This document shows positions 1-64,000 of a stretch of 64,000 nt of DNA, piece by piece. The stretch is taken from positions 1,815,501 through 1,879,500 of the forward strand of contig NZ_AP018795.1 in the NCBI RefSeq assembly GCF_003966655.1, given 5' to 3'. Below the pieces are notes generated by a model. It saw nothing but the letters and a program-made list of their open reading frames with translations. It made no database searches and had not been told where the DNA came from. Source of the stretch: Acidithiobacillus ferridurans (GTDB lineage Bacteria; Pseudomonadota; Gammaproteobacteria; Acidithiobacillales; Acidithiobacillaceae). A program made the position numbers and the translations under genes. Each line of letters begins with the position of its first letter. Position 1 is the stretch's first letter.

Positions 1-2
1 CG

Positions 3-569
3 GCCCTTGCCGCAGCTCCATTGCCGCCTGCCCGCGTCACATCGGCACCGGTGCGCAGTGCGCCGGCCGTTGTTCCCCGCCCGGCCGCGCCTTCCGTAAC
101 ACCACCCCCGGTTCGTTATTCGTCCGCAGCGCTGCCCTTGACCACCACAGCGCCAGCCCTTCCCGCCGCACCGGCTATTCCGGCAGCGCCCTCCGCGGCG
201 CAGACCCTGAGCGGCGCCGGCACATCCTTTTCCGCTGCGTGGCAGGGGGATATGACCAAAGCACGTCAGGACAGTGCCCGGTGTGCGGCGATGTCGTCCG
301 TCGCGCGGACGTCGTGCTGGCAGGACGTCTCCGCTTGGGCGGAGAAGCGCGCGGCACATTATCAGGCACTCAGCACCCGGGCCACAGGCGCTCAGTCCCA
401 GCAAATGCAATCCGCAGCAAAGTTTTTCGGGGTAACCGGGGAGTGGGCCAGTGCCTGCGGTTCGATTACTTCACAGCAATGCGCCGAATCGCCACTCATC
501 GGCAAGATGCAGCAATGGAAGGCCTCTGTAGGGCTACCGGGGGCGGCGGTGACTATACCTACGCCCTGA
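3..569 (+). CDS. hypothetical Pro/Ala-rich protein, 5' partial
   Basis: The reading frame is open to the left edge, so the true start lies outside the window. The visible part begins with about 65 residues of proline/alanine-rich low-complexity sequence, probably a periplasmic linker. A compact domain of about 115 residues follows, with four cysteines (in ARCAAM, TSCWQD, SACGS, QQCAE) that could form disulfides. No family is recognised. The stop is 104 bases before thiS. An exported, cysteine-stabilised protein with a disordered linker is an inference from composition only. Confidence 0.6.
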   Translation, partial: ALAAAPLPPARVTSAPVRSAPAVVPRPAAPSVTPPPVRYSSAALPLTTTAPALPAAPAIPAAPSAAQTLSGAGTSFSAAWQGDMTKARQDSARCAAMSSVARTSCWQDVSAWAEKRAAHYQALSTRATGAQSQQMQSAAKFFGVTGEWASACGSITSQQCAESPLIGKMQQWKASVGLPGAAVTIPTP

Positions 570-637
570 ACACGGGGTTATTTTGTCATTGCCGCGATCG
601 TTCGGAATATCTGCGCCACCTGGGCGGGCGCATTCGC

Positions 638-666
638 TTGACGCTCTTCCGGTGAGGTTCTAGCAT
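638..666 (+). promoter_or_regulatory. possible sigma-70 promoter of thiS
   Basis: TTGACG and TAGCAT are separated by 17 bases. The predicted transcription start (about 673) falls right at the thiS ATG, and no Shine-Dalgarno sequence precedes that ATG. A leaderless message is possible. The motif match is moderate and untested. Confidence 0.3.
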
Positions 667-673
667 CGCTATC

Positions 674-874
674 ATGCAGATTCTGGTGAATGGTGTGGCC
701 CGCGAGGTGCCTGAGCAGATGACGGTGCGGGCGCTGCTGGCCGAGCTGGGCTGGGCGGAGCGCCGTGTGGCCGTTGAATGCAATGGTGAAATCGTACCGC
801 GCAGTACCCACGCCACGGCGACGCTGGCGGCCGGTGACCGCCTGGAGATCATCCAGGCGGTAGGCGGCGGCTGA
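674..874 (+). CDS. thiS: thiamine sulfur carrier protein ThiS
   Basis: This is a 66-residue ubiquitin-fold sulfur carrier. Its C-terminal Gly-Gly is adenylated and then thiocarboxylated to deliver sulfur to ThiG for thiazole formation. The sequence starts MQILVNG, has the NGEIVPR segment typical of ThiS, and ends in AVGGG as required. It lies 44 bases upstream of the thiG start, which supports the call. No ThiF is adjacent; the E1-like gene at 7830-8585 is a candidate activator. Confidence 0.93.
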   Translation: MQILVNGVAREVPEQMTVRALLAELGWAERRVAVECNGEIVPRSTHATATLAAGDRLEIIQAVGGG

Positions 875-918
875 GTACTCCGCACTAAATCCCTTTTTTG
901 AGGCGAAAGACAAACACA

Positions 919-1701
919 ATGCGTAAGGATCCTTTGGTGATTGCAGGGCGGGAGTACCAGTCCCGTCTGCTGGTGGGTACGGGAAAATATAAGGATTTTG
1001 CCGAGACCAGGGCGGCCATCGACGCGGCTGGCGCGGAGATCGTCACCGTGGCACTGCGCCGGATGAATCTGGGGCAGAGTAAAGACGCACCTAATCTGTT
1101 GGAGTTTCTCCCGGCGGACCGCTTTACCATCCTGCCGAACACGGCAGGATGCTACACGGCGGAGGATGCGGTGCGCACCTGCCGTTTGGCTCGGGAGCTG
1201 GGTGACTGGAAACTGGTCAAGCTGGAAGTCATCGGTGACCCTCAGACTCTATACCCGGATATGCGACAGACCTACGATGCGGCCAAAATCCTCATCGCCG
1301 AGGGCTTCGAGGTGATGGTCTACAGTGTGGATGATCCGGTGGCCTGCAAGACCTTTGCGGAGATGGGCTGTGTGGCGGTGATGCCGCTGGCGGCACCCAT
1401 CGGTTCCGGTCTGGGCATTCGTAATCCTTACAATCTGCGCATCATTCTGGAGCAGGCGACAGTACCGATTCTGGTGGATGCGGGCGTGGGCACGGCGTCT
1501 GACGTGGCGGTGGCGCTGGAGCTGGGTTGTGATGGCGTTTTATTGAACACCGCCATTGCCGCAGCCAAAGACCCCATTCTCATGGCCGAGGCGATGCGGC
1601 AGGGAGTGGAGGCCGGGCGTAAGGCCTTTTTGGCGGGGCGCATGCCACGCAAGCTGTATGCCAGCGCCAGCAGCCCTGTGGATGGCCTCTTTTTTGAGTA
1701 G
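919..1701 (+). CDS. thiG: thiazole synthase ThiG
   Basis: ThiG condenses deoxyxylulose-5-phosphate, dehydroglycine and ThiS-thiocarboxylate into the thiazole phosphate moiety of thiamine. The 260-residue protein is a full-length TIM barrel. LVKLEVIGD places the Schiff-base lysine near residue 101, and the phosphate-binding stretches PIGSGLGI and [10 protein letters not shown] are present. I chose ATG 919 because the product then begins [10 protein letters not shown] like other ThiG proteins. An in-frame TTG at 898 has no better ribosome site. The 3' end overlaps the next gene by 20 bases. Confidence 0.95.
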
Positions 1702-2272
1702 CAATGATGCCTTGGAATACGCGCGTACCGCCCCCCTTGACGAGGAATTTGTCGAGGCAGTGGAGCGCCTGGTCATGGGCGCAGTGCCCGGTGGCGCAGT
1801 GCCAGACTATGCGGAAGACTGGGACGAGGCGGAGCGGCTGATTGCCCGGCTGGGCGATCAGGGGGTGGGCGTACGCTTCGAATTCGTGGCGGATGAGAAC
1901 GGCCAGCGCTGGCACAGCTATCTGGATTGGCAGGAGCCGGTCAGCCACGAATGGCAGTTGACCGAGGCGGAGGAGATGACGGCGGCGCAGGCGGTGACGC
2001 GGGCGGCTCTGGTCTGGTATTACCAGCAGGAGATCGCGGCGGCCAGCGCCCAGCCACCGGACGGCTGGGCCTATTTTGAGGTGGTGGAACGTCTGGGTAT
2101 GGCCCGGGATATGCTGGCGCGCTCCCTGGACGATCATCCGGTGCTGGTGGAAGAGGCGGAGATGATGGCCCGTTATCAGGAGCTTCTGGAAAAATTCAAC
2201 GCGCTCTATGAACTCGCCAATCAGGCGCTGGATCAACGCCTCGGCGCACCGGCGCGCAGTACCATGCACTAG
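1682..2272 (+). CDS. conserved hypothetical acidic protein between thiG and mpl
   Basis: The product is 196 residues, acidic, alpha-rich and rich in Trp/Tyr (for example HSYLDWQEP and VWYYQQE). No signal peptide, membrane segment or recognised motif is visible. The frame is open further upstream through thiG; I chose ATG 1682 (MASFLSS) because it gives a small coupled overlap with the thiG stop. TTG 1694 is an alternative. It is followed by mpl after 12 bases, so it is probably cotranscribed with thiS-thiG-mpl. Function unknown. Confidence 0.7.
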
Positions 2273-2284
2273 GCCCGCCCTACC

Positions 2285-3652
2285 ATGCATATCCACGTCC
2301 TCGGCGTCTGCGGGACTTTCATGGGAGGTATCGCGTTGCTGGCGCGGGCGGCGGGGCACCAAGTAACGGGTTCGGATGCACACACCTATCCCCCCATGAG
2401 TGATCTGCTGGCCCGTGAAGGGGTTATGGTCCATGAAGGCTATGATCCCGCTCAACTGGATCCTGTCCCCGACCTGGTGCTCATCGGCAACGCCCTGTCG
2501 CGAGGCAACCTCTGTGTGGAGGCCGTTCTGGACCGGCAGATACCCTATGATTCCGGTCCCGCCTGGCTGTCCCGGGAGATACTGCAAAGCCGCTGGGTAC
2601 TGGCCGTGGCGGGTACCCACGGCAAGACCACGACGACCTCCATCCTGACCTGGATATTGCAGGAGGCAGGACTCGATCCGGGGTTTCTCATCGGTGGGGA
2701 GGCGCGCAATTTCGGTGTGTCGGCGCGGCTGACGGATAGCCCTTTTTTTGTGATCGAGGCGGATGAGTATGACACCGCCTTTTTCGATAAACGTTCCAAG
2801 TTCGTGCACTATCACCCGCGGACGCTGATACTCAACAATCTGGAATACGACCATGCCGATATATTTCCGGATGTAGAGGCGATCATCACCGAGTTTCACC
2901 ACCTGCTGCGCACCGTACCCGGCGCGGGCGCGGTTATCGTGAATGATGGAGTACCAGCGCTGAAACGGGTGCTGGAGCGCGGTTGTTGGACGCCACTGCA
3001 ACGCTTTGCCGGTACGGGTGAGTGGCAGGTGCGGCTGGACGCTGTGGATGGCAGCCGTTTTACCGTGCTGGAGCAGGACGTCGAGCGCGGGCAAGTCAGT
3101 TGGGAGATGGCCGGGTCCTTCAACGCCGATAATGCATTAGCGGCCTTGCTGGCGGCGCGGCATGCCGGGGTACCGCTAGCGGTCGGATGTGTGGCATTGC
3201 GCAACTTTCAGGGGGTGCGGCGGCGCCTGGAGCTGTGTGGACGGGCTGGTGGCGTGGCGGTGTATGACGACTTTGCCCACCACCCCACGGCCATCGCTGC
3301 CACCATCACGGCCCTGCGCGGGCGGATGGCGGGGACGGGGCGTCTGATTGCCGTGCTGGAACCACGCTCCAATACCATGAAGATGGGGGTGCACCGGCAG
3401 ACGCTGGGACCAAGTTTGCAAGGCGCGGATCGAGCGTTTGTCTATGCTCCGGCAGATCTGGGTTGGGATGTGGCGGCAGCCCTGGATTCCGCCGCGCAAG
3501 TTTATGTCGATATGGACGCGCTCTTGCGGGCGCTGGACGCAGAATTGCGCCCGGGGGATCACATACTCATCATGAGCAACGGTGCCTTCGGCGGGATTCA
3601 CGGACGCCTGCTCGAACGTCTCGCCCGCCGGGATGTACCGGCAGGGTCGTAA
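2285..3652 (+). CDS. mpl: UDP-MurNAc:L-Ala-gamma-D-Glu-mDAP ligase
   Basis: This ATP-dependent ligase reattaches the murein tripeptide to UDP-MurNAc during peptidoglycan recycling in the cytoplasm. The 455-residue protein has the Mur ligase layout: a N-terminal Rossmann segment ([12 protein letters not shown]), a P-loop [10 protein letters not shown] at 110-119, the central-domain [15 protein letters not shown] and [11 protein letters not shown] stretches, and the C-terminal DFAHHPTA motif. EADEYD with the C/GTFMGG N-terminus separates Mpl from MurC. The length matches the family. Confidence 0.95.
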
Positions 3653-3683
3653 TCCCGGGTTCCATCCGGGTCAAGGAGCGCTA

Positions 3684-4301
3684 ATGGAAGATCGGCGACG
3701 GCAGGATCGGGTTTGTGTGGCGATAAGCGGCGCTTCCGGTGCCGCTTATGGATTGCGGCTGGTGGAGGTGCTCCTGACCGCCGGGGTGCGGGTCTATCTG
3801 CTGATATCGGACGCGGCGCGGGTGGTTTGCCGTGAGGAGTTGAGTCTGGATCTCCCGGATACGGCTGAGGCGGTGACCCGTTTCCTCAATGAACGGTTCG
3901 GCGCCGACCCGGACCTGTTATCGGTTTATGCCCAGGATGACTGGCTGTCTCCCGTGGCCTCCGGCTCCAATGCGGCTCAGGCCATGGTGGTCTGTCCCTG
4001 TTCCGGGGGGACACTGGCCGCCATTGCCCACGGGCTGTCCGAGAATCTGATCGAGCGCGCCGCCGATGTGATGCTGAAAGAAGGCCTGAAACTCATTCTG
4101 GTGCCCCGCGAAAGCCCCGTCTCGACGATCCATCTGGAAAATATGCTGAAGCTGGCACAGATGGGGGTATGCATTCTGCCGGCGAGCCCCGGTTTTTACC
4201 ACCACCCCCAAAAAATCGAAGATTTGGTGGATTTCATCGTGGCGCGGATTCTGGACCAACTGGGGTTGCCGAACCGGATTGTGCGGCGCTGGGGAGAGTA
4301 G
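3684..4301 (+). CDS. ubiX: flavin prenyltransferase UbiX
   Basis: UbiX makes prenylated FMN, the cofactor of the UbiD decarboxylase in ubiquinone synthesis. The 205-residue product has GASGAAYG near residues 16-23 for flavin phosphate binding, the [20 protein letters not shown] core, and the C-terminal RESP and ASPGFYHHP motifs. ATG 3684 follows AAGGAG at 3673-3678; longer in-frame versions overlap mpl and lack family similarity. The last 68 bases overlap the convergent mlaF-like gene. Confidence 0.94.
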
Positions 4302-5085
4302 GGCGTTTTTCTGCGGCGCGGAGGCTGGTCAGCAGGCGTTCGCCACGTTCCCCATGGAAGAACGCACGGATGTAGGGGGAATGCACCTGTTGAACCTCTA
4401 TCAGTGAACCGACCGTCAGCACCTTGCCGTCGGCCAGCACGGCGACACGATCAGCGATGGCGGCGAGGCTGTCCAGGTCGTGACTGACCATGACCACGGT
4501 AAAGCCGATATCGCCGTGGATCTGCCGGAGCAGGGCGTCAAATTCCGCGGCCGCGATAGGGTCGAGTCCGGAAGTGGGTTCGTCGAGAAAGAGAATCTCC
4601 GCTTCCATGGCCAGGGCGCGGGCGAGGGCAACCCGTTTGACCATTCCTCCCGACAACTCCGCCGGCAGTTTCCAGGCGTCGCTGGGCTTCAGGCCTACCA
4701 TTTGCAACTTCAGAGCCACCAGATCGCTGATTTCGGAACGGCTGAGATATCCCCACTCCAGTAGCGGAAAGGCGATATTTTCATAAACCGTCAGGGCGCT
4801 GAACAGGGCTCCCTGTTGAAAGAGCACTCCCCAGCGCTGGCGCAGGGCAATTAGTTCGCGCAGATTGAGCGCTTGCGGATTTTCGCCAAGGATGGTCATC
4901 CGTCCTTCAGCGATGGGGACGAGGCCCATCATGGCGCGCAGCAGCGTGGTCTTACCGGTGCCACTGCCGCCGACGATGGCGAGTATCTCTCCGCAGCGAA
5001 CGGTCAGATCGAGGTGCCGCTGAATCCAGTGAGTTCCGAACCGGGTGGCGATATCGGTCAGGACGATGGCGTCGGGGCGGCCCAT
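4234..5085 (-). CDS. mlaF: lipid-asymmetry ABC transporter ATPase (MlaF-like)
   Basis: This cytoplasmic ATPase of an Mla/Ttg2-type transporter moves phospholipid between the inner membrane and periplasmic carriers. The 283-residue protein shows Walker [10 protein letters not shown] (39-47), the Q-loop, the signature ELSGGM, Walker [13 protein letters not shown] and an H-loop (MVSHD). ATG 5085 overlaps the upstream permease stop by one base (TGATG), so translation is probably coupled. The C-terminal tail after GERGERLL is unusually long and lies in the overlap with ubiX. No mlaD, mlaB or mlaC follows, so the substrate-binding parts must be encoded elsewhere. Confidence 0.88.
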
Positions 5086-6221
5086 CAGTTGGCGATTCCC
5101 GTATTGGCAAAAACCAGGGCAAGAATGGCATCGATAAGGATCACCACGGTGATGGACATGACTACGGAGTTGGTGGTTTCCCGGCTCAGGCTGGTGGTAT
5201 TGGGCTTCACCTTGAGGCCATGAAAGCCCGCGATCCATGCAATGAGGACGCCGAAGAGGGCTCCTTTGACAACGCCCAGCCACAAATTGAAGCTGGGAAC
5301 TACGGCGGGCATTTGTTCGATAAAGAAACGGTTGCTGATGCCGAGATCCACTTTGGCCACGAGCATGGCTCCATACAGGCCGACCATGTCGGTCCAGAGA
5401 ACGAGTAGTGGCATTACCAGCGCCAGACCAATGACCTTGGGCAGAATCAGACGGCGGATCGGGGGAATACCGAAAGTGCGCAGGGCGTCCAGTTCTTCGG
5501 TTACGCACATGCCGCCGATTTGCGCGGTGAACGCCGAGCCGGAACGCCCCGAGAGAATGATCGCGGTGATCAGCGGGCCAAACTCACGCAGTATGCTCAG
5601 GCCGGCAATATTGATGATGTAAATGTTAGCGCCATATTGGGCAAGCGTCGAGGCCGACTGAAAGGAAATCACCACGCCGATGAGGAAGCCGATCAGGGTG
5701 AGGATGGGCAATGAGTTCGGCCCGGTATTGACGATGGTGGCGGAGATTTCGCGCCAGGGAAAACTTCGGGGGTGGCGCAGGCCACGCCCGAACTCCAGCA
5801 GCAGAGCGCCCATGAGCAGAAAAAGTCCCCAGAGGTCGCGTCCGGTTTCGATCAGGAAGGCGCCGAGCTGGTCGAGAAAATGCCAGGGATGCCGGGGCCG
5901 TGCCGTGATGGGCTGGATGTCCGCCAGACGGGCGAAGATGTTGTGATGCTGGTCGGCCATCCGGATGTTTTTGGGCAGATGATTGCCCCATGCCTGCCAA
6001 AGCAGGAGGGCCCCGGCGCTGTCGAGGACCTCGACCGCCGAGAGATCCCAGCATATTTCCGGGGCGATGTTCCGCAGCGCCGCTTCCTGTGCCGCGAATC
6101 TCCCGCCGAGGCGCCGCAATGTCCAGCGCCCGCTGAGGCGCAGCGTTCGATCATCGCACTCCCATCGCGGTTGGTGCGCGCTGATTTTAGCGGTGTGTGG
6201 GTCTGGGCTTTTCTCGGTCAT
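5085..6221 (-). CDS. mlaE: MlaE-family permease with N-terminal STAS-like domain
   Basis: The 378-residue inner-membrane permease partners the MlaF-like ATPase. Residues about 1-110 form a STAS-like domain (CWDLSAVEVLDSAGALLLWQAW), the role played by separate MlaB in Escherichia coli. From about 130 onward it is a typical MlaE permease, with hydrophobic segments and the conserved PNSLPI, REFGPLITA and SGRSGSAFTAQIG motifs. ATG 6221 (MTEKSPDP) was preferred over upstream frames that run into the divergent lipoprotein gene. The fused STAS domain is known in other proteobacteria. Confidence 0.9.
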   Translation of the reverse strand: MTEKSPDPHTAKISAHQPRWECDDRTLRLSGRWTLRRLGGRFAAQEAALRNIAPEICWDLSAVEVLDSAGALLLWQAWGNHLPKNIRMADQHHNIFARLADIQPITARPRHPWHFLDQLGAFLIETGRDLWGLFLLMGALLLEFGRGLRHPRSFPWREISATIVNTGPNSLPILTLIGFLIGVVISFQSASTLAQYGANIYIINIAGLSILREFGPLITAIILSGRSGSAFTAQIGGMCVTEELDALRTFGIPPIRRLILPKVIGLALVMPLLVLWTDMVGLYGAMLVAKVDLGISNRFFIEQMPAVVPSFNLWLGVVKGALFGVLIAWIAGFHGLKVKPNTTSLSRETTNSVVMSITVVILIDAILALVFANTGIAN

Positions 6222-6265
6222 TCCCTGGGTTATACTCGACGACTGACGTTTGCAGGAGTGCTCGG

Positions 6266-6769
6266 ATGGCCATTGTCGCACGAAGTTCCCGCATCACCCA
6301 ACGGTTTCGCTGCTGGGCCGCACTGCTGGTCGCGCTGCCGCTCAGCGCCTGCGGTGCCTTCCCTGCCTACCAGCCGGAGGTGCAGTTGCTGAGTATTCAG
6401 CCCGAAACGGTAGGTCTGGTCGCGCAGACTTTTATGCTGTCGCTCAAGGTCAGCAACCCCAATGACAGTGCGCTCCGTGCCAAGGCGGGAGAGGCGCGTC
6501 TGTATGTGCAGGATCGGCAGGTGGCTTACGGATTGCTGGACAAGCCGATCGTTGTACCCGCCTATGGTAGCGCCACGGTGAGTATCCCGGTCACAGGCAA
6601 TTTTCTGCCATTGCTGGGGGATCTCGGCAGTGTCAGCGCCGGGGCGGGACTCCCCTATACCGTCAAAGGTTATCTGGTGACCGGCATGTTCGATATGCGG
6701 GTACCTTTTACCGTCACTGGTGCTTTGCATCTGCCGCTGTCGCCGAGCCCCAGCGCAGTTTTGCCTTGA
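6266..6769 (+). CDS. LEA14/WHy-like lipoprotein
   Basis: The 167-residue protein has a hydrophobic signal segment and lipobox PLSAC, with the lipidated cysteine at 29. After that it resembles the LEA type 2/WHy fold: LKVSNPNDSALRAKAGEARLYVQDRQVAYG, then alternating beta strands with conserved glycines. Such proteins are periplasmic or outer-membrane lipoproteins of unknown function. ATG 6266 follows GCAGGAG (6252-6258). It is divergent from the mlaE-like gene (44-base gap), so a shared envelope role is conceivable. It overlaps the convergent downstream gene by 56 bases. Confidence 0.75.
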   Translation: MAIVARSSRITQRFRCWAALLVALPLSACGAFPAYQPEVQLLSIQPETVGLVAQTFMLSLKVSNPNDSALRAKAGEARLYVQDRQVAYGLLDKPIVVPAYGSATVSIPVTGNFLPLLGDLGSVSAGAGLPYTVKGYLVTGMFDMRVPFTVTGALHLPLSPSPSAVLP

Positions 6770-7490
6770 GGGGGAGGTGATCGGAGAGCGGTTCGGTGAC
6801 GGTTTCAATCATCGTGAATTCCAGGTCAGGGCTACAGAGGATGTGATCGAAGGAAAAGCGCGGTGACCAGCTGGGAAAGGTAGGTGGGCTCCAGGGCGGC
6901 GCCTGCAGGCCACTTTCATTGAGGAGTATGCGCATTTCCGGGGAACGCGCCGTGCAGTTCAGGTCGCCCATGAGAATGAGATTTGGGCGTCCGCGCAGGC
7001 GTTGGGCGAGATCGCGTATCTGACCGAGGCGCGCATGACGGCTGAGGCCGAGGTGGGTGATGATCACTGTCAGGGATCTTCCACCGGCGTTGATCCGGTT
7101 TTCCAGCATGCCGCGCCCTTTCATGAAGCTGGGCAGGGAATGCGCGATGGTCTCTTCGATCGGCCAGCGGGAGAGAATGCCGTTGCTATGCTGGGCAAAG
7201 TCGCCAAAGTCGCGGGTACGTTGTTGCGCCCAGTAAGGGAAATGGGCTCGGTCAGCGAGAAAACCCGCCTGATTGACATACTGGCTGCGAAAAGAGCCGG
7301 CATCGACCTCGTTGAGTCCGGCGATGTCGGTTCCCTCCAGAACCGCGGCGATCCGCTCCAGGTTGCGCAGACTCTGGCCATGCGGCATCACGTACTTCCA
7401 GCCGTGCAGAAACATGTGCCGGGCGCGGTGGGAGCCGATACCCACCTGGATGTTGAAGGACGTCACAGAAAACTCTGAGGTCTCAGTCAT
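6714..7490 (-). CDS. endonuclease/exonuclease/phosphatase family protein
   Basis: This 258-residue metal-dependent phosphodiesterase/nuclease-fold protein carries the family landmarks: SFNIQ at the start, GLNEVDAG (metal-binding Glu), THLGLSRHARLGQ, MGDLNCT (catalytic Asp/Asn) and SDHLPL near the end (catalytic Asp-His). No signal peptide is evident. The substrate cannot be set from sequence; relatives act on nucleic acids, inositol phosphates or sphingolipids. ATG 7490 gives the compact product MTETSEFS. Its 5' end overlaps the preceding gene by 8 bases, so it probably belongs to the moeB operon. Confidence 0.82.
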   Translation of the reverse strand: MTETSEFSVTSFNIQVGIGSHRARHMFLHGWKYVMPHGQSLRNLERIAAVLEGTDIAGLNEVDAGSFRSQYVNQAGFLADRAHFPYWAQQRTRDFGDFAQHSNGILSRWPIEETIAHSLPSFMKGRGMLENRINAGGRSLTVIITHLGLSRHARLGQIRDLAQRLRGRPNLILMGDLNCTARSPEMRILLNESGLQAPPWSPPTFPSWSPRFSFDHILCSPDLEFTMIETVTEPLSDHLPLKAKLRWGSATAADAKHQ

Positions 7491-7833
7491 GGTCGAGTTC
7501 GATATCGAGTTCCTGCCAGGGGGCGCCATCCCCCGTGCGGGTGAAGGCGCGCAGGAGGATCACCCCTTTGGTATCCGCTGCGAGTAATATCTGATAGGGC
7601 GTGTCGATGGGGACGATATCCGCGATCGGCGCGGCGGCATGGGCGTAATGTGCGAAAGATGTTTCGCCACGGGACTGGATCAACGCGGACGCTGCGGCAA
7701 AGTCCGCCGGTGGGCAGGGATAGACGGAGACGGGCATGTCGGCGGTAGCGCCGATAAGTCCTTCGCCAACACCGGATTGCAGGTCGGCGAGCAAGGCGTT
7801 GGCCAGGGTGCGTGGCAGTTTCAGGCGCCTCAT
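7483..7833 (-). CDS. small JAB/MPN-like protein coupled to the E1-like gene
   Basis: The 116-residue protein starts at ATG 7833, inside an ATGA overlap with the moeB stop. The order of features recalls a JAB/MPN (JAMM) fold: an initial helix, LIGATADMPVSVYPCP, HYAHAAAP where active JAMM proteases have His-Ser-His-Pro, an Asp in the next segment, and YQILLAADTKGVILLRAF as the C-terminal strand pair. The zinc motif is imperfect (H-x2-H instead of H-x-H), so catalytic activity is doubtful. The identification is inference; the context with an E1-like enzyme is what makes it plausible. Confidence 0.5.
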   Translation of the reverse strand: MRRLKLPRTLANALLADLQSGVGEGLIGATADMPVSVYPCPPADFAAASALIQSRGETSFAHYAHAAAPIADIVPIDTPYQILLAADTKGVILLRAFTRTGDGAPWQELDIELDHD

Positions 7834-8585
7834 GCGCAGACGCCGCAGGCCGGGTCGCGGCGCAGGGCGATCTGCCGCCACTGCCAGCTTTGCGCATCCA
7901 CCAGCAGGAGTTGTCCGGCCAGCGGGGAATGGCCGGTGCATAGCAGGCGGATGGCTTCTGCCGCCTGCATGCTGCCAAGTACCCCGAGGAGTGGGCCAAG
8001 GACGCCGCTGCGTGAGCAGGTATCTTCGGTATCCTCTACGCCGTCCGGGTAGAGACAGGCATAGCAGGCGCTTTCCGATACACGAAAATCAAAGACGGCG
8101 AGTTGCCCTTCCCAACGGATGGCCGCGGCACTGACCAAAGGTTTACCAGCATTACGGCAGGCGCGGTTGATGGCGTGCCTGCTGCCGAAGTTGTCGGTGC
8201 AATCCAGTACCACATCGTGGGTGTCCAGTGCCGCGGCAAGAGACTCGGGTTGCGCTGATTCCACCCAGGCGCTGACCCGAATCTGCTGGTTCATGGCGCG
8301 CAGTCGATCGCGTGCGGCCAACGCTTTGAGGCGTCCCAGGTCGGCCTCGCCATAGAGAATCTGGCGTTGCAGATTGCTGAGATCGACCTGATCTCCATCG
8401 CAGAGGGTCAGGTTGCCGACGCCCGCGGCCGCGAGATACTGGGCGGCCGGGCAGCCCAGGCCGCCCATGCCGATGATCAGCACCCGGCTGGCCGCCAGCG
8501 CCTGTTGTCCGGCAATGTCGATTTCCGGCAAAAGAATCTGGCGCGCATAACGCAGCAGTGCAGCGTCGTCGAGGGTATCAGTCAT
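7830..8585 (-). CDS. moeB: E1-like adenylyltransferase, HesA/MoeB/ThiF family
   Basis: This 251-residue enzyme would adenylate the C-terminal glycine of a ubiquitin-like sulfur carrier (MoaD or ThiS). It has the nucleotide-binding GMGGLG (39-44), the DGDQVDLSNLQRQ segment, LDCTDNF and two Cys pairs (CYAC, CGVC) that normally bind structural zinc. EDTCSRSG carries the catalytic-cysteine loop. MoeB versus ThiF cannot be separated by eye; a lone ThiS lies 7 kb away. ATG 8585 (MTDTLDD) was taken as the start. Confidence 0.88.
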   Translation of the reverse strand: MTDTLDDAALLRYARQILLPEIDIAGQQALAASRVLIIGMGGLGCPAAQYLAAAGVGNLTLCDGDQVDLSNLQRQILYGEADLGRLKALAARDRLRAMNQQIRVSAWVESAQPESLAAALDTHDVVLDCTDNFGSRHAINRACRNAGKPLVSAAAIRWEGQLAVFDFRVSESACYACLYPDGVEDTEDTCSRSGVLGPLLGVLGSMQAAEAIRLLCTGHSPLAGQLLLVDAQSWQWRQIALRRDPACGVCA

Positions 8586-8720
8586 GGTTCGGGATGATGC
8601 GCATCCAGTGTGGCGCTCCGGAAACGGTTGTTGCGGCGGCAGGGCGCTTTCATTGAGCATGCATTCAGTGTAGCAACGCGGAAGAATTTGCTCCAGTTAC
8701 GCAATGCTTCGCCGATGGCC

Positions 8721-9863
8721 TCATTGACCCAGCGCCAGACGGCCGCCATAGCCGGTGAGTTCCAGATATCCCCTCCCTACGGTCTGTCGGCCGGTCACGG
8801 CGCGCACGGCCCCTTCCCAGTAGACGGTGCCGCTGCTGCGGCTGGCGTCGAATTCCTGATTGTCCATGAGCGGGACGATAGCGAAATGCAGGTTTCCCAC
8901 CTGCATCTGCCAGCGCACGGGGTAGCGTATACCGGTTTGCGGCGACCGCCACCAATCGGAGGGCTGCATGCGGATGTCTTTGGCCGGAATGTAGTGTACC
9001 TGGCCCTGCGCATTGCGCTCTGTACCTGCCAGCCAGAAGGGCGCACCGTCGGCGCGGCGCATCATGAAGACCATGAGGGCACCGCCATTCTTCAGATTGA
9101 CCCCCAGCCAATCCCAACCGACAGCCTGTTTGGGCAGGTACGCCGCCGACCATTCGTGATCCAGCCACGCCTCCCCGCTGACGGGCTCACGCCGTCCTTT
9201 AATGTCCACCGTCCCGCTGACCTTCAGATGTGGAAGACTGTAGTAGTAGCTGGCATTCTTCGGGTCTGGACCCTTCCGGCTGATGCCCTGGAGACCTTCG
9301 AGCAGCACGGGTTGGGTTGGCGTGAATCGCAGTCGATAACGGATTTTTCTGCCGTTGATATGTGTTTCGTAAGCCTGCCCCTGCTGGCGCAGATACCAAT
9401 GGCGAATCCAGACATCGGTATGGTCTCGATCCGCCCCTGCCAACCCGAGACCCGCGCGCGCCGTCCGTTGCGCGGTGAGCAGATGCCCGATGCGCGGATC
9501 GCTCAGCGCCGCTTCGGCAAAAAGCAGTTCACCGGGATTGAAGGCGCTGGGGTTCGCCCAGACTTCAGCGGGCCGGACCCGGAAAAAGGTGATCTGAAAT
9601 CCCAGCTGTTTTCCCGATGCGTTATGCAGCCAGCCCGTTACATACCACCATTCAATGGGGAAATTCGGGTGACTGCCCAGGGCGTTGGGGAATTGCATGG
9701 GGTACTGCGGGGTGACCTTCACATCCGGGGTGGGCTGTAAAGGCAGGGGTGTCCCCGGCAGACCGGATTCGGCCTGCACTGGTCCACAGAGCCCGCAGCA
9801 CAGTACCAGAAGACCAGAATATATCCCTTTACGCGGTAATCCAGACCAGAAATGACTAATCAT
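8721..9863 (-). CDS. AttH-like lipocalin-domain protein (carotenoid 1,2-hydratase family)
   Basis: The 380-residue protein has a signal peptide (hydrophobic 15-28, cleavage after PVQA about 31). A double lipocalin-like body follows with the family signatures HPNFPIEWWYVTGWL, GFQITFFR, SGEAWLDHEWS and GWDWLGVNLKNGGALMVFMMR. Family members pair with FtsX-type ABC permeases (AttEFGH). The start overlaps the upstream permease gene by 8 bases, so it is the last gene of a three-gene exporter operon. The likely site is periplasm or outer membrane. Its ligand is unknown. Confidence 0.87.
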   Translation of the reverse strand: MISHFWSGLPRKGIYSGLLVLCCGLCGPVQAESGLPGTPLPLQPTPDVKVTPQYPMQFPNALGSHPNFPIEWWYVTGWLHNASGKQLGFQITFFRVRPAEVWANPSAFNPGELLFAEAALSDPRIGHLLTAQRTARAGLGLAGADRDHTDVWIRHWYLRQQGQAYETHINGRKIRYRLRFTPTQPVLLEGLQGISRKGPDPKNASYYYSLPHLKVSGTVDIKGRREPVSGEAWLDHEWSAAYLPKQAVGWDWLGVNLKNGGALMVFMMRRADGAPFWLAGTERNAQGQVHYIPAKDIRMQPSDWWRSPQTGIRYPVRWQMQVGNLHFAIVPLMDNQEFDASRSSGTVYWEGAVRAVTGRQTVGRGYLELTGYGGRLALGQ

Positions 9864-12363
9864 CGCGCAGCACTGCGGAGGTATGCCGGACCGCCCGCCG
9901 TCCAGCCAGCACCATGGTGGCCGTGCTCGCCAGCCAGAGGATAGCGCTCAGGGTCAGTAATAGGCGCCAGGATGGATGAAAGCCCATGTGCCAATGGAAA
10001 GACTGGGGATTGACTACCTCGATCAGGATGATGCTGATGGCCATCCCCAGTGCGCCGCCGATGAATATTCCGAGTAGCGAAAGGACGCTGCCCTCGGCAA
10101 AAAGCAAGGTGAGCAGGTCCCGCCGCCGCAGACCCAGATGCCGGAGCATGGCAAATTCGCTGCGGCGCATGAGCGTCTGCGCCCCGAAGCCGCTGCTCAC
10201 CCCCAGTAGCCCAATCACCATGGCGACAGCCTCCAGTGCATAGGTGGCGATAAAGCTCTGGTTGAATATCTGTAGGCTCTTGCTGCGAATTTCTTTGGGA
10301 GTCGCGATCAGTAATTGACCACCATCGGGCAATGTCTGCCGCAACTTGCGGATGGCAGCCGGTATCGCAGTGCCGGGACGCAGCCAAAGGGCGACGCCAT
10401 TGACCGCATCGTCTCCGGACCATGTACGGTATTGCTGAATGGGTATAGACACTGAACCCTCCTGATAGGCGTAATCCCGATAGATGCCGGCGATGATCAC
10501 CGTCCGCTCCTGCCCACCCAGCGGCAGATGGATCACCTGTCCTGTCCGCCAGCCACTGATACCTGCCAGAATCTCCGAAATCCACACCGGCGGTGGCTGT
10601 TGTGGCCCGACCTTGATCGCATGGAGCATCTGCAATTCCCGCTCCGGATCGCTGATGTTCATGCCCCGCGCGAGAAGCGTCACCGGCGGGTGCCCCGGCA
10701 ACAAATTCAGAGTGACCCGCCGCAGAGGCGAGCAGGCGCGGACGTCGGGCAGTGCGCAAAGCTGGTGCGCCGCGCCATGGGGGAGGAGTGAGTCTCTATT
10801 CATCCCGGCCTGCACATAGAGATCCGCGCGTAAAATGTCGGTCAACCAGTTGGCGACGGAGTCACGGAATGAACCTACCATCACCGCCATGGCCACGACC
10901 AGACTAAAGGCCACTACCACTGCAGCCAGGCTTTGCGCCGCCCGCCCCGGTGCGCCCCGCAGTTGTGCCAGGGCCAGACGCCAGACCGGTGCATGGGGCA
11001 GGGGAAAGAGCCTGGTCAGTGCGCGCAGGAGCGGTGCCAGTAAAAAGAGCAGGGCAAAGAGCAGGCAGGCTACCGCGCCGTAAGCTAGATAGGGAATGCC
11101 GTGGATGGCCGGCGCCAACGACCCGGCCAAGGCCAGTCCCAAGAGCAGCAGACCTACCCAGGGATGCTGGTGCTGCTGATGGGCCTGCTCTTCAGAGCCG
11201 GCTCGCAACGCCAGGGCGGGGATCGCCCGGCTGGTTTCCCAAGCCGGTAATAAGGCGCCGGTCAGCGCCGCTCCCAGGCCCGCCACGAAAAAGATCAGCA
11301 GGAGTCCCGGATGCCATTGCAAGTGCAAAGCCGTGGCACGGAAATATCCTGCTCCGAGGTCGCCACCCATGTGTGCCAGGGCCAGCCAAGCCGCCAGCAC
11401 GCCCAGCGGCAGACCCAGCAGCGCGCCCGGCAGACCCAACGTCGCACCCTGCAACAATACGGCCAGTACGACTTCCCGACGGCGCAGGCCCAGGACCCGC
11501 AACAGGGCCAGTTGCTGCCGTTGCCGCACTACCCCCATGGCCAGGGTGGAATAGACGAGAAAAGCTCCGGTAAACAGCGCTACCAGCGATAGTACCAGCA
11601 GGTTCACGCGATAGGCGCGCGAAGCATCCGCAGCCACGTGTCCCTGCTGCGCCGGGCTTTGTAACACAGCGCCGACCGGCAAATGCCCCTGCCATCGCGC
11701 GAGAAAATGCGCGACGGGTATTCCGGGGTCCAGACGCAGGTCGACCTGATTGAGGGTGCCGATCCTTCCCCACAGCCACTGTACTGCCGCAATATCCATG
11801 ACGCCGAATGCTTCGCTGCTGCCCACACCCGGCAGTTCGCCGATGATTCGCAGTGTGCGTGGCTGTCCGTCCGCGTCGAGCGTCAGCGTATCCCCTACCC
11901 GCAGGCCGAGATTCGTCAGTGCCGCCGGGCTCAGGGCAATGTGGTCGGGGGTCAGCAGGGCAAGCGGGCTATGCAGATGGAAAGGTAGCAGCGGTTGTCC
12001 CATGCGCGCCGCCTGGAAGGCGTCAATGCCGAGAATGGGGAGCATGCCCTTCCGGGCAGGATGCAGTACCTGCGCCTGCAAGCGGATTTCCGGAGTAGCC
12101 ACGGCTACATCTCTGGCCATACTCAGGCGCACATACCATTGTTCGGAAAAACCCTGTCCCGGCGCCGTCAGGGTCAGATCGGCCTGCCCCGACAGACGTC
12201 GCAGCCCGGCAGAAAAATCGCTTACGGCCTGGATGTTGATGAGGGCAATGGCCAGTCCCAGCGCGACCCCCAGCGCAATGCCGATGATCGCCAGCACGCT
12301 CGCCCCCGGCCTCTGGCGGAGGGGGCGCCATACGGCCGCTTGCCATGGAATCCGGGTGATCAC
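9856..12363 (-). CDS. ABC transporter permease, FtsX/LolE-like double module
   Basis: The 835-residue inner-membrane permease has two FtsX-type halves. Its topology is one N-terminal helix, a large periplasmic domain, a helix cluster near residues 260-400, a second periplasmic domain, and a C-terminal cluster after about 700. Characteristic FtsX stretches are LALLRVLGLRRREVVLAVLLQG and AMLRHLGLRRRDLLTLLFAEG. Its start overlaps the ATPase stop in ATGA. Together with the ATPase and AttH-like protein it probably forms a mechanotransmission-type transporter handling lipids or lipoproteins. The substrate is unknown. Confidence 0.88.
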   Translation of the reverse strand: MITRIPWQAAVWRPLRQRPGASVLAIIGIALGVALGLAIALINIQAVSDFSAGLRRLSGQADLTLTAPGQGFSEQWYVRLSMARDVAVATPEIRLQAQVLHPARKGMLPILGIDAFQAARMGQPLLPFHLHSPLALLTPDHIALSPAALTNLGLRVGDTLTLDADGQPRTLRIIGELPGVGSSEAFGVMDIAAVQWLWGRIGTLNQVDLRLDPGIPVAHFLARWQGHLPVGAVLQSPAQQGHVAADASRAYRVNLLVLSLVALFTGAFLVYSTLAMGVVRQRQQLALLRVLGLRRREVVLAVLLQGATLGLPGALLGLPLGVLAAWLALAHMGGDLGAGYFRATALHLQWHPGLLLIFFVAGLGAALTGALLPAWETSRAIPALALRAGSEEQAHQQHQHPWVGLLLLGLALAGSLAPAIHGIPYLAYGAVACLLFALLFLLAPLLRALTRLFPLPHAPVWRLALAQLRGAPGRAAQSLAAVVVAFSLVVAMAVMVGSFRDSVANWLTDILRADLYVQAGMNRDSLLPHGAAHQLCALPDVRACSPLRRVTLNLLPGHPPVTLLARGMNISDPERELQMLHAIKVGPQQPPPVWISEILAGISGWRTGQVIHLPLGGQERTVIIAGIYRDYAYQEGSVSIPIQQYRTWSGDDAVNGVALWLRPGTAIPAAIRKLRQTLPDGGQLLIATPKEIRSKSLQIFNQSFIATYALEAVAMVIGLLGVSSGFGAQTLMRRSEFAMLRHLGLRRRDLLTLLFAEGSVLSLLGIFIGGALGMAISIILIEVVNPQSFHWHMGFHPSWRLLLTLSAILWLASTATMVLAGRRAVRHTSAVLRDD

Positions 12364-13034
12364 AGGGGATGGAAGCCCTGCGCGTCGAAACGCAGTCGGC
12401 GTTGCGCCCAGTCTGCCGCAGTCGCCGAATGGGTCACCAGCACAATAGCCGCCGCCTCTGCTTCTCCCACCTCACGCAGGAGGCTGAGCACGGTTTCCGC
12501 AGATTCGGCATCGAGGCTCCCCGTCGGTTCGTCCGCCAGGATCAGCGACGGGCGATGTACTACCGCACGCGCTACCGCAACCCGCTGCATCTCGCCGCCA
12601 GAAAGCTCCCGTGGCCAGGCATTCAGGTGACTGCCGATGCCGAGCCGTTCTACCAGAGTTTTAACCCGCCGATTCATGTCGCGCCGGGGCAGGCCGTTCA
12701 GTCGCCAGGGCAGGGCGATGTTTTCCTCTACGGTCAATTGCGGGATCAGATGGAAGGCCTGAAACACAAAACCCATGTACCGCCGCCGCAGGAGCGTACG
12801 TGCATCGTCATCCAGGGTGTCGAGCGATTGCCCCTTGAAAGTCATGTGTCCCGCATCGGGGCGATCCAGGCCGGCAATAATATGGAGCAGGGTGCTTTTG
12901 CCAACGCCGCTTTCCCCCATGACGGCTACAAAGTCTGCTGGTGCTAGGTGGAGGCTCGCATTGCGGAATAACCAGCGCTGCGGGTCTCCGGGAAGTCGTT
13001 TTGCCAGATTGTTCAGAACCAGAAGTGCCGTCAC
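12360..13034 (-). CDS. ABC transporter ATPase, MacB/LolD class
   Basis: The 224-residue ATPase has Walker A GESGVGKST (40-48), the Q-loop AFHLIPQLTVEENI, the signature LSGGEMQRVAVARA, Walker B LILADEPTGSLD and an H-loop. I chose GTG 13034 because GGAAAGGA lies about 6 bases upstream. An ATG at 13076 adds 14 residues but has no ribosome site. It heads the exporter operon, with its stop overlapping the permease start by 4 bases. Confidence 0.88.
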   Translation of the reverse strand: MTALLVLNNLAKRLPGDPQRWLFRNASLHLAPADFVAVMGESGVGKSTLLHIIAGLDRPDAGHMTFKGQSLDTLDDDARTLLRRRYMGFVFQAFHLIPQLTVEENIALPWRLNGLPRRDMNRRVKTLVERLGIGSHLNAWPRELSGGEMQRVAVARAVVHRPSLILADEPTGSLDAESAETVLSLLREVGEAEAAAIVLVTHSATAADWAQRRLRFDAQGFHPL

Positions 13035-13135
13035 GCCATCCTTTCCAAGTTTTGCCCAACGCAGATGGTTTACCATACGCCAAGCCCGCAACGGCGACTA
13101 TACCGGTCTTCAGGACAAGGGCGGTGCATCGGGTT

Positions 13136-13165
13136 TTGACCTGAGCCCGCGCGACAGGTTAGAAT
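13136..13165 (+). promoter_or_regulatory. promoter of tRNA-Ser
   Basis: TTGACC (13136-13141) and TAGAAT (13160-13165) with an 18-base spacer place the transcription start just before the mature tRNA 5' end at 13175. Position and motif quality agree well. Confidence 0.65.
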
Positions 13166-13174
13166 CCCACTACC

Positions 13175-13267
13175 GGAGAGATGGCCGAGCGGCTGAAGGC
13201 GCTCCCCTGCTAAGGGAGTATGGGGCTAAACACTCCATCGAGGGTTCGAATCCCTCTCTCTCCGCCA
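13175..13267 (+). tRNA. tRNA-Ser(GCU)
   Basis: This is a 93-base type II tRNA. The acceptor stem is GGAGAGA (13175-13181) paired with TCTCTCC (13257-13263), followed by discriminator G and an encoded CCA (13265-13267). The anticodon stem CTCCC/GGGAG encloses the loop CTGCTAA with anticodon GCT at 13209-13211. A long variable arm follows, and the T arm has GGTTCGAATCC. The serine identity follows from the anticodon and the long variable arm; it reads AGC/AGU codons. Confidence 0.97.
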
Positions 13268-13311
13268 CCCTTACTGGCTTAAATCCTAACGAAAGTGACC
13301 ATCCATCGCTC

Positions 13312-13339
13312 TTGCATCCCTGTTGTATCGTGCTATCCT
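13312..13339 (+). promoter_or_regulatory. possible trxA promoter
   Basis: TTGCAT and TATCCT are 16 bases apart in the 215-base gap between tRNA-Ser and trxA. This would give an untranslated leader of about 135 bases. No hairpin with a T tract is seen behind the tRNA. The match is moderate. Confidence 0.3.
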
Positions 13340-13482
13340 TCAATCATCTTATGGACTGAAAGAAGTACTTATCTGCGGGCGCCATCCGGCGCATGTGGTC
13401 TCGGGTTAAATCCCTCGAATGATAAAAATCTCATGAATATCCACCGAAGCGCTGTACCCAACTGACTGAGGAGCTCTCTCCA

Positions 13483-13809
13483 ATGAGTGACGCCATTCTT
13501 TATGTGTCTGATGACAGCTTTGAAACGGATGTATTGAAGTCCCCCAAACCGGTATTGGTCGATTTCTGGGCCGAATGGTGCGGACCTTGCAAAATGATTG
13601 CCCCCATTCTGGAAGAGGTCGCTGATGAATATGCCGACCGCCTGCAGGTTGCCAAATTCAATATCGACGAAAATCCCAATACCCCCCCTCAGTACGGTAT
13701 TCGCGGTATTCCCACACTGCTCCTTTTCAAGGCTGGCAAGCTTGAAGCGACCAAAGTGGGTGCCCTGAGCAAAGCCCAACTGACCACATTCCTGGATAGC
13801 CAACTTTGA
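13483..13809 (+). CDS. trxA: thioredoxin TrxA
   Basis: This 108-residue cytoplasmic disulfide reductase has the classical active site WCGPC (32-36), the FWAEW lead-in, the conserved Asp in VLVDFW, and the cis-proline loop [12 protein letters not shown]. It spans the whole protein with no signal peptide. GAGGAGC-like sequence precedes the ATG. rho follows directly, the common trxA-rho arrangement in gamma- and betaproteobacteria. Confidence 0.97.
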
Positions 13810-13925
13810 ATATGCCACGTCCCCGCCGTAAACCTCCCCGGACGCCCAAGTCCTTTCCCAACGAAGATATTCTGGTAGACGACGAAGACGAGAACGCGCT
13901 TTGTCCGCCACCTGGCGCTGCGGCG

Positions 13926-15182
13926 ATGAATCTGACCGACCTCAAACGCAAAACGGCCGCTGATCTGGCGGTGATCTGCCAGGACATGGGGTTGGAGGGT
14001 ACCGCCCGTCAGAAGAAACAGGAAATCATTTTCAATATCCTCAAGGCGCACGCCCGCAATGGCGACGCCATTTACGGCGAGGGTGTGCTGGAAATTCTGC
14101 AGGATGGTTTTGGCTTTCTGCGTGCCGCTTCCGGGTCTTATATGGCGGGGCCGGATGACATCTATGTCTCGCCCTCGCAGGTACGGCGCTTTCACCTGCA
14201 GACCGGAGACACGGTTTCCGGCCAGATTCGCCCTCCCAAAGAGGGTGAACGCTATTTCGCGCTGCTCAAGGTGGAGAGCATCAATTTCGAAGCGCCGGAA
14301 GCAACCCGCAACAAAGTCAATTTTGACGATTTGACGCCTTTGTTCCCGGACGAGCGTTTGCGCCTGGAATACGACGCGGTACCTTACGGCGAAATGGCAC
14401 CGCGGATCATCGATCTGGTCTCGCCCATCGGCAAGGGCCAGCGCGGTCTGATCGTCGCTCCGCCCAAAACCGGCAAGACGGTGTTGTTGCAGCAGATTGC
14501 CCACGCCATCACCGCCAACCATCCGGAATGCTATCTGATCGTGCTGCTGATCGACGAGCGTCCAGAAGAAGTGACAGAGATGCAGCGCTCGGTGAAGGGA
14601 GAGGTGGTCTCTTCCACCTTTGACGAACCGGCGACGCGCCACACTCAGGTTGCGGAAATCGTCCTGGAAAAGGCCAAACGCCTGGTGGAGCACAAGCACG
14701 ATGTGGTCATCCTGCTCGACTCCATCACCCGCCTGGCGCGCGCCTTCAACACTGTAGTGCCGTCTTCCGGCAAGGTGCTGACCGGCGGTGTGGATGCCAA
14801 TGCGCTGCAGAAGCCCAAGCGCTTCTTTGGCGCCGCACGCAACATCGAAGAGGGTGGCAGCCTCACCATCATCGCCACGGCGCTGGTGGAAACCGGTTCC
14901 AAGATGGACGAAGTCATCTTCGAGGAGTTCAAGGGCACGGGCAATATGGAAGTACATCTCGACCGGCGTCTAGCCGAGAAACGTACTTACCCGGCCATCA
15001 ACCTGAACAAATCCGGCACCCGTCGTGAAGAACTGCTGGTCCCTGCCGAGATGCTCAGCAAAATGTGGGTATTGCGCAAATTGCTCGCGCCCATGGACCC
15101 GGTGGAATCCATGGAGTTTCTGCTCGACAAGGTGCGCAGCACCAAAAATAACGCAGAGTTCTTTGACTCCATGAACCGTTGA
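13926..15182 (+). CDS. rho: transcription termination factor Rho
   Basis: Rho is a hexameric RNA helicase ending transcription at C-rich sites. From ATG 13926 the protein is 418 residues, matching the usual length, and starts [14 protein letters not shown] like other Rho. Landmarks are the RNA-binding cold-shock-like domain with DGFGFLR, the P-loop APPKTGKT, the Walker [10 protein letters not shown], the Q-loop [20 protein letters not shown] and the R-loop. The frame is open back to ATG 13812, which would add 38 basic-then-acidic residues. Neither start has a clear ribosome site, so the N-terminus is uncertain. Confidence 0.95.
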
Positions 15183-15192
15183 GCGGGCCTGC

Positions 15193-15221
15193 TGGACGCC
15201 CGCCCCCTCCATCCCTATAAT
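15193..15221 (+). promoter_or_regulatory. probable rpmE promoter
   Basis: TGGACG and a perfect TATAAT are separated by 17 bases, with the start predicted near 15228 and rpmE at 15257. The -35 lies within a small GC hairpin (15183-15188 with 15198-15203) after the rho stop, which could be a weak rho-operon end signal. Confidence 0.5.
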
Positions 15222-15256
15222 TCGCCTCTTTGTATCAAGGCCCGAGAGTAGCTAAC

Positions 15257-15463
15257 ATGAAAAGCAATATTCACCCCAAGTACGAAGAGATCACCGTCAC
15301 CTGTAGTTGCGGCAACGTTTTCAAGACGCGCTCGACGGCGAACCGCGACCTGCATATTGATCTCTGCTCCGAATGCCATCCTTTTTACACGGGTAAACAG
15401 CGTGCGGTTTCCGCTGCGGGCCAGGTAGAGAAATTCCGCAAGCGTTACGGCGGCGGGCAGTAA
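15257..15463 (+). CDS. rpmE: 50S ribosomal protein L31
   Basis: The 68-residue zinc-binding (C+) form of L31 has cysteines at 16, 18, 37 and 40 (CSC and CSEC) and the family sequences MKSNIHPKY and [11 protein letters not shown] 15257 is preceded by GAGAG; an earlier in-frame start would add nine non-conserved residues. Keeping all four cysteines marks it as the zinc-replete paralogue type. It is separated from malic enzyme by 6 bases. Confidence 0.97.
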
Positions 15464-15469
15464 ATCGGG

Positions 15470-16708
15470 ATGGTGGAGGCCGATCCTCAGGCGGATTTGC
15501 GGCGCCGGTCGCTGGACTATCACGCCCGTATGCCGGCAGGTAAGCTTTCCGTCGAGCCAAGCAAACCCTGCGCCAGTCCCGAAGACCTGTCTCTGGCGTA
15601 CACGCCAGGAGTGGCGGCCCCGGTGCGGGAGATCGTCGCCGACCCGGATAAGGCTTACGACTATACGGCCAAGGGTAACCTGGTGGCCGTTATCAGCAAC
15701 GGTACGGCAGTGCTCGGCCTGGGTAATGTCGGGCCGTTGGCGGGTAAGCCCGTCATGGAAGGCAAGGCGCTGCTTTTCAAGCGCTTCGCGGATATTGACG
15801 CGTTTGATATCGAAGTGCAGGCGCGCGACGCCGAACATCTCATCGACGTGGTGGCGGCCATCGCCCCAGGTTTTGGGGGTATCAACCTGGAGGATATCGG
15901 TGCGCCCGTATGTTTTCAGGTGGAAGAAGCCTTGCAGGCCATGCTGGATATTCCCGTATTTCACGATGATCAGCATGGTACGGCAGTGATCGTGGCTGCG
16001 GCGTTGCAAAATGCACTGGAATTGCAGGGTAAGGAGTTGGGTCGCGCCAAGGTCGCTATTGTGGGTGCTGGTGCCGCCGGAATTGCCATTGCGCATATGT
16101 TGCGGGCACTGGGGGTGGCGGATATCTTCCTGAGCGATTTGCATGGAGTGCTGCACAGCAAACGTACGGATCTCACCCAATGGCATAAACCTTTTGCTGT
16201 GGCACCCCAGGACTGGGATCTGGTGGCGATGTTGCGTGGCGCCGATGTAGTCATCGGCGTCTCTGCGCGCGGCGCCATTCCGGAAGCCGCGTTGCTAGCG
16301 CTGGCGCCCAAGCCGGTAATTTTTGCGCTCGCCAATCCCGATCCTGAGGTGGACCCCGCCCTGGCGCGGCGCCTGCGTCCCGACGCCATCATCGCCACGG
16401 GTCGATCGGATATGCCCAATCAGGTCAACAACGTGTTGGGCTTTCCCTTCCTCTTCCGCGGCGCACTGGATTGCCGGGCTCGGCAGATCAACCAGCCCAT
16501 GTTGCTGGCGGCCGTGGATGCTTTGGCGAAGCTAGCGCGGGAGCCGGTGCCGGACGCTGTGCAGGCCGTTTACGGGCTGACTGCACCGCAAGGTCTGACC
16601 TTTGGTCCCGAGTACATTATCCCTAAAGCTCTGGACCCCCGCCTACGGCCGTGGGTCTCTGGCGCGGTAACCACTGCCGCCCGGGAAAGCGGCGTCGCGC
16701 GGCGCTGA
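15470..16708 (+). CDS. maeB: NAD(P)-dependent malic enzyme, short form
   Basis: This enzyme oxidatively decarboxylates malate to pyruvate. The 412-residue protein covers the N-terminal malic domain ([52 protein letters not shown]) and the NAD-binding domain ([43 protein letters not shown]). It lacks the C-terminal phosphotransacetylase domain of large MaeB proteins. Cofactor preference is not readable by eye. It probably shares transcription with rpmE. Confidence 0.93.
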
Positions 16709-16714
16709 GTCACG

Positions 16715-17770
16715 ATGCGTCTCGCGGATCTGACGGTTCGCGATCTGCGATTCGCCTTCGGCCAACTGCTTGCCGCCATTTTGTTTTTTGCCCTTGTCTG
16801 GAAAATTCTTTCTCCCTTTTTGCCAGCCCTGGGCTGGGCCGCCATTCTTGTTTATGCGACCTGGCCGCTGGCTGGTCCCATGCGCCGACATTGGCCGCCC
16901 GTGCCGGCAGCAGTAGGCGCCACGCTCCTGTTGGCGCTGATTTTTATTCTTCCCGTAATTTTCCTGAGCATCAGCCTGGGGGCGGAGTTGCACCATGTAC
17001 TGACCGATCTCGGTAGAGTGGATGCACACACGACCCTGGAATCAAGTCTGAATCGAATACCCTGGCTGCATGATCTGTTCGCGCAGATTCCTGCAGCCTG
17101 GAAGACGAAACTGATGCCCGGTGCCCTGACCCCCGACCTTTCCGCCTGGGCGGGGCGGCTGGGCAGCGTTGCGGGTGGGATCGGTCGTTTCGGTACTTTG
17201 CTTATACTTGTTCTCATCACCGCCTTTTTCTTCTACCGGCATGGTGAAGTGCTGGTGGACCAGTTGCGCCGTTTTGTCGGTCAGGTGCTGGGACAGCGGG
17301 GCGATGCTTATCTGCGGACGGTGGCCAGCACCATCCGTGCGGTGATTTATGGCATTCTGGCGACTGCAGTGGCGCAGGGGACGCTGTCGGGATTGGGTTA
17401 CTGGGTGGCGGGGCTGCCCGCACCCGTACTGCTGGCTGCCGTCACCCTGCTGTTTTCCTTTATCCCCTTCGGTACCCCGCTGGTCTGGGGGGCTGCGAGC
17501 ATCTGGTTGCTATCTCAGGGCGAGATTTGGGCGGGAGTGGGCCTGGCCCTGTGGGGTGCGCTGGTGGTGAGCTGGATCGATAACCTGATCCGCCCGCTGG
17601 TGATTTCCAACGCGGTACGGATTCCATTTCTGCTGGTTCTATTCGGGGTGCTGGGCGGCATTCTCGCCTTCGGCTTCCTCGGTCTGTTTCTGGGGCCGGT
17701 GCTGCTGGCCGTGCTGTTGGCGATCTGGAATGAGTGGTTGCGGCCAGCGCCTGCTGCGCCACAAGGTTGA
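16715..17770 (+). CDS. AI-2E family transporter (PerM/YdiK-like membrane protein)
   Basis: The 351-residue membrane protein has about eight hydrophobic segments in the family pattern: two N-terminal helices, an amphipathic middle, the ALITAFFFYRHG segment, VAQGTLSGLGYWVAGLPAPVLLA, and the C-terminal DNLIRPLVISNAVRIPFLLVLFGVLGGILAFGFLGLFLGPVLLA. DNLIRP and GLFLGP are the family signature. Some relatives export AI-2 or act as Na+/H+ antiporters; the substrate here is unknown. It begins 6 bases after the malic enzyme. Confidence 0.88.
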   Translation: MRLADLTVRDLRFAFGQLLAAILFFALVWKILSPFLPALGWAAILVYATWPLAGPMRRHWPPVPAAVGATLLLALIFILPVIFLSISLGAELHHVLTDLGRVDAHTTLESSLNRIPWLHDLFAQIPAAWKTKLMPGALTPDLSAWAGRLGSVAGGIGRFGTLLILVLITAFFFYRHGEVLVDQLRRFVGQVLGQRGDAYLRTVASTIRAVIYGILATAVAQGTLSGLGYWVAGLPAPVLLAAVTLLFSFIPFGTPLVWGAASIWLLSQGEIWAGVGLALWGALVVSWIDNLIRPLVISNAVRIPFLLVLFGVLGGILAFGFLGLFLGPVLLAVLLAIWNEWLRPAPAAPQG

Positions 17771-17898
17771 ATGTCCGCTCCATGCAGGCAGGCAGTTGTC
17801 AGCACAGATAAATGTATATGAGCATGTGTCCCAAAGCCCTTTGATCTGTCCTCAGAGGAAATACTCAGCGGATTTGCAGCCCGGCGAGCGTCTACTTC

Positions 17899-17927
17899 TT
17901 GGCCTGTCTCACGCCAGGCCCTATACT
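17899..17927 (+). promoter_or_regulatory. possible ilvD promoter
   Basis: TTGGCC and TATACT are separated by 17 bases and would start transcription about 105 bases before ilvD. A small hairpin GGCCTG/CAGGCC (17901-17920) overlaps the element and may instead be the end signal of the permease message. The rest of the 271-base gap shows nothing I recognise. Confidence 0.3.
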
Positions 17928-18041
17928 GCGGATACTAACCAGACGGTCAGTGTGCTTTTACTCGGCACCCTGCCATCCACGCCGCCATCGGGGTGGCATC
18001 CACGCGATGCATCCCGTTGCTGAACTTGCCACGAGGACCTC

Positions 18042-19718
18042 ATGCGCTCCGATATGATCAAAAAAGGTTTTGAACACACTCCTCACCGCGCCCTGCTCAA
18101 GGCCTGCGGTGTCACCGACCAGGATATGGATAAGCCCTTCATCGGAGTGGCCAACTCGTTCATCGACATTATTCCCGGCCACGTGCATTTGCAGGAGTTC
18201 GGACGCATCGTCAAGGAGAACATCCGTGCGGCGGGGGGCGTGCCCTTCGAGTTCAATACCATCGGTGTGGATGACGGCATCATCATGGGTCACGACGGTA
18301 TGCGTTACTCGCTCCCGAGCCGTGAGCTGATTGCGGACTCCATCGAGACGGTGGTGCAGGCCCATCATCTGGACGCGCTCATCTGTATCCCCAACTGCGA
18401 TAAGATCGTGCCCGGTATGATCATGGGTGCGCTGCGCTGTGACGTCCCCACGGTATTCGTCTCCGGCGGCCCTATGGAGGCCGGTCATCTGTCTGACGGA
18501 ACGGCGGTCGATCTGGTAACGGCGTTTGAGGCGGTCGGTCAGTTCAAGCGCGGGCAGATCACCCAAATCCGTCTCAAAGAGATCGAGGACAAGGCCTGTC
18601 CGACTTGCGGCTCCTGCTCCGGCATGTTCACGGCCAACAGCATGAACTGCCTGATGGAGGTTCTCGGTATCGCGCTGCCCGGCAACGGCACCATTCTGGC
18701 GACGGCGGCGGCGCGCCGCGACCTGGTGCGGCAGGCTGCGGATCGTGTGGTGGCGCTGGCCATGGCGGGCGGGCCGACCATGCGGCAACTGGTGGATTTC
18801 GATGCCATCGATAACGCATTTATACTGGACATGGCCATGGGCGGTTCCACCAACACGGTATTGCACACCCTGGCCATCGCCCGGGAGGCCGGTCTGGATT
18901 ATCCCCTGGCGCGGCTGAACGATCTGGCGCAGAAGGTGGCCTACCTTGCCAAGATATCGCCCGCCCTGTCTACGGTGCATGTCGAGGACATCGGCCGCGC
19001 CGGTGGTATCCCAGCCATCCTCCATGAAGTCCACAAGCGCACTCCCGATGTGCTGCATCTGGATAAGCCGACAGTGAGCGGCCAAAGCCTGCGCGAGATC
19101 GTCTTGGCGGCGGCGGTCAAGGACAGCAAAATCATCCATTTGGCCAGCGATCCCATTTCCCCCACTGGCGGCTTGCGGGTGGTCTTTGGCAATCTCGCGC
19201 CGGAAGGCGGTATCGTCAAAATCGGTGCGGTATTGCCCGCGATGCGCAAGTTCTCTGGACCTGCGAAGATTTTTGAGAGTATGGAAACGGCGGCGGACGG
19301 TATTCTTGCCGGTGAAGTCGAGGCCGGTAATGTGGTGGTGATCCGTTATGAAGGCCCGAAGGGCGGCCCCGGAATGCCGGAGATGCTGACGCCTACCGCC
19401 AACATCATGGGTATGGGTCTGGGCGAAAGTGTGGCATTGATTACCGACGGCCGTTTCAGTGGAGCAACCCGCGGGGCCTGTATCGGCCACATCTCCCCGG
19501 AGGCGGCGGAGGGAGGCCCCATCGGTCTGTTGAAAGATGGGGACATGATTTCTCTTGACCTCGACAATGGCAAAATCCATGTCGACCTGAGTGACGAGGA
19601 ATTGGCCGAACGCCGCAAACATTGGGCGCCGATAGAAAAGCCCCTGAAGTCACCGTGGTTGCGCCGGTATCGTAAGCTGGTGACTAACGCCGCCAACGGC
19701 GCGGTCCTGGAGTCCTGA
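18042..19718 (+). CDS. ilvD: dihydroxy-acid dehydratase
   Basis: IlvD dehydrates dihydroxyisovalerate and dihydroxymethylvalerate in valine/isoleucine synthesis. The 558-residue protein has the Fe-S cysteine motifs [11 protein letters not shown] and [17 protein letters not shown], the substrate-binding GGSTNTVLH, and the C-terminal [23 protein letters not shown]. The first Fe-S cysteine lies in the N-terminal region. It is complete and of standard length, followed 6 bases later by a NYN-domain gene. Confidence 0.97.
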
Positions 19719-19724
19719 GCATTC

Positions 19725-20276
19725 ATGAGTAATGGTGAGCTGCATATCGGTGTCTATGTGGATGCCGAAAATATTCGTTATAACGGTGGTTATGCCATGC
19801 GTTATGATGTGCTGCGTCGCTTCGCCGGGCGGGAAGCGGAAGCGCGATTACTGCGCCTGAATACCTATATGGCGGTGGATGGCGAGCGCATGAAGCGTGA
19901 TCGTGAGTACCGGGAACGGATTCGCGGTTATCAGCAGGCGGTGCGCGATCTTGGTTGGAAGATCATCGAAAAGCCGGTGCGCTGGTTCGTGGACGAAGAA
20001 GGCAACAGCATGTCCAAAGCCAATGCCGATCTGGATCTGGCGGTGGATGTGATGCTGCAATCCGAGCGCCTGGATCAGGTGCTGCTGGTCACGGGTGACG
20101 GGGATTTCCTGCAGGTGGTCCGCGCGTTGCAGAATAAGGGATGTCGGGTCGAGGTGCTGGCGTTCAGGAATGTCTCCAGAGAGTTGCAGTATGAAGCGGA
20201 CGCTTTCTACCCCGGTTATCTGGTGCCCGGGCTGATTCCCACCCGTGGCGACGTGCGGGTGCCGTGGGGGAAATAG
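19725..20276 (+). CDS. NYN-domain (LabA/DUF88) putative ribonuclease
   Basis: The 183-residue PIN-like NYN protein has conserved acidic residues in YVDAENI (about residue 12), NADLDLAVDVM and LVTGDGDFLQVV, the arrangement of a Mg-dependent RNase site. This domain is known in LabA and in RNA turnover factors. It is followed by a cold-shock-domain gene overlapping by 13 bases, so an RNA-related pair is plausible. The substrate is unknown. Confidence 0.85.
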   Translation: MSNGELHIGVYVDAENIRYNGGYAMRYDVLRRFAGREAEARLLRLNTYMAVDGERMKRDREYRERIRGYQQAVRDLGWKIIEKPVRWFVDEEGNSMSKANADLDLAVDVMLQSERLDQVLLVTGDGDFLQVVRALQNKGCRVEVLAFRNVSRELQYEADAFYPGYLVPGLIPTRGDVRVPWGK

Positions 20277-20680
20277 GCTCACGCATTCGCGGTATCTGCA
20301 TCCGCTGGGAGGCCGATCGCGGCTTCGGCTTCATCCGTTTTTTGACCGGTATTTCCGCCCGTTTGTGGGTGACCGATACCCGGCAGGAGGATTCTCCTTA
20401 CGAGTCGGCCTTTGTCCACATTTCTGACCTGCCGCGCGAATTGGATATGGATGACCTCCCGAGTCGGGATATCATTCTGGAGTTTGATCTCGAGTCCAGT
20501 GAGACGGAAAAGGGCGGTTTCGTCGCCCGCCGCTGCACCGTGGTCAATCGCTATGATGGCCGCACCGGGGGCTTGTTGAAGCAGCCCGAGCGCATCTCCA
20601 GCACGGAACGGGGGGAGGATGCGGGGTTCGCCCGGCAGGACGAAGCCGAGGAGCATGAGGCGGTCGCCGAACCCTCCTGA
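20264..20680 (+). CDS. cold-shock-domain RNA-binding-like protein
   Basis: The 138-residue protein starts at GTG 20264, inside the end of the NYN gene. Its N-terminal half carries the cold-shock fold signatures RGFGFIRF and AFVHISDLPR (RNP1/RNP2-like), separated by an insert of about 20 residues. The tail is acidic. It is probably a single-strand RNA binder working with the NYN protein, by gene coupling. No other domain is seen. Confidence 0.75.
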   Translation: MGEIGSRIRGICIRWEADRGFGFIRFLTGISARLWVTDTRQEDSPYESAFVHISDLPRELDMDDLPSRDIILEFDLESSETEKGGFVARRCTVVNRYDGRTGGLLKQPERISSTERGEDAGFARQDEAEEHEAVAEPS

Positions 20681-20694
20681 CGCCGCTTCGGTCT

Positions 20695-22002
20695 CTACAG
20701 GTTGCGAAAAAATACCTGACTGCGGCGCTGGAAGTTATAGAGCTGCTGCCGCGGCACCGGTAAATCCTCCAGGGCGCCGTGGTGGAAATTGCGTTCCAGA
20801 AACCAGTGGGTCGTCTGGGTGCTGAGCACGAAGATCCGTTCCAGTTTCTGCTCCCGCGCGCGTTCCTGACAGTAGTCGAGCAGCCGCTCACCGCGCCCCT
20901 GGCGACGATAGCGGCTGTCCACGGCGAGGCAGGCGACTTCGGCCATTCCCTGTTCAGGGAAGGGATACATGGCCGCGCAGCCGATGATCTTGCCGTCCCG
21001 TTCCATGACCACGAAGTGACCCGCTTCCATTTCGAGGCGTTCCCGGCTGCGCCGCACCAGCACCCCGCGCTCTTCCATGGGGCGAATCAGATCGAGGATG
21101 CCGGGGATATCGGCGACGGTGGCGGTCCGCAGATGCTCGAAAGGGTCCCGGGAAATGAGGGTACCGAGGCCATCGCGGGTGAAGAGTTCGCGCAGCAGGG
21201 CGCCATCCACATGCCGGGATATGAGATGGACACGATCCACCGTTCCGGCGCAGGCAATCGCGGCGCTGTGCAGATGCTCGCGCAGGCCGCCCTGAATATC
21301 ATCCCGCTCCAGTAATTGCGGTAGTTCGGAAAGGGTGATCTGGCGTATCAGTTGCCCCTGTGCATCGGTCACACCATCCTCATCCATGAAAAATACCAGC
21401 TTGGCGGCGTGCAAGGCCAAGGCCGCCGCTACCGCCACTTCCTCTGCGCGGATGTTGAACAGGGTACCCGTCGGCGAGACGCCAATGGGGGAGAGCAGGA
21501 TGATTTCGTCGGCGGCAAGATGGCGTTGGATGGCCTCTGTCGCTACCCTGCGTACCTGTCCGGTATACTGGTAATCCACCCCCTCCAGCACCCCAAGGGG
21601 CTGGGCGATGATGAAGTTGCCGCTGACCACCTGCAATCCCGCATGGGCCATGGGCGAGCCCATTTGTCCTTCAGACAATGCCGACTCCACCACCAGACGG
21701 GCACCGCCCACCGCTTCACGGAGTACCTGCATGGCCGCCAGGTCGGTGATGCGCTTGCCGTTGACCCGTTCGGTGCGGAGTTGGTGGGCCAGCAGTGCCG
21801 CGTCGATCTGCGGCCCGGCCCCGTGTACCAGGACGACATTGATGCCCAGACTGTTGAGCAGGGCGATGTCATGAGCGAGGCTGCGGATGCTGCCATCCGC
21901 CAGCGCGTCGCCACCGAAATTGATGACGAAAGTCTGTCCGCGAAAGCGATGAATGTAAGGCGAAGACTCGCGGAAACTGCGGACGAAGCTATCGGCTGGC
22001 AT
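20695..22002 (-). CDS. argA: N-acetylglutamate synthase ArgA
   Basis: This enzyme acetylates glutamate in the first step of arginine synthesis and is usually inhibited by arginine. The 435-residue protein has an amino-acid-kinase fold (FVINFGGDALADG, VLVHGAGPQID, LLSPIGVSPTGTLFNI) and a C-terminal GNAT domain (EVACLAVDSRYRRQGRGERLLDYC with the acetyl-CoA loop). This is the classical bifunctional-fold ArgA of proteobacteria. ATG 22002 is the family-like start. It is convergent with the cold-shock gene (14-base gap). Confidence 0.95.
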   Translation of the reverse strand: MPADSFVRSFRESSPYIHRFRGQTFVINFGGDALADGSIRSLAHDIALLNSLGINVVLVHGAGPQIDAALLAHQLRTERVNGKRITDLAAMQVLREAVGGARLVVESALSEGQMGSPMAHAGLQVVSGNFIIAQPLGVLEGVDYQYTGQVRRVATEAIQRHLAADEIILLSPIGVSPTGTLFNIRAEEVAVAAALALHAAKLVFFMDEDGVTDAQGQLIRQITLSELPQLLERDDIQGGLREHLHSAAIACAGTVDRVHLISRHVDGALLRELFTRDGLGTLISRDPFEHLRTATVADIPGILDLIRPMEERGVLVRRSRERLEMEAGHFVVMERDGKIIGCAAMYPFPEQGMAEVACLAVDSRYRRQGRGERLLDYCQERAREQKLERIFVLSTQTTHWFLERNFHHGALEDLPVPRQQLYNFQRRSQVFFRNL

Positions 22003-22017
22003 CTGAGCACGCCACCC

Positions 22018-22329
22018 CTAAAGGACATTCAGGGCGATGGCTGGGCGCTGTGTTTTGGGCTGGGTTTGAGCGGAAAACTCCTCCGGGCTATAGGCCTTGA
22101 TCGACAGCGCGTGTATCTCCTGACGCACCGGGTCGGTGGCCGTATTGACCAGACGGTGACGTGCCAATGGGGGCAAGCCCGCGAACCGACCGCTGACAAT
22201 GCGCACCTCGTAATGCCCGCCACCGCCGGACGACGCATGACCGCTGTGGGATTCCGTCCGGTCATTGATTTCCAGGAATTCCGGATTCAGGGCGTCACGC
22301 AATAAATTGCCGAGGATTTCTTTATTCAT
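22018..22329 (-). CDS. bolA: BolA family protein
   Basis: The 103-residue BolA/IbaG-like protein has [12 protein letters not shown], the RHRLVNTAT helix and [13 protein letters not shown], including the conserved His. BolA proteins pair with monothiol glutaredoxins to handle Fe-S clusters. Its start overlaps the YciI gene stop by 4 bases, so the two are cotranslated. argA follows 15 bases downstream on the same strand. Confidence 0.9.
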
Positions 22330-22628
22330 GGCAAAAATACTCCTTTATAAGGGCGAACACTGACATCTGTGTAAACACCGGCACTGAGATAAGGTTCGGC
22401 GGCAGCCCAGGCATGGGCATCTTCCAGCGAGTCAAAACGGGCAATGATCAGGCTGCCGGTAAACCCTGCTTCGCCCGGTTCTTCACTGTCTATGGCGGGG
22501 AATGGCCCCGCAGTCAGTAAGCGCCCCTCAGATTGCAACTGATGCAGGCGCGCCAGATGATCGCCCCGCGCCGTCTGGCGTTTGCCTAGGGAGTCGGCAT
22601 TGTCCGTGCCAATGATGCAGTAATACAT
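22326..22628 (-). CDS. yciI: YciI-like protein
   Basis: The 100-residue ferredoxin-fold YCII-domain protein has [18 protein letters not shown] with the conserved His, [10 protein letters not shown] and [13 protein letters not shown] 22628 gives the compact family product. Members are thought to be small enzymes, but the substrate is not known. The yciI-yciB neighbourhood is conserved in many proteobacteria and supports the call. Confidence 0.9.
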
Positions 22629-22710
22629 GAACCTTTTCCTGTTGGTGAGATGCATGCCCTAAAGCTGCCCCATTTGCGGCAAGTTGGCAACTGTCTCCGC
22701 TGATCAGAGG

Positions 22711-23268
22711 CTATGCCGACGAATCGCCATCCTTGGCCTCTTGCGGCAAAGCACGTGAGATCACCACCGCTTGAAAGAGTACGAAAATGACGGTGATGGC
22801 GAGCATGCCGAAAAGCTTGAAATCCACCCAGATACCCGTTGAAAACGCATAGGCCACGATCAGGTTCAGGACAGCACCGAAGAGAAAGAAGGCAATCCAG
22901 TAGCCATTGAGGCGCCGCCAGAAAGACAGGGGCAGCGCGGCTGGCAGTTGTCCGCCCATCAAGCGTTGGAGGAGCGGTTCCTCCCGCCAGTGGGTAAAGA
23001 GCAGTGCCGCCGCGAACAGCATATAGAGGATGCTGGGTTTGATCTTGATGAAGGTGTCGTTATGAAAATACAGGGTCAGGCCACCGAAGGCCAGGATCAG
23101 CAGGGTGGAGACCCAGGTCATGGTCTCCACCCGGCCCCGCCGCCACCACTGCCAGGCCATCAGTAGGATAGCGGCAACGATGAGCACTTCGGTGGCCATG
23201 TAGATCCCGTGAATCCGGTAGGCCACGAAAAAGAGGATAATGGGGAGGAAATCGGTAAGCAGTTTCAT
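22711..23268 (-). CDS. yciB: inner membrane protein YciB (septation protein A family)
   Basis: The 185-residue membrane protein has five to six hydrophobic helices and the YciB/IspZ motifs LLTDFLPIILFFVAYR, TLYFHNDTFIKIKPSILYMLFA and WRRLNGYWIAFFLFGAVLNLIVAY. It is linked to envelope maintenance and septation. The start is divergent from the DUF815 gene with a 63-base gap that probably holds both promoters. Confidence 0.93.
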   Translation of the reverse strand: MKLLTDFLPIILFFVAYRIHGIYMATEVLIVAAILLMAWQWWRRGRVETMTWVSTLLILAFGGLTLYFHNDTFIKIKPSILYMLFAAALLFTHWREEPLLQRLMGGQLPAALPLSFWRRLNGYWIAFFLFGAVLNLIVAYAFSTGIWVDFKLFGMLAITVIFVLFQAVVISRALPQEAKDGDSSA

Positions 23269-23331
23269 GACGCGCCACGGTAAATGGGGTTAAGCTTGCT
23301 CTATCTAATCACAGAAAGGAGTTCGTGGACA

Positions 23332-24195
23332 GTGGAACGTCAACAGGTGATTCAGGGTTTGGCCGCGCTTTTGGGGGATAACAGCAGTCATCCTCTGCCC
23401 GATTTTGCTGGGGTAAAGGCGGCGCGCTGGCGCCATCTGCCCCTCGGTGGCCGTCTGGAAGGGGTGGCGCGCGTGGATTTGCCGGAGATGGACGAACTGC
23501 TCGGTATCGAAGACACCAAGGCCGCACTGGACCTGAACACCCGCCAGTTTGTCGCCGGTTTGCCCGCCAATGACGCCTTGCTCTGGGGCGGGCGGGGCAC
23601 AGGCAAGTCTTCGCTGGTCAAGGCGCTCTTGCGTCGCTATGCGGATCAGGGGCTGCGGGTGATTGAAATCGACCAGGACGGCATCCTCGACCTGCCGGAG
23701 ATACTGGCGGCGCTGCAGGCGGCCGATCCGCGGCAGGCGTATCACTTTGTGCTTTTCTGCGATGACCTGTCTTTTGGTGCCGATGACCCCGGCTACAAGG
23801 CCCTCAAGTCGCTGCTCGACGGCGGTGTGGAGGCGCGTCCGGACAACGTGCTGCTCTACGCCACCAGCAACCGGCGGCATTTGATGCCGCGCCATTTCGC
23901 CGACAACGAGGAATATCACCGCCACGGGGAGGAAATCATTCCCGGCGAGACGGCGGAAGAAAAAATCAGCCTCTCCGAGCGCTTCGGCTTATGGCTGGGC
24001 TTTTATCCCTTCGATCAGGCTATGTATCTGGATATTTGCATTATCCATCTGCAGCGTCTGGGGGTGCAGACGCCGCAGGCGGAATGGCGGGAGGAAGCCC
24101 TGCGCTGGGCCTTGCAGCGCGGCTCGCGCAGTGGCCGGGTGGCACGGCAGTTCGCCCGTCACTGGGCCGGATCCAGGGCGCTGGCGGCACGATAG
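23332..24195 (+). CDS. DUF815 family AAA+ ATPase
   Basis: The 287-residue AAA+-like ATPase has Walker A LLWGGRGTGKSS, Walker B FVLFCDDLSF, and the family sequences LLYATSNRRHLMPR and ERFGLWLGFYPFDQ. GTG 23332 is used as start because AAGGAG lies at 23316-23321; upstream in-frame codons lack a ribosome site. The cellular role of the family is not established. Confidence 0.87.
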   Translation: MERQQVIQGLAALLGDNSSHPLPDFAGVKAARWRHLPLGGRLEGVARVDLPEMDELLGIEDTKAALDLNTRQFVAGLPANDALLWGGRGTGKSSLVKALLRRYADQGLRVIEIDQDGILDLPEILAALQAADPRQAYHFVLFCDDLSFGADDPGYKALKSLLDGGVEARPDNVLLYATSNRRHLMPRHFADNEEYHRHGEEIIPGETAEEKISLSERFGLWLGFYPFDQAMYLDICIIHLQRLGVQTPQAEWREEALRWALQRGSRSGRVARQFARHWAGSRALAAR

Positions 24196-24259
24196 TGGTT
24201 CATCCTTCCGAACGTGGGCCTGGTTCACATAGAGCCCGGCCATAACGGAACTCCTCGTT

Positions 24260-25063
24260 TCAACGGGCGGATTGCGGCTGGTTGATCTCCTGGCTGATGA
24301 TATGCAGCATCTGGGCATGAATCCGCAGGTTGCCGGCAACGATATCGCCGTTTTGCAGATAACCCTGATCACCCTGGAAGTCGGTGGCGACGCCGCCCGC
24401 CTCCTGCACCAGTAGCGCGCCGGCAGCGAGATCCCAGGGCTTGAGGTTGAACTCCCAGAAGCCGTCATAGCGGCCCGCCGCGACATAGGCCAGGTCCAGT
24501 GCCGCGGAGCCGGGCCGGCGGACACCCGCAGTCTTCAGCATGAAAGCCTTGAGGGTGGCGAGGTAGGTGTCCAGGTGGGAAAAGTCGCGGAAGGGAAAGC
24601 CGGTGCCGAGCAGGGCACCGTCCAGATCCTTGCGCTGGGCAATGCGCAGGCGGCGATCGTTGAGGTGTGCGCCACTGCCGCGGCTGGCGGTAAACAGCTC
24701 GTTATGCACCGGATCATAGATGACTGCATGCTCCAGGCGGTCAAAGTGGCGAACGGCGATGGAGACGCCGACCTGCGGCATGCCGTGGATGAAGTTGGTG
24801 GTGCCATCGAGGGGGTCAATGATCCACTCGAAGTCTTTATCGGAGATGCGGCTGCCTTCTTCGGCGAGGATGCCGTGCTCGGGGTAGGCGCGGCGGATAA
24901 TCTCCACGATGGCGGCCTCGGCGCGCTGATCGACGTCCGTGACAAAGTCATTGTGCGCCTTGCTGGTGATGCTGATTTCATTGACCCGGTCGAAGCTGCG
25001 GTTGATGATATCGCCAGCTTTGCGGGCCGCACGAATGGCGGTAACGAGAATAGGATGCTGCAT
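24260..25063 (-). CDS. suhB: inositol-1-monophosphatase family protein SuhB
   Basis: The 267-residue Mg-dependent phosphatase has the metal motifs EEGS, DPLDGTTNFIHG and the C-terminal WDLAAGALLVQEAGG. In gammaproteobacteria SuhB also joins rRNA antitermination. ATG 25063 (MQHPILVTA) matches the family N-terminus; a longer open frame upstream overlaps trmJ and is not conserved. It is divergent from trmJ. Confidence 0.94.
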   Translation of the reverse strand: MQHPILVTAIRAARKAGDIINRSFDRVNEISITSKAHNDFVTDVDQRAEAAIVEIIRRAYPEHGILAEEGSRISDKDFEWIIDPLDGTTNFIHGMPQVGVSIAVRHFDRLEHAVIYDPVHNELFTASRGSGAHLNDRRLRIAQRKDLDGALLGTGFPFRDFSHLDTYLATLKAFMLKTAGVRRPGSAALDLAYVAAGRYDGFWEFNLKPWDLAAGALLVQEAGGVATDFQGDQGYLQNGDIVAGNLRIHAQMLHIISQEINQPQSAR

Positions 25064-25144
25064 GGGAACCTTGTGCGAGGATGAGTCGGAATTGGGGGAG
25101 TATAAAGGAGAATGGCGGTGGCCGCACGGGCGAGGGCTGCGGGC

Positions 25145-25915
25145 ATGATCGGGACTTCTTTGCACGGTTTGCGTATTGTCCTTGTTGAACCCAGTCACCC
25201 CGGCAATATCGGGGCGGCGGCACGGGCCATGAAGGTGATGGGGTTGCGCCATCTGGTGCTGGTCAATCCGCGCTTTTTCCCCGATCCGGAGGCCACGGCT
25301 CTTGCCTCCGGTGCCGAAGATATTCTGGAATCGGCGCAGGTCTGTACCAATCTGGACACGGCCCTGCAGGGTTGCCACAAAGTCTATGGCACCAGTGCCC
25401 GCGATCGTCGTATCCAGTGGCCCGTCGGCAATGCCCGGGAGGCGGCGGGAGAGATTCTCACGGATCTGATCACGGGGGATTGTGCTCTGCTCTTTGGCCG
25501 GGAGCGGACGGGGCTGACCAATGCGGAGATGGATCGTTGTCAGGTGTTGGTGCATATCCCCACGGCGGATGAATACCACTCCCTGAATCTGGGGCAGGCG
25601 GTGCAGGTGCTCGCCTATGAGCTCCACATGGCCGCCCTGATGGCCCTACCAGCGCAGGACGTACCCACAGAAGCAGTGCTGGAGCCGCCCGCCCCCATCG
25701 AGGATATGGAAGGCTTTTATGGGCACTTGCAGCATGTGCTGCGCTGTAGTGGTTTTCTGCAGGAGATTCGCGCTACCCGCATGATGCGTCGCTTGCGCCG
25801 TCTTTTTGACCGCGCCAGGCCGAGCCAGAACGAGGTGAACATCCTGCGCGGTATCCTTACCGAAATCGAGCGCTGGGCGTCTAAAGTGGACAGAAAGGAT
25901 CAGGATAGTCTTTAA
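25145..25915 (+). CDS. trmJ: tRNA (Cm32/Um32) methyltransferase TrmJ
   Basis: The 256-residue SPOUT methyltransferase modifies the ribose of tRNA position 32. It has [26 protein letters not shown], the [10 protein letters not shown] knot motif and [25 protein letters not shown]. Start choice is open: ATG 25145 follows GAGGG and fits homologue length; GTG 25118 and ATG 25112 follow AAGGAG and would add 9 or 11 residues. The stop shares one base with an ATG upstream of cysE. Confidence 0.92.
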
Positions 25916-25962
25916 TGCGGGGCTTGGTAGTGTGGCCGAGGCAAATACGGGGGAGTGTGGCT

Positions 25963-26718
25963 ATGGGTGGACGCTGGCGGAGTGACCTCGACGCGGTTTT
26001 TGCGCGCGATCCCGCGGCGCGGACCCGTCTGGAAGTGTTGCTCACCTATCCCGGCGTTCACGCCCTGTTCCTGCATCGGATCGCTCATGCCCTGTGGCGT
26101 CACCGCTGGCGCCTGTCGGCGCGCAGTCTGGCGGCCTTTTCGCGTTTCTGGACCGGTATCGAGATTCATCCGGGGGCGCAGATCGGTAAGGGTTTCTTCA
26201 TCGATCATGGAATGGGGGTGGTGATCGGTGAGACGGCGGAGATCGGCGACGATTGTACCCTCTATCACGGCGTGACCCTGGGCGGAACCTCCTGGACGCC
26301 GGGTAAACGCCATCCGACTCTGGGGCGTGGCGTCATCGTCGGCGCTGGTGCCAAGGTGCTGGGACCGGTCATTATCGGAGATGATGCGCGGATCGGCTCC
26401 AATGCGGTGGTGGTCAAGTCGGTGCCGGAGGGTGCCACCGTGGTGGGTATCCCTGGGCGGGTGATCAGCAAAGGGGAGCATACGGATAACTTCGAGGCCT
26501 ATGGCCTGACCGGACAGATGCCCGATCCGGTGGCGCGGGCCGTGGAATGCATGCTGGAGCACATGCATCGCCAGGATGCGGAAATTGCGCAACTGCGGGA
26601 TGGCTTGCAGCACCTGCAGCCGCAGGAGGGCATGATGCCTGTGGAGGAGATCGTCTGCGCCATCGAGGACGACGATGACGTGCCGGAAAACAAGGGAACG
26701 CGCGCGGGTAATACTTGA
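25963..26718 (+). CDS. cysE: serine O-acetyltransferase CysE
   Basis: CysE makes O-acetylserine for cysteine synthesis. The 251-residue protein starts [20 protein letters not shown], then [14 protein letters not shown], a left-handed beta-helix of hexapeptide repeats ([19 protein letters not shown]) and catalytic His residues in IDHGMG and [12 protein letters not shown] 25963 follows GGGGGAG; an ATG at 25915 overlapping trmJ would add 16 residues. The placement just upstream of iscR is common and ties cysteine supply to Fe-S assembly. Confidence 0.94.
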
Positions 26719-26742
26719 CTAATTTGGTATAGATAGTAGGAT
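26711..26742 (+). promoter_or_regulatory. IscR-type operator and promoter of the isc operon
   Basis: ATACTTGACTAATTT (26711-26725) matches the left half of the published type 1 IscR site (ATASYYGACTRWWWY) at every position. The right half is poorly conserved. The -35 TTGACT (26715-26720) lies inside it, and TAGGAT (26737-26742) is a possible -10 at 16 bases. IscR-2Fe2S would block RNA polymerase here, giving autorepression. No site was tested. Confidence 0.6.
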
Positions 26743-26764
26743 GTCGTACAGGAGGGCACTGGAC

Positions 26765-27160
26765 ATGAAACTGACGACAAAAGGACGCTACGCGGTGACC
26801 GCCATGCTGGATCTGGCGCTCAATCAGCGTGGTGGCGTGGTGACCGTGGCCGATATCTCGCAGCGTCAGCGGATTTCTGTGGCCTATTTGGAGCAGCTCT
26901 TTGGGCGGCTGCGTCGTTATGGTCTGGTGGAAAGTGTACGTGGTCCGGGTGGTGGTTACCGGCTGGCCATGCCGGACGCGGAGATTTCGTTGACGCAGAT
27001 TGTGGAGGCCGTCAATGAGTCCATCAGCACGACCCAGTGCGGTGGTGATCCGCAGCAGGGTTGTAAGGGGGACGGGCAGCAGTGCCTTACTCACGACCTG
27101 TGGGAAGAATTGGGAGATCGTATCGCCGAGTTTCTCGGGGGATTACCCTTGGTCAACTAG
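26765..27160 (+). CDS. iscR: Fe-S cluster regulator IscR
   Basis: The 131-residue Rrf2-family winged-helix regulator senses [2Fe-2S] status and controls the isc operon. It starts MKLTTKGRYAVTAMLDLAL, with the HTH around 28-50 (ISQRQRISVAYLEQLFGRLR) and the wing RGPGGGYRLA. Cluster ligands are C92, C100, C107 and H110; the spacing C-x7-C-x6-C-x2-H is longer than the C-x5-C-x5-C-x2-H of Escherichia coli. ATG 26765 is used rather than an earlier in-frame codon. Confidence 0.95.
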   Translation: MKLTTKGRYAVTAMLDLALNQRGGVVTVADISQRQRISVAYLEQLFGRLRRYGLVESVRGPGGGYRLAMPDAEISLTQIVEAVNESISTTQCGGDPQQGCKGDGQQCLTHDLWEELGDRIAEFLGGLPLVN

Positions 27161-27270
27161 TACAGAAGCAGCTGACCAAGGAGTTGATGCAGGCAGCTCC
27201 GATCGCGATGAGGGATAAAACACCACTGCGCCAGACGCATAACACCGCTTAAAACCGAGAGGTACAGGAA

Positions 27271-28536
27271 ATGAACCAACCCAAAATCATTGAACTGAAT
27301 ATCGAGCAGCCTTTGCGGATCGATCCCAATCGTCCCATTTACCTGGACTATCAGGCGACGACCCCCGTCGATCCGATCGTTCTGGAACAGATGCTGCCCT
27401 TTCTGACCCATGACTTTGGTAATGCGGCCAGCCGTTCCCATCCCTACGGCTGGACGGCGGAGAAGGCGGTGGAGAAGGCGCGTCAGCAGGTTGCCGATGC
27501 CGTCCACGCCGACCCCCGTGAAATCGTCTGGACGTCGGGCGCGACGGAAGCGACCAATCTGGCTCTCAAGGGCGCGGCGCATTTCTACTCCGGCAAAGGC
27601 AGGCATCTCGTCACCCTGCGTACCGAGCACAAGGCGACTCTGGACACTTGTCGCCAACTGGAGCGCGAAGGCTTTGAAGTTACCTATCTGGAAGTACAGG
27701 AAGACGGTCTGGTCGACCTCCAGGCCTTTGAAGCGGCCCTCCGTCCAGATACCATCATGGCTTCCGTGCTGTATGTGAACAACGAAATCGGCGTCATCCA
27801 GCCCATGGAAGAAATCGGCAGGATACTGCGCGCCCACAAAATATTGTTCCATGTGGATGCGGTGCAGGCTCTGGGCAAGATCCCGGTGGATGTGGAGGCC
27901 GTCCAGGCGGACATGATGAGCCTATCCGGGCATAAGATTTACGGACCCAAGGGCATTGGTGCCCTCTATGTGCGGCGTAAGCCCCGGGTGCGGGTGGAGG
28001 CACAGGTGCATGGTGGAGGCCACGAGCGCGGCATGCGTTCCGGGACTTTGCCTACGCACCAGATCGTCGGTATGGGCGCGGCAGCCGAACTGGCCGTGCA
28101 GTCGATGGAGAGCGATGGCAAGCGTATCCGCCAGTTGCGTGACCGTCTGCTCAAGGGCATTCAGGAACGGGTGGAAGAAACCTATATCAATGGCAACATG
28201 GAACACCGGGTGCCGCACAACCTCAATATCAGCTTTGCCTTTGTGGAAGGCGAGTCGCTGATCATGGCGCTGAAGGAAATCGCCGTATCCAGCGGATCGG
28301 CCTGTACCTCGGCCAGCCTGGAGCCTTCTTATGTGCTCCGCGCCTTGGGCAAGTCCGATGAACTGGCGCACAGTTCCATCCGCTTTGGCATTGGTCGCTA
28401 CACGACGGAAGAGGAAATTGACGCTACTATCGGACTGATTGCTGCGAAGGTGGACAAGTTACGGGAGTTGTCTCCCCTCTGGGAGATGCATCAGGAAGGC
28501 ATTGATATCCACAGCATTCAGTGGGCCGCGCACTAA
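27271..28536 (+). CDS. iscS: cysteine desulfurase IscS
   Basis: IscS is a PLP enzyme that mobilises sulfur from cysteine for Fe-S clusters and thiolated tRNA. The 421-residue protein has the PLP lysine in [12 protein letters not shown] and the mobile catalytic cysteine in [21 protein letters not shown], the class I long loop. A leader of about 20 residues precedes [13 protein letters not shown] and is absent from E. coli IscS. A 110-base gap after iscR shows no clear regulatory element. Confidence 0.96.
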
Positions 28537-28560
28537 GGTCCTTACAAGAGGAGAACCATC

Positions 28561-28992
28561 ATGGCATACAGTGAAAAGGTGATCGATCATTATGAACATC
28601 CCCGCAATGTGGGGGCACTGGACAAGGATGACAGCGGCGTCGGCACCGGTATGGTGGGTGCACCGGCCTGCGGCGACGTGATGCGTTTGCAGATCAGGGT
28701 GAACGGGCAGGGCATTATCGAAGACGCCAAGTTCAAGACCTATGGCTGCGGTTCGGCCATTGCGTCCAGCTCGCTGGTGACGGAGTGGGTCAAGGGCAAA
28801 ACCCTCGATGAAGCGATGGCCATCAAGAACAGCCAGATCGCCGAAGAGCTGGAGCTGCCTCCGGTCAAGATTCACTGCTCCGTGCTGGCCGAAGACGCCA
28901 TCAAGGCGGCGGTGGAGGATTACCGCAAAAAGCAGGGTGGCGCGCCGGTGGCTGCGCAACCGGAAATGGCCGGTGCCCAGGCGGCACACTAG
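28561..28992 (+). CDS. iscU: Fe-S scaffold IscU
   Basis: The 143-residue scaffold is where IscS builds clusters. The three ligands C37 (GAPACGDV, with D39), C63 (YGCGSA) and C106 (IHCSVLAED, with H105) are all present, as is the HscA-binding LPPVK at 99-103. A C-terminal extension of about 18 Ala/Gln-rich residues is longer than usual and probably disordered. AGAGGAG precedes the ATG. Confidence 0.96.
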   Translation: MAYSEKVIDHYEHPRNVGALDKDDSGVGTGMVGAPACGDVMRLQIRVNGQGIIEDAKFKTYGCGSAIASSSLVTEWVKGKTLDEAMAIKNSQIAEELELPPVKIHCSVLAEDAIKAAVEDYRKKQGGAPVAAQPEMAGAQAAH

Positions 28993-29001
28993 GATACCGT
29001 C

Positions 29002-29325
29002 ATGGCTTTGACCTTATCGGAAAGTGCGGCGCGGCAGGTACGCAAGAGTATTGCCAAACGCGGCAAGGGTGTGGGTATCCGCATCGGTGTGAAAACCAGC
29101 GGCTGCTCGGGGTTGTCGTATGTCATGGAGTTTGTGGATGTCCCCAACCCGGAAGATCTGGTGTTTCCCCATGATGACGTGAGTCTTTTCGTGGACCCCA
29201 AAAGTCTCATTTATCTGGATGGCACCGAACTGGACTTCACCCGCGAAGGCTTGAACGAGGGATTCCGTTTTAATAATCCCAACGTGAAAGATGCCTGCGG
29301 CTGCGGTGAGAGCTTTACGACCTGA
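29002..29325 (+). CDS. iscA: A-type Fe-S carrier IscA
   Basis: The 107-residue carrier has the invariant cysteines in SGCSGLSY and the C-terminal CGCGESF. It transfers clusters, especially [4Fe-4S], from IscU to targets. It starts 9 bases after iscU. Its TGA overlaps the ATG of hscB by one base, which points to coupled translation. Confidence 0.95.
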
Positions 29326-29942
29326 TGGTGGACTCCTGTTTCCGGTGCGGGGCGGAGTTGGGTGCTCCGCCCGCGCTTTGCGCTTCTTGCGGGGCGGTGC
29401 AGCCCTTCCGCGCGGACCTGTCCTTGTATGCGGTGGCGGGCTTGCCCGAAACGTATGACCTGGACGTGCAGACGCTGCGCACGCAAGTGTTGGCGCTGCA
29501 AAAAGGCCTGCATCCGGACCGCTTCGCCAATGCGGAACCGGCGGCAAGACGCTATTCCCTGGAGTGGAGTACCCGCCTTAATGAGGCCTTGGCCATATTG
29601 CGGGACCCCCTGCGGCGTGCCGATTATCTCCTGCAACGGCAAGGCGTGGACGCGTTGGGTGAGCAGGTGAAGGTCGCTGACCCGGAACTGCTGATGACCC
29701 AGATGATCTATCGCGAACGTCTGGAAGATCTGGTGGCGGCACGCGACCTGTCGGGCATGGAGGCTTTGCGTCAGGAAGTGGATACGGCAGCGACCGGGGT
29801 GGTGCAACGTCTCCGGAGATTATTGGGTGTTTTACCCTGTGTTGAGCCGGAAGCGGCGGGCGCGGCGCTGCGCGAGTTACAATTTCTCGATAAGCTTCTC
29901 GGCGAGATAGACCGCCGCGAAGAGCATTTGCAGAATGCCTGA
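29325..29942 (+). CDS. hscB: co-chaperone HscB with N-terminal zinc-finger-like module
   Basis: The 205-residue J-protein delivers IscU to HscA and stimulates its ATPase. The J-domain HPD is at 63-65 (GLHPDRFAN), and the C-terminal three-helix IscU-binding domain follows. Unusually, residues 1-30 carry two CxxC pairs (C5, C8, C19, C22), like the tetracysteine module of eukaryotic HSC20 and unlike E. coli HscB. The start is coupled to iscA by a one-base overlap. Confidence 0.93.
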   Translation: MVDSCFRCGAELGAPPALCASCGAVQPFRADLSLYAVAGLPETYDLDVQTLRTQVLALQKGLHPDRFANAEPAARRYSLEWSTRLNEALAILRDPLRRADYLLQRQGVDALGEQVKVADPELLMTQMIYRERLEDLVAARDLSGMEALRQEVDTAATGVVQRLRRLLGVLPCVEPEAAGAALRELQFLDKLLGEIDRREEHLQNA

Positions 29943-29975
29943 GCGGCGGAACCTCCACAATCAGGGCGATATATC

Positions 29976-31841
29976 ATGGCGTTAATGCAAATTGCAGAAC
30001 CGGGCACGGCCGCTGATCCCCATCGGCGGCGGCTGGCTATCGGTATCGACCTGGGAACCACCCATTCGCTGGTGGCCTCCGTATTGTCGGCGGTGCCCAC
30101 CGTCATGCGCGATCATGACGGTAAATATCTGCTGCCTTCGGTGGTGCGTTACCTCGGTGGCGGCGGTATTCACGTCGGCTATCCCGCGGTCGCCGCCGCC
30201 GGGCAGGACCCGCACAATACCATCGCCTCGGTGAAACGCCTGATGGGGCGCGGCCACGGCGATGTGCAGACTCTTGCCGGGCACTTACCTTACGACCTTG
30301 TTCCTGGAGAGGGTATGGTGCGCCTGCGCACGGTGGCGGGTGAAAAATCCCCCGTAGAGGTGTCTGCCGAAATATTGCGGGTACTCAAAGAGCGGGCAGT
30401 GGAAACCCTGGGTGGCGAACCGGAGGGCGCGGTGATCACGGTGCCCGCTTATTTCGACGAGGCCCAGCGTCAGGCCACCAAAGATGCGGCCCGTCTGGCG
30501 GGGCTGAACGTGCTGCGCCTGCTGGCCGAGCCGACCGCGGCGGCGGTGGCCTATGGCTTGGACAAGGGCAGTGAAGGCATTTTTGCCATCTACGATCTGG
30601 GCGGCGGAACCTTCGATATTTCCATATTGCGCCTACAGGCCGGAGTCTTTGAGGTGCTGGCGACCGCCGGTGATTCCGCACTTGGCGGTGACGATATGGA
30701 TCATGCGGTGGCCGAATGGCTGATGCAGGAGGAGGGCGGTGATGCGTCCGATCCCCTCTGGCGGCGGCAGGTGCTGCAGCAGGCGCGTACCGCCAAAGAG
30801 GCGCTCAGTGCCGTAGACGAAACGATGATAGCGCTGACGCCTTCCGGTCGCGCGGCCCGCGAGATAAAGCTGTCGCGTGGCCAGTTGGAATCACTGATTC
30901 AGCCGGTGATCCAACGGTCCCTCCCGGCTTGTCGGCGGGCGCTGCGGGATGCCGGGTTAAAACTGACTGATATTGACGGTGTGGTGCTGGTGGGCGGCGC
31001 CACCCGTGTCCCCGCCGTGCGCGCGATGGTGGAGGCGTTCTTTCAGCAGAAGCCGCTGACGGACATCGACCCCGATCAGGTGGTGGCCCTGGGTGCCGCC
31101 ATTCAGGCCGATGCCCTGATAGGCAATCAGCGTGAAGATTTGTTGCTCATGGACGTGCTGCCACTGTCCCTTGGTCTGGAGACCATGGGCGGACTGGTGG
31201 AGAAAATCATTCCCCGCAACACCCCCATTCCGGTGGCACGGGCGCAGGAGTTCACCACCTTCAAGGATGGTCAGACGGCCATGAGCGTCCACGTCGTGCA
31301 GGGGGAACGCGATCTGGTGCAGGACTGTCGTTCGCTGGCGCGCTTCAGTCTGCGCGGCATTCCCCCCATGGTGGCCGGTGCCGCAAGGATTCGCGTGACT
31401 TTTCAGGTGGACGCCGATGGCCTGCTGGCGGTGCGTGCAGAGGAAACCAGTACGGGGGTGCGTTCGGAAGTTGTCGTCAAACCGTCTTATGGTCTGAATG
31501 ATGAAGAAATCGCCAGGATGTTGCAGGACTCGTTCACCCATGGCGCCGAAGATGTGGTCAGACGACGCCTGTCAGAAGCCAAAGTGGAGGGTGAGCGCGT
31601 GCGCGAAGCCTTGCGTACGGCTTTGGCCGCCGATGCCGACCTGCTGGATCCGGCGGAGCGGGAAGCCCTGGACAAGGCCAGTGCCGCGTTGATCAATGCC
31701 TTGTCGGGTGACGACGCCGGCGTGATCACCGCCGCCGCGGAGGCGGTGGAAACCGCCGCGGAACCGCTGGTGCAGCGGCGTATGGACAGTGCCCTGCGCC
31801 GCGCCATCACCGGCCGTTCCATTGACGATCTGGGAGATTGA
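29976..31841 (+). CDS. hscA: Fe-S assembly Hsp70 chaperone HscA
   Basis: The 621-residue specialised Hsp70 recognises LPPVK of IscU and drives cluster transfer. It has the nucleotide-binding signatures [49 protein letters not shown] and [14 protein letters not shown], then a substrate-binding domain and helical lid. The length matches HscA rather than DnaK, and the position after hscB confirms the assignment. The stop abuts the fdx ATG. Confidence 0.95.
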
Positions 31842-32180
31842 ATGACAAAAATACGCGTCCTGCCGAACCCGGAAGTCTGTCCCGAGGGGGCGGAGTTCGA
31901 CGCTGAGCCGGGGGAGACCATCATCACCGCGGCGCTGCGCAATGATATTCACATTGAGCATGCCTGCGAGATGTCCTGCGCCTGCACTACCTGTCATGTG
32001 ATTCTGCGCGCGGGTTTTGACAGTCTCGTCCCTGCGGAAGAAAAAGAAGAGGATTTGCTCGATAAGGCCTGGGGCCTGGAGCCGACCTCCCGCCTCAGTT
32101 GCCAGGCGAAAGTGACGGATACCGAACTGGTCATCGAAATCCCCAAATACACCATCAATCTGGAAAAGGAGCGGCACTGA
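31842..32180 (+). CDS. fdx: isc-type [2Fe-2S] ferredoxin
   Basis: The 112-residue adrenodoxin-like ferredoxin supplies electrons during cluster assembly. Ligands C42, C48, C51 and C87 are in EHACEMSCACTTC and RLSCQAK, with the extra C46 also seen in E. coli Fdx. It is immediately behind hscA, and its stop overlaps the iscX start in TGATG. Confidence 0.95.
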   Translation: MTKIRVLPNPEVCPEGAEFDAEPGETIITAALRNDIHIEHACEMSCACTTCHVILRAGFDSLVPAEEKEEDLLDKAWGLEPTSRLSCQAKVTDTELVIEIPKYTINLEKERH

Positions 32181-32374
32181 TGCGCTGGACCGACACCTCG
32201 GAGCTTGCCATTGCCCTGGATGAAGCCCACCCGGACGCCGATGTGGCCCATCTGCGTTTCACCGACCTGCACCGCTGGATATTGGAACTCCCTGATTTTG
32301 AAGGCGAGCCCGAAAAGTCCAGCGAAGGCATCCTCGAAGCCATCCAGATGGCCTGGTTGGCGGAGAAGGACTGA
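32180..32374 (+). CDS. iscX: IscX (Fe-S assembly modulator)
   Basis: The 64-residue acidic protein has the family sequence MRWTDTSELAIALDEAHPD, FTDLHRWILELPDF and ILEAIQMAW. IscX binds IscS and tunes iron delivery. ATG 32180 overlaps the fdx stop by one base. It is the last gene of the isc set; mnmA follows 15 bases later. Confidence 0.94.
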   Translation: MRWTDTSELAIALDEAHPDADVAHLRFTDLHRWILELPDFEGEPEKSSEGILEAIQMAWLAEKD

Positions 32375-32389
32375 GTCAGGCCGCACACT

Positions 32390-33448
32390 ATGGCCGAAAA
32401 AAAAGCCCTCATCGCCCTCTCGGGAGGAGTGGATTCTGCCGTAGCGGCCCTGCTTATGCAGGAGCAGGGCTACGAACTCACCGGTGTGACCATGCGCCTG
32501 TGGCCCAGGAGCCGCTGCTGCGATGAAAAAGATATCGAAGACGCCGCCGAGATCTGCGCCCGTCTAGGGATTCCCTACACGGTGCTGGATTATCGCGAGG
32601 CGTTCCGGCGTCAGGTGGTCGACGTGTTTGTCGCCGAATATCAGGCGGGGCGCACGCCCAATCCTTGTGCGCGCTGCAATCAGTTCCTCAAGTTCGATGC
32701 CCTGCTGGCGGAGGGCGAAAAGTTGGGCGCCACGATGCTGGCGACGGGCCATTATGCGCGGCTGGCGGAAACCTCCTCGGGTACTGCTCTGCTGCGTGGC
32801 CGTGACGATGCCAAAGATCAATCCTATTTTCTTTTCGCCATTGCTGCGGGGATATTGCCCCGCCTGCGCTTTCCCGTGGGTGGCATGAACAAGGACGAGG
32901 TGCGCGCCGTGGCCCGAAAGCATGGCCTGCCCGTGGCCGCCAAGCAGGACTCACAGGATATCTGCTTTGTCCCGGACGGCGACTACCGCCGCTTTCTGGA
33001 GGATTACGCCGGGCTGGACATGGCGCAGGAAGGAGAGATGGTTGACAGCAGCGGGCAGGTGCTGGGCCAGCATCCGGGTACGCTCAACTTCACCGTAGGG
33101 CAGCGCAAAGGACTGGGTGGCGGCAGTGACCAGCCGCGCTATGTCCTTGCGCTGGACTCAACCAGGAACCGGGTAATCGTCGGCAGAGAGGATGAGCTCT
33201 ACCGCAATGTGGTCAGCCTGGCCGAGTGCAACTGGCTGGCGGATTTATCCCCCAACGAAACCCATGCCGTGACCGCAAAACTGCGTTACCGCTCCCGCGC
33301 CGAGTCGGCCACGCTGCACCTGCTCTCCGATGCCCGGGCCGAACTCCGCTTTCCCGAGCCGCAACGCGCCGTTACCCCCGGTCAGGCTGCCGTCTGCTAC
33401 CTAGGTGAGCGCCTGCTGGGCGGAGGCTGGATTCAGGGCACGGAATAG
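32390..33448 (+). CDS. mnmA: tRNA 2-thiouridylase MnmA
   Basis: MnmA thiolates U34 of Lys/Glu/Gln tRNAs using IscS-derived sulfur. The 352-residue protein has the PP-loop ALSGGVDSAVAALL, the catalytic cysteine in NPCARCNQFLKF and the second one in QDSQDICFVPDG. The C-terminal beta-barrel is intact. Cotranscription with isc would link tRNA thiolation to sulfur supply; no separate promoter is evident in the 15-base gap. Confidence 0.95.
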   Translation: MAEKKALIALSGGVDSAVAALLMQEQGYELTGVTMRLWPRSRCCDEKDIEDAAEICARLGIPYTVLDYREAFRRQVVDVFVAEYQAGRTPNPCARCNQFLKFDALLAEGEKLGATMLATGHYARLAETSSGTALLRGRDDAKDQSYFLFAIAAGILPRLRFPVGGMNKDEVRAVARKHGLPVAAKQDSQDICFVPDGDYRRFLEDYAGLDMAQEGEMVDSSGQVLGQHPGTLNFTVGQRKGLGGGSDQPRYVLALDSTRNRVIVGREDELYRNVVSLAECNWLADLSPNETHAVTAKLRYRSRAESATLHLLSDARAELRFPEPQRAVTPGQAAVCYLGERLLGGGWIQGTE

Positions 33449-33466
33449 TCCGCTGGCGCGCCGGGG

Positions 33467-34366
33467 TCAGGATATACCCAACAGGTGCTGTATTTCCGGT
33501 AACATGCTCTGTACGCATTTTTTCCCCTCCGTGATGGCTTCGCCGGCGCGATAAAACTCCAGTAAGCCAATGTGGGACAGCTTCGGAGAAAGCAGGATAT
33601 CCGGAGGATCTCCGGCCATGCGGCTTCTGGTGATTCTGTCCTGCATGATATTCACCGAGCCGGCGATGGCATCAAAGAGGCTGGGTGGTTGCTCCTCATC
33701 GCCTGTCGCCGGAAATATCGAGGCTGTATATGCAGTGATCAGGTCTGATATTTTTCCGGTAACGCCGGTATCCTGTGTTTTTATGACTTTGTTATTTTGA
33801 AGGTGTTTTCCAACGATATCATCGTTCAACGTTACGGCAATAACGACATCGGCGCCAAGAGCCCGACAGACCGAAACGGGGACGGGATTCACCAATCCGC
33901 CATCTATGAGCCACCTGCCGTTGTTCTTGACTGCCGGAAAGAGGCCGGGCATGGATATGGACGAAAAGACGGCATCCAAAATGGAACCATCCGTCAACCA
34001 GATCTCGCTTCCGGTTTGCAATTCGGTTGCTACCGATGCATATTTTTTGTTAACTATGTCCTCTATTTTTGAGTCATCATCTGCCACATATTTATTGAGG
34101 AAATAATGTAGCCGCTCTTTATTGACAAAACCATTCAACGACATGTTGATGGCAAAAAATTTGGCTGTTTCAAGCTTGGTCAGTGAACAAACCCATTTCT
34201 CCAGCTTCTCAAGATTGTTGGAAACATAGGATGCGCCGACCAGCGCGCCTATGGACGTACCACAAACGATATCCGGTACGATTCCTTGATCACTCAGCGC
34301 GCTTATCACCCCTATATGCGCCCACCCGCGGGCCGCGCCGCTGCCAAGAGCCAGGCCAATAGTCAT
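33467..34366 (-). CDS. patatin-like phospholipase (RssA family)
   Basis: The 299-residue serine hydrolase has the oxyanion motif GSGAARGWAHIG, the nucleophile in GTSIGA (Ser 38) and the catalytic Asp in LIDGGLVNP. RssA-type proteins are cytoplasmic or peripheral lipid acyl hydrolases. ATG 34366 follows AGGTGAAG. The middle and 5' part are visibly more AT-rich than the flanks, and the codons are less GC-biased, suggesting horizontal origin. It is convergent with mnmA. Confidence 0.88.
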   Translation of the reverse strand: MTIGLALGSGAARGWAHIGVISALSDQGIVPDIVCGTSIGALVGASYVSNNLEKLEKWVCSLTKLETAKFFAINMSLNGFVNKERLHYFLNKYVADDDSKIEDIVNKKYASVATELQTGSEIWLTDGSILDAVFSSISMPGLFPAVKNNGRWLIDGGLVNPVPVSVCRALGADVVIAVTLNDDIVGKHLQNNKVIKTQDTGVTGKISDLITAYTASIFPATGDEEQPPSLFDAIAGSVNIMQDRITRSRMAGDPPDILLSPKLSHIGLLEFYRAGEAITEGKKCVQSMLPEIQHLLGIS

Positions 34367-34585
34367 GCTGATCTTCACCTCCCATGCGTTTTTGACGCCA
34401 CAACGTAAGCGGTAACTGAGCGGCGTATCTTGCGGCTTAGTACGAGATATTATAGAGATGTAACAGATGCCTCCCTCTACAGGACCGGCTGCGGGGCGCT
34501 CCAGAAGGGAGTCCCCGCTTGAACCGGACGGCATCAAGGTGCCAAGGTGGAAATTTATCCACGATAAGGACAAGGAGGACTCGAC

Positions 34586-34716
34586 ATGCAGGTTACAACT
34601 TATGGACTGGTTTGGCAAAAAAGGTCATGCAACTGCATTGGGTAGACATGGAGACGGGTGAGATTCACCGCAAACGAGGGTGTTCTGAATTTTGTGTAAA
34701 CGGCGTTTTCATTTAA
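34586..34716 (+). pseudogene. IS110-family transposase fragment, frameshifted
   Basis: ATG 34586 has a good ribosome site (AAGGAGG, 7 bases upstream). It begins MQVTTYGL, then after a shift reads LAKKVMQLHWVDMETGEIHRKR, which is the N-terminal start of IS110-type transposases (normally GLDLAK). One missing base at 34610/34611 removes the codon of the first catalytic Asp. The similarity stops soon after HRKR, so only about 40 residues of the element remain. IS110 elements lack clear terminal repeats, so ends cannot be set. Confidence 0.65.
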
Positions 34717-34871
34717 CGTTGTGGCATCCCCCCGGTGTCAGCCTAGTTGTCGCCTTCCTGAAATGGCGTATCACGAAATGAGGGGGGCCGAGATTTGGGG
34801 CAACAGTTTAAGCGTGTTTTCTTGGTAAGGAGGAGGCGAAGAGCGCAAAATTGGAAGTTTCGTGAGGACTA

Positions 34872-34902
34872 CACCAGACAGAACGCCTCCTTCTGTCTGG
34901 TG
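34872..34902. repeat. perfect 12-bp inverted repeat
   Basis: CACCAGACAGAA (34872-34883) and TTCTGTCTGGTG (34891-34902) flank a 7-base loop. No T tract follows on either strand, so a standard terminator is unlikely. It sits 90 bases beyond the DUF29 stop. It could be a mobile-element remnant or a transcript-end stabiliser. Confidence 0.6.
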
Positions 34903-34993
34903 AGCGCCGTGCCCTGAGCTGCGGACGGCCCGGTTTTGCGGGGTTCATGGTCCACCTGCTTGGTGTCATTATAAGACAAAACGGTGAGGTTGC

Positions 34994-35452
34994 TTATTCA
35001 GGCCACCAGTCAGCCAAAATCTGAGCGTTTATATTCCAAGGGCAAGTGTCAGGGAACGTCGACAATGGAAGTCCTGTCTCTTCCGCTGCTTCGTCTGTCG
35101 CGCTTGTCCATGTTTCGGGTAATGAGTAGCGCAGAAAGTTATCGAGACTTGGAGAGTCCTTGAGGATGAGGGCTATCTGCTTTCGTTGCTCTTTGATGGT
35201 CTGGGACCAGCTCTGCGAGCGTTTTTCCGGCTGCCATTGCCATTTGGCGATGTGCACAAGCAGTTTCTCCAGGCGACTGATGATTTCGCGGCGATCCCTC
35301 TTACCCATGGATTCCAATTCCTCTGCGACGTTGTTCCAGTCCATCCAGTCCGGCTTGCGACGGCGCAAAAGGTCTGCCTGCTCCATAGTCCATACATAGA
35401 AGTCCTGATCGTACAGATTGACGGGCGTTTCGAGCTTTATTGCTGTTCCCAT
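34994..35452 (-). CDS. DUF29 family protein
   Basis: The 152-residue protein matches DUF29: YDQDFYVWTMEQADLLRRRKPDWMDWNNVAEELESMGKRDRREIISRLEKLLVHIAKWQWQPEKRSQSW is the hallmark N-terminal region, followed by helices. ATG 35452 follows AGGAGG with a 7-base gap. The family is widespread in cyanobacteria and accessory regions, with no known function. It lies alone between element debris and a toxin-antitoxin pair. Confidence 0.85.
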   Translation of the reverse strand: MGTAIKLETPVNLYDQDFYVWTMEQADLLRRRKPDWMDWNNVAEELESMGKRDRREIISRLEKLLVHIAKWQWQPEKRSQSWSQTIKEQRKQIALILKDSPSLDNFLRYSLPETWTSATDEAAEETGLPLSTFPDTCPWNINAQILADWWPE

Positions 35453-35471
35453 GGTCACGCCTCCTGTTGGG

Positions 35472-35501
35472 CATGCTTGATGCTGTAAAGCATCAAGCAT
35501 G
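35472..35501. repeat. perfect 13-bp palindrome with GTAA centre
   Basis: CATGCTTGATGCT, GTAA and AGCATCAAGCATG run from 35472 to 35501 immediately upstream of the DUF29 ribosome site. Read on the plus strand the RNA would have a GNRA-type GUAA tetraloop. It could be an operator for the DUF29 gene, a minus-strand leader hairpin, or a terminator-like relic. Confidence 0.6.
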
Positions 35502-35580
35502 GCTCCAGCGTCTGTCAAGGTAGATACCGACTTGGTCCCGGCCCAGTCCTCTGATATTGACGGCGCCAACCATACGCATT

Positions 35581-35592
35581 TAGACTGGTCTA
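35581..35592. promoter_or_regulatory. candidate operator of the toxin-antitoxin operon
   Basis: TAGACTGGTCTA is a 5-bp-arm palindrome, and GACTGGT is repeated at 35594-35600. It lies 28 bases upstream of the antitoxin ATG, where Phd-type antitoxins commonly autorepress. This is inference from position and symmetry. Confidence 0.4.
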
Positions 35593-35620
35593 AGACTGGT
35601 TGAAAGATGAAGTGTCTGAT

Positions 35621-35863
35621 ATGTCCGAGATTGGCGCCTATGAGGCGAAGACGCATTTGTCCGAGATTTTAGAGCGGGTGCGCAAAGGGGAATGTTTCAC
35701 CATCACCAAGCATGGGCAGGCGGTGGCCGAGTTGCGGCCGCCCATGGGCCAGGGATTGGAGGAACGGCGGGCCGCCGTGGCGCGCATGAAGGTGTTCCAG
35801 GCCAGCCATGACTTGGGGGGTGTTTCGTTGCGCGAGTTGATCGATGCGGGACGCAAATACTGA
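35621..35863 (+). CDS. Phd/YefM-type antitoxin
   Basis: The 80-residue antitoxin begins MSEIGAYEAKTHLSEILERVRKGECFTITKHGQAVAEL, the DNA-binding Phd/YefM fold. The C-terminal about 35 residues would wrap the toxin. GTG 35612 is an alternative start. Its TGA overlaps the toxin ATG by one base, the standard coupling that keeps antitoxin in excess. Confidence 0.9.
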   Translation: MSEIGAYEAKTHLSEILERVRKGECFTITKHGQAVAELRPPMGQGLEERRAAVARMKVFQASHDLGGVSLRELIDAGRKY

Positions 35864-36294
35864 TGGCTTTTGTCGCGGATGCTTCCATGACCCTCGCTTG
35901 GTATCTTCGGGATGAAAATGCCGAAGTCGCCAACCGGGTGCGGGAGCGGCTGTTGGGGGAGGGCATTTGCGTTCCCGCGCATTGGGCGTTGGAAATCTGC
36001 AATGCACTGTTGGCCGCCGCGCGGCGCGGTCGCATCACCATGCAGGAGCTGCGCGAACTGGTGCCCGACCTGCGCCTGCTGCCGGAGACCATTGACCATC
36101 AGACGGATGCCGCGGCGTGGTCTGCCACCTTGGATCTCGCCGAGGAGCACCGCCTGACGATCTACGACGCCGCTTATCTGGAACTGGCCTTACGGCGGAA
36201 GCTGCCACTTGCGACACTGGATAAGCAGCTTCATGGAGCTGCTCTCGCCCTGGGCATTGCGCTCGTGCCAGAGATAAAAAATGGCGACCGCTAG
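35863..36294 (+). CDS. vapC: PIN-domain toxin, VapC family
   Basis: The 143-residue Mg-dependent RNase toxin has its acidic tetrad complete: D6 (VADAS), E44 (WALEICNAL), D102 (TIYDAAYLEL) and D120 (LATLDKQL). All are required for activity, so it is probably functional. VapC toxins typically cut initiator tRNA or rRNA; the target here is unknown. It is preceded by and coupled to the Phd-like antitoxin. Confidence 0.92.
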   Translation: MAFVADASMTLAWYLRDENAEVANRVRERLLGEGICVPAHWALEICNALLAAARRGRITMQELRELVPDLRLLPETIDHQTDAAAWSATLDLAEEHRLTIYDAAYLELALRRKLPLATLDKQLHGAALALGIALVPEIKNGDR

Positions 36295-36306
36295 ACCGGG
36301 AAAACC

Positions 36307-36579
36307 ATGAACACCGCCACCATCGTCCAGAAACTCTGGAACTACTGCAATATCCTGTGGCACCAGCGGCTTTCTGTCGGCGGCGCACGATCGACTACGA
36401 AGATCTGGTCAGCCGCGACAAGGCGAGCCTGGACATTGTCTGGCTCAGGGACGAATCCCTGGAGGATGCAGAGAATCTGCCTGCCCCCGTACTGATCCTG
36501 CAGGAAATCATGGAGGATCTGGAAGGGGCCTTGGCGCAGTTGCAGGAAATGGCGGGAGATTTGGGGGCCACTTCAGGCA
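36307..36579 (+). pseudogene. hsdM: hsdM relic (type I restriction methyltransferase) with large internal deletion
   Basis: The first 17 codons read MNTATIVQKLWNYCNIL, the exact kind of N-terminus seen in HsdM proteins. Within about 30 bases the similarity jumps, in another frame, to the HsdM C-terminus (TIDYEDLVSRDKASLDIVWLRDESLEDAENL, then EIMEDLEGALAQLQEMAGDL). About 400 residues holding the methyltransferase motifs are missing. No proper stop follows, since the frame runs into antisense fdhD. No hsdS or hsdR remains. Confidence 0.8.
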
Positions 36580-37431
36580 CTACCCGTTTTCACGGAGCAG
36601 GTCGTAGATTGCTGCGGCATTCCCGCGAAAGCGCTCGCCGTGGGCGTAGATGGTCAGGCGCTGATCCCGCGCGTAACCGACAAGGGTAAGATTGTGGGTC
36701 TGTGCAATCTGGATCGCCAGACTGCTGACTCCGGAGATCGCCGCTACGATGGGAATCTGAAAGCTCAAGGCCTTGAGGGCAATCTCAAAAGTCAGCCGCG
36801 AAGACACGCCCAGCAGGATATTTCCGGAAGGCGGCCATCCCTGCCGGAGCGCCGCGCCGATGGTCTTGTCTACGGCGTTGTGGCGGCCGATGTCTTCCCG
36901 CACCAGGGTCATGCCGTTGGTGGCGGCCAGGACGGCGGCGTGAGCGGTCCCGGTATGCCGGTTCAATCGCTGATGAGCGCGCATCTCCTGGAGCAGGTCG
37001 TGCACCAGTGCGGGTTCCACACAGACATCGTGGTCTATGGGTGCGAAGGGGACGAGGTCCTCGAAGTTCGGGGTGCCACAGAGACCGCAGGCGCTGCCGC
37101 CGATCACCAGACGCCTTTTTCGGGCGGCTCTGGCTTCGGCCTCCGCCGAAACCTGCAGGTAGAGGGTCAACCCTTCCGGAATACAGACAGACTCCCAGGT
37201 GATGATATCGGCGATCGACCGGATCACCCCCTCACCGTAAAGGAACCCCATAAAGAAATCTTCCAGATGATCGGGGGTGATCATCATCACCGCATAGGGC
37301 TTGCCATTGAGGATCAACGAAACCGCCATTTCCTCCAGGATGGCTTCCTCGCATTTCACTGAACGGTACGCGCCGTCCATGCGCCTGGCCGGAGACCATA
37401 CTATTCCGTTGCCGCCTGCATCTGTGCGCAC
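36580..37431 (-). CDS. fdhD: formate dehydrogenase sulfurtransferase FdhD
   Basis: FdhD passes sulfur from IscS to the Mo-bis-MGD cofactor of formate dehydrogenases. The 283-residue protein has CGLCGTPN with the catalytic cysteine loop, MTLVREDIGRHNAVDKTIG and SSRLTFEIALKALSFQIPIVAAISGVSSLAI. I chose GTG 37431 with GAGG 5 bases upstream, because homologues need the NGIVWSP strand that an ATG start at MDGAYRS would lose. It overlaps the preceding small gene by 31 bases. Confidence 0.93.
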   Translation of the reverse strand: MRTDAGGNGIVWSPARRMDGAYRSVKCEEAILEEMAVSLILNGKPYAVMMITPDHLEDFFMGFLYGEGVIRSIADIITWESVCIPEGLTLYLQVSAEAEARAARKRRLVIGGSACGLCGTPNFEDLVPFAPIDHDVCVEPALVHDLLQEMRAHQRLNRHTGTAHAAVLAATNGMTLVREDIGRHNAVDKTIGAALRQGWPPSGNILLGVSSRLTFEIALKALSFQIPIVAAISGVSSLAIQIAQTHNLTLVGYARDQRLTIYAHGERFRGNAAAIYDLLRENG

Positions 37432-37700
37432 AGGGTCCTCCCTTCTGGTGTCAGCGTGATGACGGTTCTGCCCCGTTGTTCTTCCGGGCGAACATAATGG
37501 AGCCCACCCCATTGTTCCGAGTTTCCCAAGAGCAGAAGCAGGCGCTCCATCTGGCTGCGGGGAAGGCCGAAAGACTTGCAGGCTCTGGCCACCGATACCG
37601 GCCCTTCCGTGCAAAGCATCCAGAGCAAGGCAATGGCCAAATCCTCCGGAGCGGCTTCTGGTGTATGCCGGTCGTTCCCCGCCTTGCGGTCAGGCGACAT
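37401..37700 (-). CDS. small winged-helix-like protein between fdh and fdhD
   Basis: The 99-residue protein has an alpha-helical segment EDLAIALLWMLCTEGPVSVARACKSFGLPRSQMERLLLLL, reminiscent of a helix-turn-helix. A basic beta pair follows (GRTVITLTPEGRTLCAQ), like a winged helix. It overlaps the oxidoreductase gene by 11 bases and fdhD by 31 bases, so all three are one operon. A regulator or assembly role is possible; no named family was recognised. Confidence 0.7.
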   Translation of the reverse strand: MSPDRKAGNDRHTPEAAPEDLAIALLWMLCTEGPVSVARACKSFGLPRSQMERLLLLLGNSEQWGGLHYVRPEEQRGRTVITLTPEGRTLCAQMQAATE

Positions 37701-39966
37701 GGTGTTGGTCTCCCTTTGCCCGTGCCAGGGTCACCGGGATCGATTTGGATGTCGGCGTGCGGGCGCGATCGGCGTAACTGGACAGGGGCACCAATATGTT
37801 CAATTCCGGGTAATAGCCCGCAAGCATTCCTTTGGGAATATCGAACGCAACCAGCAGGAAGTCCCGCGCCACACGTTCACCGTCTGTCCAGTGCGAGGTG
37901 ATGTCCACCCGGTCGTCGGCCTGAAAACCCATGTCCCGAATATCCTCCGGATGCATGAAACACACGTTGCGCAGGCCGGATACGCCGCGATAGCGGTCAT
38001 CGTAACCGTAGATCGTGGTGTTGTACTGATCGTGGCTGCGAATCGTCATCAGGGTGAAGAGCTTTTCGGAGGTCTGCGGCACAAAATGGTCATCGGCGAT
38101 GGTGGACAGCGCCTTGGCCAGAAAATTCGCCTTGCCGCTGGCAGTGGGCCATACCCGTGAACGGGGAGGCAGATCCAAATGAAATCCCCGTGGTTTATGG
38201 ACTCGGGCGTTGAAATCCTCGAAACCCGGCACTACGCGCGAAATGCGGTCGCGAATGAGGTCATAGTCTCCCATGAGTTGCAGCCACGGGGTGGGGCTGA
38301 GCGGCAGGGTCGCCCGCGCCAGACGCGCCACGATGGCACATTCCGACAGCAGGGAAGGGGAGGCCGGTTCGTTCATCCCCTGGGAGATGTGCACCATGCA
38401 GAAGGTGTCCTCCACGGTTACCCCTTGGGGACCGGTTTTCTGGATGTCGATCTCCGTGCGTCCCAGGCAGGGTAAAATCAAGGCCTGTTCGCCGTGGACG
38501 ATGTGGGACCGGTTGAGTTTGGTGGTCACATGCACCGTCATCGCGCAGCGCCGGAGCGCGGCGTGGGCGCGCGCCGTGTCGGGTGTAGCATTGGCAAAAT
38601 TGCCACCCAGCCCGAAAAAGAACCTGGCTCGCCCATCCTCCATCGCTTCGATGCTGGCTACCGTATCGTAGCCGTGCTCCTGCGGCGGCGTAAAATGGAA
38701 CTCCGCCCCGAGGCGTTGCAGAAACGCCGGGGAAGGTTTCTCATATATCCCCATGGTCCGGTCACCCTGCACATTGCTGTGACCGCGAATCGGCGAGGGG
38801 CCGGCGCCCGGTTTGCCGATGTTGCCCTTGAGCAGCAGCACGTTCAGGAACATCTGGATGGTGGCCACCGCATGCTTTTGCTGGGTAACGCCCATTCCCC
38901 ACGTAAATATGGCGGCCTGTCCCTGATCATAGATGTGCCCGATCTCCTCCAGATCGTGGCGGCTGAGGCCGCTCTGTTCCTCGATCTCTGTCCAGGGCGT
39001 GTTCATGACCAGATCGCGGAAATCGTCAAACCCCTGGGTATGCTCTTCGATAAACGCCTGATCCGGGTTCCCGGACTCCAGGACGGTGCGGGCGATTCCC
39101 ATGGCAAGGGCGTAGTCACCGCCGCTTCGGGGCTGATAGTAGTGGCTGGCGATGGGGGTGGCGTGATTGGTGAGCATCTCTACCGGATGCTGGGGATGCA
39201 GAAATCGCTCCAATCCGCGTTCATGCAAGGGGTTGAAGACCAGGATCTGCGCACCCCGCTTGGATGCCTCACTCAGCGTAGCCAACATACGTGGCGCACA
39301 GGTCCCGGGATTATGACCGAACATCAGTATGGTATCGGTCAGTTCAAAATCATCCAGGGTTACCATGGCCTTGCCCACTCCGATGGATTCGGGCATGGCC
39401 AGGCTGGTGGGCTCATGGCACATGTTGGAACAGTCGGGGAGATTATTGGTACCGAATTCCCGCACAAAGAGCTGATATAAAAATGCCGCTTCATTGGAGG
39501 TGCGCCCAGACGTGTAAAATATGGCCTCGTCAGGGGATGCCAGGGCATTGAGTTGCGCGGCGATCCGCGCAAAAGCGGTATCCCAGCTAACGGGCACGTA
39601 GCGGTCACTCTGCGGATCGTAAGCCATGGGCTCGGTCAGACGCCCCTGCTCTTCCAGAAAATAGTCCGTTTGCTCCGCCAGCCAGGACAGGGTGTGCGCT
39701 GCAAAAAAATCTGCGGTCACCCGTTTTCCGGTAGCTTCGGCGGCGACGGCCTTGACCCCGTTCTCACAGAACTCGAAGCTGGAATGCGCCTCGGGATCTC
39801 CCCAGGCGCAACCCGGACAATCAAAACCTTCCGCCTGATTCATTTTGAGGAGCAGGGCGGCACCATCCGCCAGCGCGTGTTCCTGACGCAAGCTGCGCAG
39901 CGAGGCACGCAGGGATCCCCAGCCTCCCGCCGGTTGTTGGTAATGGGTGATCTTGAACGAAGACAT
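37690..39966 (-). CDS. FdhF/YdeP-family molybdopterin oxidoreductase (formate dehydrogenase-like)
   Basis: The 758-residue Mo-bis-MGD enzyme has no Tat signal, so it is cytoplasmic. Features include NQAEGFDCPGCAWGDP (C50, C53), CSNMCHEPTSLA near 179-190, the conserved MFGHNPGTCAPR, NVLLLKGNIGKPGAGPSPIRGHSNVQGDRTMGI and the C-terminal cofactor domain. No in-frame TGA is present, so it does not use selenocysteine. ATG 39966 follows GGGAGGG. Its operon with fdhD and the nearby formaldehyde genes argue for formate as substrate; YdeP-type enzymes are poorly characterised. Confidence 0.88.
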   Translation of the reverse strand: MSSFKITHYQQPAGGWGSLRASLRSLRQEHALADGAALLLKMNQAEGFDCPGCAWGDPEAHSSFEFCENGVKAVAAEATGKRVTADFFAAHTLSWLAEQTDYFLEEQGRLTEPMAYDPQSDRYVPVSWDTAFARIAAQLNALASPDEAIFYTSGRTSNEAAFLYQLFVREFGTNNLPDCSNMCHEPTSLAMPESIGVGKAMVTLDDFELTDTILMFGHNPGTCAPRMLATLSEASKRGAQILVFNPLHERGLERFLHPQHPVEMLTNHATPIASHYYQPRSGGDYALAMGIARTVLESGNPDQAFIEEHTQGFDDFRDLVMNTPWTEIEEQSGLSRHDLEEIGHIYDQGQAAIFTWGMGVTQQKHAVATIQMFLNVLLLKGNIGKPGAGPSPIRGHSNVQGDRTMGIYEKPSPAFLQRLGAEFHFTPPQEHGYDTVASIEAMEDGRARFFFGLGGNFANATPDTARAHAALRRCAMTVHVTTKLNRSHIVHGEQALILPCLGRTEIDIQKTGPQGVTVEDTFCMVHISQGMNEPASPSLLSECAIVARLARATLPLSPTPWLQLMGDYDLIRDRISRVVPGFEDFNARVHKPRGFHLDLPPRSRVWPTASGKANFLAKALSTIADDHFVPQTSEKLFTLMTIRSHDQYNTTIYGYDDRYRGVSGLRNVCFMHPEDIRDMGFQADDRVDITSHWTDGERVARDFLLVAFDIPKGMLAGYYPELNILVPLSSYADRARTPTSKSIPVTLARAKGDQHHVA

Positions 39967-40042
39967 AATCCCTCCCGAATGATCGAAATATACAGGACAG
40001 CACCACCGTCCATTGCGACTCATGGTATAATGATAATCCACT

Positions 40043-40058
40043 AGCAGTTTCCGCGCCA
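40043..40058 (-). promoter_or_regulatory. sigma-54-type promoter of the fdh operon
   Basis: On the minus strand the sequence reads TGGCGCGGAAACTGCT, with GG-N10-GC spacing, close to the consensus TGGCAC-N5-TTGCT. It lies about 77 bases upstream of the oxidoreductase ATG. A sigma-54 activator is divergently encoded beside it. Confidence 0.65.
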
Positions 40059-40162
40059 GGGCTGCACGATCTGGTTGATTGTTATATCTCCAAACACTTA
40101 TTTGACTCGGTATTCCCCAGAACCAGACTGTTGGTAAACCGGATGAAGGTGGATAGACGATA

Positions 40163-42118
40163 ATGTCTCATTATGATACGGATCCATCAATGGATAATGA
40201 CTATATAACCCATGCCTGGGATCGTTGCACCGGACAATATCGGTTGGACGCGCATGATGCCCCAGAACTGCAAAGACTGGATGCGGGCAACCTCGGGCGA
40301 CTTCTTGAGGAACAGCATCTTTTTGTAGAGATCGGATCTGCGGAAATGGCCCGTCTGATTCAGCAGATGTTGCGATTTTCCGAGGATGCCCTGCTACCGT
40401 CACCAGACTGTACATTGCTGTTGCTGGATGCCGGCGGCATCGCGCTGCATGCTGTCGGGACGGAAATCGGGGGCGGATGTGATGCCCGCTATTCGGGTAT
40501 GGACGCCGGATTCATATGGCGGGAAGAGTATGTCGGGGTAACCGGACCGAGCCTTTGTCTGCATGACATGAAGCCCCGCATGGTCCACCGGGAAGAGCAT
40601 TTATTCAAGAACTTTGTGGAGATGGCGTGCTGCGCGATGCCCATTTGGGCGCCATCTGGCGCACTGCTGGGGGTGATCGATTCAACCTATTCCCGCAGCG
40701 GTTATGTGAAGTCGGCGTATGTCTCGGTCATGCCGCTGTTGGCACAACTGGCACGGCGGATCGAAATGAAATATTTCGCCCGGAGTTATCAGGACCATAT
40801 CATACTGTCGGTGAGCAGGATGAACGATTATACCGACCATGATGACGAAGCATTGTTTGCAATTAACGAGAATGGCGTCATTATCGCGGCGGAATTCGCG
40901 CTGACAAAAGGCACCATCGCTGACGCCAATGGCCGTCTTGTCGGTGCGAACGTGCGGGATGTGTTCGATGTCTCGCTGGACAAGATGCTGGACGATCACC
41001 ATCGTGCGGAAAAGTCGCTCTTCAGACCCCAGCTTCGAAATGCCGGAGGGGGTGATAGTCTGCGGGTATTTTCGCTGCCGGACAAAGTGCCGTTCAGGGC
41101 TGTCGTGAACGGCATTCTCGGAAATGCACCGCATTCCAGGGACGCAGCATCGGTTCAGGTGCACGATTCCCTGCGGGCGTTATCGAGTGGCGATGCCGTG
41201 GTATCGGAAAATATTGGTCGTATCCAAAAGGTATTGAACAAAAATATCAGCATTCTGCTGCTGGGCGAAACCGGTACTGGCAAAGATACGTTTGCGCGCG
41301 CCATACACTGCGCCAGCGATAGAAGAGATAAACCTTTTGTGGCGATCAATTGCGCAGCCATACCCGAATCGCTCATTGAGAGCGAACTATTCGGGTATGA
41401 GCCCGGCTCCTTTACCGGGGCGAGCCGGGTGGGCAAGCAGGGTAAGGTGATGGCCGCCAATGGTGGCACGTTGTTCCTCGATGAAATCGGAGACATGCCC
41501 GCCGCGCTTCAGGGACGCCTGCTGCGAGTTCTCGAAGAACGGGAGGTCACCCCTCTTGGGACCACCAAAGCCAGCCCCGTGGATATTCGGGTGATCAGTG
41601 CAACCAATAAGTCGATCGATGGTCTGGTGCAGCAGGGAAGCTTTCGGACGGACCTGCTTTATCGGATCAACGATGTCGTGCTAAGCCTGCCGCCACTGCG
41701 GGAGCGGAGCGATAAAATCCGGCTTATGGAAACCATTTACCAACAGGAATGTGGCGTATCTGAAATGGAGATATCAGCGGAAGCACGGAATATTTTTCTG
41801 GGTTATTCCTGGCCGGGTAACATCCGCGAACTTCGCAGTGTGATGCGTACTGCCCTGGCACTGAGTGATGGCAAGCTCATCCGGTGTGAAGACCTGCCAG
41901 ACCGGTTGGTGACCGGCGAATGGGCCGCTGGCCGCGTAACGACACCGGCGAACACACCACTATGGAGTGATTGCGATGCGCTGGAGCGAAACCGAATTCT
42001 CGCGGAGCTGGAGCGTCACCACTGGCGCGTGATCGATACCGCGAAATTCCTCAAGGTCAGTCGTAATACCTTGTACCGTAAAATGCGCCGGTATGGCATT
42101 ATGGACGCTAACGCATAA
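40163..42118 (+). CDS. sigma-54 activator, AcoR-like (GAF-AAA+-Fis HTH)
   Basis: The 651-residue enhancer-binding protein has a N-terminal GAF/PAS-like sensor (about 1-330), a AAA+ domain with Walker A GETGTGKD (368-375), Walker B GGTLFLDEIGDMP, the sigma-54 contact loop GSFTGA (415-420) in place of GAFTGA, and a C-terminal Fis-type HTH (AKFLKVSRNTLYRKMRRYGI). It is divergent from the fdh operon and followed by gfa-adhC-fghA. A control of both by an aldehyde or formate signal is the natural inference. Confidence 0.9.
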   Translation: MSHYDTDPSMDNDYITHAWDRCTGQYRLDAHDAPELQRLDAGNLGRLLEEQHLFVEIGSAEMARLIQQMLRFSEDALLPSPDCTLLLLDAGGIALHAVGTEIGGGCDARYSGMDAGFIWREEYVGVTGPSLCLHDMKPRMVHREEHLFKNFVEMACCAMPIWAPSGALLGVIDSTYSRSGYVKSAYVSVMPLLAQLARRIEMKYFARSYQDHIILSVSRMNDYTDHDDEALFAINENGVIIAAEFALTKGTIADANGRLVGANVRDVFDVSLDKMLDDHHRAEKSLFRPQLRNAGGGDSLRVFSLPDKVPFRAVVNGILGNAPHSRDAASVQVHDSLRALSSGDAVVSENIGRIQKVLNKNISILLLGETGTGKDTFARAIHCASDRRDKPFVAINCAAIPESLIESELFGYEPGSFTGASRVGKQGKVMAANGGTLFLDEIGDMPAALQGRLLRVLEEREVTPLGTTKASPVDIRVISATNKSIDGLVQQGSFRTDLLYRINDVVLSLPPLRERSDKIRLMETIYQQECGVSEMEISAEARNIFLGYSWPGNIRELRSVMRTALALSDGKLIRCEDLPDRLVTGEWAAGRVTTPANTPLWSDCDALERNRILAELERHHWRVIDTAKFLKVSRNTLYRKMRRYGIMDANA

Positions 42119-42278
42119 AATTGGTGTCCATTGCATCCATGCGGTCTTATGGAAGGTGCGCCAAGCAGGACAGCCTGCTTTTCCATGCGTCATTTCATCG
42201 GAACATTCTTGCATCGTTTTTCCCTGGTGCCGGTTATGATGTAACTGCGGCAGAGCCGGGCCAGATGCGCGGCCCGTG

Positions 42279-42314
42279 TGACATTATGTCATCTTCATAT
42301 GAACATTATGTGCA
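42279..42314. promoter_or_regulatory. candidate upstream activator sites
   Basis: TGACATTATGTCA (42279-42291) is a 6-bp-arm palindrome. TGAACATTATGTGCA (42300-42314) shares its core ACATTATGT about two DNA turns away. The pair lies about 100-120 bases upstream of the sigma-54 promoter, the usual enhancer spacing. Confidence 0.5.
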
Positions 42315-42400
42315 GCATCGGGCCGGATAACAGGATCATGGCGACATGATGGACCATGCCTCTTCCCCCTAAAACCACATGTAAATCCGTTGGTACATAA

Positions 42401-42416
42401 TGGCACAATAATTGCT
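42401..42416 (+). promoter_or_regulatory. sigma-54 promoter of gfa-adhC-fghA
   Basis: TGGCACAATAATTGCT matches the -24/-12 consensus at all conserved positions with exact GG-N10-GC spacing. It is the only such element upstream of gfa and is preceded by the palindrome pair. Confidence 0.8.
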
Positions 42417-42533
42417 AATAATTTGTGGATCCGGATTCCATGTCTTGAAAAGTTTTTTGCCACACCATGGTCCTTGGGCGTCGGTTGGTGCTCAAGCATA
42501 TAACCGTTGAATTCTGCTTAGGAGGTATTGGAT

Positions 42534-43118
42534 ATGCCAAGCTCGGTTACCATTCATCCGTCTGTTGATCATGGGGTCACGGCGGGATCGTCCCATTTTC
42601 ATGGCGGTACCTTACGTTGCCATTGCACCCATAACCCGGTGCTGGTGGAGGTGAAGTCGCAACTGGCCCACAATCATGCATGTGGCTGCACCAAATGCTG
42701 GAAGCCCAAAGGCGCCAAGTTTTCGGTGGTTGGGGTCGTGCCCAGGGATTCGGTCACGGTGCTGGAGAACGGCGATAAACTCCATGTGGTCGATCCGAGT
42801 GCGGTGATTCAGCGCCACGCGTGCAAGGCCTGCGGCGTTCACCTGTTTGGCCGCATTGAAAATAAAGACCACGCGTTTTATGGTCTGGACTTCGTTCACT
42901 CCGAACTGTCGCCGGAGAAGGGCTGGGCGGCCCCCGAATTCGCGGCTTTCGTCTCGTCGGTCATTGAAGGCGGTATGGCGGCACCGTCGGAAATGGCGGG
43001 AATCCGCGCGCGGCTGACGGAACTGGGACTGGCGCCCTATGACTGCCTGTCGCCACCGCTGATGGATGCGTTGGCTACCCACGCCGCCAAGCAAAAAGGT
43101 GTGCTCAAGGAAGCCTGA
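42534..43118 (+). CDS. gfa: S-(hydroxymethyl)glutathione synthase (glutathione-dependent formaldehyde-activating enzyme)
   Basis: Gfa speeds the condensation of formaldehyde with glutathione. The 194-residue zinc protein shows CHCTHNP, the CGCTKCWKP cluster and [31 protein letters not shown] 42534 follows AGGAGG with an 8-base gap. It heads the operon gfa-adhC-fghA under the sigma-54 promoter at 42401. Confidence 0.94.
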
Positions 43119-43214
43119 TGATATCGCGGATCCGCCCCATGGTGCGCCCGACCGAAAATGCGGTGGCACCGAAGGCGGGGTTTCAGCAAAAATTCTTACC
43201 AGGAGTCTACAGTC

Positions 43215-44324
43215 ATGGATGTTCGCGCAGCAGTCGCCTTTGAGGTGGGTAAACCACTGGTCATCGAAACCGTGCAACTGGACGGTCCCAAGGAGGGTGA
43301 GGTACTGGTGGAGCTCAAGGCCACCGGCATCTGTCACACCGACCATTTCACCCTTTCCGGTGCAGATCCCGAGGGTCTGTTCCCGTGTATCCTCGGTCAT
43401 GAAGGCGCCGGGATCGTCGTCGACGTTGGCCCGGGCGTGAAGAGCGTCAAAAAGGGCGACCACGTCATTCCCTTGTATACCCCGGAATGTCGCGAATGCG
43501 AGTATTGTCTCTCGCGGAAGACCAATCTCTGTCAGAAGATTCGGACGACCCAGGGGAAGGGCCTGATGCCCGACGGGACCACGCGCTTTTCATTCAAAGG
43601 CAGGCCGTTGTTCCATTACATGGGTTGTTCGACCTTCGCCAATTATACCGTGATGCCGGAAATCGCCCTGGCCAAAATCCGGGAGGATGCCCCCTTTGAC
43701 ACCAGCTGCTATATCGGCTGCGGGGTAACCACGGGCATTGGTGCCGTGGTGTTTACGGCGAAGGTGGAACCGGGTGCCAATGTAGTGGTTTTTGGGCTGG
43801 GCGGCATCGGCCTGAATGTGATTCAGGGCGCCAAACTGGTGGGCGCCAACATGATCATCGGGGTGGATATCAATCCGGCCCGGGAGGCCATAGCTCGGAA
43901 GTTCGGCATGACGCATTTCGTCAATCCGAAGGAGGTGGAAGGCGACCTCGTATCGCATCTGGTCGAACTGACCCATGGCGGTGCGGATTACAGCTTCGAA
44001 TGCATCGGCAACGTAAAAGTCATGCGCCAGGCGCTGGAGTGCTGTCATAAAGGCTGGGGTGTTTCCTGTATCATCGGTGTTGCCGGCGCTGGCCAGGAGA
44101 TATCGACGCGCCCCTTCCAGTTGGTTACCGGGAGGCGGTGGATCGGCAGTGCGTTCGGCGGCGCCCGGGGGCGTACCGACGTTCCGAAAATTGTCGACTG
44201 GTACATGGAGAAGAAGATCAATATCGACGACCTGATCACCCATCGTCTCAAACTGGAAGATATCAACGAAGGGTTCCATCTTCTGGAAACGGGGCAATCC
44301 ATTCGCAGCGTGGTGGTGTATTGA
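43215..44324 (+). CDS. adhC: S-(hydroxymethyl)glutathione dehydrogenase (class III alcohol dehydrogenase)
   Basis: This NAD-dependent zinc enzyme oxidises S-hydroxymethylglutathione to S-formylglutathione. The 369-residue protein has the catalytic-zinc sequences TGICHTDHFT and GHEGAGIV, the structural zinc cluster CRECEYCLSRKTNLC and the Rossmann GLGGIGL. ATG 43215 gives MDVRAAVAFEVGKPL. The stop overlaps fghA in TGATG. It lies 96 bases behind gfa. Confidence 0.95.
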   Translation: MDVRAAVAFEVGKPLVIETVQLDGPKEGEVLVELKATGICHTDHFTLSGADPEGLFPCILGHEGAGIVVDVGPGVKSVKKGDHVIPLYTPECRECEYCLSRKTNLCQKIRTTQGKGLMPDGTTRFSFKGRPLFHYMGCSTFANYTVMPEIALAKIREDAPFDTSCYIGCGVTTGIGAVVFTAKVEPGANVVVFGLGGIGLNVIQGAKLVGANMIIGVDINPAREAIARKFGMTHFVNPKEVEGDLVSHLVELTHGGADYSFECIGNVKVMRQALECCHKGWGVSCIIGVAGAGQEISTRPFQLVTGRRWIGSAFGGARGRTDVPKIVDWYMEKKINIDDLITHRLKLEDINEGFHLLETGQSIRSVVVY

Positions 44325-45178
44325 TGGCTCCGCTAGAAATACGGGAAGAGCATCGCTGCTTTGGTGGACGCATGGGTTATTATACCCATGCGTCCAGTGC
44401 CACGGGGGTATCCATGAATTTCGCGGTGTACCAGCCGCCCCAGGCGTTGGGCGGTGTCCTGGTCCCGGCCCTGTATTACCTGGCGGGGTTAACCTGCACC
44501 GAAGAAACGTTCATGATAAAGGCTGGCGCGCCGCGCTTGGCCGCTGATCTGGGGTTGATGCTGGTCGCCTGCGATACCAGTCCCCGCGGACTGAACATCC
44601 CCGGCGATTCTGATACCTGGGACTTCGGCGTGGGGGCAGGGTTTTATCTCAACGCAAGAATGCTGCCCTGGACGCGGAATTACCGGATGGGCAGTTATGT
44701 CGATCATGAGCTGCCAACCTTCATCGAAGAACATTTCCCGGCCTCTCCGGAACGCCGGGGCATTTTCGGGCACTCCATGGGCGGTCACGGGGCGCTGGTG
44801 CTCGCTTTGCGCAATCCGCAACACTGGCACTCGGTATCGGCATTCTCGCCCGTCTGTCACCCCAGCACGGTGCCCTGGGGAGAAAAAGCCTTTGGGAATT
44901 ATCTGGGACCTGATCGTGAGCAATGGCGGGAATGGGATGCCAGCATGCTGATGCGCCAGCGTCCCTATCCTGGCGAGATACTGGTGGACCAGGGGGAAGC
45001 GGATCCTTTTCTTGCGGCGCAATTGATACCGGAGGCCCTGGAGGCCGCCGCGGAGGCCTCCGGGCAACGACTCCGTCTGCGACGGCATCCGGGCTATGAT
45101 CATTCCTACTGGTTCATCCAGACCTTTGTGGAGGATCACCTCCGGCACCACGCCCTGCAACTGGGCCGTGTCGCCTGA
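44324..45178 (+). CDS. fghA: S-formylglutathione hydrolase
   Basis: This esterase-D-type serine hydrolase releases formate and glutathione. The 284-residue protein has the nucleophile elbow GHSMGGHGAL, the oxyanion region YYLAGLTCTEETFM, DTSPRG and the catalytic His in HPGYDHSYWFI. The start is coupled to adhC by a one-base overlap. The formate made would feed the oxidoreductase at 37690-39966. The gene converges on a LysR regulator. Confidence 0.95.
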   Translation: MAPLEIREEHRCFGGRMGYYTHASSATGVSMNFAVYQPPQALGGVLVPALYYLAGLTCTEETFMIKAGAPRLAADLGLMLVACDTSPRGLNIPGDSDTWDFGVGAGFYLNARMLPWTRNYRMGSYVDHELPTFIEEHFPASPERRGIFGHSMGGHGALVLALRNPQHWHSVSAFSPVCHPSTVPWGEKAFGNYLGPDREQWREWDASMLMRQRPYPGEILVDQGEADPFLAAQLIPEALEAAAEASGQRLRLRRHPGYDHSYWFIQTFVEDHLRHHALQLGRVA

Positions 45179-45208
45179 GATTTCTGTCTTGCGGAGTTCG
45201 GGGTTGAA

Positions 45209-46171
45209 TCACGAACCGGAGGGTAACGGCAATAACGCCCTGGAAGCCATTGTGGAATCCAGAGCCTGATCCACCGTGTTGCGATCGAGGTGTGGCGCGT
45301 ATAACGCTATGAAGGTGTATAGATACCCGCGTAAATAGGTTCCCTGCCTCAAGGCCAGGTAGGTGGTGCTGGGATCGAACAGGTGACTCGCATCGATCAC
45401 CTCCAGTTTTTTGTCCCGTATGGGGTCATACGCCATTTGGGCGACGATGCCTATCCCTAACCCCAGTTCCACATACGCCTTGATGACATCGGAGTCTATG
45501 GCGGAGAGTACGATGTTGGGGGACAGGCTGTGATTGGCGAAAGTCCTGTCGATCAGGGAGCGCCCGGCAAAGGCCTGGTCGTAGGTTACTATGGGATAGG
45601 CGGCAACTGCTTCCAGCGTCAGTGGCTGGCTTTGCAGCAGCGGATGGCCGGTGGGGGTGATCACGACGCGATTCCACTGATAGCAGGGCAGGGCGACAAG
45701 GCCCGCGTAGGAATTCAACGACTCCGTTGCGATCGCCACGTCTGCCTCCCCCGCCGCAAGCATCTCCGCGACCTGGGTAGGGTTGCCCTGGCGCAGGCGC
45801 AACTGAACCCCTGGGTAGCGTTCCATAAAGGTCTTTATCGCCTTGGGCAAGCTGTATCGGGCTTGGGTATGGGTGGTGGCGATCACCAATTCCCCACGAT
45901 CGCCCTGAGAAAACTCCTGACCTACTTTTCGGATATTCTCGATGTCGCCGACTACCCGTTGTGCAAAAGTGAATATCTGCTCACCCGCCGGGGTCATGCC
46001 GATGATGCGCTTCCCTTTGCGCACGAAAAGCGCCACATGGATCTCCTCTTCCAGGAGCTGGATCTGTTTGCTTACCCCCGGTTGTGAGGTATACAGGCTG
46101 TCGGCGGCGGCCGATGCATTGAAGTTCTGGCGTACCACCGCGCAGATGAAACGAAGCTGTTGCAGGTTCAT
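45209..46171 (-). CDS. cysB: CysB-like LysR family regulator
   Basis: The 320-residue LTTR starts MNLQQLRFICAVVRQNFNASAAADSLYTSQPGVSKQIQLLEEEI, the CysB/Cbl HTH, and has the effector-domain motifs GELVIATTHTQARYSLP and GLGIGIVAQMAYD. CysB proteins control sulfur assimilation, but a paralogue with another role cannot be excluded. It lies between the formaldehyde operon and the hydrogenase activator, so its genomic context does not match sulfur genes. Confidence 0.85.
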   Translation of the reverse strand: MNLQQLRFICAVVRQNFNASAAADSLYTSQPGVSKQIQLLEEEIHVALFVRKGKRIIGMTPAGEQIFTFAQRVVGDIENIRKVGQEFSQGDRGELVIATTHTQARYSLPKAIKTFMERYPGVQLRLRQGNPTQVAEMLAAGEADVAIATESLNSYAGLVALPCYQWNRVVITPTGHPLLQSQPLTLEAVAAYPIVTYDQAFAGRSLIDRTFANHSLSPNIVLSAIDSDVIKAYVELGLGIGIVAQMAYDPIRDKKLEVIDASHLFDPSTTYLALRQGTYLRGYLYTFIALYAPHLDRNTVDQALDSTMASRALLPLPSGS

Positions 46172-46226
46172 GGTCTGCTGCTCACCCAAGCCGGTTGGCC
46201 TGCACTGCGATAGGTCGGCAGTTGCA

Positions 46227-47675
46227 TCAGGCGATCTCTATATCAATGGCGTAGCGCTTGATTTTGTTGGCCAGGCCTACCCGGGAAAGGCCGAGCGCCT
46301 CGGCGGCACGACTTTGATTGCCGTGGAAACGTTTCAGCGCGGAGATGACCATGCTACGTTCCAGACTTTCTGTATGTTCCTTTAATGTGCCGCCTTCCGT
46401 TGCCGATATGAATTGTTCCGGCTCTTTCCTCCGGTAGTTGATGATCGTATCGGAAAGGCGATCCGCGGTGATCGGTTGCCCGGATGGGGCGAGCGCTACG
46501 GTCCGGCGAATTTCATTTTCCAGCTCTCGCACGTTTCCCGGGAATGGATACTGGCGCAATATGTTCAATGCCTCGTGATCGATACCGGCATAGGATTTAC
46601 CCAGACTCATGGAGAATTGTCTGGCAAAATGTTCCGCAAGCAACCGAATGTCCTCCGGTCGTTCACGCAGTGGCGGAATGCTGATTTCGAGGCCCTTCAA
46701 ACGATAATACAAATCCTGCCGAAAGTTGCCCTGCTCCACCAGTTGGTCGAGCGGTACGTTGGTGACGGCGATGATCCGTACATCGGAATAATGCGTTTTA
46801 TCGCTGCCGAGCGGTTTTACTTCGCCGGATTGCAGAAAGCGGAGCAAATTGGCCTGTAAGGGAGCGGACATATCTTCTATTTCGTCCAGCAAGACCGTGC
46901 CGCCATCCGCCGCGGAGAACAGGCCGAGACGATCACTCAGCGCCCCGGTATAGGCGCCGCGGCGATGTCCAAACAATTCCGACTGGAGCAATTCTGCAGG
47001 CACGCCGCCGCAGTTTTGCGCGAGAAATATCTGTTCACGGCGATGACTGTGGTAATGGATGCCGCGCGCCAGTAATTCTTTCCCGGTGCCCGTCTCACCA
47101 TAGATCAGTATGGGTAAATCCGTGGTTGCGGCATGTTTCGCCAGATTGCATATTTTGTTCATGGCCTGACTACAGAAGAATAATTCGTCGAACTGGTGCG
47201 GTGATTGATTTGGATTCGCGTCGGCGGCTGCCGCCTTGGATTTTATCTGTCTGGATAAATCATGGGTGAGTTGGCGATGTTCGCGGGAAATTTCACGGTA
47301 TTCCAGAGCCCGCTTCAAGCTCAGGGACACCAGTTCCGGGAACAGGGGCTTGCGCAGGTATTCGTAAACAGCGGCCACATGCAGGGCGTCGGCAAACTCG
47401 CTGGAATCCGTACCCGGGCCACACAGAAATCTTATCGCCGTCGGTTGCCGGGTGCGGAAGTCGAAGAGACACTGGGTGCCCGACATATCCTCCAGTTTTG
47501 CGTCGCAGATGATGGCATCCACAGGATGTGCGCCAGCGAGGTCCAGCGCCGCGGCGCCGCTGGAGACGATGATGCATTCATAGTGCGTGGACAGTGCCCA
47601 GCTCAGGTTGCGGGCTTCCTGCTCGTCCGTCAGGACCAACAAAATGACTGGAACCGCACGCGGGCTTGCTTCCAT
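46227..47675 (-). CDS. sigma-54 response regulator, HoxA/HupR-like
   Basis: The 482-residue NtrC-type regulator has a receiver domain with phosphoacceptor D58 (IICDAK), AAA+ Walker A GETGTGKE (193-200), the contact loop GAYTGA (240-245) in place of GAFTGA, and a C-terminal Fis HTH (AAEALGLSRVGLANKIKRY). ATG 47675 follows AGAGG. It is divergent from hupSL, the position typical of hydrogenase regulators. No partner kinase is encoded in the window, and some HoxA-type proteins work unphosphorylated. Confidence 0.88.
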   Translation of the reverse strand: MEASPRAVPVILLVLTDEQEARNLSWALSTHYECIIVSSGAAALDLAGAHPVDAIICDAKLEDMSGTQCLFDFRTRQPTAIRFLCGPGTDSSEFADALHVAAVYEYLRKPLFPELVSLSLKRALEYREISREHRQLTHDLSRQIKSKAAAADANPNQSPHQFDELFFCSQAMNKICNLAKHAATTDLPILIYGETGTGKELLARGIHYHSHRREQIFLAQNCGGVPAELLQSELFGHRRGAYTGALSDRLGLFSAADGGTVLLDEIEDMSAPLQANLLRFLQSGEVKPLGSDKTHYSDVRIIAVTNVPLDQLVEQGNFRQDLYYRLKGLEISIPPLRERPEDIRLLAEHFARQFSMSLGKSYAGIDHEALNILRQYPFPGNVRELENEIRRTVALAPSGQPITADRLSDTIINYRRKEPEQFISATEGGTLKEHTESLERSMVISALKRFHGNQSRAAEALGLSRVGLANKIKRYAIDIEIA

Positions 47676-47790
47676 CGGTACCTCTGCATGAAAAGGAAGT
47701 ATGCACATAGTATATTAACTTTCTTTGCAATGACGCAAGCCGTTCCGGCGGTTTTTATATATCAACTTGTTTAATAACAATATTATTTGT

Positions 47791-47806
47791 TGGCATCCAT
47801 TCTGCT
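47791..47806 (+). promoter_or_regulatory. sigma-54-type promoter of hupSL
   Basis: TGGCATCCATTCTGCT has GG-N10-GC spacing and lies 50 bases before the hupS ATG. The activator gene is divergent, and TTGC-N6-GCAA at 47725-47738 is a possible activator site about 55 bases further upstream. Confidence 0.65.
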
Positions 47807-47855
47807 TAATGACTCATGTGGTACCCATATGACCATTTCAGAGGAGGTTACGACG

Positions 47856-48818
47856 ATGGCGAACGTGCTTTGGCTCCAAGGAGGAGCCTGTTCTGGAAAT
47901 ACTATGTCTTTTCTTAATGCGGAGGAGCCGAGTGCTTGCGATCTGGTGACGGATTTTGGCATCAAGGTGCTCTGGCAGCCCTCTCTCGGAGTGGAACTGG
48001 GGGACAATGTTCAGAAGTTGCTTCGGGATTGTGTGTCTGGGGCAATTCCCCTGGATATATTCGTTTTCGAGGGTACCGTGGTTAACGCCCCCAATGGTAC
48101 GGGGACCTGGAATCGCTTTGCCGGTCGTCCGATGAAAGACTGGGTGAAGGAGTTAACAGGTGCTGCCCAGTACGTGGTGGCGTTGGGAGATTGTGCGACA
48201 TGGGGGGGTATCCCGGCGACCGCCCCGAACCCCAGTGATTCTCAGGGACTTCAGTTCCTCAAAAAGCAACATGGCGGTTTCCTGGGAGCGGGCTTCAAAA
48301 GCAAAGCTGGGCTTCCTGTCATCAATATCCCCGGTTGTCCTGCCCATCCGGATTGGATCACCCAGGTACTGGTGGCAGTGGCGACAGGACGCGCCGGAGA
48401 ACTGGAACTGGATGATCTGCAGCGTCCAAAGACGTTTTTCAAGAGCTTCACCCAGACGGGATGTACCCGCAACATGCACTTTGCTTACAAGGTTTCCGCC
48501 ACGGAATTTGGGCAGAGAAAAGGCTGTCTCTTTTATGACCTGGGCTGCCGTGGCCCGATGACGCATTCACCCTGTAACCGCATTCTGTGGAACCGGCAGT
48601 CCTCGAAAACTCGTGCGGGGATGCCCTGTTTGGGTTGTACCGAGCCGGAGTTCCCTTTCTTCGATCTGGCACCAGGCAGTGTATTCAAAACCCAGACTGT
48701 GATGGGGGTGCCGAAAGACCTGCCAGAGGGTGTGGACAAGTCCGCTTATATCAAACTGACGTCAGCCGCCAAGAGTGCTTCGCCGGCCTGGGCCGAAAAA
48801 GACATCTTTGTGGTCTGA
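47856..48818 (+). CDS. hupS: uptake [NiFe]-hydrogenase small subunit, cyanobacterial/group 2a type
   Basis: This subunit carries the Fe-S relay that passes electrons from the NiFe site. The 320-residue protein starts MANVLWLQGGACSGNTMSFLNAEEP and has no Tat signal, as in cyanobacterial HupS, so the enzyme is cytoplasmic. Cluster cysteines are seen in GGACSGN, GDCATWGG, NIPGCPAHP, the central FTQTGCTR, YDLGCRGP, SPCNRILW and GMPCLGCTEPEFPF. ATG 47856 follows GAGGAGG with an 8-base gap. Confidence 0.95.
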   Translation: MANVLWLQGGACSGNTMSFLNAEEPSACDLVTDFGIKVLWQPSLGVELGDNVQKLLRDCVSGAIPLDIFVFEGTVVNAPNGTGTWNRFAGRPMKDWVKELTGAAQYVVALGDCATWGGIPATAPNPSDSQGLQFLKKQHGGFLGAGFKSKAGLPVINIPGCPAHPDWITQVLVAVATGRAGELELDDLQRPKTFFKSFTQTGCTRNMHFAYKVSATEFGQRKGCLFYDLGCRGPMTHSPCNRILWNRQSSKTRAGMPCLGCTEPEFPFFDLAPGSVFKTQTVMGVPKDLPEGVDKSAYIKLTSAAKSASPAWAEKDIFVV

Positions 48819-48868
48819 GGCGCTGAGCGACCCATTTCTGTTTATTGCATATTCGAGGAGATATTGAC

Positions 48869-50467
48869 ATGGCAACAGCCGTACAGACACTGGATATCAG
48901 CCCGGTTGGCCGGGTGGAGGGGGATCTGGATGTACGCGTGGACATTCGGGACGGCGTTGTGGTCGAGGCCTACACGCAAGCTGAATTGTTCCGTGGCTTC
49001 GAGGTCATCTTAAGAGACAAGGACCCGCAGGCGGGGCTGGTGGTGACGCCGCGTGCCTGTGGTATTTGCGGCGCTTCGCACCTGACCTGTGCCGCCTGGG
49101 CGCTGGATACGGCATGGCAGACGGAAGTCCCGCGCAACGCCATCCTGGCCAGAAATATCGGTCAGCTTGCGGAAAGTCTGCAAAGCTTGCCGCGTCATCA
49201 TTATGGATTGTTCATGATCGATATGGTGAATGAGAACTACCGGCATGGTAAGTTCTACGATGAGGCGGTCAGGCGGTACGCTCCGTTTACGGGTACCAAT
49301 TACGAAATCGGCGTGACGATTTCCGGCAAGCCTGTGGAAATCTATGCGCTCTTCGGTGGGCAGTGGCCGCATTCCAGCTACATGGTTCCCGGCGGCGTTA
49401 TGTGCGCACCCACCTTGGCCGATGTTACCCGTTCCTGGTCCATACTGGAGTATTACCGTACCAACTGGCTGGAACCGGTATGGTTGGGGTGTTCAATGGA
49501 GCGTTATGAGCAGATCAAGTCCTATGATGATTTCATGGCGTGGCTGGACGAGCGCCCGGAACACGCTAATTCCGACCTGGGAATGTATTATCGGATCGGC
49601 GAGGATATTGGGCTGATGAAGTTTGGTGAGGGGTTGGGCAAGTACGTTTCGTGGGGCTATCTTCCCCATGAGGACCGTTACCAGCATCCGACCATTGACA
49701 CACGGCAACAGTCAGTCTTCATGAAGGGCGGGGTTTACGATGCGAGGGCCGACAAGTTTCATCCCATGGATCAGTCCTTCACCCGAGAATCGACGACCCA
49801 CGGCTGGTATGACGAAGGAAACAGTCCTGTCCATCCCTTCAACCGGAACACGAGGCCGATGCAGTCCAACGATCGGGACTTCAATGGGGCCTATACCTGG
49901 TGTACCGAAGTTGCCCATGAGCAGTTAGGGCGCATGGAAGCCGGTCCCCTATCCCGGCAATTGATCGCCGGCGGCAATCATGGCGAATCCTGGCAGCATT
50001 CTGACCCCTTCATTCTGGATGTCTACAAGAAAATGGGCCCCAGTCTGTGGTTGCGGCATTTTGCGCGGATGCATGAGGCGGTGAAGCTATATCGCCAGGC
50101 CGAACATTGTCTGCGTGAGTTCCGCCTGAACGAGCCATTCTATATCAAGCCCCGCGAACGGGATGGGCAAGGATGGGGTGCCACGGAGGCCATACGTGGC
50201 GCACTGGCACACTGGATTGAAGTAAAGGGTGGCAAGATCAGTAATTACCAGATCATTGCACCTACCACCTGGAATGTGGGTCCCCACGATGCGCAGGGTG
50301 GTCGTGGTCCCATCGAAGAGGCTTTGATTGGAACGCCTATCGCGAATCCAGCGGACCCGGTGGAGGTCGGGCATGTGGCCCGTTCGTTCGATTCCTGCCT
50401 GGTTTGTACGGTGCATGCCCATGATGCCAAGTCCGGAAAGGAGCTCGCCCGTTTCCGCACTGCCTGA
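48869..50467 (+). CDS. hupL: uptake [NiFe]-hydrogenase large subunit
   Basis: The catalytic subunit binds the NiFe(CN)2CO centre and oxidises H2. The 532-residue protein has the N-terminal cysteine pair in PRACGICGASH (C64, C67) and the C-terminal pair in DSCLVCTVH (C510, C513). Sixteen residues follow H516 and should be removed by the HupW protease after nickel insertion. GAGGAG precedes ATG 48869. The 50-base gap after hupS supports one transcript. Confidence 0.95.
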   Translation: MATAVQTLDISPVGRVEGDLDVRVDIRDGVVVEAYTQAELFRGFEVILRDKDPQAGLVVTPRACGICGASHLTCAAWALDTAWQTEVPRNAILARNIGQLAESLQSLPRHHYGLFMIDMVNENYRHGKFYDEAVRRYAPFTGTNYEIGVTISGKPVEIYALFGGQWPHSSYMVPGGVMCAPTLADVTRSWSILEYYRTNWLEPVWLGCSMERYEQIKSYDDFMAWLDERPEHANSDLGMYYRIGEDIGLMKFGEGLGKYVSWGYLPHEDRYQHPTIDTRQQSVFMKGGVYDARADKFHPMDQSFTRESTTHGWYDEGNSPVHPFNRNTRPMQSNDRDFNGAYTWCTEVAHEQLGRMEAGPLSRQLIAGGNHGESWQHSDPFILDVYKKMGPSLWLRHFARMHEAVKLYRQAEHCLREFRLNEPFYIKPRERDGQGWGATEAIRGALAHWIEVKGGKISNYQIIAPTTWNVGPHDAQGGRGPIEEALIGTPIANPADPVEVGHVARSFDSCLVCTVHAHDAKSGKELARFRTA

Positions 50468-50485
50468 GTCGTATAATCTAAAAAA

Positions 50486-50520
50486 TGGGGTCGGATACCG
50501 GAGTGCAGGGTCCGGCCCCA
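50486..50520. repeat. 10-bp stem-loop between hupL and the downstream genes
   Basis: TGGGGTCGGA (50486-50495) pairs with TCCGGCCCCA (50511-50520), with one G-U pair and a 15-base loop. A tracts lie on both sides, so it is not a normal terminator on the coding strand. It may stabilise the hupSL message or attenuate read-through. Confidence 0.5.
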
Positions 50521-50558
50521 AAAATTCAGCCACTTGAATCCAGAAAGGCAGGGGCATT

Positions 50559-50879
50559 ATGAATCACATGGCACATGAAGAGGACGCATTAAGGGCGCAA
50601 ATTGCCAGCATGCTTAAAGCAGGACTGAAGACAGAGATCACCCCATTTCCCGAAGACAGCAATGCTTTCGCGCAACTACTGCAGCGTATCCGCGAAGAGG
50701 CGGGGTCGGATCTGGAGAAGAAACTGGTGATCGGCGGTTTTACGGATTACCCCATGGGGGAAGATCAGCAGCGCTGTCAGGAGTGCATGTATTATCTCAA
50801 CCACCGCCGCTGGTGCGACCTGCCGGAACTGGACGTTCCGGTAGAGCCGGACTGGTGGTGCCGCCTGTGGCGTATCTAG
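50559..50879 (+). CDS. small four-cysteine HiPIP-like protein A
   Basis: The 106-residue protein has a helical N-terminal half. Its C-terminal segment has C73, C76, C86 and C101 (spacing C-x2-C-x9-C-x14-C) inside CQECMYYLNHRRWC and PDWWCRLWRI. The layout CxxCxxY...CxLP...WxC resembles a shortened high-potential iron-sulfur protein, but no signal peptide is present. The gene following it is a paralogue. An electron carrier for the hydrogenase is the inferred role. Confidence 0.7.
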   Translation: MNHMAHEEDALRAQIASMLKAGLKTEITPFPEDSNAFAQLLQRIREEAGSDLEKKLVIGGFTDYPMGEDQQRCQECMYYLNHRRWCDLPELDVPVEPDWWCRLWRI

Positions 50880-50897
50880 GCAAGGAGGTATCTGGAC

Positions 50898-51230
50898 ATG
50901 CAGACCATGGAAGAATTCCCGGAGGACGCGCCGATACGTGCGCGGCTGGAAAAATTGCTGCTCGCTGGCCTGCCTACCGAAGCGGAACCGCGTGCGTACG
51001 ACCTGGAAATGCAACAGTCGGTGCTGACGCGTTTGCAAAAGATACCGGCGGAAGATATCGCAGAACGTATCGCGATAGCCGGGTTCACGCTGCATCCTTA
51101 TGCATCTGAGGGGATTGAGGAAGCGTGCGAAACGTGCATGTATTTTCTATCGCACCGGCAGTTCTGTGCGCTTCCTGAATTAATGTTACCGGTCAGGCCC
51201 GAATGGTCCTGTCGGTTGTGGAGAATTTAG
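50898..51230 (+). CDS. small four-cysteine HiPIP-like protein B
   Basis: The 110-residue paralogue of the preceding gene has C77, C80, C90 and C105 with identical spacing, and it shares CMYFLSHRQFC, LPEL, PV, W and the terminus CRLWRI. The N-terminal halves differ much more than the cysteine parts. AAGGAGG precedes ATG 50898. It is 2 bases upstream of hupW, so it is an integral operon member. Cofactor not proven. Confidence 0.7.
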   Translation: MQTMEEFPEDAPIRARLEKLLLAGLPTEAEPRAYDLEMQQSVLTRLQKIPAEDIAERIAIAGFTLHPYASEGIEEACETCMYFLSHRQFCALPELMLPVRPEWSCRLWRI

Positions 51231-51232
51231 TC

Positions 51233-51706
51233 ATGCGTGTGGTGCTGGGATGCGGTAACTTGTACCGACGCGATGACGGAGTGGGTATCACGGTTATTCA
51301 GCGACTGCGGGGCGCGCTGGATCCCCTGCCCGCAGATATCGCCCTCCATGATGCGGGCACTTCCGGCATGGACGTGATTTTTAAGGCCCGCGATTGTCGG
51401 CAACTTATCATTGTGGATGCGTGCCGGACGGGCAGCGATCCGGGAGCGGTGTTCAGGTTGCCTGGCAGCGAGCTGGAATTGCCTCATACCCCGACCCTCA
51501 CATTGCACGACTTTCGCTGGGAACATGCGCTTTATGCCGGAAAGCGCATGTTTGGGGAGCGATTTCCCGAGCGAGTAACCGTCTTTTTGGTAGAGGGTAC
51601 TGATTTCGGTTTTGGCGACGGGCTCACACCACCCGTGGAGAGAGCGATCCCCGCAGTGTTAGCCCAGGTGAAAGCAGCGCTGGTCGAGCTGGAAACAGTC
51701 TCATGA
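51233..51706 (+). CDS. hupW: hydrogenase maturation protease HupW
   Basis: The 157-residue HycI-type endopeptidase should cut the HupL C-terminal tail. It has VVLGCGNLYRRDDGVG (metal-sensing Asp), HDAGTSGMDV and IIVDACRTGSDPG. The HycI family glutamate is replaced by Asp within the RRDDG loop. ATG 51233 lies 2 bases after the preceding stop. The stop overlaps the next gene by 4 bases. Confidence 0.93.
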   Translation: MRVVLGCGNLYRRDDGVGITVIQRLRGALDPLPADIALHDAGTSGMDVIFKARDCRQLIIVDACRTGSDPGAVFRLPGSELELPHTPTLTLHDFRWEHALYAGKRMFGERFPERVTVFLVEGTDFGFGDGLTPPVERAIPAVLAQVKAALVELETVS

Positions 51707-52026
51707 CTGAGAATGTTGTCAATCTTCTGTTGAAGGATGGGTACCTTTTTATTCCCGCGCCCGTTTATCGCGATGCCATGGCTGATCTCCGGGCGGTTGC
51801 CGTGCTCTGGCGATCGGCATGTTTGCATTTGATCCCCTTACATCCTGGTAGTGTCGGTGGCTTTTTGTTGAAACGTCGCAATCTTGCCGGCGATCGGGTG
51901 GTCGATCTTCGCCTCTTCCTGCGGGAGCATGAACTGCAGGAGAACTACGAGGGGGTTCTCTCCTTTCTGTGGATGCCGGAACAGGGAGCGTGGCAGACGA
52001 TGCAGCTGTGTCCAGAGTTGTCTTGA
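51703..52026 (+). CDS. small protein of the hydrogenase operon, unknown
   Basis: The 107-residue protein starts in an ATGA overlap with hupW. Visible features are a short beta pair (DGYLFIPAPVYRDAMADLRAVAVLW), a basic loop (LLKRRNLAGDRVVDLRLFLREHEL) and WMPEQGAWQTM. No motif or membrane segment is recognised. Tight coupling with the protease suggests a maturation or structural role. Its stop lies inside the palindrome at 52024-52040. Confidence 0.7.
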   Translation: MTENVVNLLLKDGYLFIPAPVYRDAMADLRAVAVLWRSACLHLIPLHPGSVGGFLLKRRNLAGDRVVDLRLFLREHELQENYEGVLSFLWMPEQGAWQTMQLCPELS

Positions 52027-52040
52027 TAAGTAACTTATCA
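52024..52040. promoter_or_regulatory. 17-bp palindrome upstream of the accessory operon promoter
   Basis: TGATAAGTAACTTATCA has 8-bp arms around one base. It sits 15 bases before the -35 of the next promoter and overlaps the preceding stop codon. It is a likely operator; the regulator is unknown. It vaguely recalls Fur boxes, but spacing differs. Confidence 0.55.
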
Positions 52041-52055
52041 TATATGTAATTGTGC

Positions 52056-52083
52056 TTGACAGCTCTGCTTTCTACGCTATACT
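52056..52083 (+). promoter_or_regulatory. sigma-70 promoter of the hydrogenase accessory/maturation operon
   Basis: A perfect TTGACA and TATACT are separated by 16 bases, with the start predicted near 52090 and the TPR gene at 52132. It gives the accessory and hyp genes a transcript independent of the sigma-54 promoter of hupSL. Confidence 0.75.
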
Positions 52084-52131
52084 ACGGTTGTAAATAAACA
52101 TTACAGTGTGCGTTCCATTCGGAGGTCTTTC

Positions 52132-53112
52132 ATGTCCAGTACTTTGGCAGAAACGGAATATCAGGTCGCCTTGAGAACCGCTCGGGATGACAACATTCCG
52201 GCTGGAGAACGTGCGGAAATGCTCATGGAAATCGCGCTGGGTCTGCAGCGGCACCCGCGCCGACCGGAGGATCTCGAGCAGGTCAACGATCTATACAAAG
52301 AAGGTTTACAGGTTTGCCCGGATGGGGACGCCTTGCTACGGGCACGGCTATTGGCCGGACAGGCAACTGCCTTGCTGGCAACGCCCGGCGATACCCGGGT
52401 GCTTGAAGAAGCTGTCGCTTGTCTGCGCAGTGCGTTACCAGTACTGCAGACCTTGGGGAACGCCGAGGAGGTTGCCGAAACCGAGATGAACGAGGGACTG
52501 GCCCTACAAGGACTCGCTGTGGCGGGGAAGGTCCCGTTTCCAGATGCCGTAACGAAGTATCACAGCGCCTTACGCGTTTTTACTGCGGATAAATTCCCGC
52601 GCGAATATGCGATCATCCATAACAATCTGGCTACCGCCTATCTGTCCATGACTATGGGTGATGAGGCTTCCAAAATGCGTGAGGCACTGGCCGTCCAATC
52701 CTATGAGTCTGCGTTGCGTGCTGTCACCCTTGACGCTCATCCGACGGAATACGCCATGCTGCAAAACAACCTCGGTAATGCGCTGCAGTACAGCAGCAGT
52801 GCGCATCCGGTCGAAAATAATCTGCGTGCCCTGGAAGCCTATCGGGAGGCCTTGCGGGTACGGACCCCCAAAGAGCGACCGGAGGAATATGCAAACACCA
52901 TCAGCAATATGGCCAATGCGCTGAGGAACCTGCCCGACGACCCAGAGCACCCGGAGCTCGGCAAGATTCGTAATCTGGGTGAGGCGGTCAGGTTATATGA
53001 GACCGCAGAAAAGATCTTCATGGAAATGGGGGAAATGGATAAGTCAAGGTTAGTCCGTGTGGCTCTGGACGAAACCCTGGCACTGGTACGCGAACATGGA
53101 TCTGTACATTAA
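52132..53112 (+). CDS. tetratricopeptide-like repeat protein of the hydrogenase locus
   Basis: The 326-residue soluble protein is built of helical repeats. Recurrent NNLATAYLSM, NNLGNALQY and SNMANALRNLP after AIIHNN/AMLQNN/ANTISN segments are TPR-like units of about 50-60 residues. ATG 52132 follows GGAGGT. TPR proteins are scaffolds, so it may hold the hydrogenase or its partners together. The exact family is unknown to me, but such genes accompany group 2a hydrogenase loci. Confidence 0.78.
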   Translation: MSSTLAETEYQVALRTARDDNIPAGERAEMLMEIALGLQRHPRRPEDLEQVNDLYKEGLQVCPDGDALLRARLLAGQATALLATPGDTRVLEEAVACLRSALPVLQTLGNAEEVAETEMNEGLALQGLAVAGKVPFPDAVTKYHSALRVFTADKFPREYAIIHNNLATAYLSMTMGDEASKMREALAVQSYESALRAVTLDAHPTEYAMLQNNLGNALQYSSSAHPVENNLRALEAYREALRVRTPKERPEEYANTISNMANALRNLPDDPEHPELGKIRNLGEAVRLYETAEKIFMEMGEMDKSRLVRVALDETLALVREHGSVH

Positions 53113-53136
53113 CTGGGAAAATATCGGAGAGCACCT

Positions 53137-53364
53137 ATGTCGGCACTGAACGCGTTCGACGGTCAACAGGTACAGGCGATCGTCATTCTATGGATTTTGC
53201 TGGGTGGATTGGTCGGAGTGTTGGCGGGGGCTGTGTCGGGGATGCTGATCGGCGGCAAAAAGCTGGGCGATTACAAATTGGCGGCAATGATGGGGGGCAT
53301 GTATGCGGTGATGCCCGTCATTCCCGGCGTGGTCTTGGGTACGATTATCCTTGTACTGATCTGA
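53137..53364 (+). CDS. small two-helix membrane protein A
   Basis: The 75-residue protein has two hydrophobic helices (about 15-37 and 50-75) joined by GGKKLGDYK. Glycine-rich packing (LLGGLVGVLAGAVSGMLIGG) suggests helix-helix association. The family is not recognised. It is followed 31 bases later by a second small membrane protein, and the pair could anchor the cytoplasmic hydrogenase to the membrane. Confidence 0.72.
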   Translation: MSALNAFDGQQVQAIVILWILLGGLVGVLAGAVSGMLIGGKKLGDYKLAAMMGGMYAVMPVIPGVVLGTIILVLI

Positions 53365-53395
53365 AGTCGGGGGAGACCCAAAGGAGGAGGACATT

Positions 53396-53620
53396 ATGTG
53401 GGACATGATATGGAACTCGGCAGGATTGTTCCTGCGCGGAAAGCTGTTCAAAGATACCCGGCTGGTTCTGATGCTGCTGGCGGCCAACATCATCTTGGCT
53501 GCTGTGGTCGTCGTTGCCGGACATTTAGCCGGCATTCCGTATCTGGTGGATTGTCTGGTTGCTGGCCTCCTGTGTGGCGCCCTGCAACCCATCCTTTTTT
53601 TGAATTTGAAGTACGCATGA
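53396..53620 (+). CDS. small two-helix membrane protein B
   Basis: The 74-residue protein has an amphipathic N-terminus (MWDMIWNSAGLFLRGKLF) and two hydrophobic segments (about 23-43 and 50-70). It is not obviously a paralogue of the preceding gene. AAAGGAGGA lies upstream. The next gene begins 1 base after its stop, so translation is tightly linked. Confidence 0.72.
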   Translation: MWDMIWNSAGLFLRGKLFKDTRLVLMLLAANIILAAVVVVAGHLAGIPYLVDCLVAGLLCGALQPILFLNLKYA

Positions 53621-53621
53621 C

Positions 53622-54527
53622 ATGGCGACGTCACCCGTGCCTGAGGACATTGAAAGCAGGGAAGCAGATACCCTGACGGAAGATATCGCCCGATTGGGCA
53701 GCCTCGAAAAAATCATACAGGGATGGGATGAAACACAGCAAAGAACGGTGCTGGCACTGCGCAATGGCTGGGAGGCGATTTACAGGGAATGTTTGCGGCG
53801 TCTTATTCGTACCGTGCAGAATGCCCCACAGGGGGCCACCGGCTTGCGGGAAGCTGCAGCAGATCCGTATGTCTATGCGGTGCTGCGGACCCTGAGTCTG
53901 GTTCGGCCCTCCCTGCAGGAACGCATCGAAGCGGCGCTGGATAGTGTGCGGCCAGGTCTGGAAGGCCATGGCGGCAATGTCGAACTGGTCGAACTGCGTC
54001 CGCCCGATACTGTAGTTTTGCGCTTGCTGGGGTCTTGTCACGGTTGCCCATCTTCCTCACTGACCCTGTCGGAAGGGGTGGAGAAAGCAATCCGCGAGGC
54101 CTGCCCGGAAATATGTCATATTGAAACGGTAGGTCGTCAACATGCCGCCACCGCGCCGATCGGCGAAGGAACTGAACAGCGTATCAGCCCCTTCGCCATT
54201 GGCGGGCGTCATCCCTGGCTGCCGGCCCTGCGGCTGGAGGACCTGCCGCGAAATAGCCTGCTCGCTCGGGAGGTCCTTTCCGACGCCCTGCTGTTCTGGC
54301 GCGATCCCGAAGGAGATGTGCACTGTTACCGCAATGCCTGCGCCCATCTGGGTATGCCTCTTGATGAGGGAGAGATAGATCCAGTCGGTGTTCTGACTTG
54401 TCCGCATCACGGATTCCAGTTTGCGTTGGAGAGCGGAGAATGTCTGACGATACCCGAAATCCAGTTGGAGCCCTGGGCGGTGCGGATGGTCGATGGTGAG
54501 ATCCAGGTGAGGAGGAATCATGACTGA
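53622..54527 (+). CDS. NifU C-domain / Rieske fusion protein
   Basis: The 301-residue protein has a helical N-terminus, then a NifU-type domain at about 100-170 with C139-x2-C142 (GSCHGCPSS). A Rieske [2Fe-2S] domain at about 195-298 has C240-A-H242 and C260-P-H-H263. A cysteine pair in the first and His/Cys pairs in the second would give two distinct clusters. Group 2a hydrogenase loci of mycobacteria encode a Rieske-type HucE, probably the counterpart. It overlaps the NHL gene by 8 bases. Confidence 0.85.
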   Translation: MATSPVPEDIESREADTLTEDIARLGSLEKIIQGWDETQQRTVLALRNGWEAIYRECLRRLIRTVQNAPQGATGLREAAADPYVYAVLRTLSLVRPSLQERIEAALDSVRPGLEGHGGNVELVELRPPDTVVLRLLGSCHGCPSSSLTLSEGVEKAIREACPEICHIETVGRQHAATAPIGEGTEQRISPFAIGGRHPWLPALRLEDLPRNSLLAREVLSDALLFWRDPEGDVHCYRNACAHLGMPLDEGEIDPVGVLTCPHHGFQFALESGECLTIPEIQLEPWAVRMVDGEIQVRRNHD

Positions 54528-55716
54528 ATATACCCTACCCCTGAGTGCCGCTATCCGGAACCGGCCAACCGCCATCTCTTCGGAGCAGTTGCTGGTGGGG
54601 GCGGGGGCGAGGGTCATCCTGGGGGAGCAGGTACAGCCCAGGGGGGTCGTCGTTCCTGTCGTTCCTTCCGCGCGGACGCTTTTCGGCCCGCGCGGTGCCA
54701 GCCTCATGGCTGACGGATCTCTTTGGGTGGCTGATACCGGCCATCATCGCTTGCTGGGGTGGCCCACGCTACCCGCAGCCGATGGCCAACCTGCCACTTG
54801 GCTCATTGGTCAGCCAGACTTTGAACGGGACGGGGGGCGCAACGCCCACGGTCCCGTCGGCGCGGCATCGCTGAATGTTCCCACCGGGATCTGTCCGGTT
54901 GGCAACGGGATGGCGGTGGCGGACGTCTGGAACCATCGGGTGCTGATCTGGAATGAAGTGCCTCATGAAAGCCATGCTCCGGCGGATCTGGTTCTCGGCC
55001 AAAGCGATTTTGTGTCGGCGGAAATCAATCGCGGTGCGCCCCAACCATCCGCGTCTAGCTTATACTGGCCCTATGGGGTCTTTTGGGATGGTGCTAGGCT
55101 TTATATCGCGGATTCTGGTAACCGCCGCGTCCTCTGGTGGGAGGGCATTCCCACGGAAAAAGGACAACCCGCGGACGGTGTCCTGGGCCAGGCGGATTTT
55201 CATTGCCGGGACGAGAACGGAGGTCACGAAGCGGACGCCATGAGCATGCGCTGGCCCCATGCGGTAACCCATTTCGGGGATTGGCTGGCCATGGGGGATG
55301 CGGGGAACAACCGGGTGCTGCTCTGGCGTGGGGCACCACAGCGCAATGGCCAGGTGGCCGATATGGTCCTCGGTCAGCCTGACTTTGCTCAGAACGCCCA
55401 CAATCGCGGTAATTACTTCCCCAATGCGGCCTGTTTCAATATGCCCTATGGCGTGACCGCCACGGGAAACTGGCTGATCGTGGCGGATACGGCCAACAGC
55501 CGACTGCTGGGCTGGCAGGCGGACGATCTGGTGACGGGCGCTCCGGCACGTACCCTCGCCGGTCAGGATGATTTCCAGCACAAGGGGGACAACCGCTGGG
55601 GTGTGGTGGGGCGCAATACGCTATGCTGGCCTTATGGGATTTCTGCTGCGGGAAGGAGTGTGATCATCGCCGATTCGGGTAACAACCGCGTACTGCTTTG
55701 GGACAGGCGGTCATGA
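54520..55716 (+). CDS. NHL-repeat beta-propeller protein
   Basis: The 398-residue protein is made of repeated units such as GSLWVADTGHHRLLGW, GMAVADVWNHRVLIW, RLYIADSGNRRVLWW, WLAMGDAGNNRVLLW and VIIADSGNNRVLLW, each followed by GQPDF/GQADF. This gives about six propeller blades. No signal peptide is present, so it is cytoplasmic. NHL propellers are protein- or ligand-binding platforms. The stop overlaps hypF in ATGA. It is probably a hydrogenase scaffold or assembly partner. Confidence 0.88.
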   Translation: MTEYTLPLSAAIRNRPTAISSEQLLVGAGARVILGEQVQPRGVVVPVVPSARTLFGPRGASLMADGSLWVADTGHHRLLGWPTLPAADGQPATWLIGQPDFERDGGRNAHGPVGAASLNVPTGICPVGNGMAVADVWNHRVLIWNEVPHESHAPADLVLGQSDFVSAEINRGAPQPSASSLYWPYGVFWDGARLYIADSGNRRVLWWEGIPTEKGQPADGVLGQADFHCRDENGGHEADAMSMRWPHAVTHFGDWLAMGDAGNNRVLLWRGAPQRNGQVADMVLGQPDFAQNAHNRGNYFPNAACFNMPYGVTATGNWLIVADTANSRLLGWQADDLVTGAPARTLAGQDDFQHKGDNRWGVVGRNTLCWPYGISAAGRSVIIADSGNNRVLLWDRRS

Positions 55717-58124
55717 ATTCCCCCGCGGACCGGGTCGCAACCCTGGGTGAGGAAGTCCGAGTGCGCGGACTGGTTCAGGGCGTTGGGTTCCGTCCTGCGG
55801 TTTGGCGCATTGCCCGCGACTGCGGGTTGTCGGGCGATGTGTGCAACGATGGGGAAGGGGTGCTGATCCGGATCTGGGGGCCGGCAACCGAGCGGGATCG
55901 ATTTCTGACCCGCCTGCGCGACGAACACCCACCCCTCGCGCGCATTGACGAGGTGGTCCGCGGATATTTGCGCGAAGATCCTCCTGAGGGGCCTTTCGGG
56001 ATCAGCACCAGCCGCTCTGGGCACGTACATACGGGAGCGGTGCCGGATGCCGCTACCTGTCCCGCCTGCCTGGGGGAGATATTCGACCCCTTCCATCGGC
56101 GTTATCGTTACCCTTTCACCAATTGCACGCACTGTGGTCCGCGTTTTTCGATCCTCGAAGACATCCCCTATGACCGTGCCCATACCTCCATGGGCGTCTT
56201 TCCGCTCTGCAGGGATTGCCGTGCGGAATACGAAAATCCGGAAGACCGGCGCTTCCACGCGCAACCGGTGGCCTGCCATGCCTGCGGCCCGAAGGCCCGG
56301 CTCGTCCGGCTCGATGGCCACGCGGTCAGTGCCGACCGGTATACCCAACTGGACGCGGTGGACGCGGCGACCAACCTCCTCAAGCGCGGGGAAATCGTGC
56401 TCATCAAAGGGCTTGGCGGTTTTCATCTCGCCTGCGATGCCACGAATGACCGTGCGGTGTCCACCTTGCGCCTGCGCAAACACCGTCCCCATAAACCCCT
56501 GGCGTTGATGGCCAGGGATCTGGAGGTCGTGCGCCGCTATGCGCACGTGAGCCGCGCAGAGGAGAAGTTGCTGCGGTCTCATCAGGCGCCCATCGTGCTG
56601 CTGAACCGTCTGGACAACGACTCCCTGGCGCCTGGCATTGCGCCGGGGATGCGGCGGCTCGGATTTATGCTGCCTTATACCCCCCTGCACCATCTCCTGA
56701 TGCGCCGGATGGACCGCCCGATCGTCCTGACGAGCGGCAATCTCTCGGATGCTCCGCAGGTTATTGACGACGCGACTGCCGTCCGGGCGCTGCGGGGGGT
56801 GACCGACTGGATGCTGACCCATGACCGGGCGATCATCAACCGCGTCGATGATTCTGTGGTGCAGATGGCGGGAGACGACACCATGATCCTGCGCCGGGGG
56901 CGTGGCTATGCGCCGGAGTCGTTGCCGCTGCCCGAGGGTTTCAGGGCAGCGCCGGACCTGCTGGCGCTGGGTGGGGAGCTCAAGAACACTTTCTGCCTGA
57001 TCAAGGACGGACAAGCCATCCTTTCCCAGCACATGGGCGATCTCGAACAGGCAGCGGTCTGGGACGACACTGTCCGGAATCTCGCCCTCTACGCCCGGCT
57101 CTTCCAGCATGTGCCCAAGGCCGTCGTGGTGGACCGTCACCCCGAATATCTGTCGCACAAGTGGGGGGTGGAGATGGCGGAGGAGGGCGATCTCCCCCTG
57201 ATTTCCGTGCAACACCATCACGCCCATATTGCCGCGGTCCTGGTAGAACACGGCCTGCCGCTGGAGCATCCGCCGGTCATCGCCCTGGCTCTGGACGGTA
57301 TGGGTCTGGGCGAGGGGGGCGCTTTGTGGGGTTGTGAGTGTTTGCAGGTGAGTTACCGCGAAATCCGTCACCTGGGCGGGTTGCGGCCTTCCGCCCTGCC
57401 GGGGGGTAGTCGCGCGATGCGTGAACCGTGGCGCAACGCCTTCGTGCAGCTTGCGGACGCCTTCGGCTGGTCCGTGGCGGGGCAACGATTCGCCGATCTG
57501 GCCATCATGCAGTACCTGTCCGAAAAGCCGGTGGCGCAGTTGTTGCACATGCTGGACAGGAACGTCGGCACGCCGCTCTGCAGTTCCGCCGGGCGGCTGT
57601 TTGACGCCGTCAGCGCGGTCTGTGGCCTGTGCACGGACCGGGTGAGTTATGAAGGGCAGGCGGCCATGCTGCTGGAGGCCTGTGTCGATCCGTCTATCAT
57701 GGGGGATGCCTCAGAGCCGGGCTATCCTTTCGGCATCGTCGAAAGCGAAAAGAACTTCATTCAGATGGATCCGCGGACCCTGTGGCCGCCGCTGCTGGGC
57801 GATCTCCAGGGTGGGGTTCCGCTGGCGGCGATTGCTGCGCGCTTCCACAAAGGCTTCGCCGCCGGCCTGGCGCAATTGCTCAGCCGGGCACTGGGCGCCA
57901 CACCCTGGACTTCCACCGTCGCCTTGTCCGGGGGTGTTTTTCAGAATCTGACCCTGCTGCGGGCAACCCGGGAGGCTCTGGAATCCCAGGGGCTGGAGGT
58001 TCTGGTTCCGCATCTGATCCCCGCCAATGACGGCGGCCTGGCTTTTGGGCAGGCGGTGGTGGCGGCCGCGCAAATCGTCGCTGGTCAACATCCTATTGCA
58101 GGAGGGCATGAGCCATGTGTCTAG
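55713..58124 (+). CDS. hypF: carbamoyltransferase HypF
   Basis: HypF converts carbamoyl phosphate into the thiocarbamate on HypE that becomes CN ligands of the NiFe site. The 803-residue protein has an acylphosphatase domain (VRGLVQGVGFRPAVW), two zinc-finger-like pairs (CPACLGEIF, CTHCGPRF, CRDCRAEY, CHACGPKA), a YrdC domain (KGLGGFHLACDA) and a Kae1-like domain (VQHHHAHIAAV, LSGGVFQN). It is complete and full length. Confidence 0.96.
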   Translation: MNSPADRVATLGEEVRVRGLVQGVGFRPAVWRIARDCGLSGDVCNDGEGVLIRIWGPATERDRFLTRLRDEHPPLARIDEVVRGYLREDPPEGPFGISTSRSGHVHTGAVPDAATCPACLGEIFDPFHRRYRYPFTNCTHCGPRFSILEDIPYDRAHTSMGVFPLCRDCRAEYENPEDRRFHAQPVACHACGPKARLVRLDGHAVSADRYTQLDAVDAATNLLKRGEIVLIKGLGGFHLACDATNDRAVSTLRLRKHRPHKPLALMARDLEVVRRYAHVSRAEEKLLRSHQAPIVLLNRLDNDSLAPGIAPGMRRLGFMLPYTPLHHLLMRRMDRPIVLTSGNLSDAPQVIDDATAVRALRGVTDWMLTHDRAIINRVDDSVVQMAGDDTMILRRGRGYAPESLPLPEGFRAAPDLLALGGELKNTFCLIKDGQAILSQHMGDLEQAAVWDDTVRNLALYARLFQHVPKAVVVDRHPEYLSHKWGVEMAEEGDLPLISVQHHHAHIAAVLVEHGLPLEHPPVIALALDGMGLGEGGALWGCECLQVSYREIRHLGGLRPSALPGGSRAMREPWRNAFVQLADAFGWSVAGQRFADLAIMQYLSEKPVAQLLHMLDRNVGTPLCSSAGRLFDAVSAVCGLCTDRVSYEGQAAMLLEACVDPSIMGDASEPGYPFGIVESEKNFIQMDPRTLWPPLLGDLQGGVPLAAIAARFHKGFAAGLAQLLSRALGATPWTSTVALSGGVFQNLTLLRATREALESQGLEVLVPHLIPANDGGLAFGQAVVAAAQIVAGQHPIAGGHEPCV

Positions 58125-58408
58125 GTATTCCGGGTCAGATCACGAGAATCATCAATGCGCGTGAACGACGGGCGGAGGTGGCAATCAACGGGGTACGGCG
58201 GGAGGTCAATATCGCCTGCATTGCCGATGTGGAGCACCCCGCGGAGTCCTGTGTCGGTGACTGGGTGCTGGTGCATGTGGGTTTTGCCATGAGCCGCATC
58301 AGCGCGGAGGAGGCAGCCCTGACGCTGGATGTGCTGACGCAACTGGGCGAAGCTCAACTGGAAATGGATCGTATGCGCGAGTCCGCGCCAACAGGTCCCA
58401 TGGCGTAA
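58115..58408 (+). CDS. hypC: hydrogenase assembly chaperone HypC
   Basis: The 97-residue chaperone begins MCLGIPGQI, with the essential Cys 2 that carries the Fe(CN)2CO unit with HypD. VGDWVLVHVGFAMSRI is the family core. It overlaps hypF by 10 bases. The AGGAGG of the next gene follows. Confidence 0.96.
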   Translation: MCLGIPGQITRIINARERRAEVAINGVRREVNIACIADVEHPAESCVGDWVLVHVGFAMSRISAEEAALTLDVLTQLGEAQLEMDRMRESAPTGPMA

Positions 58409-58423
58409 TCGCCAGGAGGTGCA

Positions 58424-59122
58424 ATGATGGATCCTCTGCAGGATCTTTATCCTTTTCTGCACGGTCAGGCCAAAAATCCGCAGCGGGAAAAGACGGCGCT
58501 GCTGGAGTCCGTGCGGCAGAAATCTGCCGAAAGCCGGAATGTCAAGGCGCAGTTTTTTGCGGCGCACGCGGAGGCGCTGGTTTCCATGGCGGCGGCCCTG
58601 GCGGCGGTTTATCAGAGCGGCGGTATGCTCTATACCATGGGTAACGGCGGCTCCTCCTGTGATGCGGACCACTTGGCGGTGGAGTTCATGCACCCCGTTA
58701 CCACGGGCCGTCCGGCTCTGGCGGCGCACAGTCTGGTGAGTGACCGGGCCATGCTGACCGCCGTCGGTAATGACGTGGGTTATCAGCATGTGTTTTTACG
58801 GCAACTGACGGCCTTGGCAAGACCGGGGGATGCGCTGTTCGGCTTTTCGACCAGTGGCAACTCCGCCAATCTCATGGCCGCCTACCGCAAGGCCCGGGAA
58901 ACCGGCATGGTGACCTTCGGCCTTGCCGGCATGGAGGGGGGTGAGATGCAGGCAAGCGGCCTGGTGGACCACCTCTTGGTGGTGGCGACGGACAGCATTC
59001 ACCGTATCCAGGAATGCCACGTCACGACCTTTCACATACTCTGGGACCTGGTGCATACCATCCTGGCAGACCGGCGCGGAGACTTGCGGGCGGAGGTAAC
59101 CGAAGATGCGTTACGTGGATGA
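58424..59122 (+). CDS. SIS-domain phosphoheptose-isomerase-like protein in the hyp operon
   Basis: The 232-residue SIS protein is like GmhA: MLYTMGNGGSSCDADHLAVEFMHP, ALFGFSTSGNSANLMAAYRKARETGMVTFGLAG and a C-terminal helix with the active-site His (IQECHVTTFHILWDLVH). It lies between hypC and hypD, overlapping hypD by 17 bases. In GmhA it would isomerise sedoheptulose-7-phosphate for LPS heptose; that role is not obvious in a hydrogenase operon. An ATG 3 bases downstream is an alternative start. Confidence 0.88.
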   Translation: MMDPLQDLYPFLHGQAKNPQREKTALLESVRQKSAESRNVKAQFFAAHAEALVSMAAALAAVYQSGGMLYTMGNGGSSCDADHLAVEFMHPVTTGRPALAAHSLVSDRAMLTAVGNDVGYQHVFLRQLTALARPGDALFGFSTSGNSANLMAAYRKARETGMVTFGLAGMEGGEMQASGLVDHLLVVATDSIHRIQECHVTTFHILWDLVHTILADRRGDLRAEVTEDALRG

Positions 59123-60251
59123 GTTCCGGGATCCCGAAAAGGCCCGCTATCTGGTCAAGGATATTCAAAGGCTGGCGGCGCTGATCCCGGCCACCGCGAA
59201 CCGGCCGTTACAACTCATGGAGTTTTGCGGTGGCCACACCCATACCATTTTCAAATACGGTATCGAGCAGATGCTGCCGCCCTCGGTGGAATTGGTGCAT
59301 GGGCCGGGTTGCCCGGTCTGCGTGCTGCCCATGGGCCGGGTGGATGATTGCGTGACCATTGCCGAGTGTCCGGAGGTGATATTCACCACGTTCGGTGACG
59401 CCATGCGGGTTCCCGGCTCGCGCAAGAGCCTGCTGCAGGCCAAGGCCACGGGCGCTGATGTGCGGATGGTCTATTCGCCGCTGGATGCGCTGGCCATCGC
59501 CAGAGATAACCCGGACCGGGAAGTGGTGTTTTTCGGTCTTGGTTTTGAAACGACCATGCCGGCGACGGCGCTGACCATTCTCGCCGCAGAACGCCAGCGG
59601 GTGGCCAATTTTTCCGTATTCTGCAATCACATCACGACGCTGCCCACCATCAAGGCCATTCTCGACTCCTCCGATATGGAGCTGGACGGTTTCCTGGGCC
59701 CCGGCCATGTCAGCATGGTGATCGGTACCCATCCCTATCACTTTATCGCCGGGCATTACCACAAACCCGTGGTGATCGCGGGGTTCGAGCCTCTGGATAT
59801 CCTGCAGTCCCTGTGGATGCTGCTGAAACAACTGGTCGAGCGTCGCTGTGCGGTGGAAAACCAGTACGCGCGGGTGGTTCCCGAAGAGGGCAATATTCAA
59901 GCGCTGGAAGCCATCCAGCAAGTGTTCGAGATTCGCGAGTACTTCGAGTGGCGGGGGCTCGGCTCCATCGACCACTCCGGGGTCGGGATCCGCAATCGCT
60001 TTGCAGCCTTCGACGCCGAGCGCCGCTTTACCATACCCAATCTGTCCATTGCCGACCCCAAGGCGTGTCAGTGCGGAGAGGTGCTCAAAGGGGTCATAAA
60101 GCCTTGGGAATGCAAGGTCTTTGGTATGGCATGCACCCCGGAAACGCCGCTGGGCTCCTTGATGGTTTCTTCGGAAGGGGCATGTGCCGCCTACTTCAAT
60201 TATGGAAAGATGCCGGGAGAGGTTCCCGCTACGGCAGAGGAGGTGTCCTGA
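59106..60251 (+). CDS. hypD: hydrogenase formation protein HypD
   Basis: The 381-residue [4Fe-4S] scaffold assembles Fe(CN)2CO with HypC. Motifs are MEFCGGHTHTIFKYG, GPGCPVCVLP, FGLGFETTMP, FLGPGHVSMVIG and the C-terminal cluster DPKACQCGEVLKGVIKPWECKVFGMACTPETPLG. It overlaps the SIS gene, and its stop shares TGATG with hypE. Confidence 0.96.
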   Translation: MRYVDEFRDPEKARYLVKDIQRLAALIPATANRPLQLMEFCGGHTHTIFKYGIEQMLPPSVELVHGPGCPVCVLPMGRVDDCVTIAECPEVIFTTFGDAMRVPGSRKSLLQAKATGADVRMVYSPLDALAIARDNPDREVVFFGLGFETTMPATALTILAAERQRVANFSVFCNHITTLPTIKAILDSSDMELDGFLGPGHVSMVIGTHPYHFIAGHYHKPVVIAGFEPLDILQSLWMLLKQLVERRCAVENQYARVVPEEGNIQALEAIQQVFEIREYFEWRGLGSIDHSGVGIRNRFAAFDAERRFTIPNLSIADPKACQCGEVLKGVIKPWECKVFGMACTPETPLGSLMVSSEGACAAYFNYGKMPGEVPATAEEVS

Positions 60252-61309
60252 TGGCTGCAAATCCGCAACCGCGTGTCAAAAGACCCCATGGTGATGTGGT
60301 CAATCTTTCCCATGGCAGTGGTGGCAAGGCCATGCGGGATCTGATCGAAGGATTGATTCTGCCCGCCCTGGGCGCCTCCAGTGCCACGCCGCTGGAGGAT
60401 CAGGCCCGCATCGATGTACCGGAAATCCTTGGGAACGGTGACCGGATCGCCTTTACTACGGATTCCTACGTCGTCGACCCCCTCAGCTTTCCGGGCGGCG
60501 ACATCGGCACGCTGGCCATCAACGGTACCGTAAACGATCTGGCGGTGGGCGGCGCACGGCCCATCGTGCTGAGTTGCTCCCTGATCCTCGAAGAGGGCCT
60601 GCCCTTCACCATTCTGGAGAAGATGATGTGCAGCATGGCGCGGGCGGCACAGGCGGCGCGGGTCAGGATCGTCACGGGGGATACCAAAGTGGTGCCCCGG
60701 GGCAGCGCGGACAAGCTGTTCATCAACACCGCCGGCATCGGAATCATCCCGAAGGGCGTCCATCTGGAGATCGCCCGGATCCGACCGGGTGACCAACTGC
60801 TGTTGAATGGCTACCTGGGGGATCATGGCGCCGCCATTTTGAAGGCGCGCGGCGATCTGGCCCTGGACGCCGATGTGGAGAGCGATTGCCAGCCTCTGCA
60901 CGGGATTATCGCCGCCCTGCTGGCGGCGGCGCCGGGCACCCGATGCATCCGCGACGTGACCCGCGGCGGGCTGGCCACGGTGCTCAACGAATTTGCCGGG
61001 GGGGCTGGCGTGGGTATGCGCATCGTGGAGGATAGCATTCCCGTCCGCCCCGTGGTCAGAGGCATCTGCGAAGTGCTCGGCCTGGATCCCCTCTATCTGG
61101 CCAACGAAGGCAAACTCCTTGCAGTGGTGCCAAAGGAAGAGGCTGGGGCTGCGCTGGATGCGCTACGTTCCTGCCCGGAAGGCACCTACGCCGGGGTGAT
61201 CGGCGAGGTGCTCGCGGGGCCTCCCGGAAGGGTCGTGCTGAGCAGCCATTTCGGCGGAGAACGCATCGTCGACATGCTGGTGGGCGAACAGTTGCCGCGA
61301 ATCTGTTAG
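60251..61309 (+). CDS. hypE: carbamoyl-dehydratase HypE
   Basis: HypE carries the thiocarbamate on its C-terminal cysteine and dehydrates it to thiocyanate with ATP. The 352-residue PurM-like protein has LSHGSGGKAM, FTTDSYVVDPLSFPGGDIGTLAINGTVNDLAVGGA and the TRGGLATVLNE motif. It ends PRIC with the required terminal Cys. The start is coupled to hypD. A longer open frame upstream is shadow coding. Confidence 0.96.
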   Translation: MAANPQPRVKRPHGDVVNLSHGSGGKAMRDLIEGLILPALGASSATPLEDQARIDVPEILGNGDRIAFTTDSYVVDPLSFPGGDIGTLAINGTVNDLAVGGARPIVLSCSLILEEGLPFTILEKMMCSMARAAQAARVRIVTGDTKVVPRGSADKLFINTAGIGIIPKGVHLEIARIRPGDQLLLNGYLGDHGAAILKARGDLALDADVESDCQPLHGIIAALLAAAPGTRCIRDVTRGGLATVLNEFAGGAGVGMRIVEDSIPVRPVVRGICEVLGLDPLYLANEGKLLAVVPKEEAGAALDALRSCPEGTYAGVIGEVLAGPPGRVVLSSHFGGERIVDMLVGEQLPRIC

Positions 61310-61322
61310 ACGGGGAACGGCG

Positions 61323-61652
61323 ATGCACGAACTCGGGATCACCCGCAACATTGTCTCCATCTGCAGCGAGCAGGCCCGTGGTCGCAAGGTGACCCGGGTG
61401 CGGCTGGAAGTGGGGTTGTTATCGGGGGTGGTGCCGGACTCCATTCGCTTTTGCTTCGACGTGTGCAGTCAGGGCACGCCGCTGGAGGGCGCGGAACTGG
61501 AAGTGCTGGAGATTCCCGGTGAGGGCGAATGCCGGTCCTGTGGCAAACGTATCCCTCTCCGGCAGGTATTCGGGCATTGTCCGTGTGGTGCGGGCGACCT
61601 GATCTGTGTGGCCGGTAAGGAACTCAACATCAAGGATATGGAGGTGCAGTGA
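61323..61652 (+). CDS. hypA: nickel insertion protein HypA
   Basis: The 109-residue protein begins MHELG, with Ni ligand His 2. Its zinc domain has CRSCGKRIPLRQVFGHCPCGA; the second pair is CxC instead of the usual CxxC. HypA delivers nickel to HupL with HypB. The stop overlaps hypB by one base. Confidence 0.95.
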   Translation: MHELGITRNIVSICSEQARGRKVTRVRLEVGLLSGVVPDSIRFCFDVCSQGTPLEGAELEVLEIPGEGECRSCGKRIPLRQVFGHCPCGAGDLICVAGKELNIKDMEVQ

Positions 61653-62569
61653 TGTGTAAAACCTGTGGATGTTCCGATGGGGCACAAACGCGGATAACGC
61701 ACCTGGGTATTGCGCGGGGTGATGCTCCGGATACCCTGGAATCATCGGGCGATGTGCCCGGACATGCCCATGAGCACCGGCATGGCGATGCAGCGGTGCA
61801 TAACCATGGCCTGCATTCGCATGCCCACGGTGGTGCGAGCTCCCATCTCCATCCCCACCCCCATGTACCGGCGGACGGGAATGCCCACCTGGTGTCTTTG
61901 GAGGCGCGGATTCTGGACAAAAATGATCGCCTCGCGGAACGCAATCGCGGCTGGCTGGCGGGACGGGGCGTGTTTTCCCTGAATCTTATGAGTTCACCGG
62001 GAGCCGGGAAGACGACCCTGCTGGAAAAAACCCTGGCAGAACTGGCGGGCGAGTTCCCCCTGGCGGTAGTGGAGGGCGATCAGGAAACCACCCACGATGC
62101 GGAACGCATACGCCAGGCGGGTTGCAACGTGGTGCAGATCAATACCGGCCAGGGCTGTCATCTGGAGGCGGATATGGTGGCGCAGGGACTGCAGGAGATC
62201 GACCCGGCCGCCGGTTCCGTCGTCTTCATCGAGAACGTGGGAAACCTGGTATGCCCGGCCCTCTTTGATCTCGGTGAAGCGGCGCGGGTGGTCATCCTGG
62301 CGGTCACCGAGGGCGAAGACAAGCCGGCAAAGTACCCCCACATGTTTCACGGCGCGGACCTGATTCTGATCAACAAGATCGATCTGCTGCCCTACCTCTC
62401 CTTCGACCTGGAACGTTGCCTCGGTTACTTGCACGAAGTCGCGCATCATGCCGAGGTGCTGCAGATCTCCGCCGCCACGGGAGCGGGTCTGGAGCCGTGG
62501 TTTGCCTGGTTGCGCGAGCATCGAAACAAGGCGTTGTCGGAGGCCGGAAAAGTGTTGGCCGGTTCCTGA
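61652..62569 (+). CDS. hypB: GTPase HypB, histidine-rich
   Basis: The 305-residue SIMIBI GTPase has the N-terminal high-affinity Ni motif CKTCGCSD, then a histidine-rich nickel-storage stretch near residues 38-72 (AHEHRHGDAAVHNHGLHSHAHG, HLHPHPHVP). P-loop LMSSPGAGKTTLLEKT, IENVGNLVCPALFDLGE and NKIDLLPY follow. The G domain is complete. ATG 61652 overlaps the hypA stop in TGATG. Confidence 0.96.
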   Translation: MCKTCGCSDGAQTRITHLGIARGDAPDTLESSGDVPGHAHEHRHGDAAVHNHGLHSHAHGGASSHLHPHPHVPADGNAHLVSLEARILDKNDRLAERNRGWLAGRGVFSLNLMSSPGAGKTTLLEKTLAELAGEFPLAVVEGDQETTHDAERIRQAGCNVVQINTGQGCHLEADMVAQGLQEIDPAAGSVVFIENVGNLVCPALFDLGEAARVVILAVTEGEDKPAKYPHMFHGADLILINKIDLLPYLSFDLERCLGYLHEVAHHAEVLQISAATGAGLEPWFAWLREHRNKALSEAGKVLAGS

Positions 62570-62594
62570 GCTTCCTCGTGCCCAGGAGGCGGTC

Positions 62595-64000
62595 ATGCCC
62601 ACGGACGCCCATCAGACGCTGCACAAGACATTTCAGCTCGTTGATTTGTCCAGTCTGTCCATCTCCAGCGTGGGTCCCATCTTCAGCGTGGCGGCGGCAG
62701 GGTCGGCCATGGTCCAGGCAGCAGGAGCAGAGGTGCCCCTGGCGATCGTACTGATTGCCATTCCCTTCATTCTGTGTTCCTGGATATTTCTGTCGCTGAA
62801 TCAGTATTTTCCCAACGCCGGTGCCTCCTATCACTGGTCCCGGCGGATCATGGGCATCGATTACTCGAATTTTCAGGCATGGATCGTGATCATGGCCTAT
62901 TTCTGGTCGATCCCGCCGATCCTGATCCCGGCGGCGCGGTTCACTCTAGAGGCGCTGGGAGTACCGCACCCCGGCGCCGGATTGCAGATCGTGGTGGCCA
63001 CGTTCTGGGCACTGTTCGCGGCGGGTGTTTTGTTGTTCGGGGCGCGTATCACCGCCAGGGTCACCCAGATATTTCTACTCATCGAGATGGTATCCGTCGC
63101 CTTCATGGCCATCGTCGGCTATTCCCATTGGGGGCCGCCGGCGGTGGGGGCGGGGTCCTTCTCCCTCAGCCATATTCACTGGGCCGGCGTCATCGTCTGC
63201 ATGGTGGTGGGCGCCACCATCGTGGACGGCTGGGAAATCGACTCCTACGCCTCGGAAGAATCCAGAAAACCGCGCATCACCCCGGGATGGGGAGGAATCA
63301 TCGGGGCTGTGAGCGTGGTGCTCTACTACCTGCTGATCTGGCCCCTGCTTCTGCATCAGGTACCCCTCGACCAGTTGCAAAACACCAATGATACCCTGAG
63401 TCTCTGGGCGGCAACGGTATCCCCGCAATTACTCCCGTGGATGCGCATAGCGATTATCGCGTCGACCGCCGGTGGTCTCTGGCTCACCACCTTCATCCTG
63501 TCCCGCGCCCTTTTCGCCATGTCCCGGGATAGGGTGATGCCGGGGTGGCTGGGCCGACTGAATGGCGAACACGTGCCGTACTGGTCCGTCATCCTGCCCA
63601 TCCTGCTGGCCATGGCGGTTGTCCTCATGCAGGTTTTCTTCCACAGTATGCGGGACCTCTTCAACCTGGTGCTGAGCGCGGCGGGGTTCTTTCTGGTGGC
63701 GGAGTTTTTATTGGATGGGGTCAACATGATGCGTTTTTTATTGCTTCAGCACCGCTCCGTCCGGCACCATTTCAGTGCGCATCATCACGCCGGTCTCCTG
63801 CTCGGATCGCTGGTCGTGATCATCAGCCTTTCCGCCGTGGAGGTGCTGTTCCTCATCTATGGCCCGCAATATATTGCGGCCGGCATCGATCAGACCGTTG
63901 GGGTGTTTTTGCTGTTGGGCATCTTTTATGTGCTCTGGCTGCGCCGGCGGAAGGCGGGGCAAGACATTTACGTCTTCGATGAGCTGGAGTTGCAGGAAGA
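62595..64000 (+). CDS. APC-family amino acid permease, 3' partial
   Basis: From ATG 62595 (AGGAGG upstream) the frame stays open to the window end, 468 codons. It starts MPTDAHQTLHKTFQLVDLSSLSISSVGPIFSVAAAG, the APC helix-1 signature, and has about 12 hydrophobic segments, YFPNAGASYHW, WEIDSYASEESRKPR and LSRALFAMSRDRVMPGWLG. The substrate is unknown. It is 25 bases behind hypB and likely in the same transcript. The stop lies outside the window. Confidence 0.9.
   Translation, partial: MPTDAHQTLHKTFQLVDLSSLSISSVGPIFSVAAAGSAMVQAAGAEVPLAIVLIAIPFILCSWIFLSLNQYFPNAGASYHWSRRIMGIDYSNFQAWIVIMAYFWSIPPILIPAARFTLEALGVPHPGAGLQIVVATFWALFAAGVLLFGARITARVTQIFLLIEMVSVAFMAIVGYSHWGPPAVGAGSFSLSHIHWAGVIVCMVVGATIVDGWEIDSYASEESRKPRITPGWGGIIGAVSVVLYYLLIWPLLLHQVPLDQLQNTNDTLSLWAATVSPQLLPWMRIAIIASTAGGLWLTTFILSRALFAMSRDRVMPGWLGRLNGEHVPYWSVILPILLAMAVVLMQVFFHSMRDLFNLVLSAAGFFLVAEFLLDGVNMMRFLLLQHRSVRHHFSAHHHAGLLLGSLVVIISLSAVEVLFLIYGPQYIAAGIDQTVGVFLLLGIFYVLWLRRRKAGQDIYVFDELELQE

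Follow-up and report, generated by a model that had tools for sequence, protein, structure and literature searches.

Introduction

In the literature cited here, a structure-based account of how group 2a [NiFe] hydrogenases hand electrons to the respiratory chain exists only for the mycobacterial enzyme, Huc, and it centers on HucM. The gene for HucM in M. smegmatis lies directly upstream of hucS, and its product forms a stalk that links Huc to the membrane and to menaquinone (PMC10017518). The passages describing this protein present it as a scaffold and a quinone tube and mention no cluster. We take HucM to be a DUF1641 protein (PF07849), judging from gene position in locus L122. ForE of B. 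subtilis is also a DUF1641 protein and mediates the use of menaquinone (PMC8808070). HucM and ForE serve mycobacterial Huc and a Bacillus formate dehydrogenase, respectively, as quinone-coupling subunits, each being a small extra protein encoded with an oxidoreductase that is cytoplasmic and quinone-linked but lacks its own membrane subunit. The proteins considered below resemble them in this respect.

Two further kinds of protein have been proposed to carry electrons away from these hydrogenases. HucE and HhyE, which are NifU-Rieske proteins, are iron-sulfur proteins of the same operons as the genes studied here and are proposed electron acceptors (PMC6883350). In the hup operon of A. ferrooxidans, the product of DN052_04130 was named a putative high-potential iron-sulfur protein (HiPIP), and this protein, the Rieske protein or both were considered the likely missing link to ubiquinone (PMC7735108, 2020). 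The passages of that paper devoted to this proposal name a single gene and mention neither a paralogue, nor the missing export signal, nor a spread over other bacteria, nor HucM. A Proteobacteria-associated clade of group 2a enzymes has been reported with hucE and NHL genes listed (PMC7784904), and a group 2a cluster of Methylocapsa aurea has been described (PMC12319191). The relevant passages of the latter do not name the gene studied here, nor do those of PMC9381531 and PMC12976888. Besides PMC7735108, we found no paper tying a HiPIP to a group 2a or [NiFe] hydrogenase among the open-literature matches listed.

Here we describe a pair of small genes, FS-A and FS-B, in a 64,000-nucleotide stretch of the Acidithiobacillus ferridurans genome (hereafter, the window, meaning the whole stretch of DNA that was analyzed). 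Matched by gene order, DN052_04130 would be FS-A and DN052_04125 would be FS-B; DN052_04130 shares with FS-A its operon position and the proposed link between Hup and ubiquinone. The idea of an electron exit is partly published already, as both the HiPIP assignment and the missing-link proposal are in print for one of the twins (PMC7735108). What we add is the conserved A/B pair, its complementarity to HucM, a four-gene signature and the link to one branch of HupL.

The hydrogenase operon and its twin genes

The genome containing the window is 2.92 Mb long and consists of a single contig, and its nearest named relatives are Acidithiobacillus species. Upstream of the hydrogenase genes, at 42528 to 45178, are ORFs for a Gfa-like protein, a class III alcohol dehydrogenase and an S-formylglutathione hydrolase, which we take, from the ORFs, to be a likely glutathione-dependent formaldehyde detoxification cluster. 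The hydrogenase operon itself combines, by its ORFs and their Pfam matches, a HupS without a Tat signal, HupL, a maturation protease, a NifU-Rieske protein and an NHL protein, as expected of a group 2a operon (Table 1). The group 2a label was taken from PMC7735108 and PMC7784904.

Table 1. Features of the hydrogenase operon in the window (positions are those of the window; residue numbers are those of the protein).
Feature	Position	Strand	Description and basis
HupS	47856..48818	+	Group 2a [NiFe] hydrogenase small subunit; PF01058, PF14720; likely start (ORF opens at 47787); alignment with Huc-type HupS
HupL	48869..50467	+	Large subunit; PF00374; relatives
FS-A	50559..50879	+	106 aa, putative cytoplasmic HiPIP-like protein; ORF, alignments, model, HiPIP structural matches
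FS-A layout			Helical N-terminal extension (about residues 1-48), then four-Cys domain (about 50-106); Cys 73, 76, 86, 101
FS-B	50898..51230	+	110-aa paralogue; Cys 77, 80, 90, 105; ORF, alignment, model, HiPIP structural matches
Maturation protease	51203..51706	+	Hydrogenase maturation protease; PF01750, TIGR00072; a start at 51233 would remove the overlap with FS-B
TM75	53137..53364	+	Small protein; two hydrophobic stretches seen on inspection
TM74	53396..53620	+	Another small protein; likewise two hydrophobic stretches on inspection
NifU-Rieske fusion	53622..54527	+	HucE type; PF01106, PF00355

The original prediction, made from the letters of the window, was that two adjacent small genes between hupL and its protease encode proteins with identical cysteine spacing and a shared end. 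The ORFs and their alignment bear this out. Both twins have the spacing C-x2-C-x9-C-x14-C and CRLWRI at the C-terminus, and they are flanked by HupL on one side and by the HycI/HybD-type protease on the other. At 39-41% identity (two alignments), FS-A and FS-B are paralogues. Of the residue contexts that had been likened to HiPIPs, Cys-x-Leu-Pro is present in both proteins, as is Trp-x-Cys, which reads WWC in FS-A and WSC in FS-B. Cys-x-x-Cys-x-x-Tyr was accurate for FS-A but not for FS-B, where Phe replaces Tyr (CETCMYF).

The proteins had also been predicted to lack a signal peptide. Consistent with this, the N-termini of both window proteins are charged and helical, with no RR motif or hydrophobic N-terminal stretch. 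A scan of the whole FS family for export signals flagged nine RRx motifs and four hydrophobic windows. By inspection, seven of the motifs fall ahead of the likely start, where the ORF is extended, and two lie within a helix. The only clearly membrane-like stretch belongs to the upstream ORF extension of L047_1, and the other three windows are marginal, with a mean hydropathy of 1.6-1.9.

Spread and conservation of the pair

Searching genomes of the same family gave an FS match at E 0.01 or better in 8 of 29, and six of these hold the FS pair. We discounted the other two matches (E about 0.006-0.008), each a 163-aa frame without the CxxC motif. At the level of the class, 7 of 369 genomes matched: five with the pair (including the window's), one with a broken FS-A and one with a true HiPIP. 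In a genome of one contig (G213, contig 1 near 1069482; locus L102), FS-A ends early, after RCLEL, beside a piece of HupL, and this locus probably reflects the decay of a group 2a operon.

Scanning one genome per species returned 143 relatives from 181 candidate stretches. The best 80 of the 143 were kept. Judged from record titles, these come mainly from Alpha-, Beta- and Gammaproteobacteria, and the rest include Nitrospira and two MAGs, one of Mariprofundus and one labelled Acidobacteria. Adding the window gives 81 loci and 155 FS members, there being 72 loci with two copies, eight with one and one with three. The fetched loci carry much the same gene set as the window, some being cut by contig ends. 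HupL adjoins FS in 80 of the 81 loci, the exception (L042) being cut by a contig end, and, under the distance rule applied, the protease adjoins FS in 76 (all but L020, L039, L060, L067 and L081). A GmhA-like gene (58424 to 59122 in the window; compare PMC7735108), which sits inside the hyp maturation operon, was found in 38 of the 81 loci, many of which end before it.

A FastTree phylogeny of the 155 members separated 82 A copies from 73 B copies with a split support of 0.998. The A copies are the 81 in first position plus the middle copy of the sole triple locus, and A precedes B in every locus holding both. Judged from these sequences, the A/B duplication is old and fixed. Among the eight single-copy loci, L020 is cut, L071 has a B copy with ambiguous bases, and six (L025, L026, L040, L044, L058 and L084) have no FS-B. 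The pair is therefore not always needed. All six retain FS-A, which would therefore be the essential partner.

The 2-9-14 spacing of the cysteines was read directly in 148 of the 155 members. Five of the remaining seven (L023_2, L033_2, L074_1, L085_1 and L092_1) keep it by eye, having been misparsed because an extra Cys is present; the other two are L020_1, cut at a contig end, and L060_2, with an ambiguous residue at the third Cys. Every complete member keeps the four cysteines and, read across the alignment, the four-Cys pattern shared by the twins is not chance. As a separate matter, L020 (Acidithiobacillus ferruginosus CF3 Contig248, 3604 bases) and L017 hold a second hupS-hupL-FS-A copy on a short contig. 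This copy, beside the full operon in L018, reflects either a duplicated operon or an effect of assembly or contamination.

Relation to the HupL branch and to DUF1641

We also sampled loci by HupL, so that they were not picked by FS. In the window's phylum, 9 of 397 genomes had a HupL match at 1e-90 or better: the FS pair is present in each of the four at 73-100% identity, one of which is the window's genome, and FS is absent from the five at 38-42% identity (six loci). In the phylum of Nitrospira moscoviensis, 4 of 148 genomes matched, two at 75-76% with the pair and two at 39-40% without it; one of the two carriers is N. moscoviensis itself, already found via FS. Plasmids gave the same picture, in that 31 records were HupL-like and FS occurs in all 12 of those at 72-78% identity, with no FS match in the other 19. 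In the PLSDB table, the plasmid-borne FS genes carry the label hypothetical protein. Five plasmids at 53-56% HupL identity (Runella, Thermus, Hymenobacter, Sulfobacillus and Mycobacterium) had no match to the FS profile. Across the loci read with profiles, FS was found in 7 of 7 whose HupL is at least 73% identical (including plasmid locus L127) and in 0 of 13 at 38-56%.

The original prediction had called for a comparison with other group 2a loci, and the outcome is that, in the loci sampled, FS is confined to operons whose HupL is at least 72% identical to that of the window. Across the two phyla and the plasmid records sampled, the pair is strictly linked to this one branch of group 2a (Pseudomonadota and Nitrospira).

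The complementary pattern was seen for DUF1641. A gene of this family lies near hupS in three of the five FS-less group 2a plasmids (Mycobacterium, Thermus and Sulfobacillus) and is absent from the two of Bacteroidota. Among FS-bearing genomes it was found in 1 of 35 and 2 of 43, or 3 of 77 given one shared genome, in a scan that covered the genomes of all fetched loci but seven (L020, L039, L042, L049, L057, L071 and L072) and in which many genomes were MAGs of unstated completeness. Two of these three genes are more than 400 kb from FS and the third is apparently on another contig; therefore, FS and DUF1641 share no operon in any case seen. Searching the FS loci with two queries for HucM-type proteins found none. 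Likewise, PF07849 had no match in FS-A, FS-B or 68 FS-A members (E 1), and the 25 families listed for the 65 FS-B members did not include it. The FS proteins thus differ from HucM in showing no DUF1641 match, in gene position and in a distribution near the operon that is complementary to it. They differ from HucE and HhyE as well, whose domains are unrelated and whose NifU-type genes also occur in FS-less operons: NifU family genes are annotated in three FS-less group 2a operons (Mycobacterium, Sulfobacillus and Thermus).

Two other features track the pair. TM75 and TM74 are distinct ORFs found in all 68 FS loci that have a NifU-Rieske gene and in none of the five FS-less plasmid loci. TM74 ends are strongly conserved, with the consensus LQPYLFKDLKY. 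In HupS, the stretch GCTRNMHFAYKVS is identical in 13 aligned FS-type sequences (which include those of the window and L018, near-identical throughout) and different in five FS-less ones, and the region just past it is two residues shorter than in Mycobacterium, Thermus and Sulfobacillus. By analogy with hydrogenase small subunits in general, we presume that this stretch lies near the distal cluster. Together with the residues that follow, it is a candidate docking site. Common descent alone could explain the differences in TM74/TM75 and in the HupS stretch.

Resemblance to high-potential iron-sulfur proteins

The FS proteins resemble HiPIPs (PF01355) in the arrangement C-x2-C-x(n)-C-x(n)-C, in an aromatic residue three positions past the second Cys, in C-x-[LI] at the third Cys in most members and in C-x2-W at the last Cys in many. 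They are unlike HiPIPs in falling below the family cut-off, in having no Tat or other export signal that we could see, in a helical N-terminal extension of about 48 residues, in the replacement of the Gly before the last Trp-Cys, and in being encoded as a pair inside a hydrogenase operon. Their loop between the second and third Cys, at nine residues, is also shorter than in 12 of the 13 HiPIPs compared. The last Cys is set in W-W-C-R-L-W in FS-A and W-S-C-R-L-W in FS-B, so that C-x2-W is retained in both and the HiPIP-type Trp immediately before the Cys in FS-A alone of the window pair. Both proteins fail, at the Gly, the pattern G-[WY]-C-x2-[FYW], which we take to be the PROSITE pattern for HiPIPs around the last Cys.

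Among Pfam families, HIPIP was the commonest match of FS-A members: at E 1 or better it was matched by 11 of 68, the best value being 0.039. The window's FS-A scored 13 bits against PF01355, below the gathering cut-off of 22, which no FS member is known to reach. For 65 FS-B members, the 25 families listed did not include HIPIP, and it was also absent when ten FS-B members were scanned singly. DUF2284 matched 3 of the 65 FS-B members (best 4.2e-4) and was absent among the ten scanned singly. A weak match to DUF6455 covered residues 34-86 of FS-A (E 0.037); this small four-cysteine family may be another HiPIP-like group. With NCBIfam, FS-A had no match, FS-B had only two weak unrelated ones, and there was none credible for 68 FS-A members. 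Searches of the PDB with single sequences and with profiles (the latter at E 10) returned no HiPIP and nothing significant.

Profile searches against HiPIPs, as the original prediction had suggested, favored kinship. Profile A1 was run over 369 genomes, with E calculated per genome and at most 12 candidates scored in each. Its sole non-FS match (E 7.9e-4) was a Tat-type HiPIP (PF01355 E 1e-20), and this best HiPIP match rests on one sequence. This protein, from genome G392 (contig 1 near 3124986; locus L103), is the closest true HiPIP seen and has the spacing C-x2-C-x9-C-x13-C. It matched the FS-A profile A2 at E 2.8e-4 within its genome, with all four Cys aligned in register, and is a possible link between the HiPIP and FS families. 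In 11 other genomes with curated HiPIPs, A2 had no match at E 10; therefore, most HiPIPs are too distant for the profile. When 14 HiPIPs were ranked among 9473 background ORFs, the G392 HiPIP came first with all four profiles, and the remainder ranged from rank 2 to rank 1005, one being unreported in two of the four runs.

Real HiPIPs outscored shuffled sequences in which the cysteines were held fixed. For the 14 HiPIPs, none of 300 shuffle sums reached the real summed score with either FS profile. The result was still 0 of 300 for the 13 HiPIPs that remained without the profile-picked one, where one profile gave a real sum of 39.9 (shuffle maximum -5.3) and the other 38.8 (shuffle maximum 6.5). 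Taken singly, 2 of 14 HiPIPs beat every shuffle with the FS-A profile (A2) and 1 of 14 with the FS-B profile (A3). Aligning the profiles to 13 HiPIPs with hhalign gave a real score that none of 200 column permutations keeping the Cys reached, for either profile. The hhalign probabilities were 5.6% and 18.3%, and the best local alignments span the CxxC part only. In global hhalign alignments, the FS-A cysteines were in register at a score near zero, and FS-B gave no usable alignment.

We next compared predicted structures. AlphaFold (AF2) models of FS-A and FS-B alone had pLDDT values of 89.9 and 93.9, from input alignments of 68 and 65 sequences, and the top Foldseek match was a HiPIP for both twins (E 3.4 for FS-A and 0.24 for FS-B). 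With VIA, 30 chains were aligned to the FS-A model and 28 to the FS-B model. All 13 entries with Z of at least 2 for FS-A were HiPIPs, the best having Z 5.0 and an rmsd of 4.9 over 66 residues, and so were all nine for FS-B, the best having Z 5.4 and an rmsd of 2.9 over 64. All VIA HiPIP matches had Z of 4.0-5.4 and rmsd of 2.2-4.9 A over 53-66 residues. Since these Z values are low, the fold match is supportive but short of proof, and the Foldseek E and Z alone could be chance.

The proposed resemblance to HiPIPs therefore survives as remote homology and predicted fold, but not as membership of the Pfam HIPIP family (13 versus 22 bits), an export signal or the Gly of G-W-C. On alignments and models taken together, the FS proteins may be described as remote HiPIP homologues with a helical N-terminal extension, outside the Pfam family as defined, and we regard this assignment as supported but remote. 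As for HiPIPs elsewhere in these bacteria, a search for PF01355 at E 0.001 in the genome containing the window gave no match, whereas A. ferrooxidans has iro (PMC2621215).

Proposed function and alternatives

We lean, by a small measure, toward the view that the FS pair are cytoplasmic HiPIP-like relays that carry electrons from HupS to quinone in place of HucM. Each protein would consist of the helical extension followed by a HiPIP-like domain with, most likely, a single [4Fe-4S] cluster bound by its four cysteines. The proteins would dock on HupSL near the distal cluster of HupS. The direction of electron flow and the order of carriers would be from H2 to the NiFe site, the HupS clusters, FS-A and/or FS-B, and finally quinone as the acceptor at the membrane. 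TM74 and TM75 probably join the relay, as a possible docking site at the membrane. In this branch of group 2a, the pair would do the job of the cluster-free HucM in mycobacterial Huc.

The original prediction had suggested that the twins are the missing electron exit of this hydrogenase. This is plausible and the best reading, favored by the strict link to the HupL branch and by the lack of a HucM-type gene nearby in the genomes scanned, with maturation, discussed below, as the main competing reading. Expression in A. ferrooxidans is in keeping with it: during growth on H2 and Fe(III), DN052_04125-04130 are induced and the product of DN052_04130 is raised (PMC7735108). Against it, Hup of that bacterium was purified as two subunits (PMC7735108). 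The FS proteins are therefore seemingly not tightly bound to the enzyme. Known HiPIP couples are high-potential, a property suited to ubiquinone or higher acceptors, although energy would be wasted. More specifically, the pair and the two tiny membrane proteins could form a four-gene exit module, from H2 to ubiquinone, that replaced the quinone stalk HucM in one branch; we put this forward tentatively, as it is doubtful at present.

The chief rival is that FS-A and FS-B are small iron-sulfur proteins acting as maturation or protection factors, assembling or protecting the HupS clusters in air without carrying respiratory current, in a role like that of the rubredoxin-related protein HoxR in Ralstonia. 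Genomic association cannot separate electron transfer from maturation, and the FS genes directly precede the maturation protease and P107 and encode proteins with no export signal. The two-subunit composition of the purified enzyme (PMC7735108) would also suit such factors, and the same alternative was discussed for HucE with reference to a maturation protein of R. eutropha that is related to rubredoxin (PMC6883350). However, five group 2a plasmid loci lack FS although each carries a protease and hyp-type genes, the FS genes are complementary to a DUF1641 gene near the operon, and proteins with the HiPIP fold are known to carry electrons. Overall, we find a role in maturation or protection unlikely, although it deserves more weight than the two readings that follow.

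A structural role is less probable again. The pair might be a scaffold that ties HupSL to the membrane or builds an oligomer, any metal being structural, much as HucM, which the FS genes seemingly replaced, scaffolds the Huc oligomer (PMC10017518). Both the helical N-terminal extension and the membrane-type TM74 and TM75 genes of the same operons would fit a scaffold, but every complete member has four cysteines and the resemblance is HiPIP-specific beyond the cysteines, making this improbable. Least convincing is that the cysteines bind zinc in a zinc-knuckle-like adaptor unrelated to HiPIPs, for although the fold scores are low and 65 FS-B members include weak Pfam matches to zf-LITAF-like (two, best 0.11) and DUF2284 (the three above), all structural matches at Z of at least 2 are HiPIPs, the sequence controls favor HiPIPs, and two single cysteines 14 apart are a spacing unlike that of a zinc ribbon, so that we consider it very improbable.

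Implications

The enzymes of this branch in Proteobacteria and Nitrospira, which include consumers of atmospheric H2, have operons with no HucM-type gene seen nearby. For these enzymes, the FS pair offers two small soluble candidates for the electron exit, along with a prediction of their fold and cofactor. If the relay from HupS to quinone is true, HiPIP-type clusters would operate in the cytoplasm, and the same catalytic core would be coupled to quinone in two different ways. If the four-gene module is also true, the twins would be, to our knowledge, the first pair of cytoplasmic HiPIP-type proteins to have a defined role, and the module would be a second, independent coupling of a soluble hydrogenase to the quinone pool.
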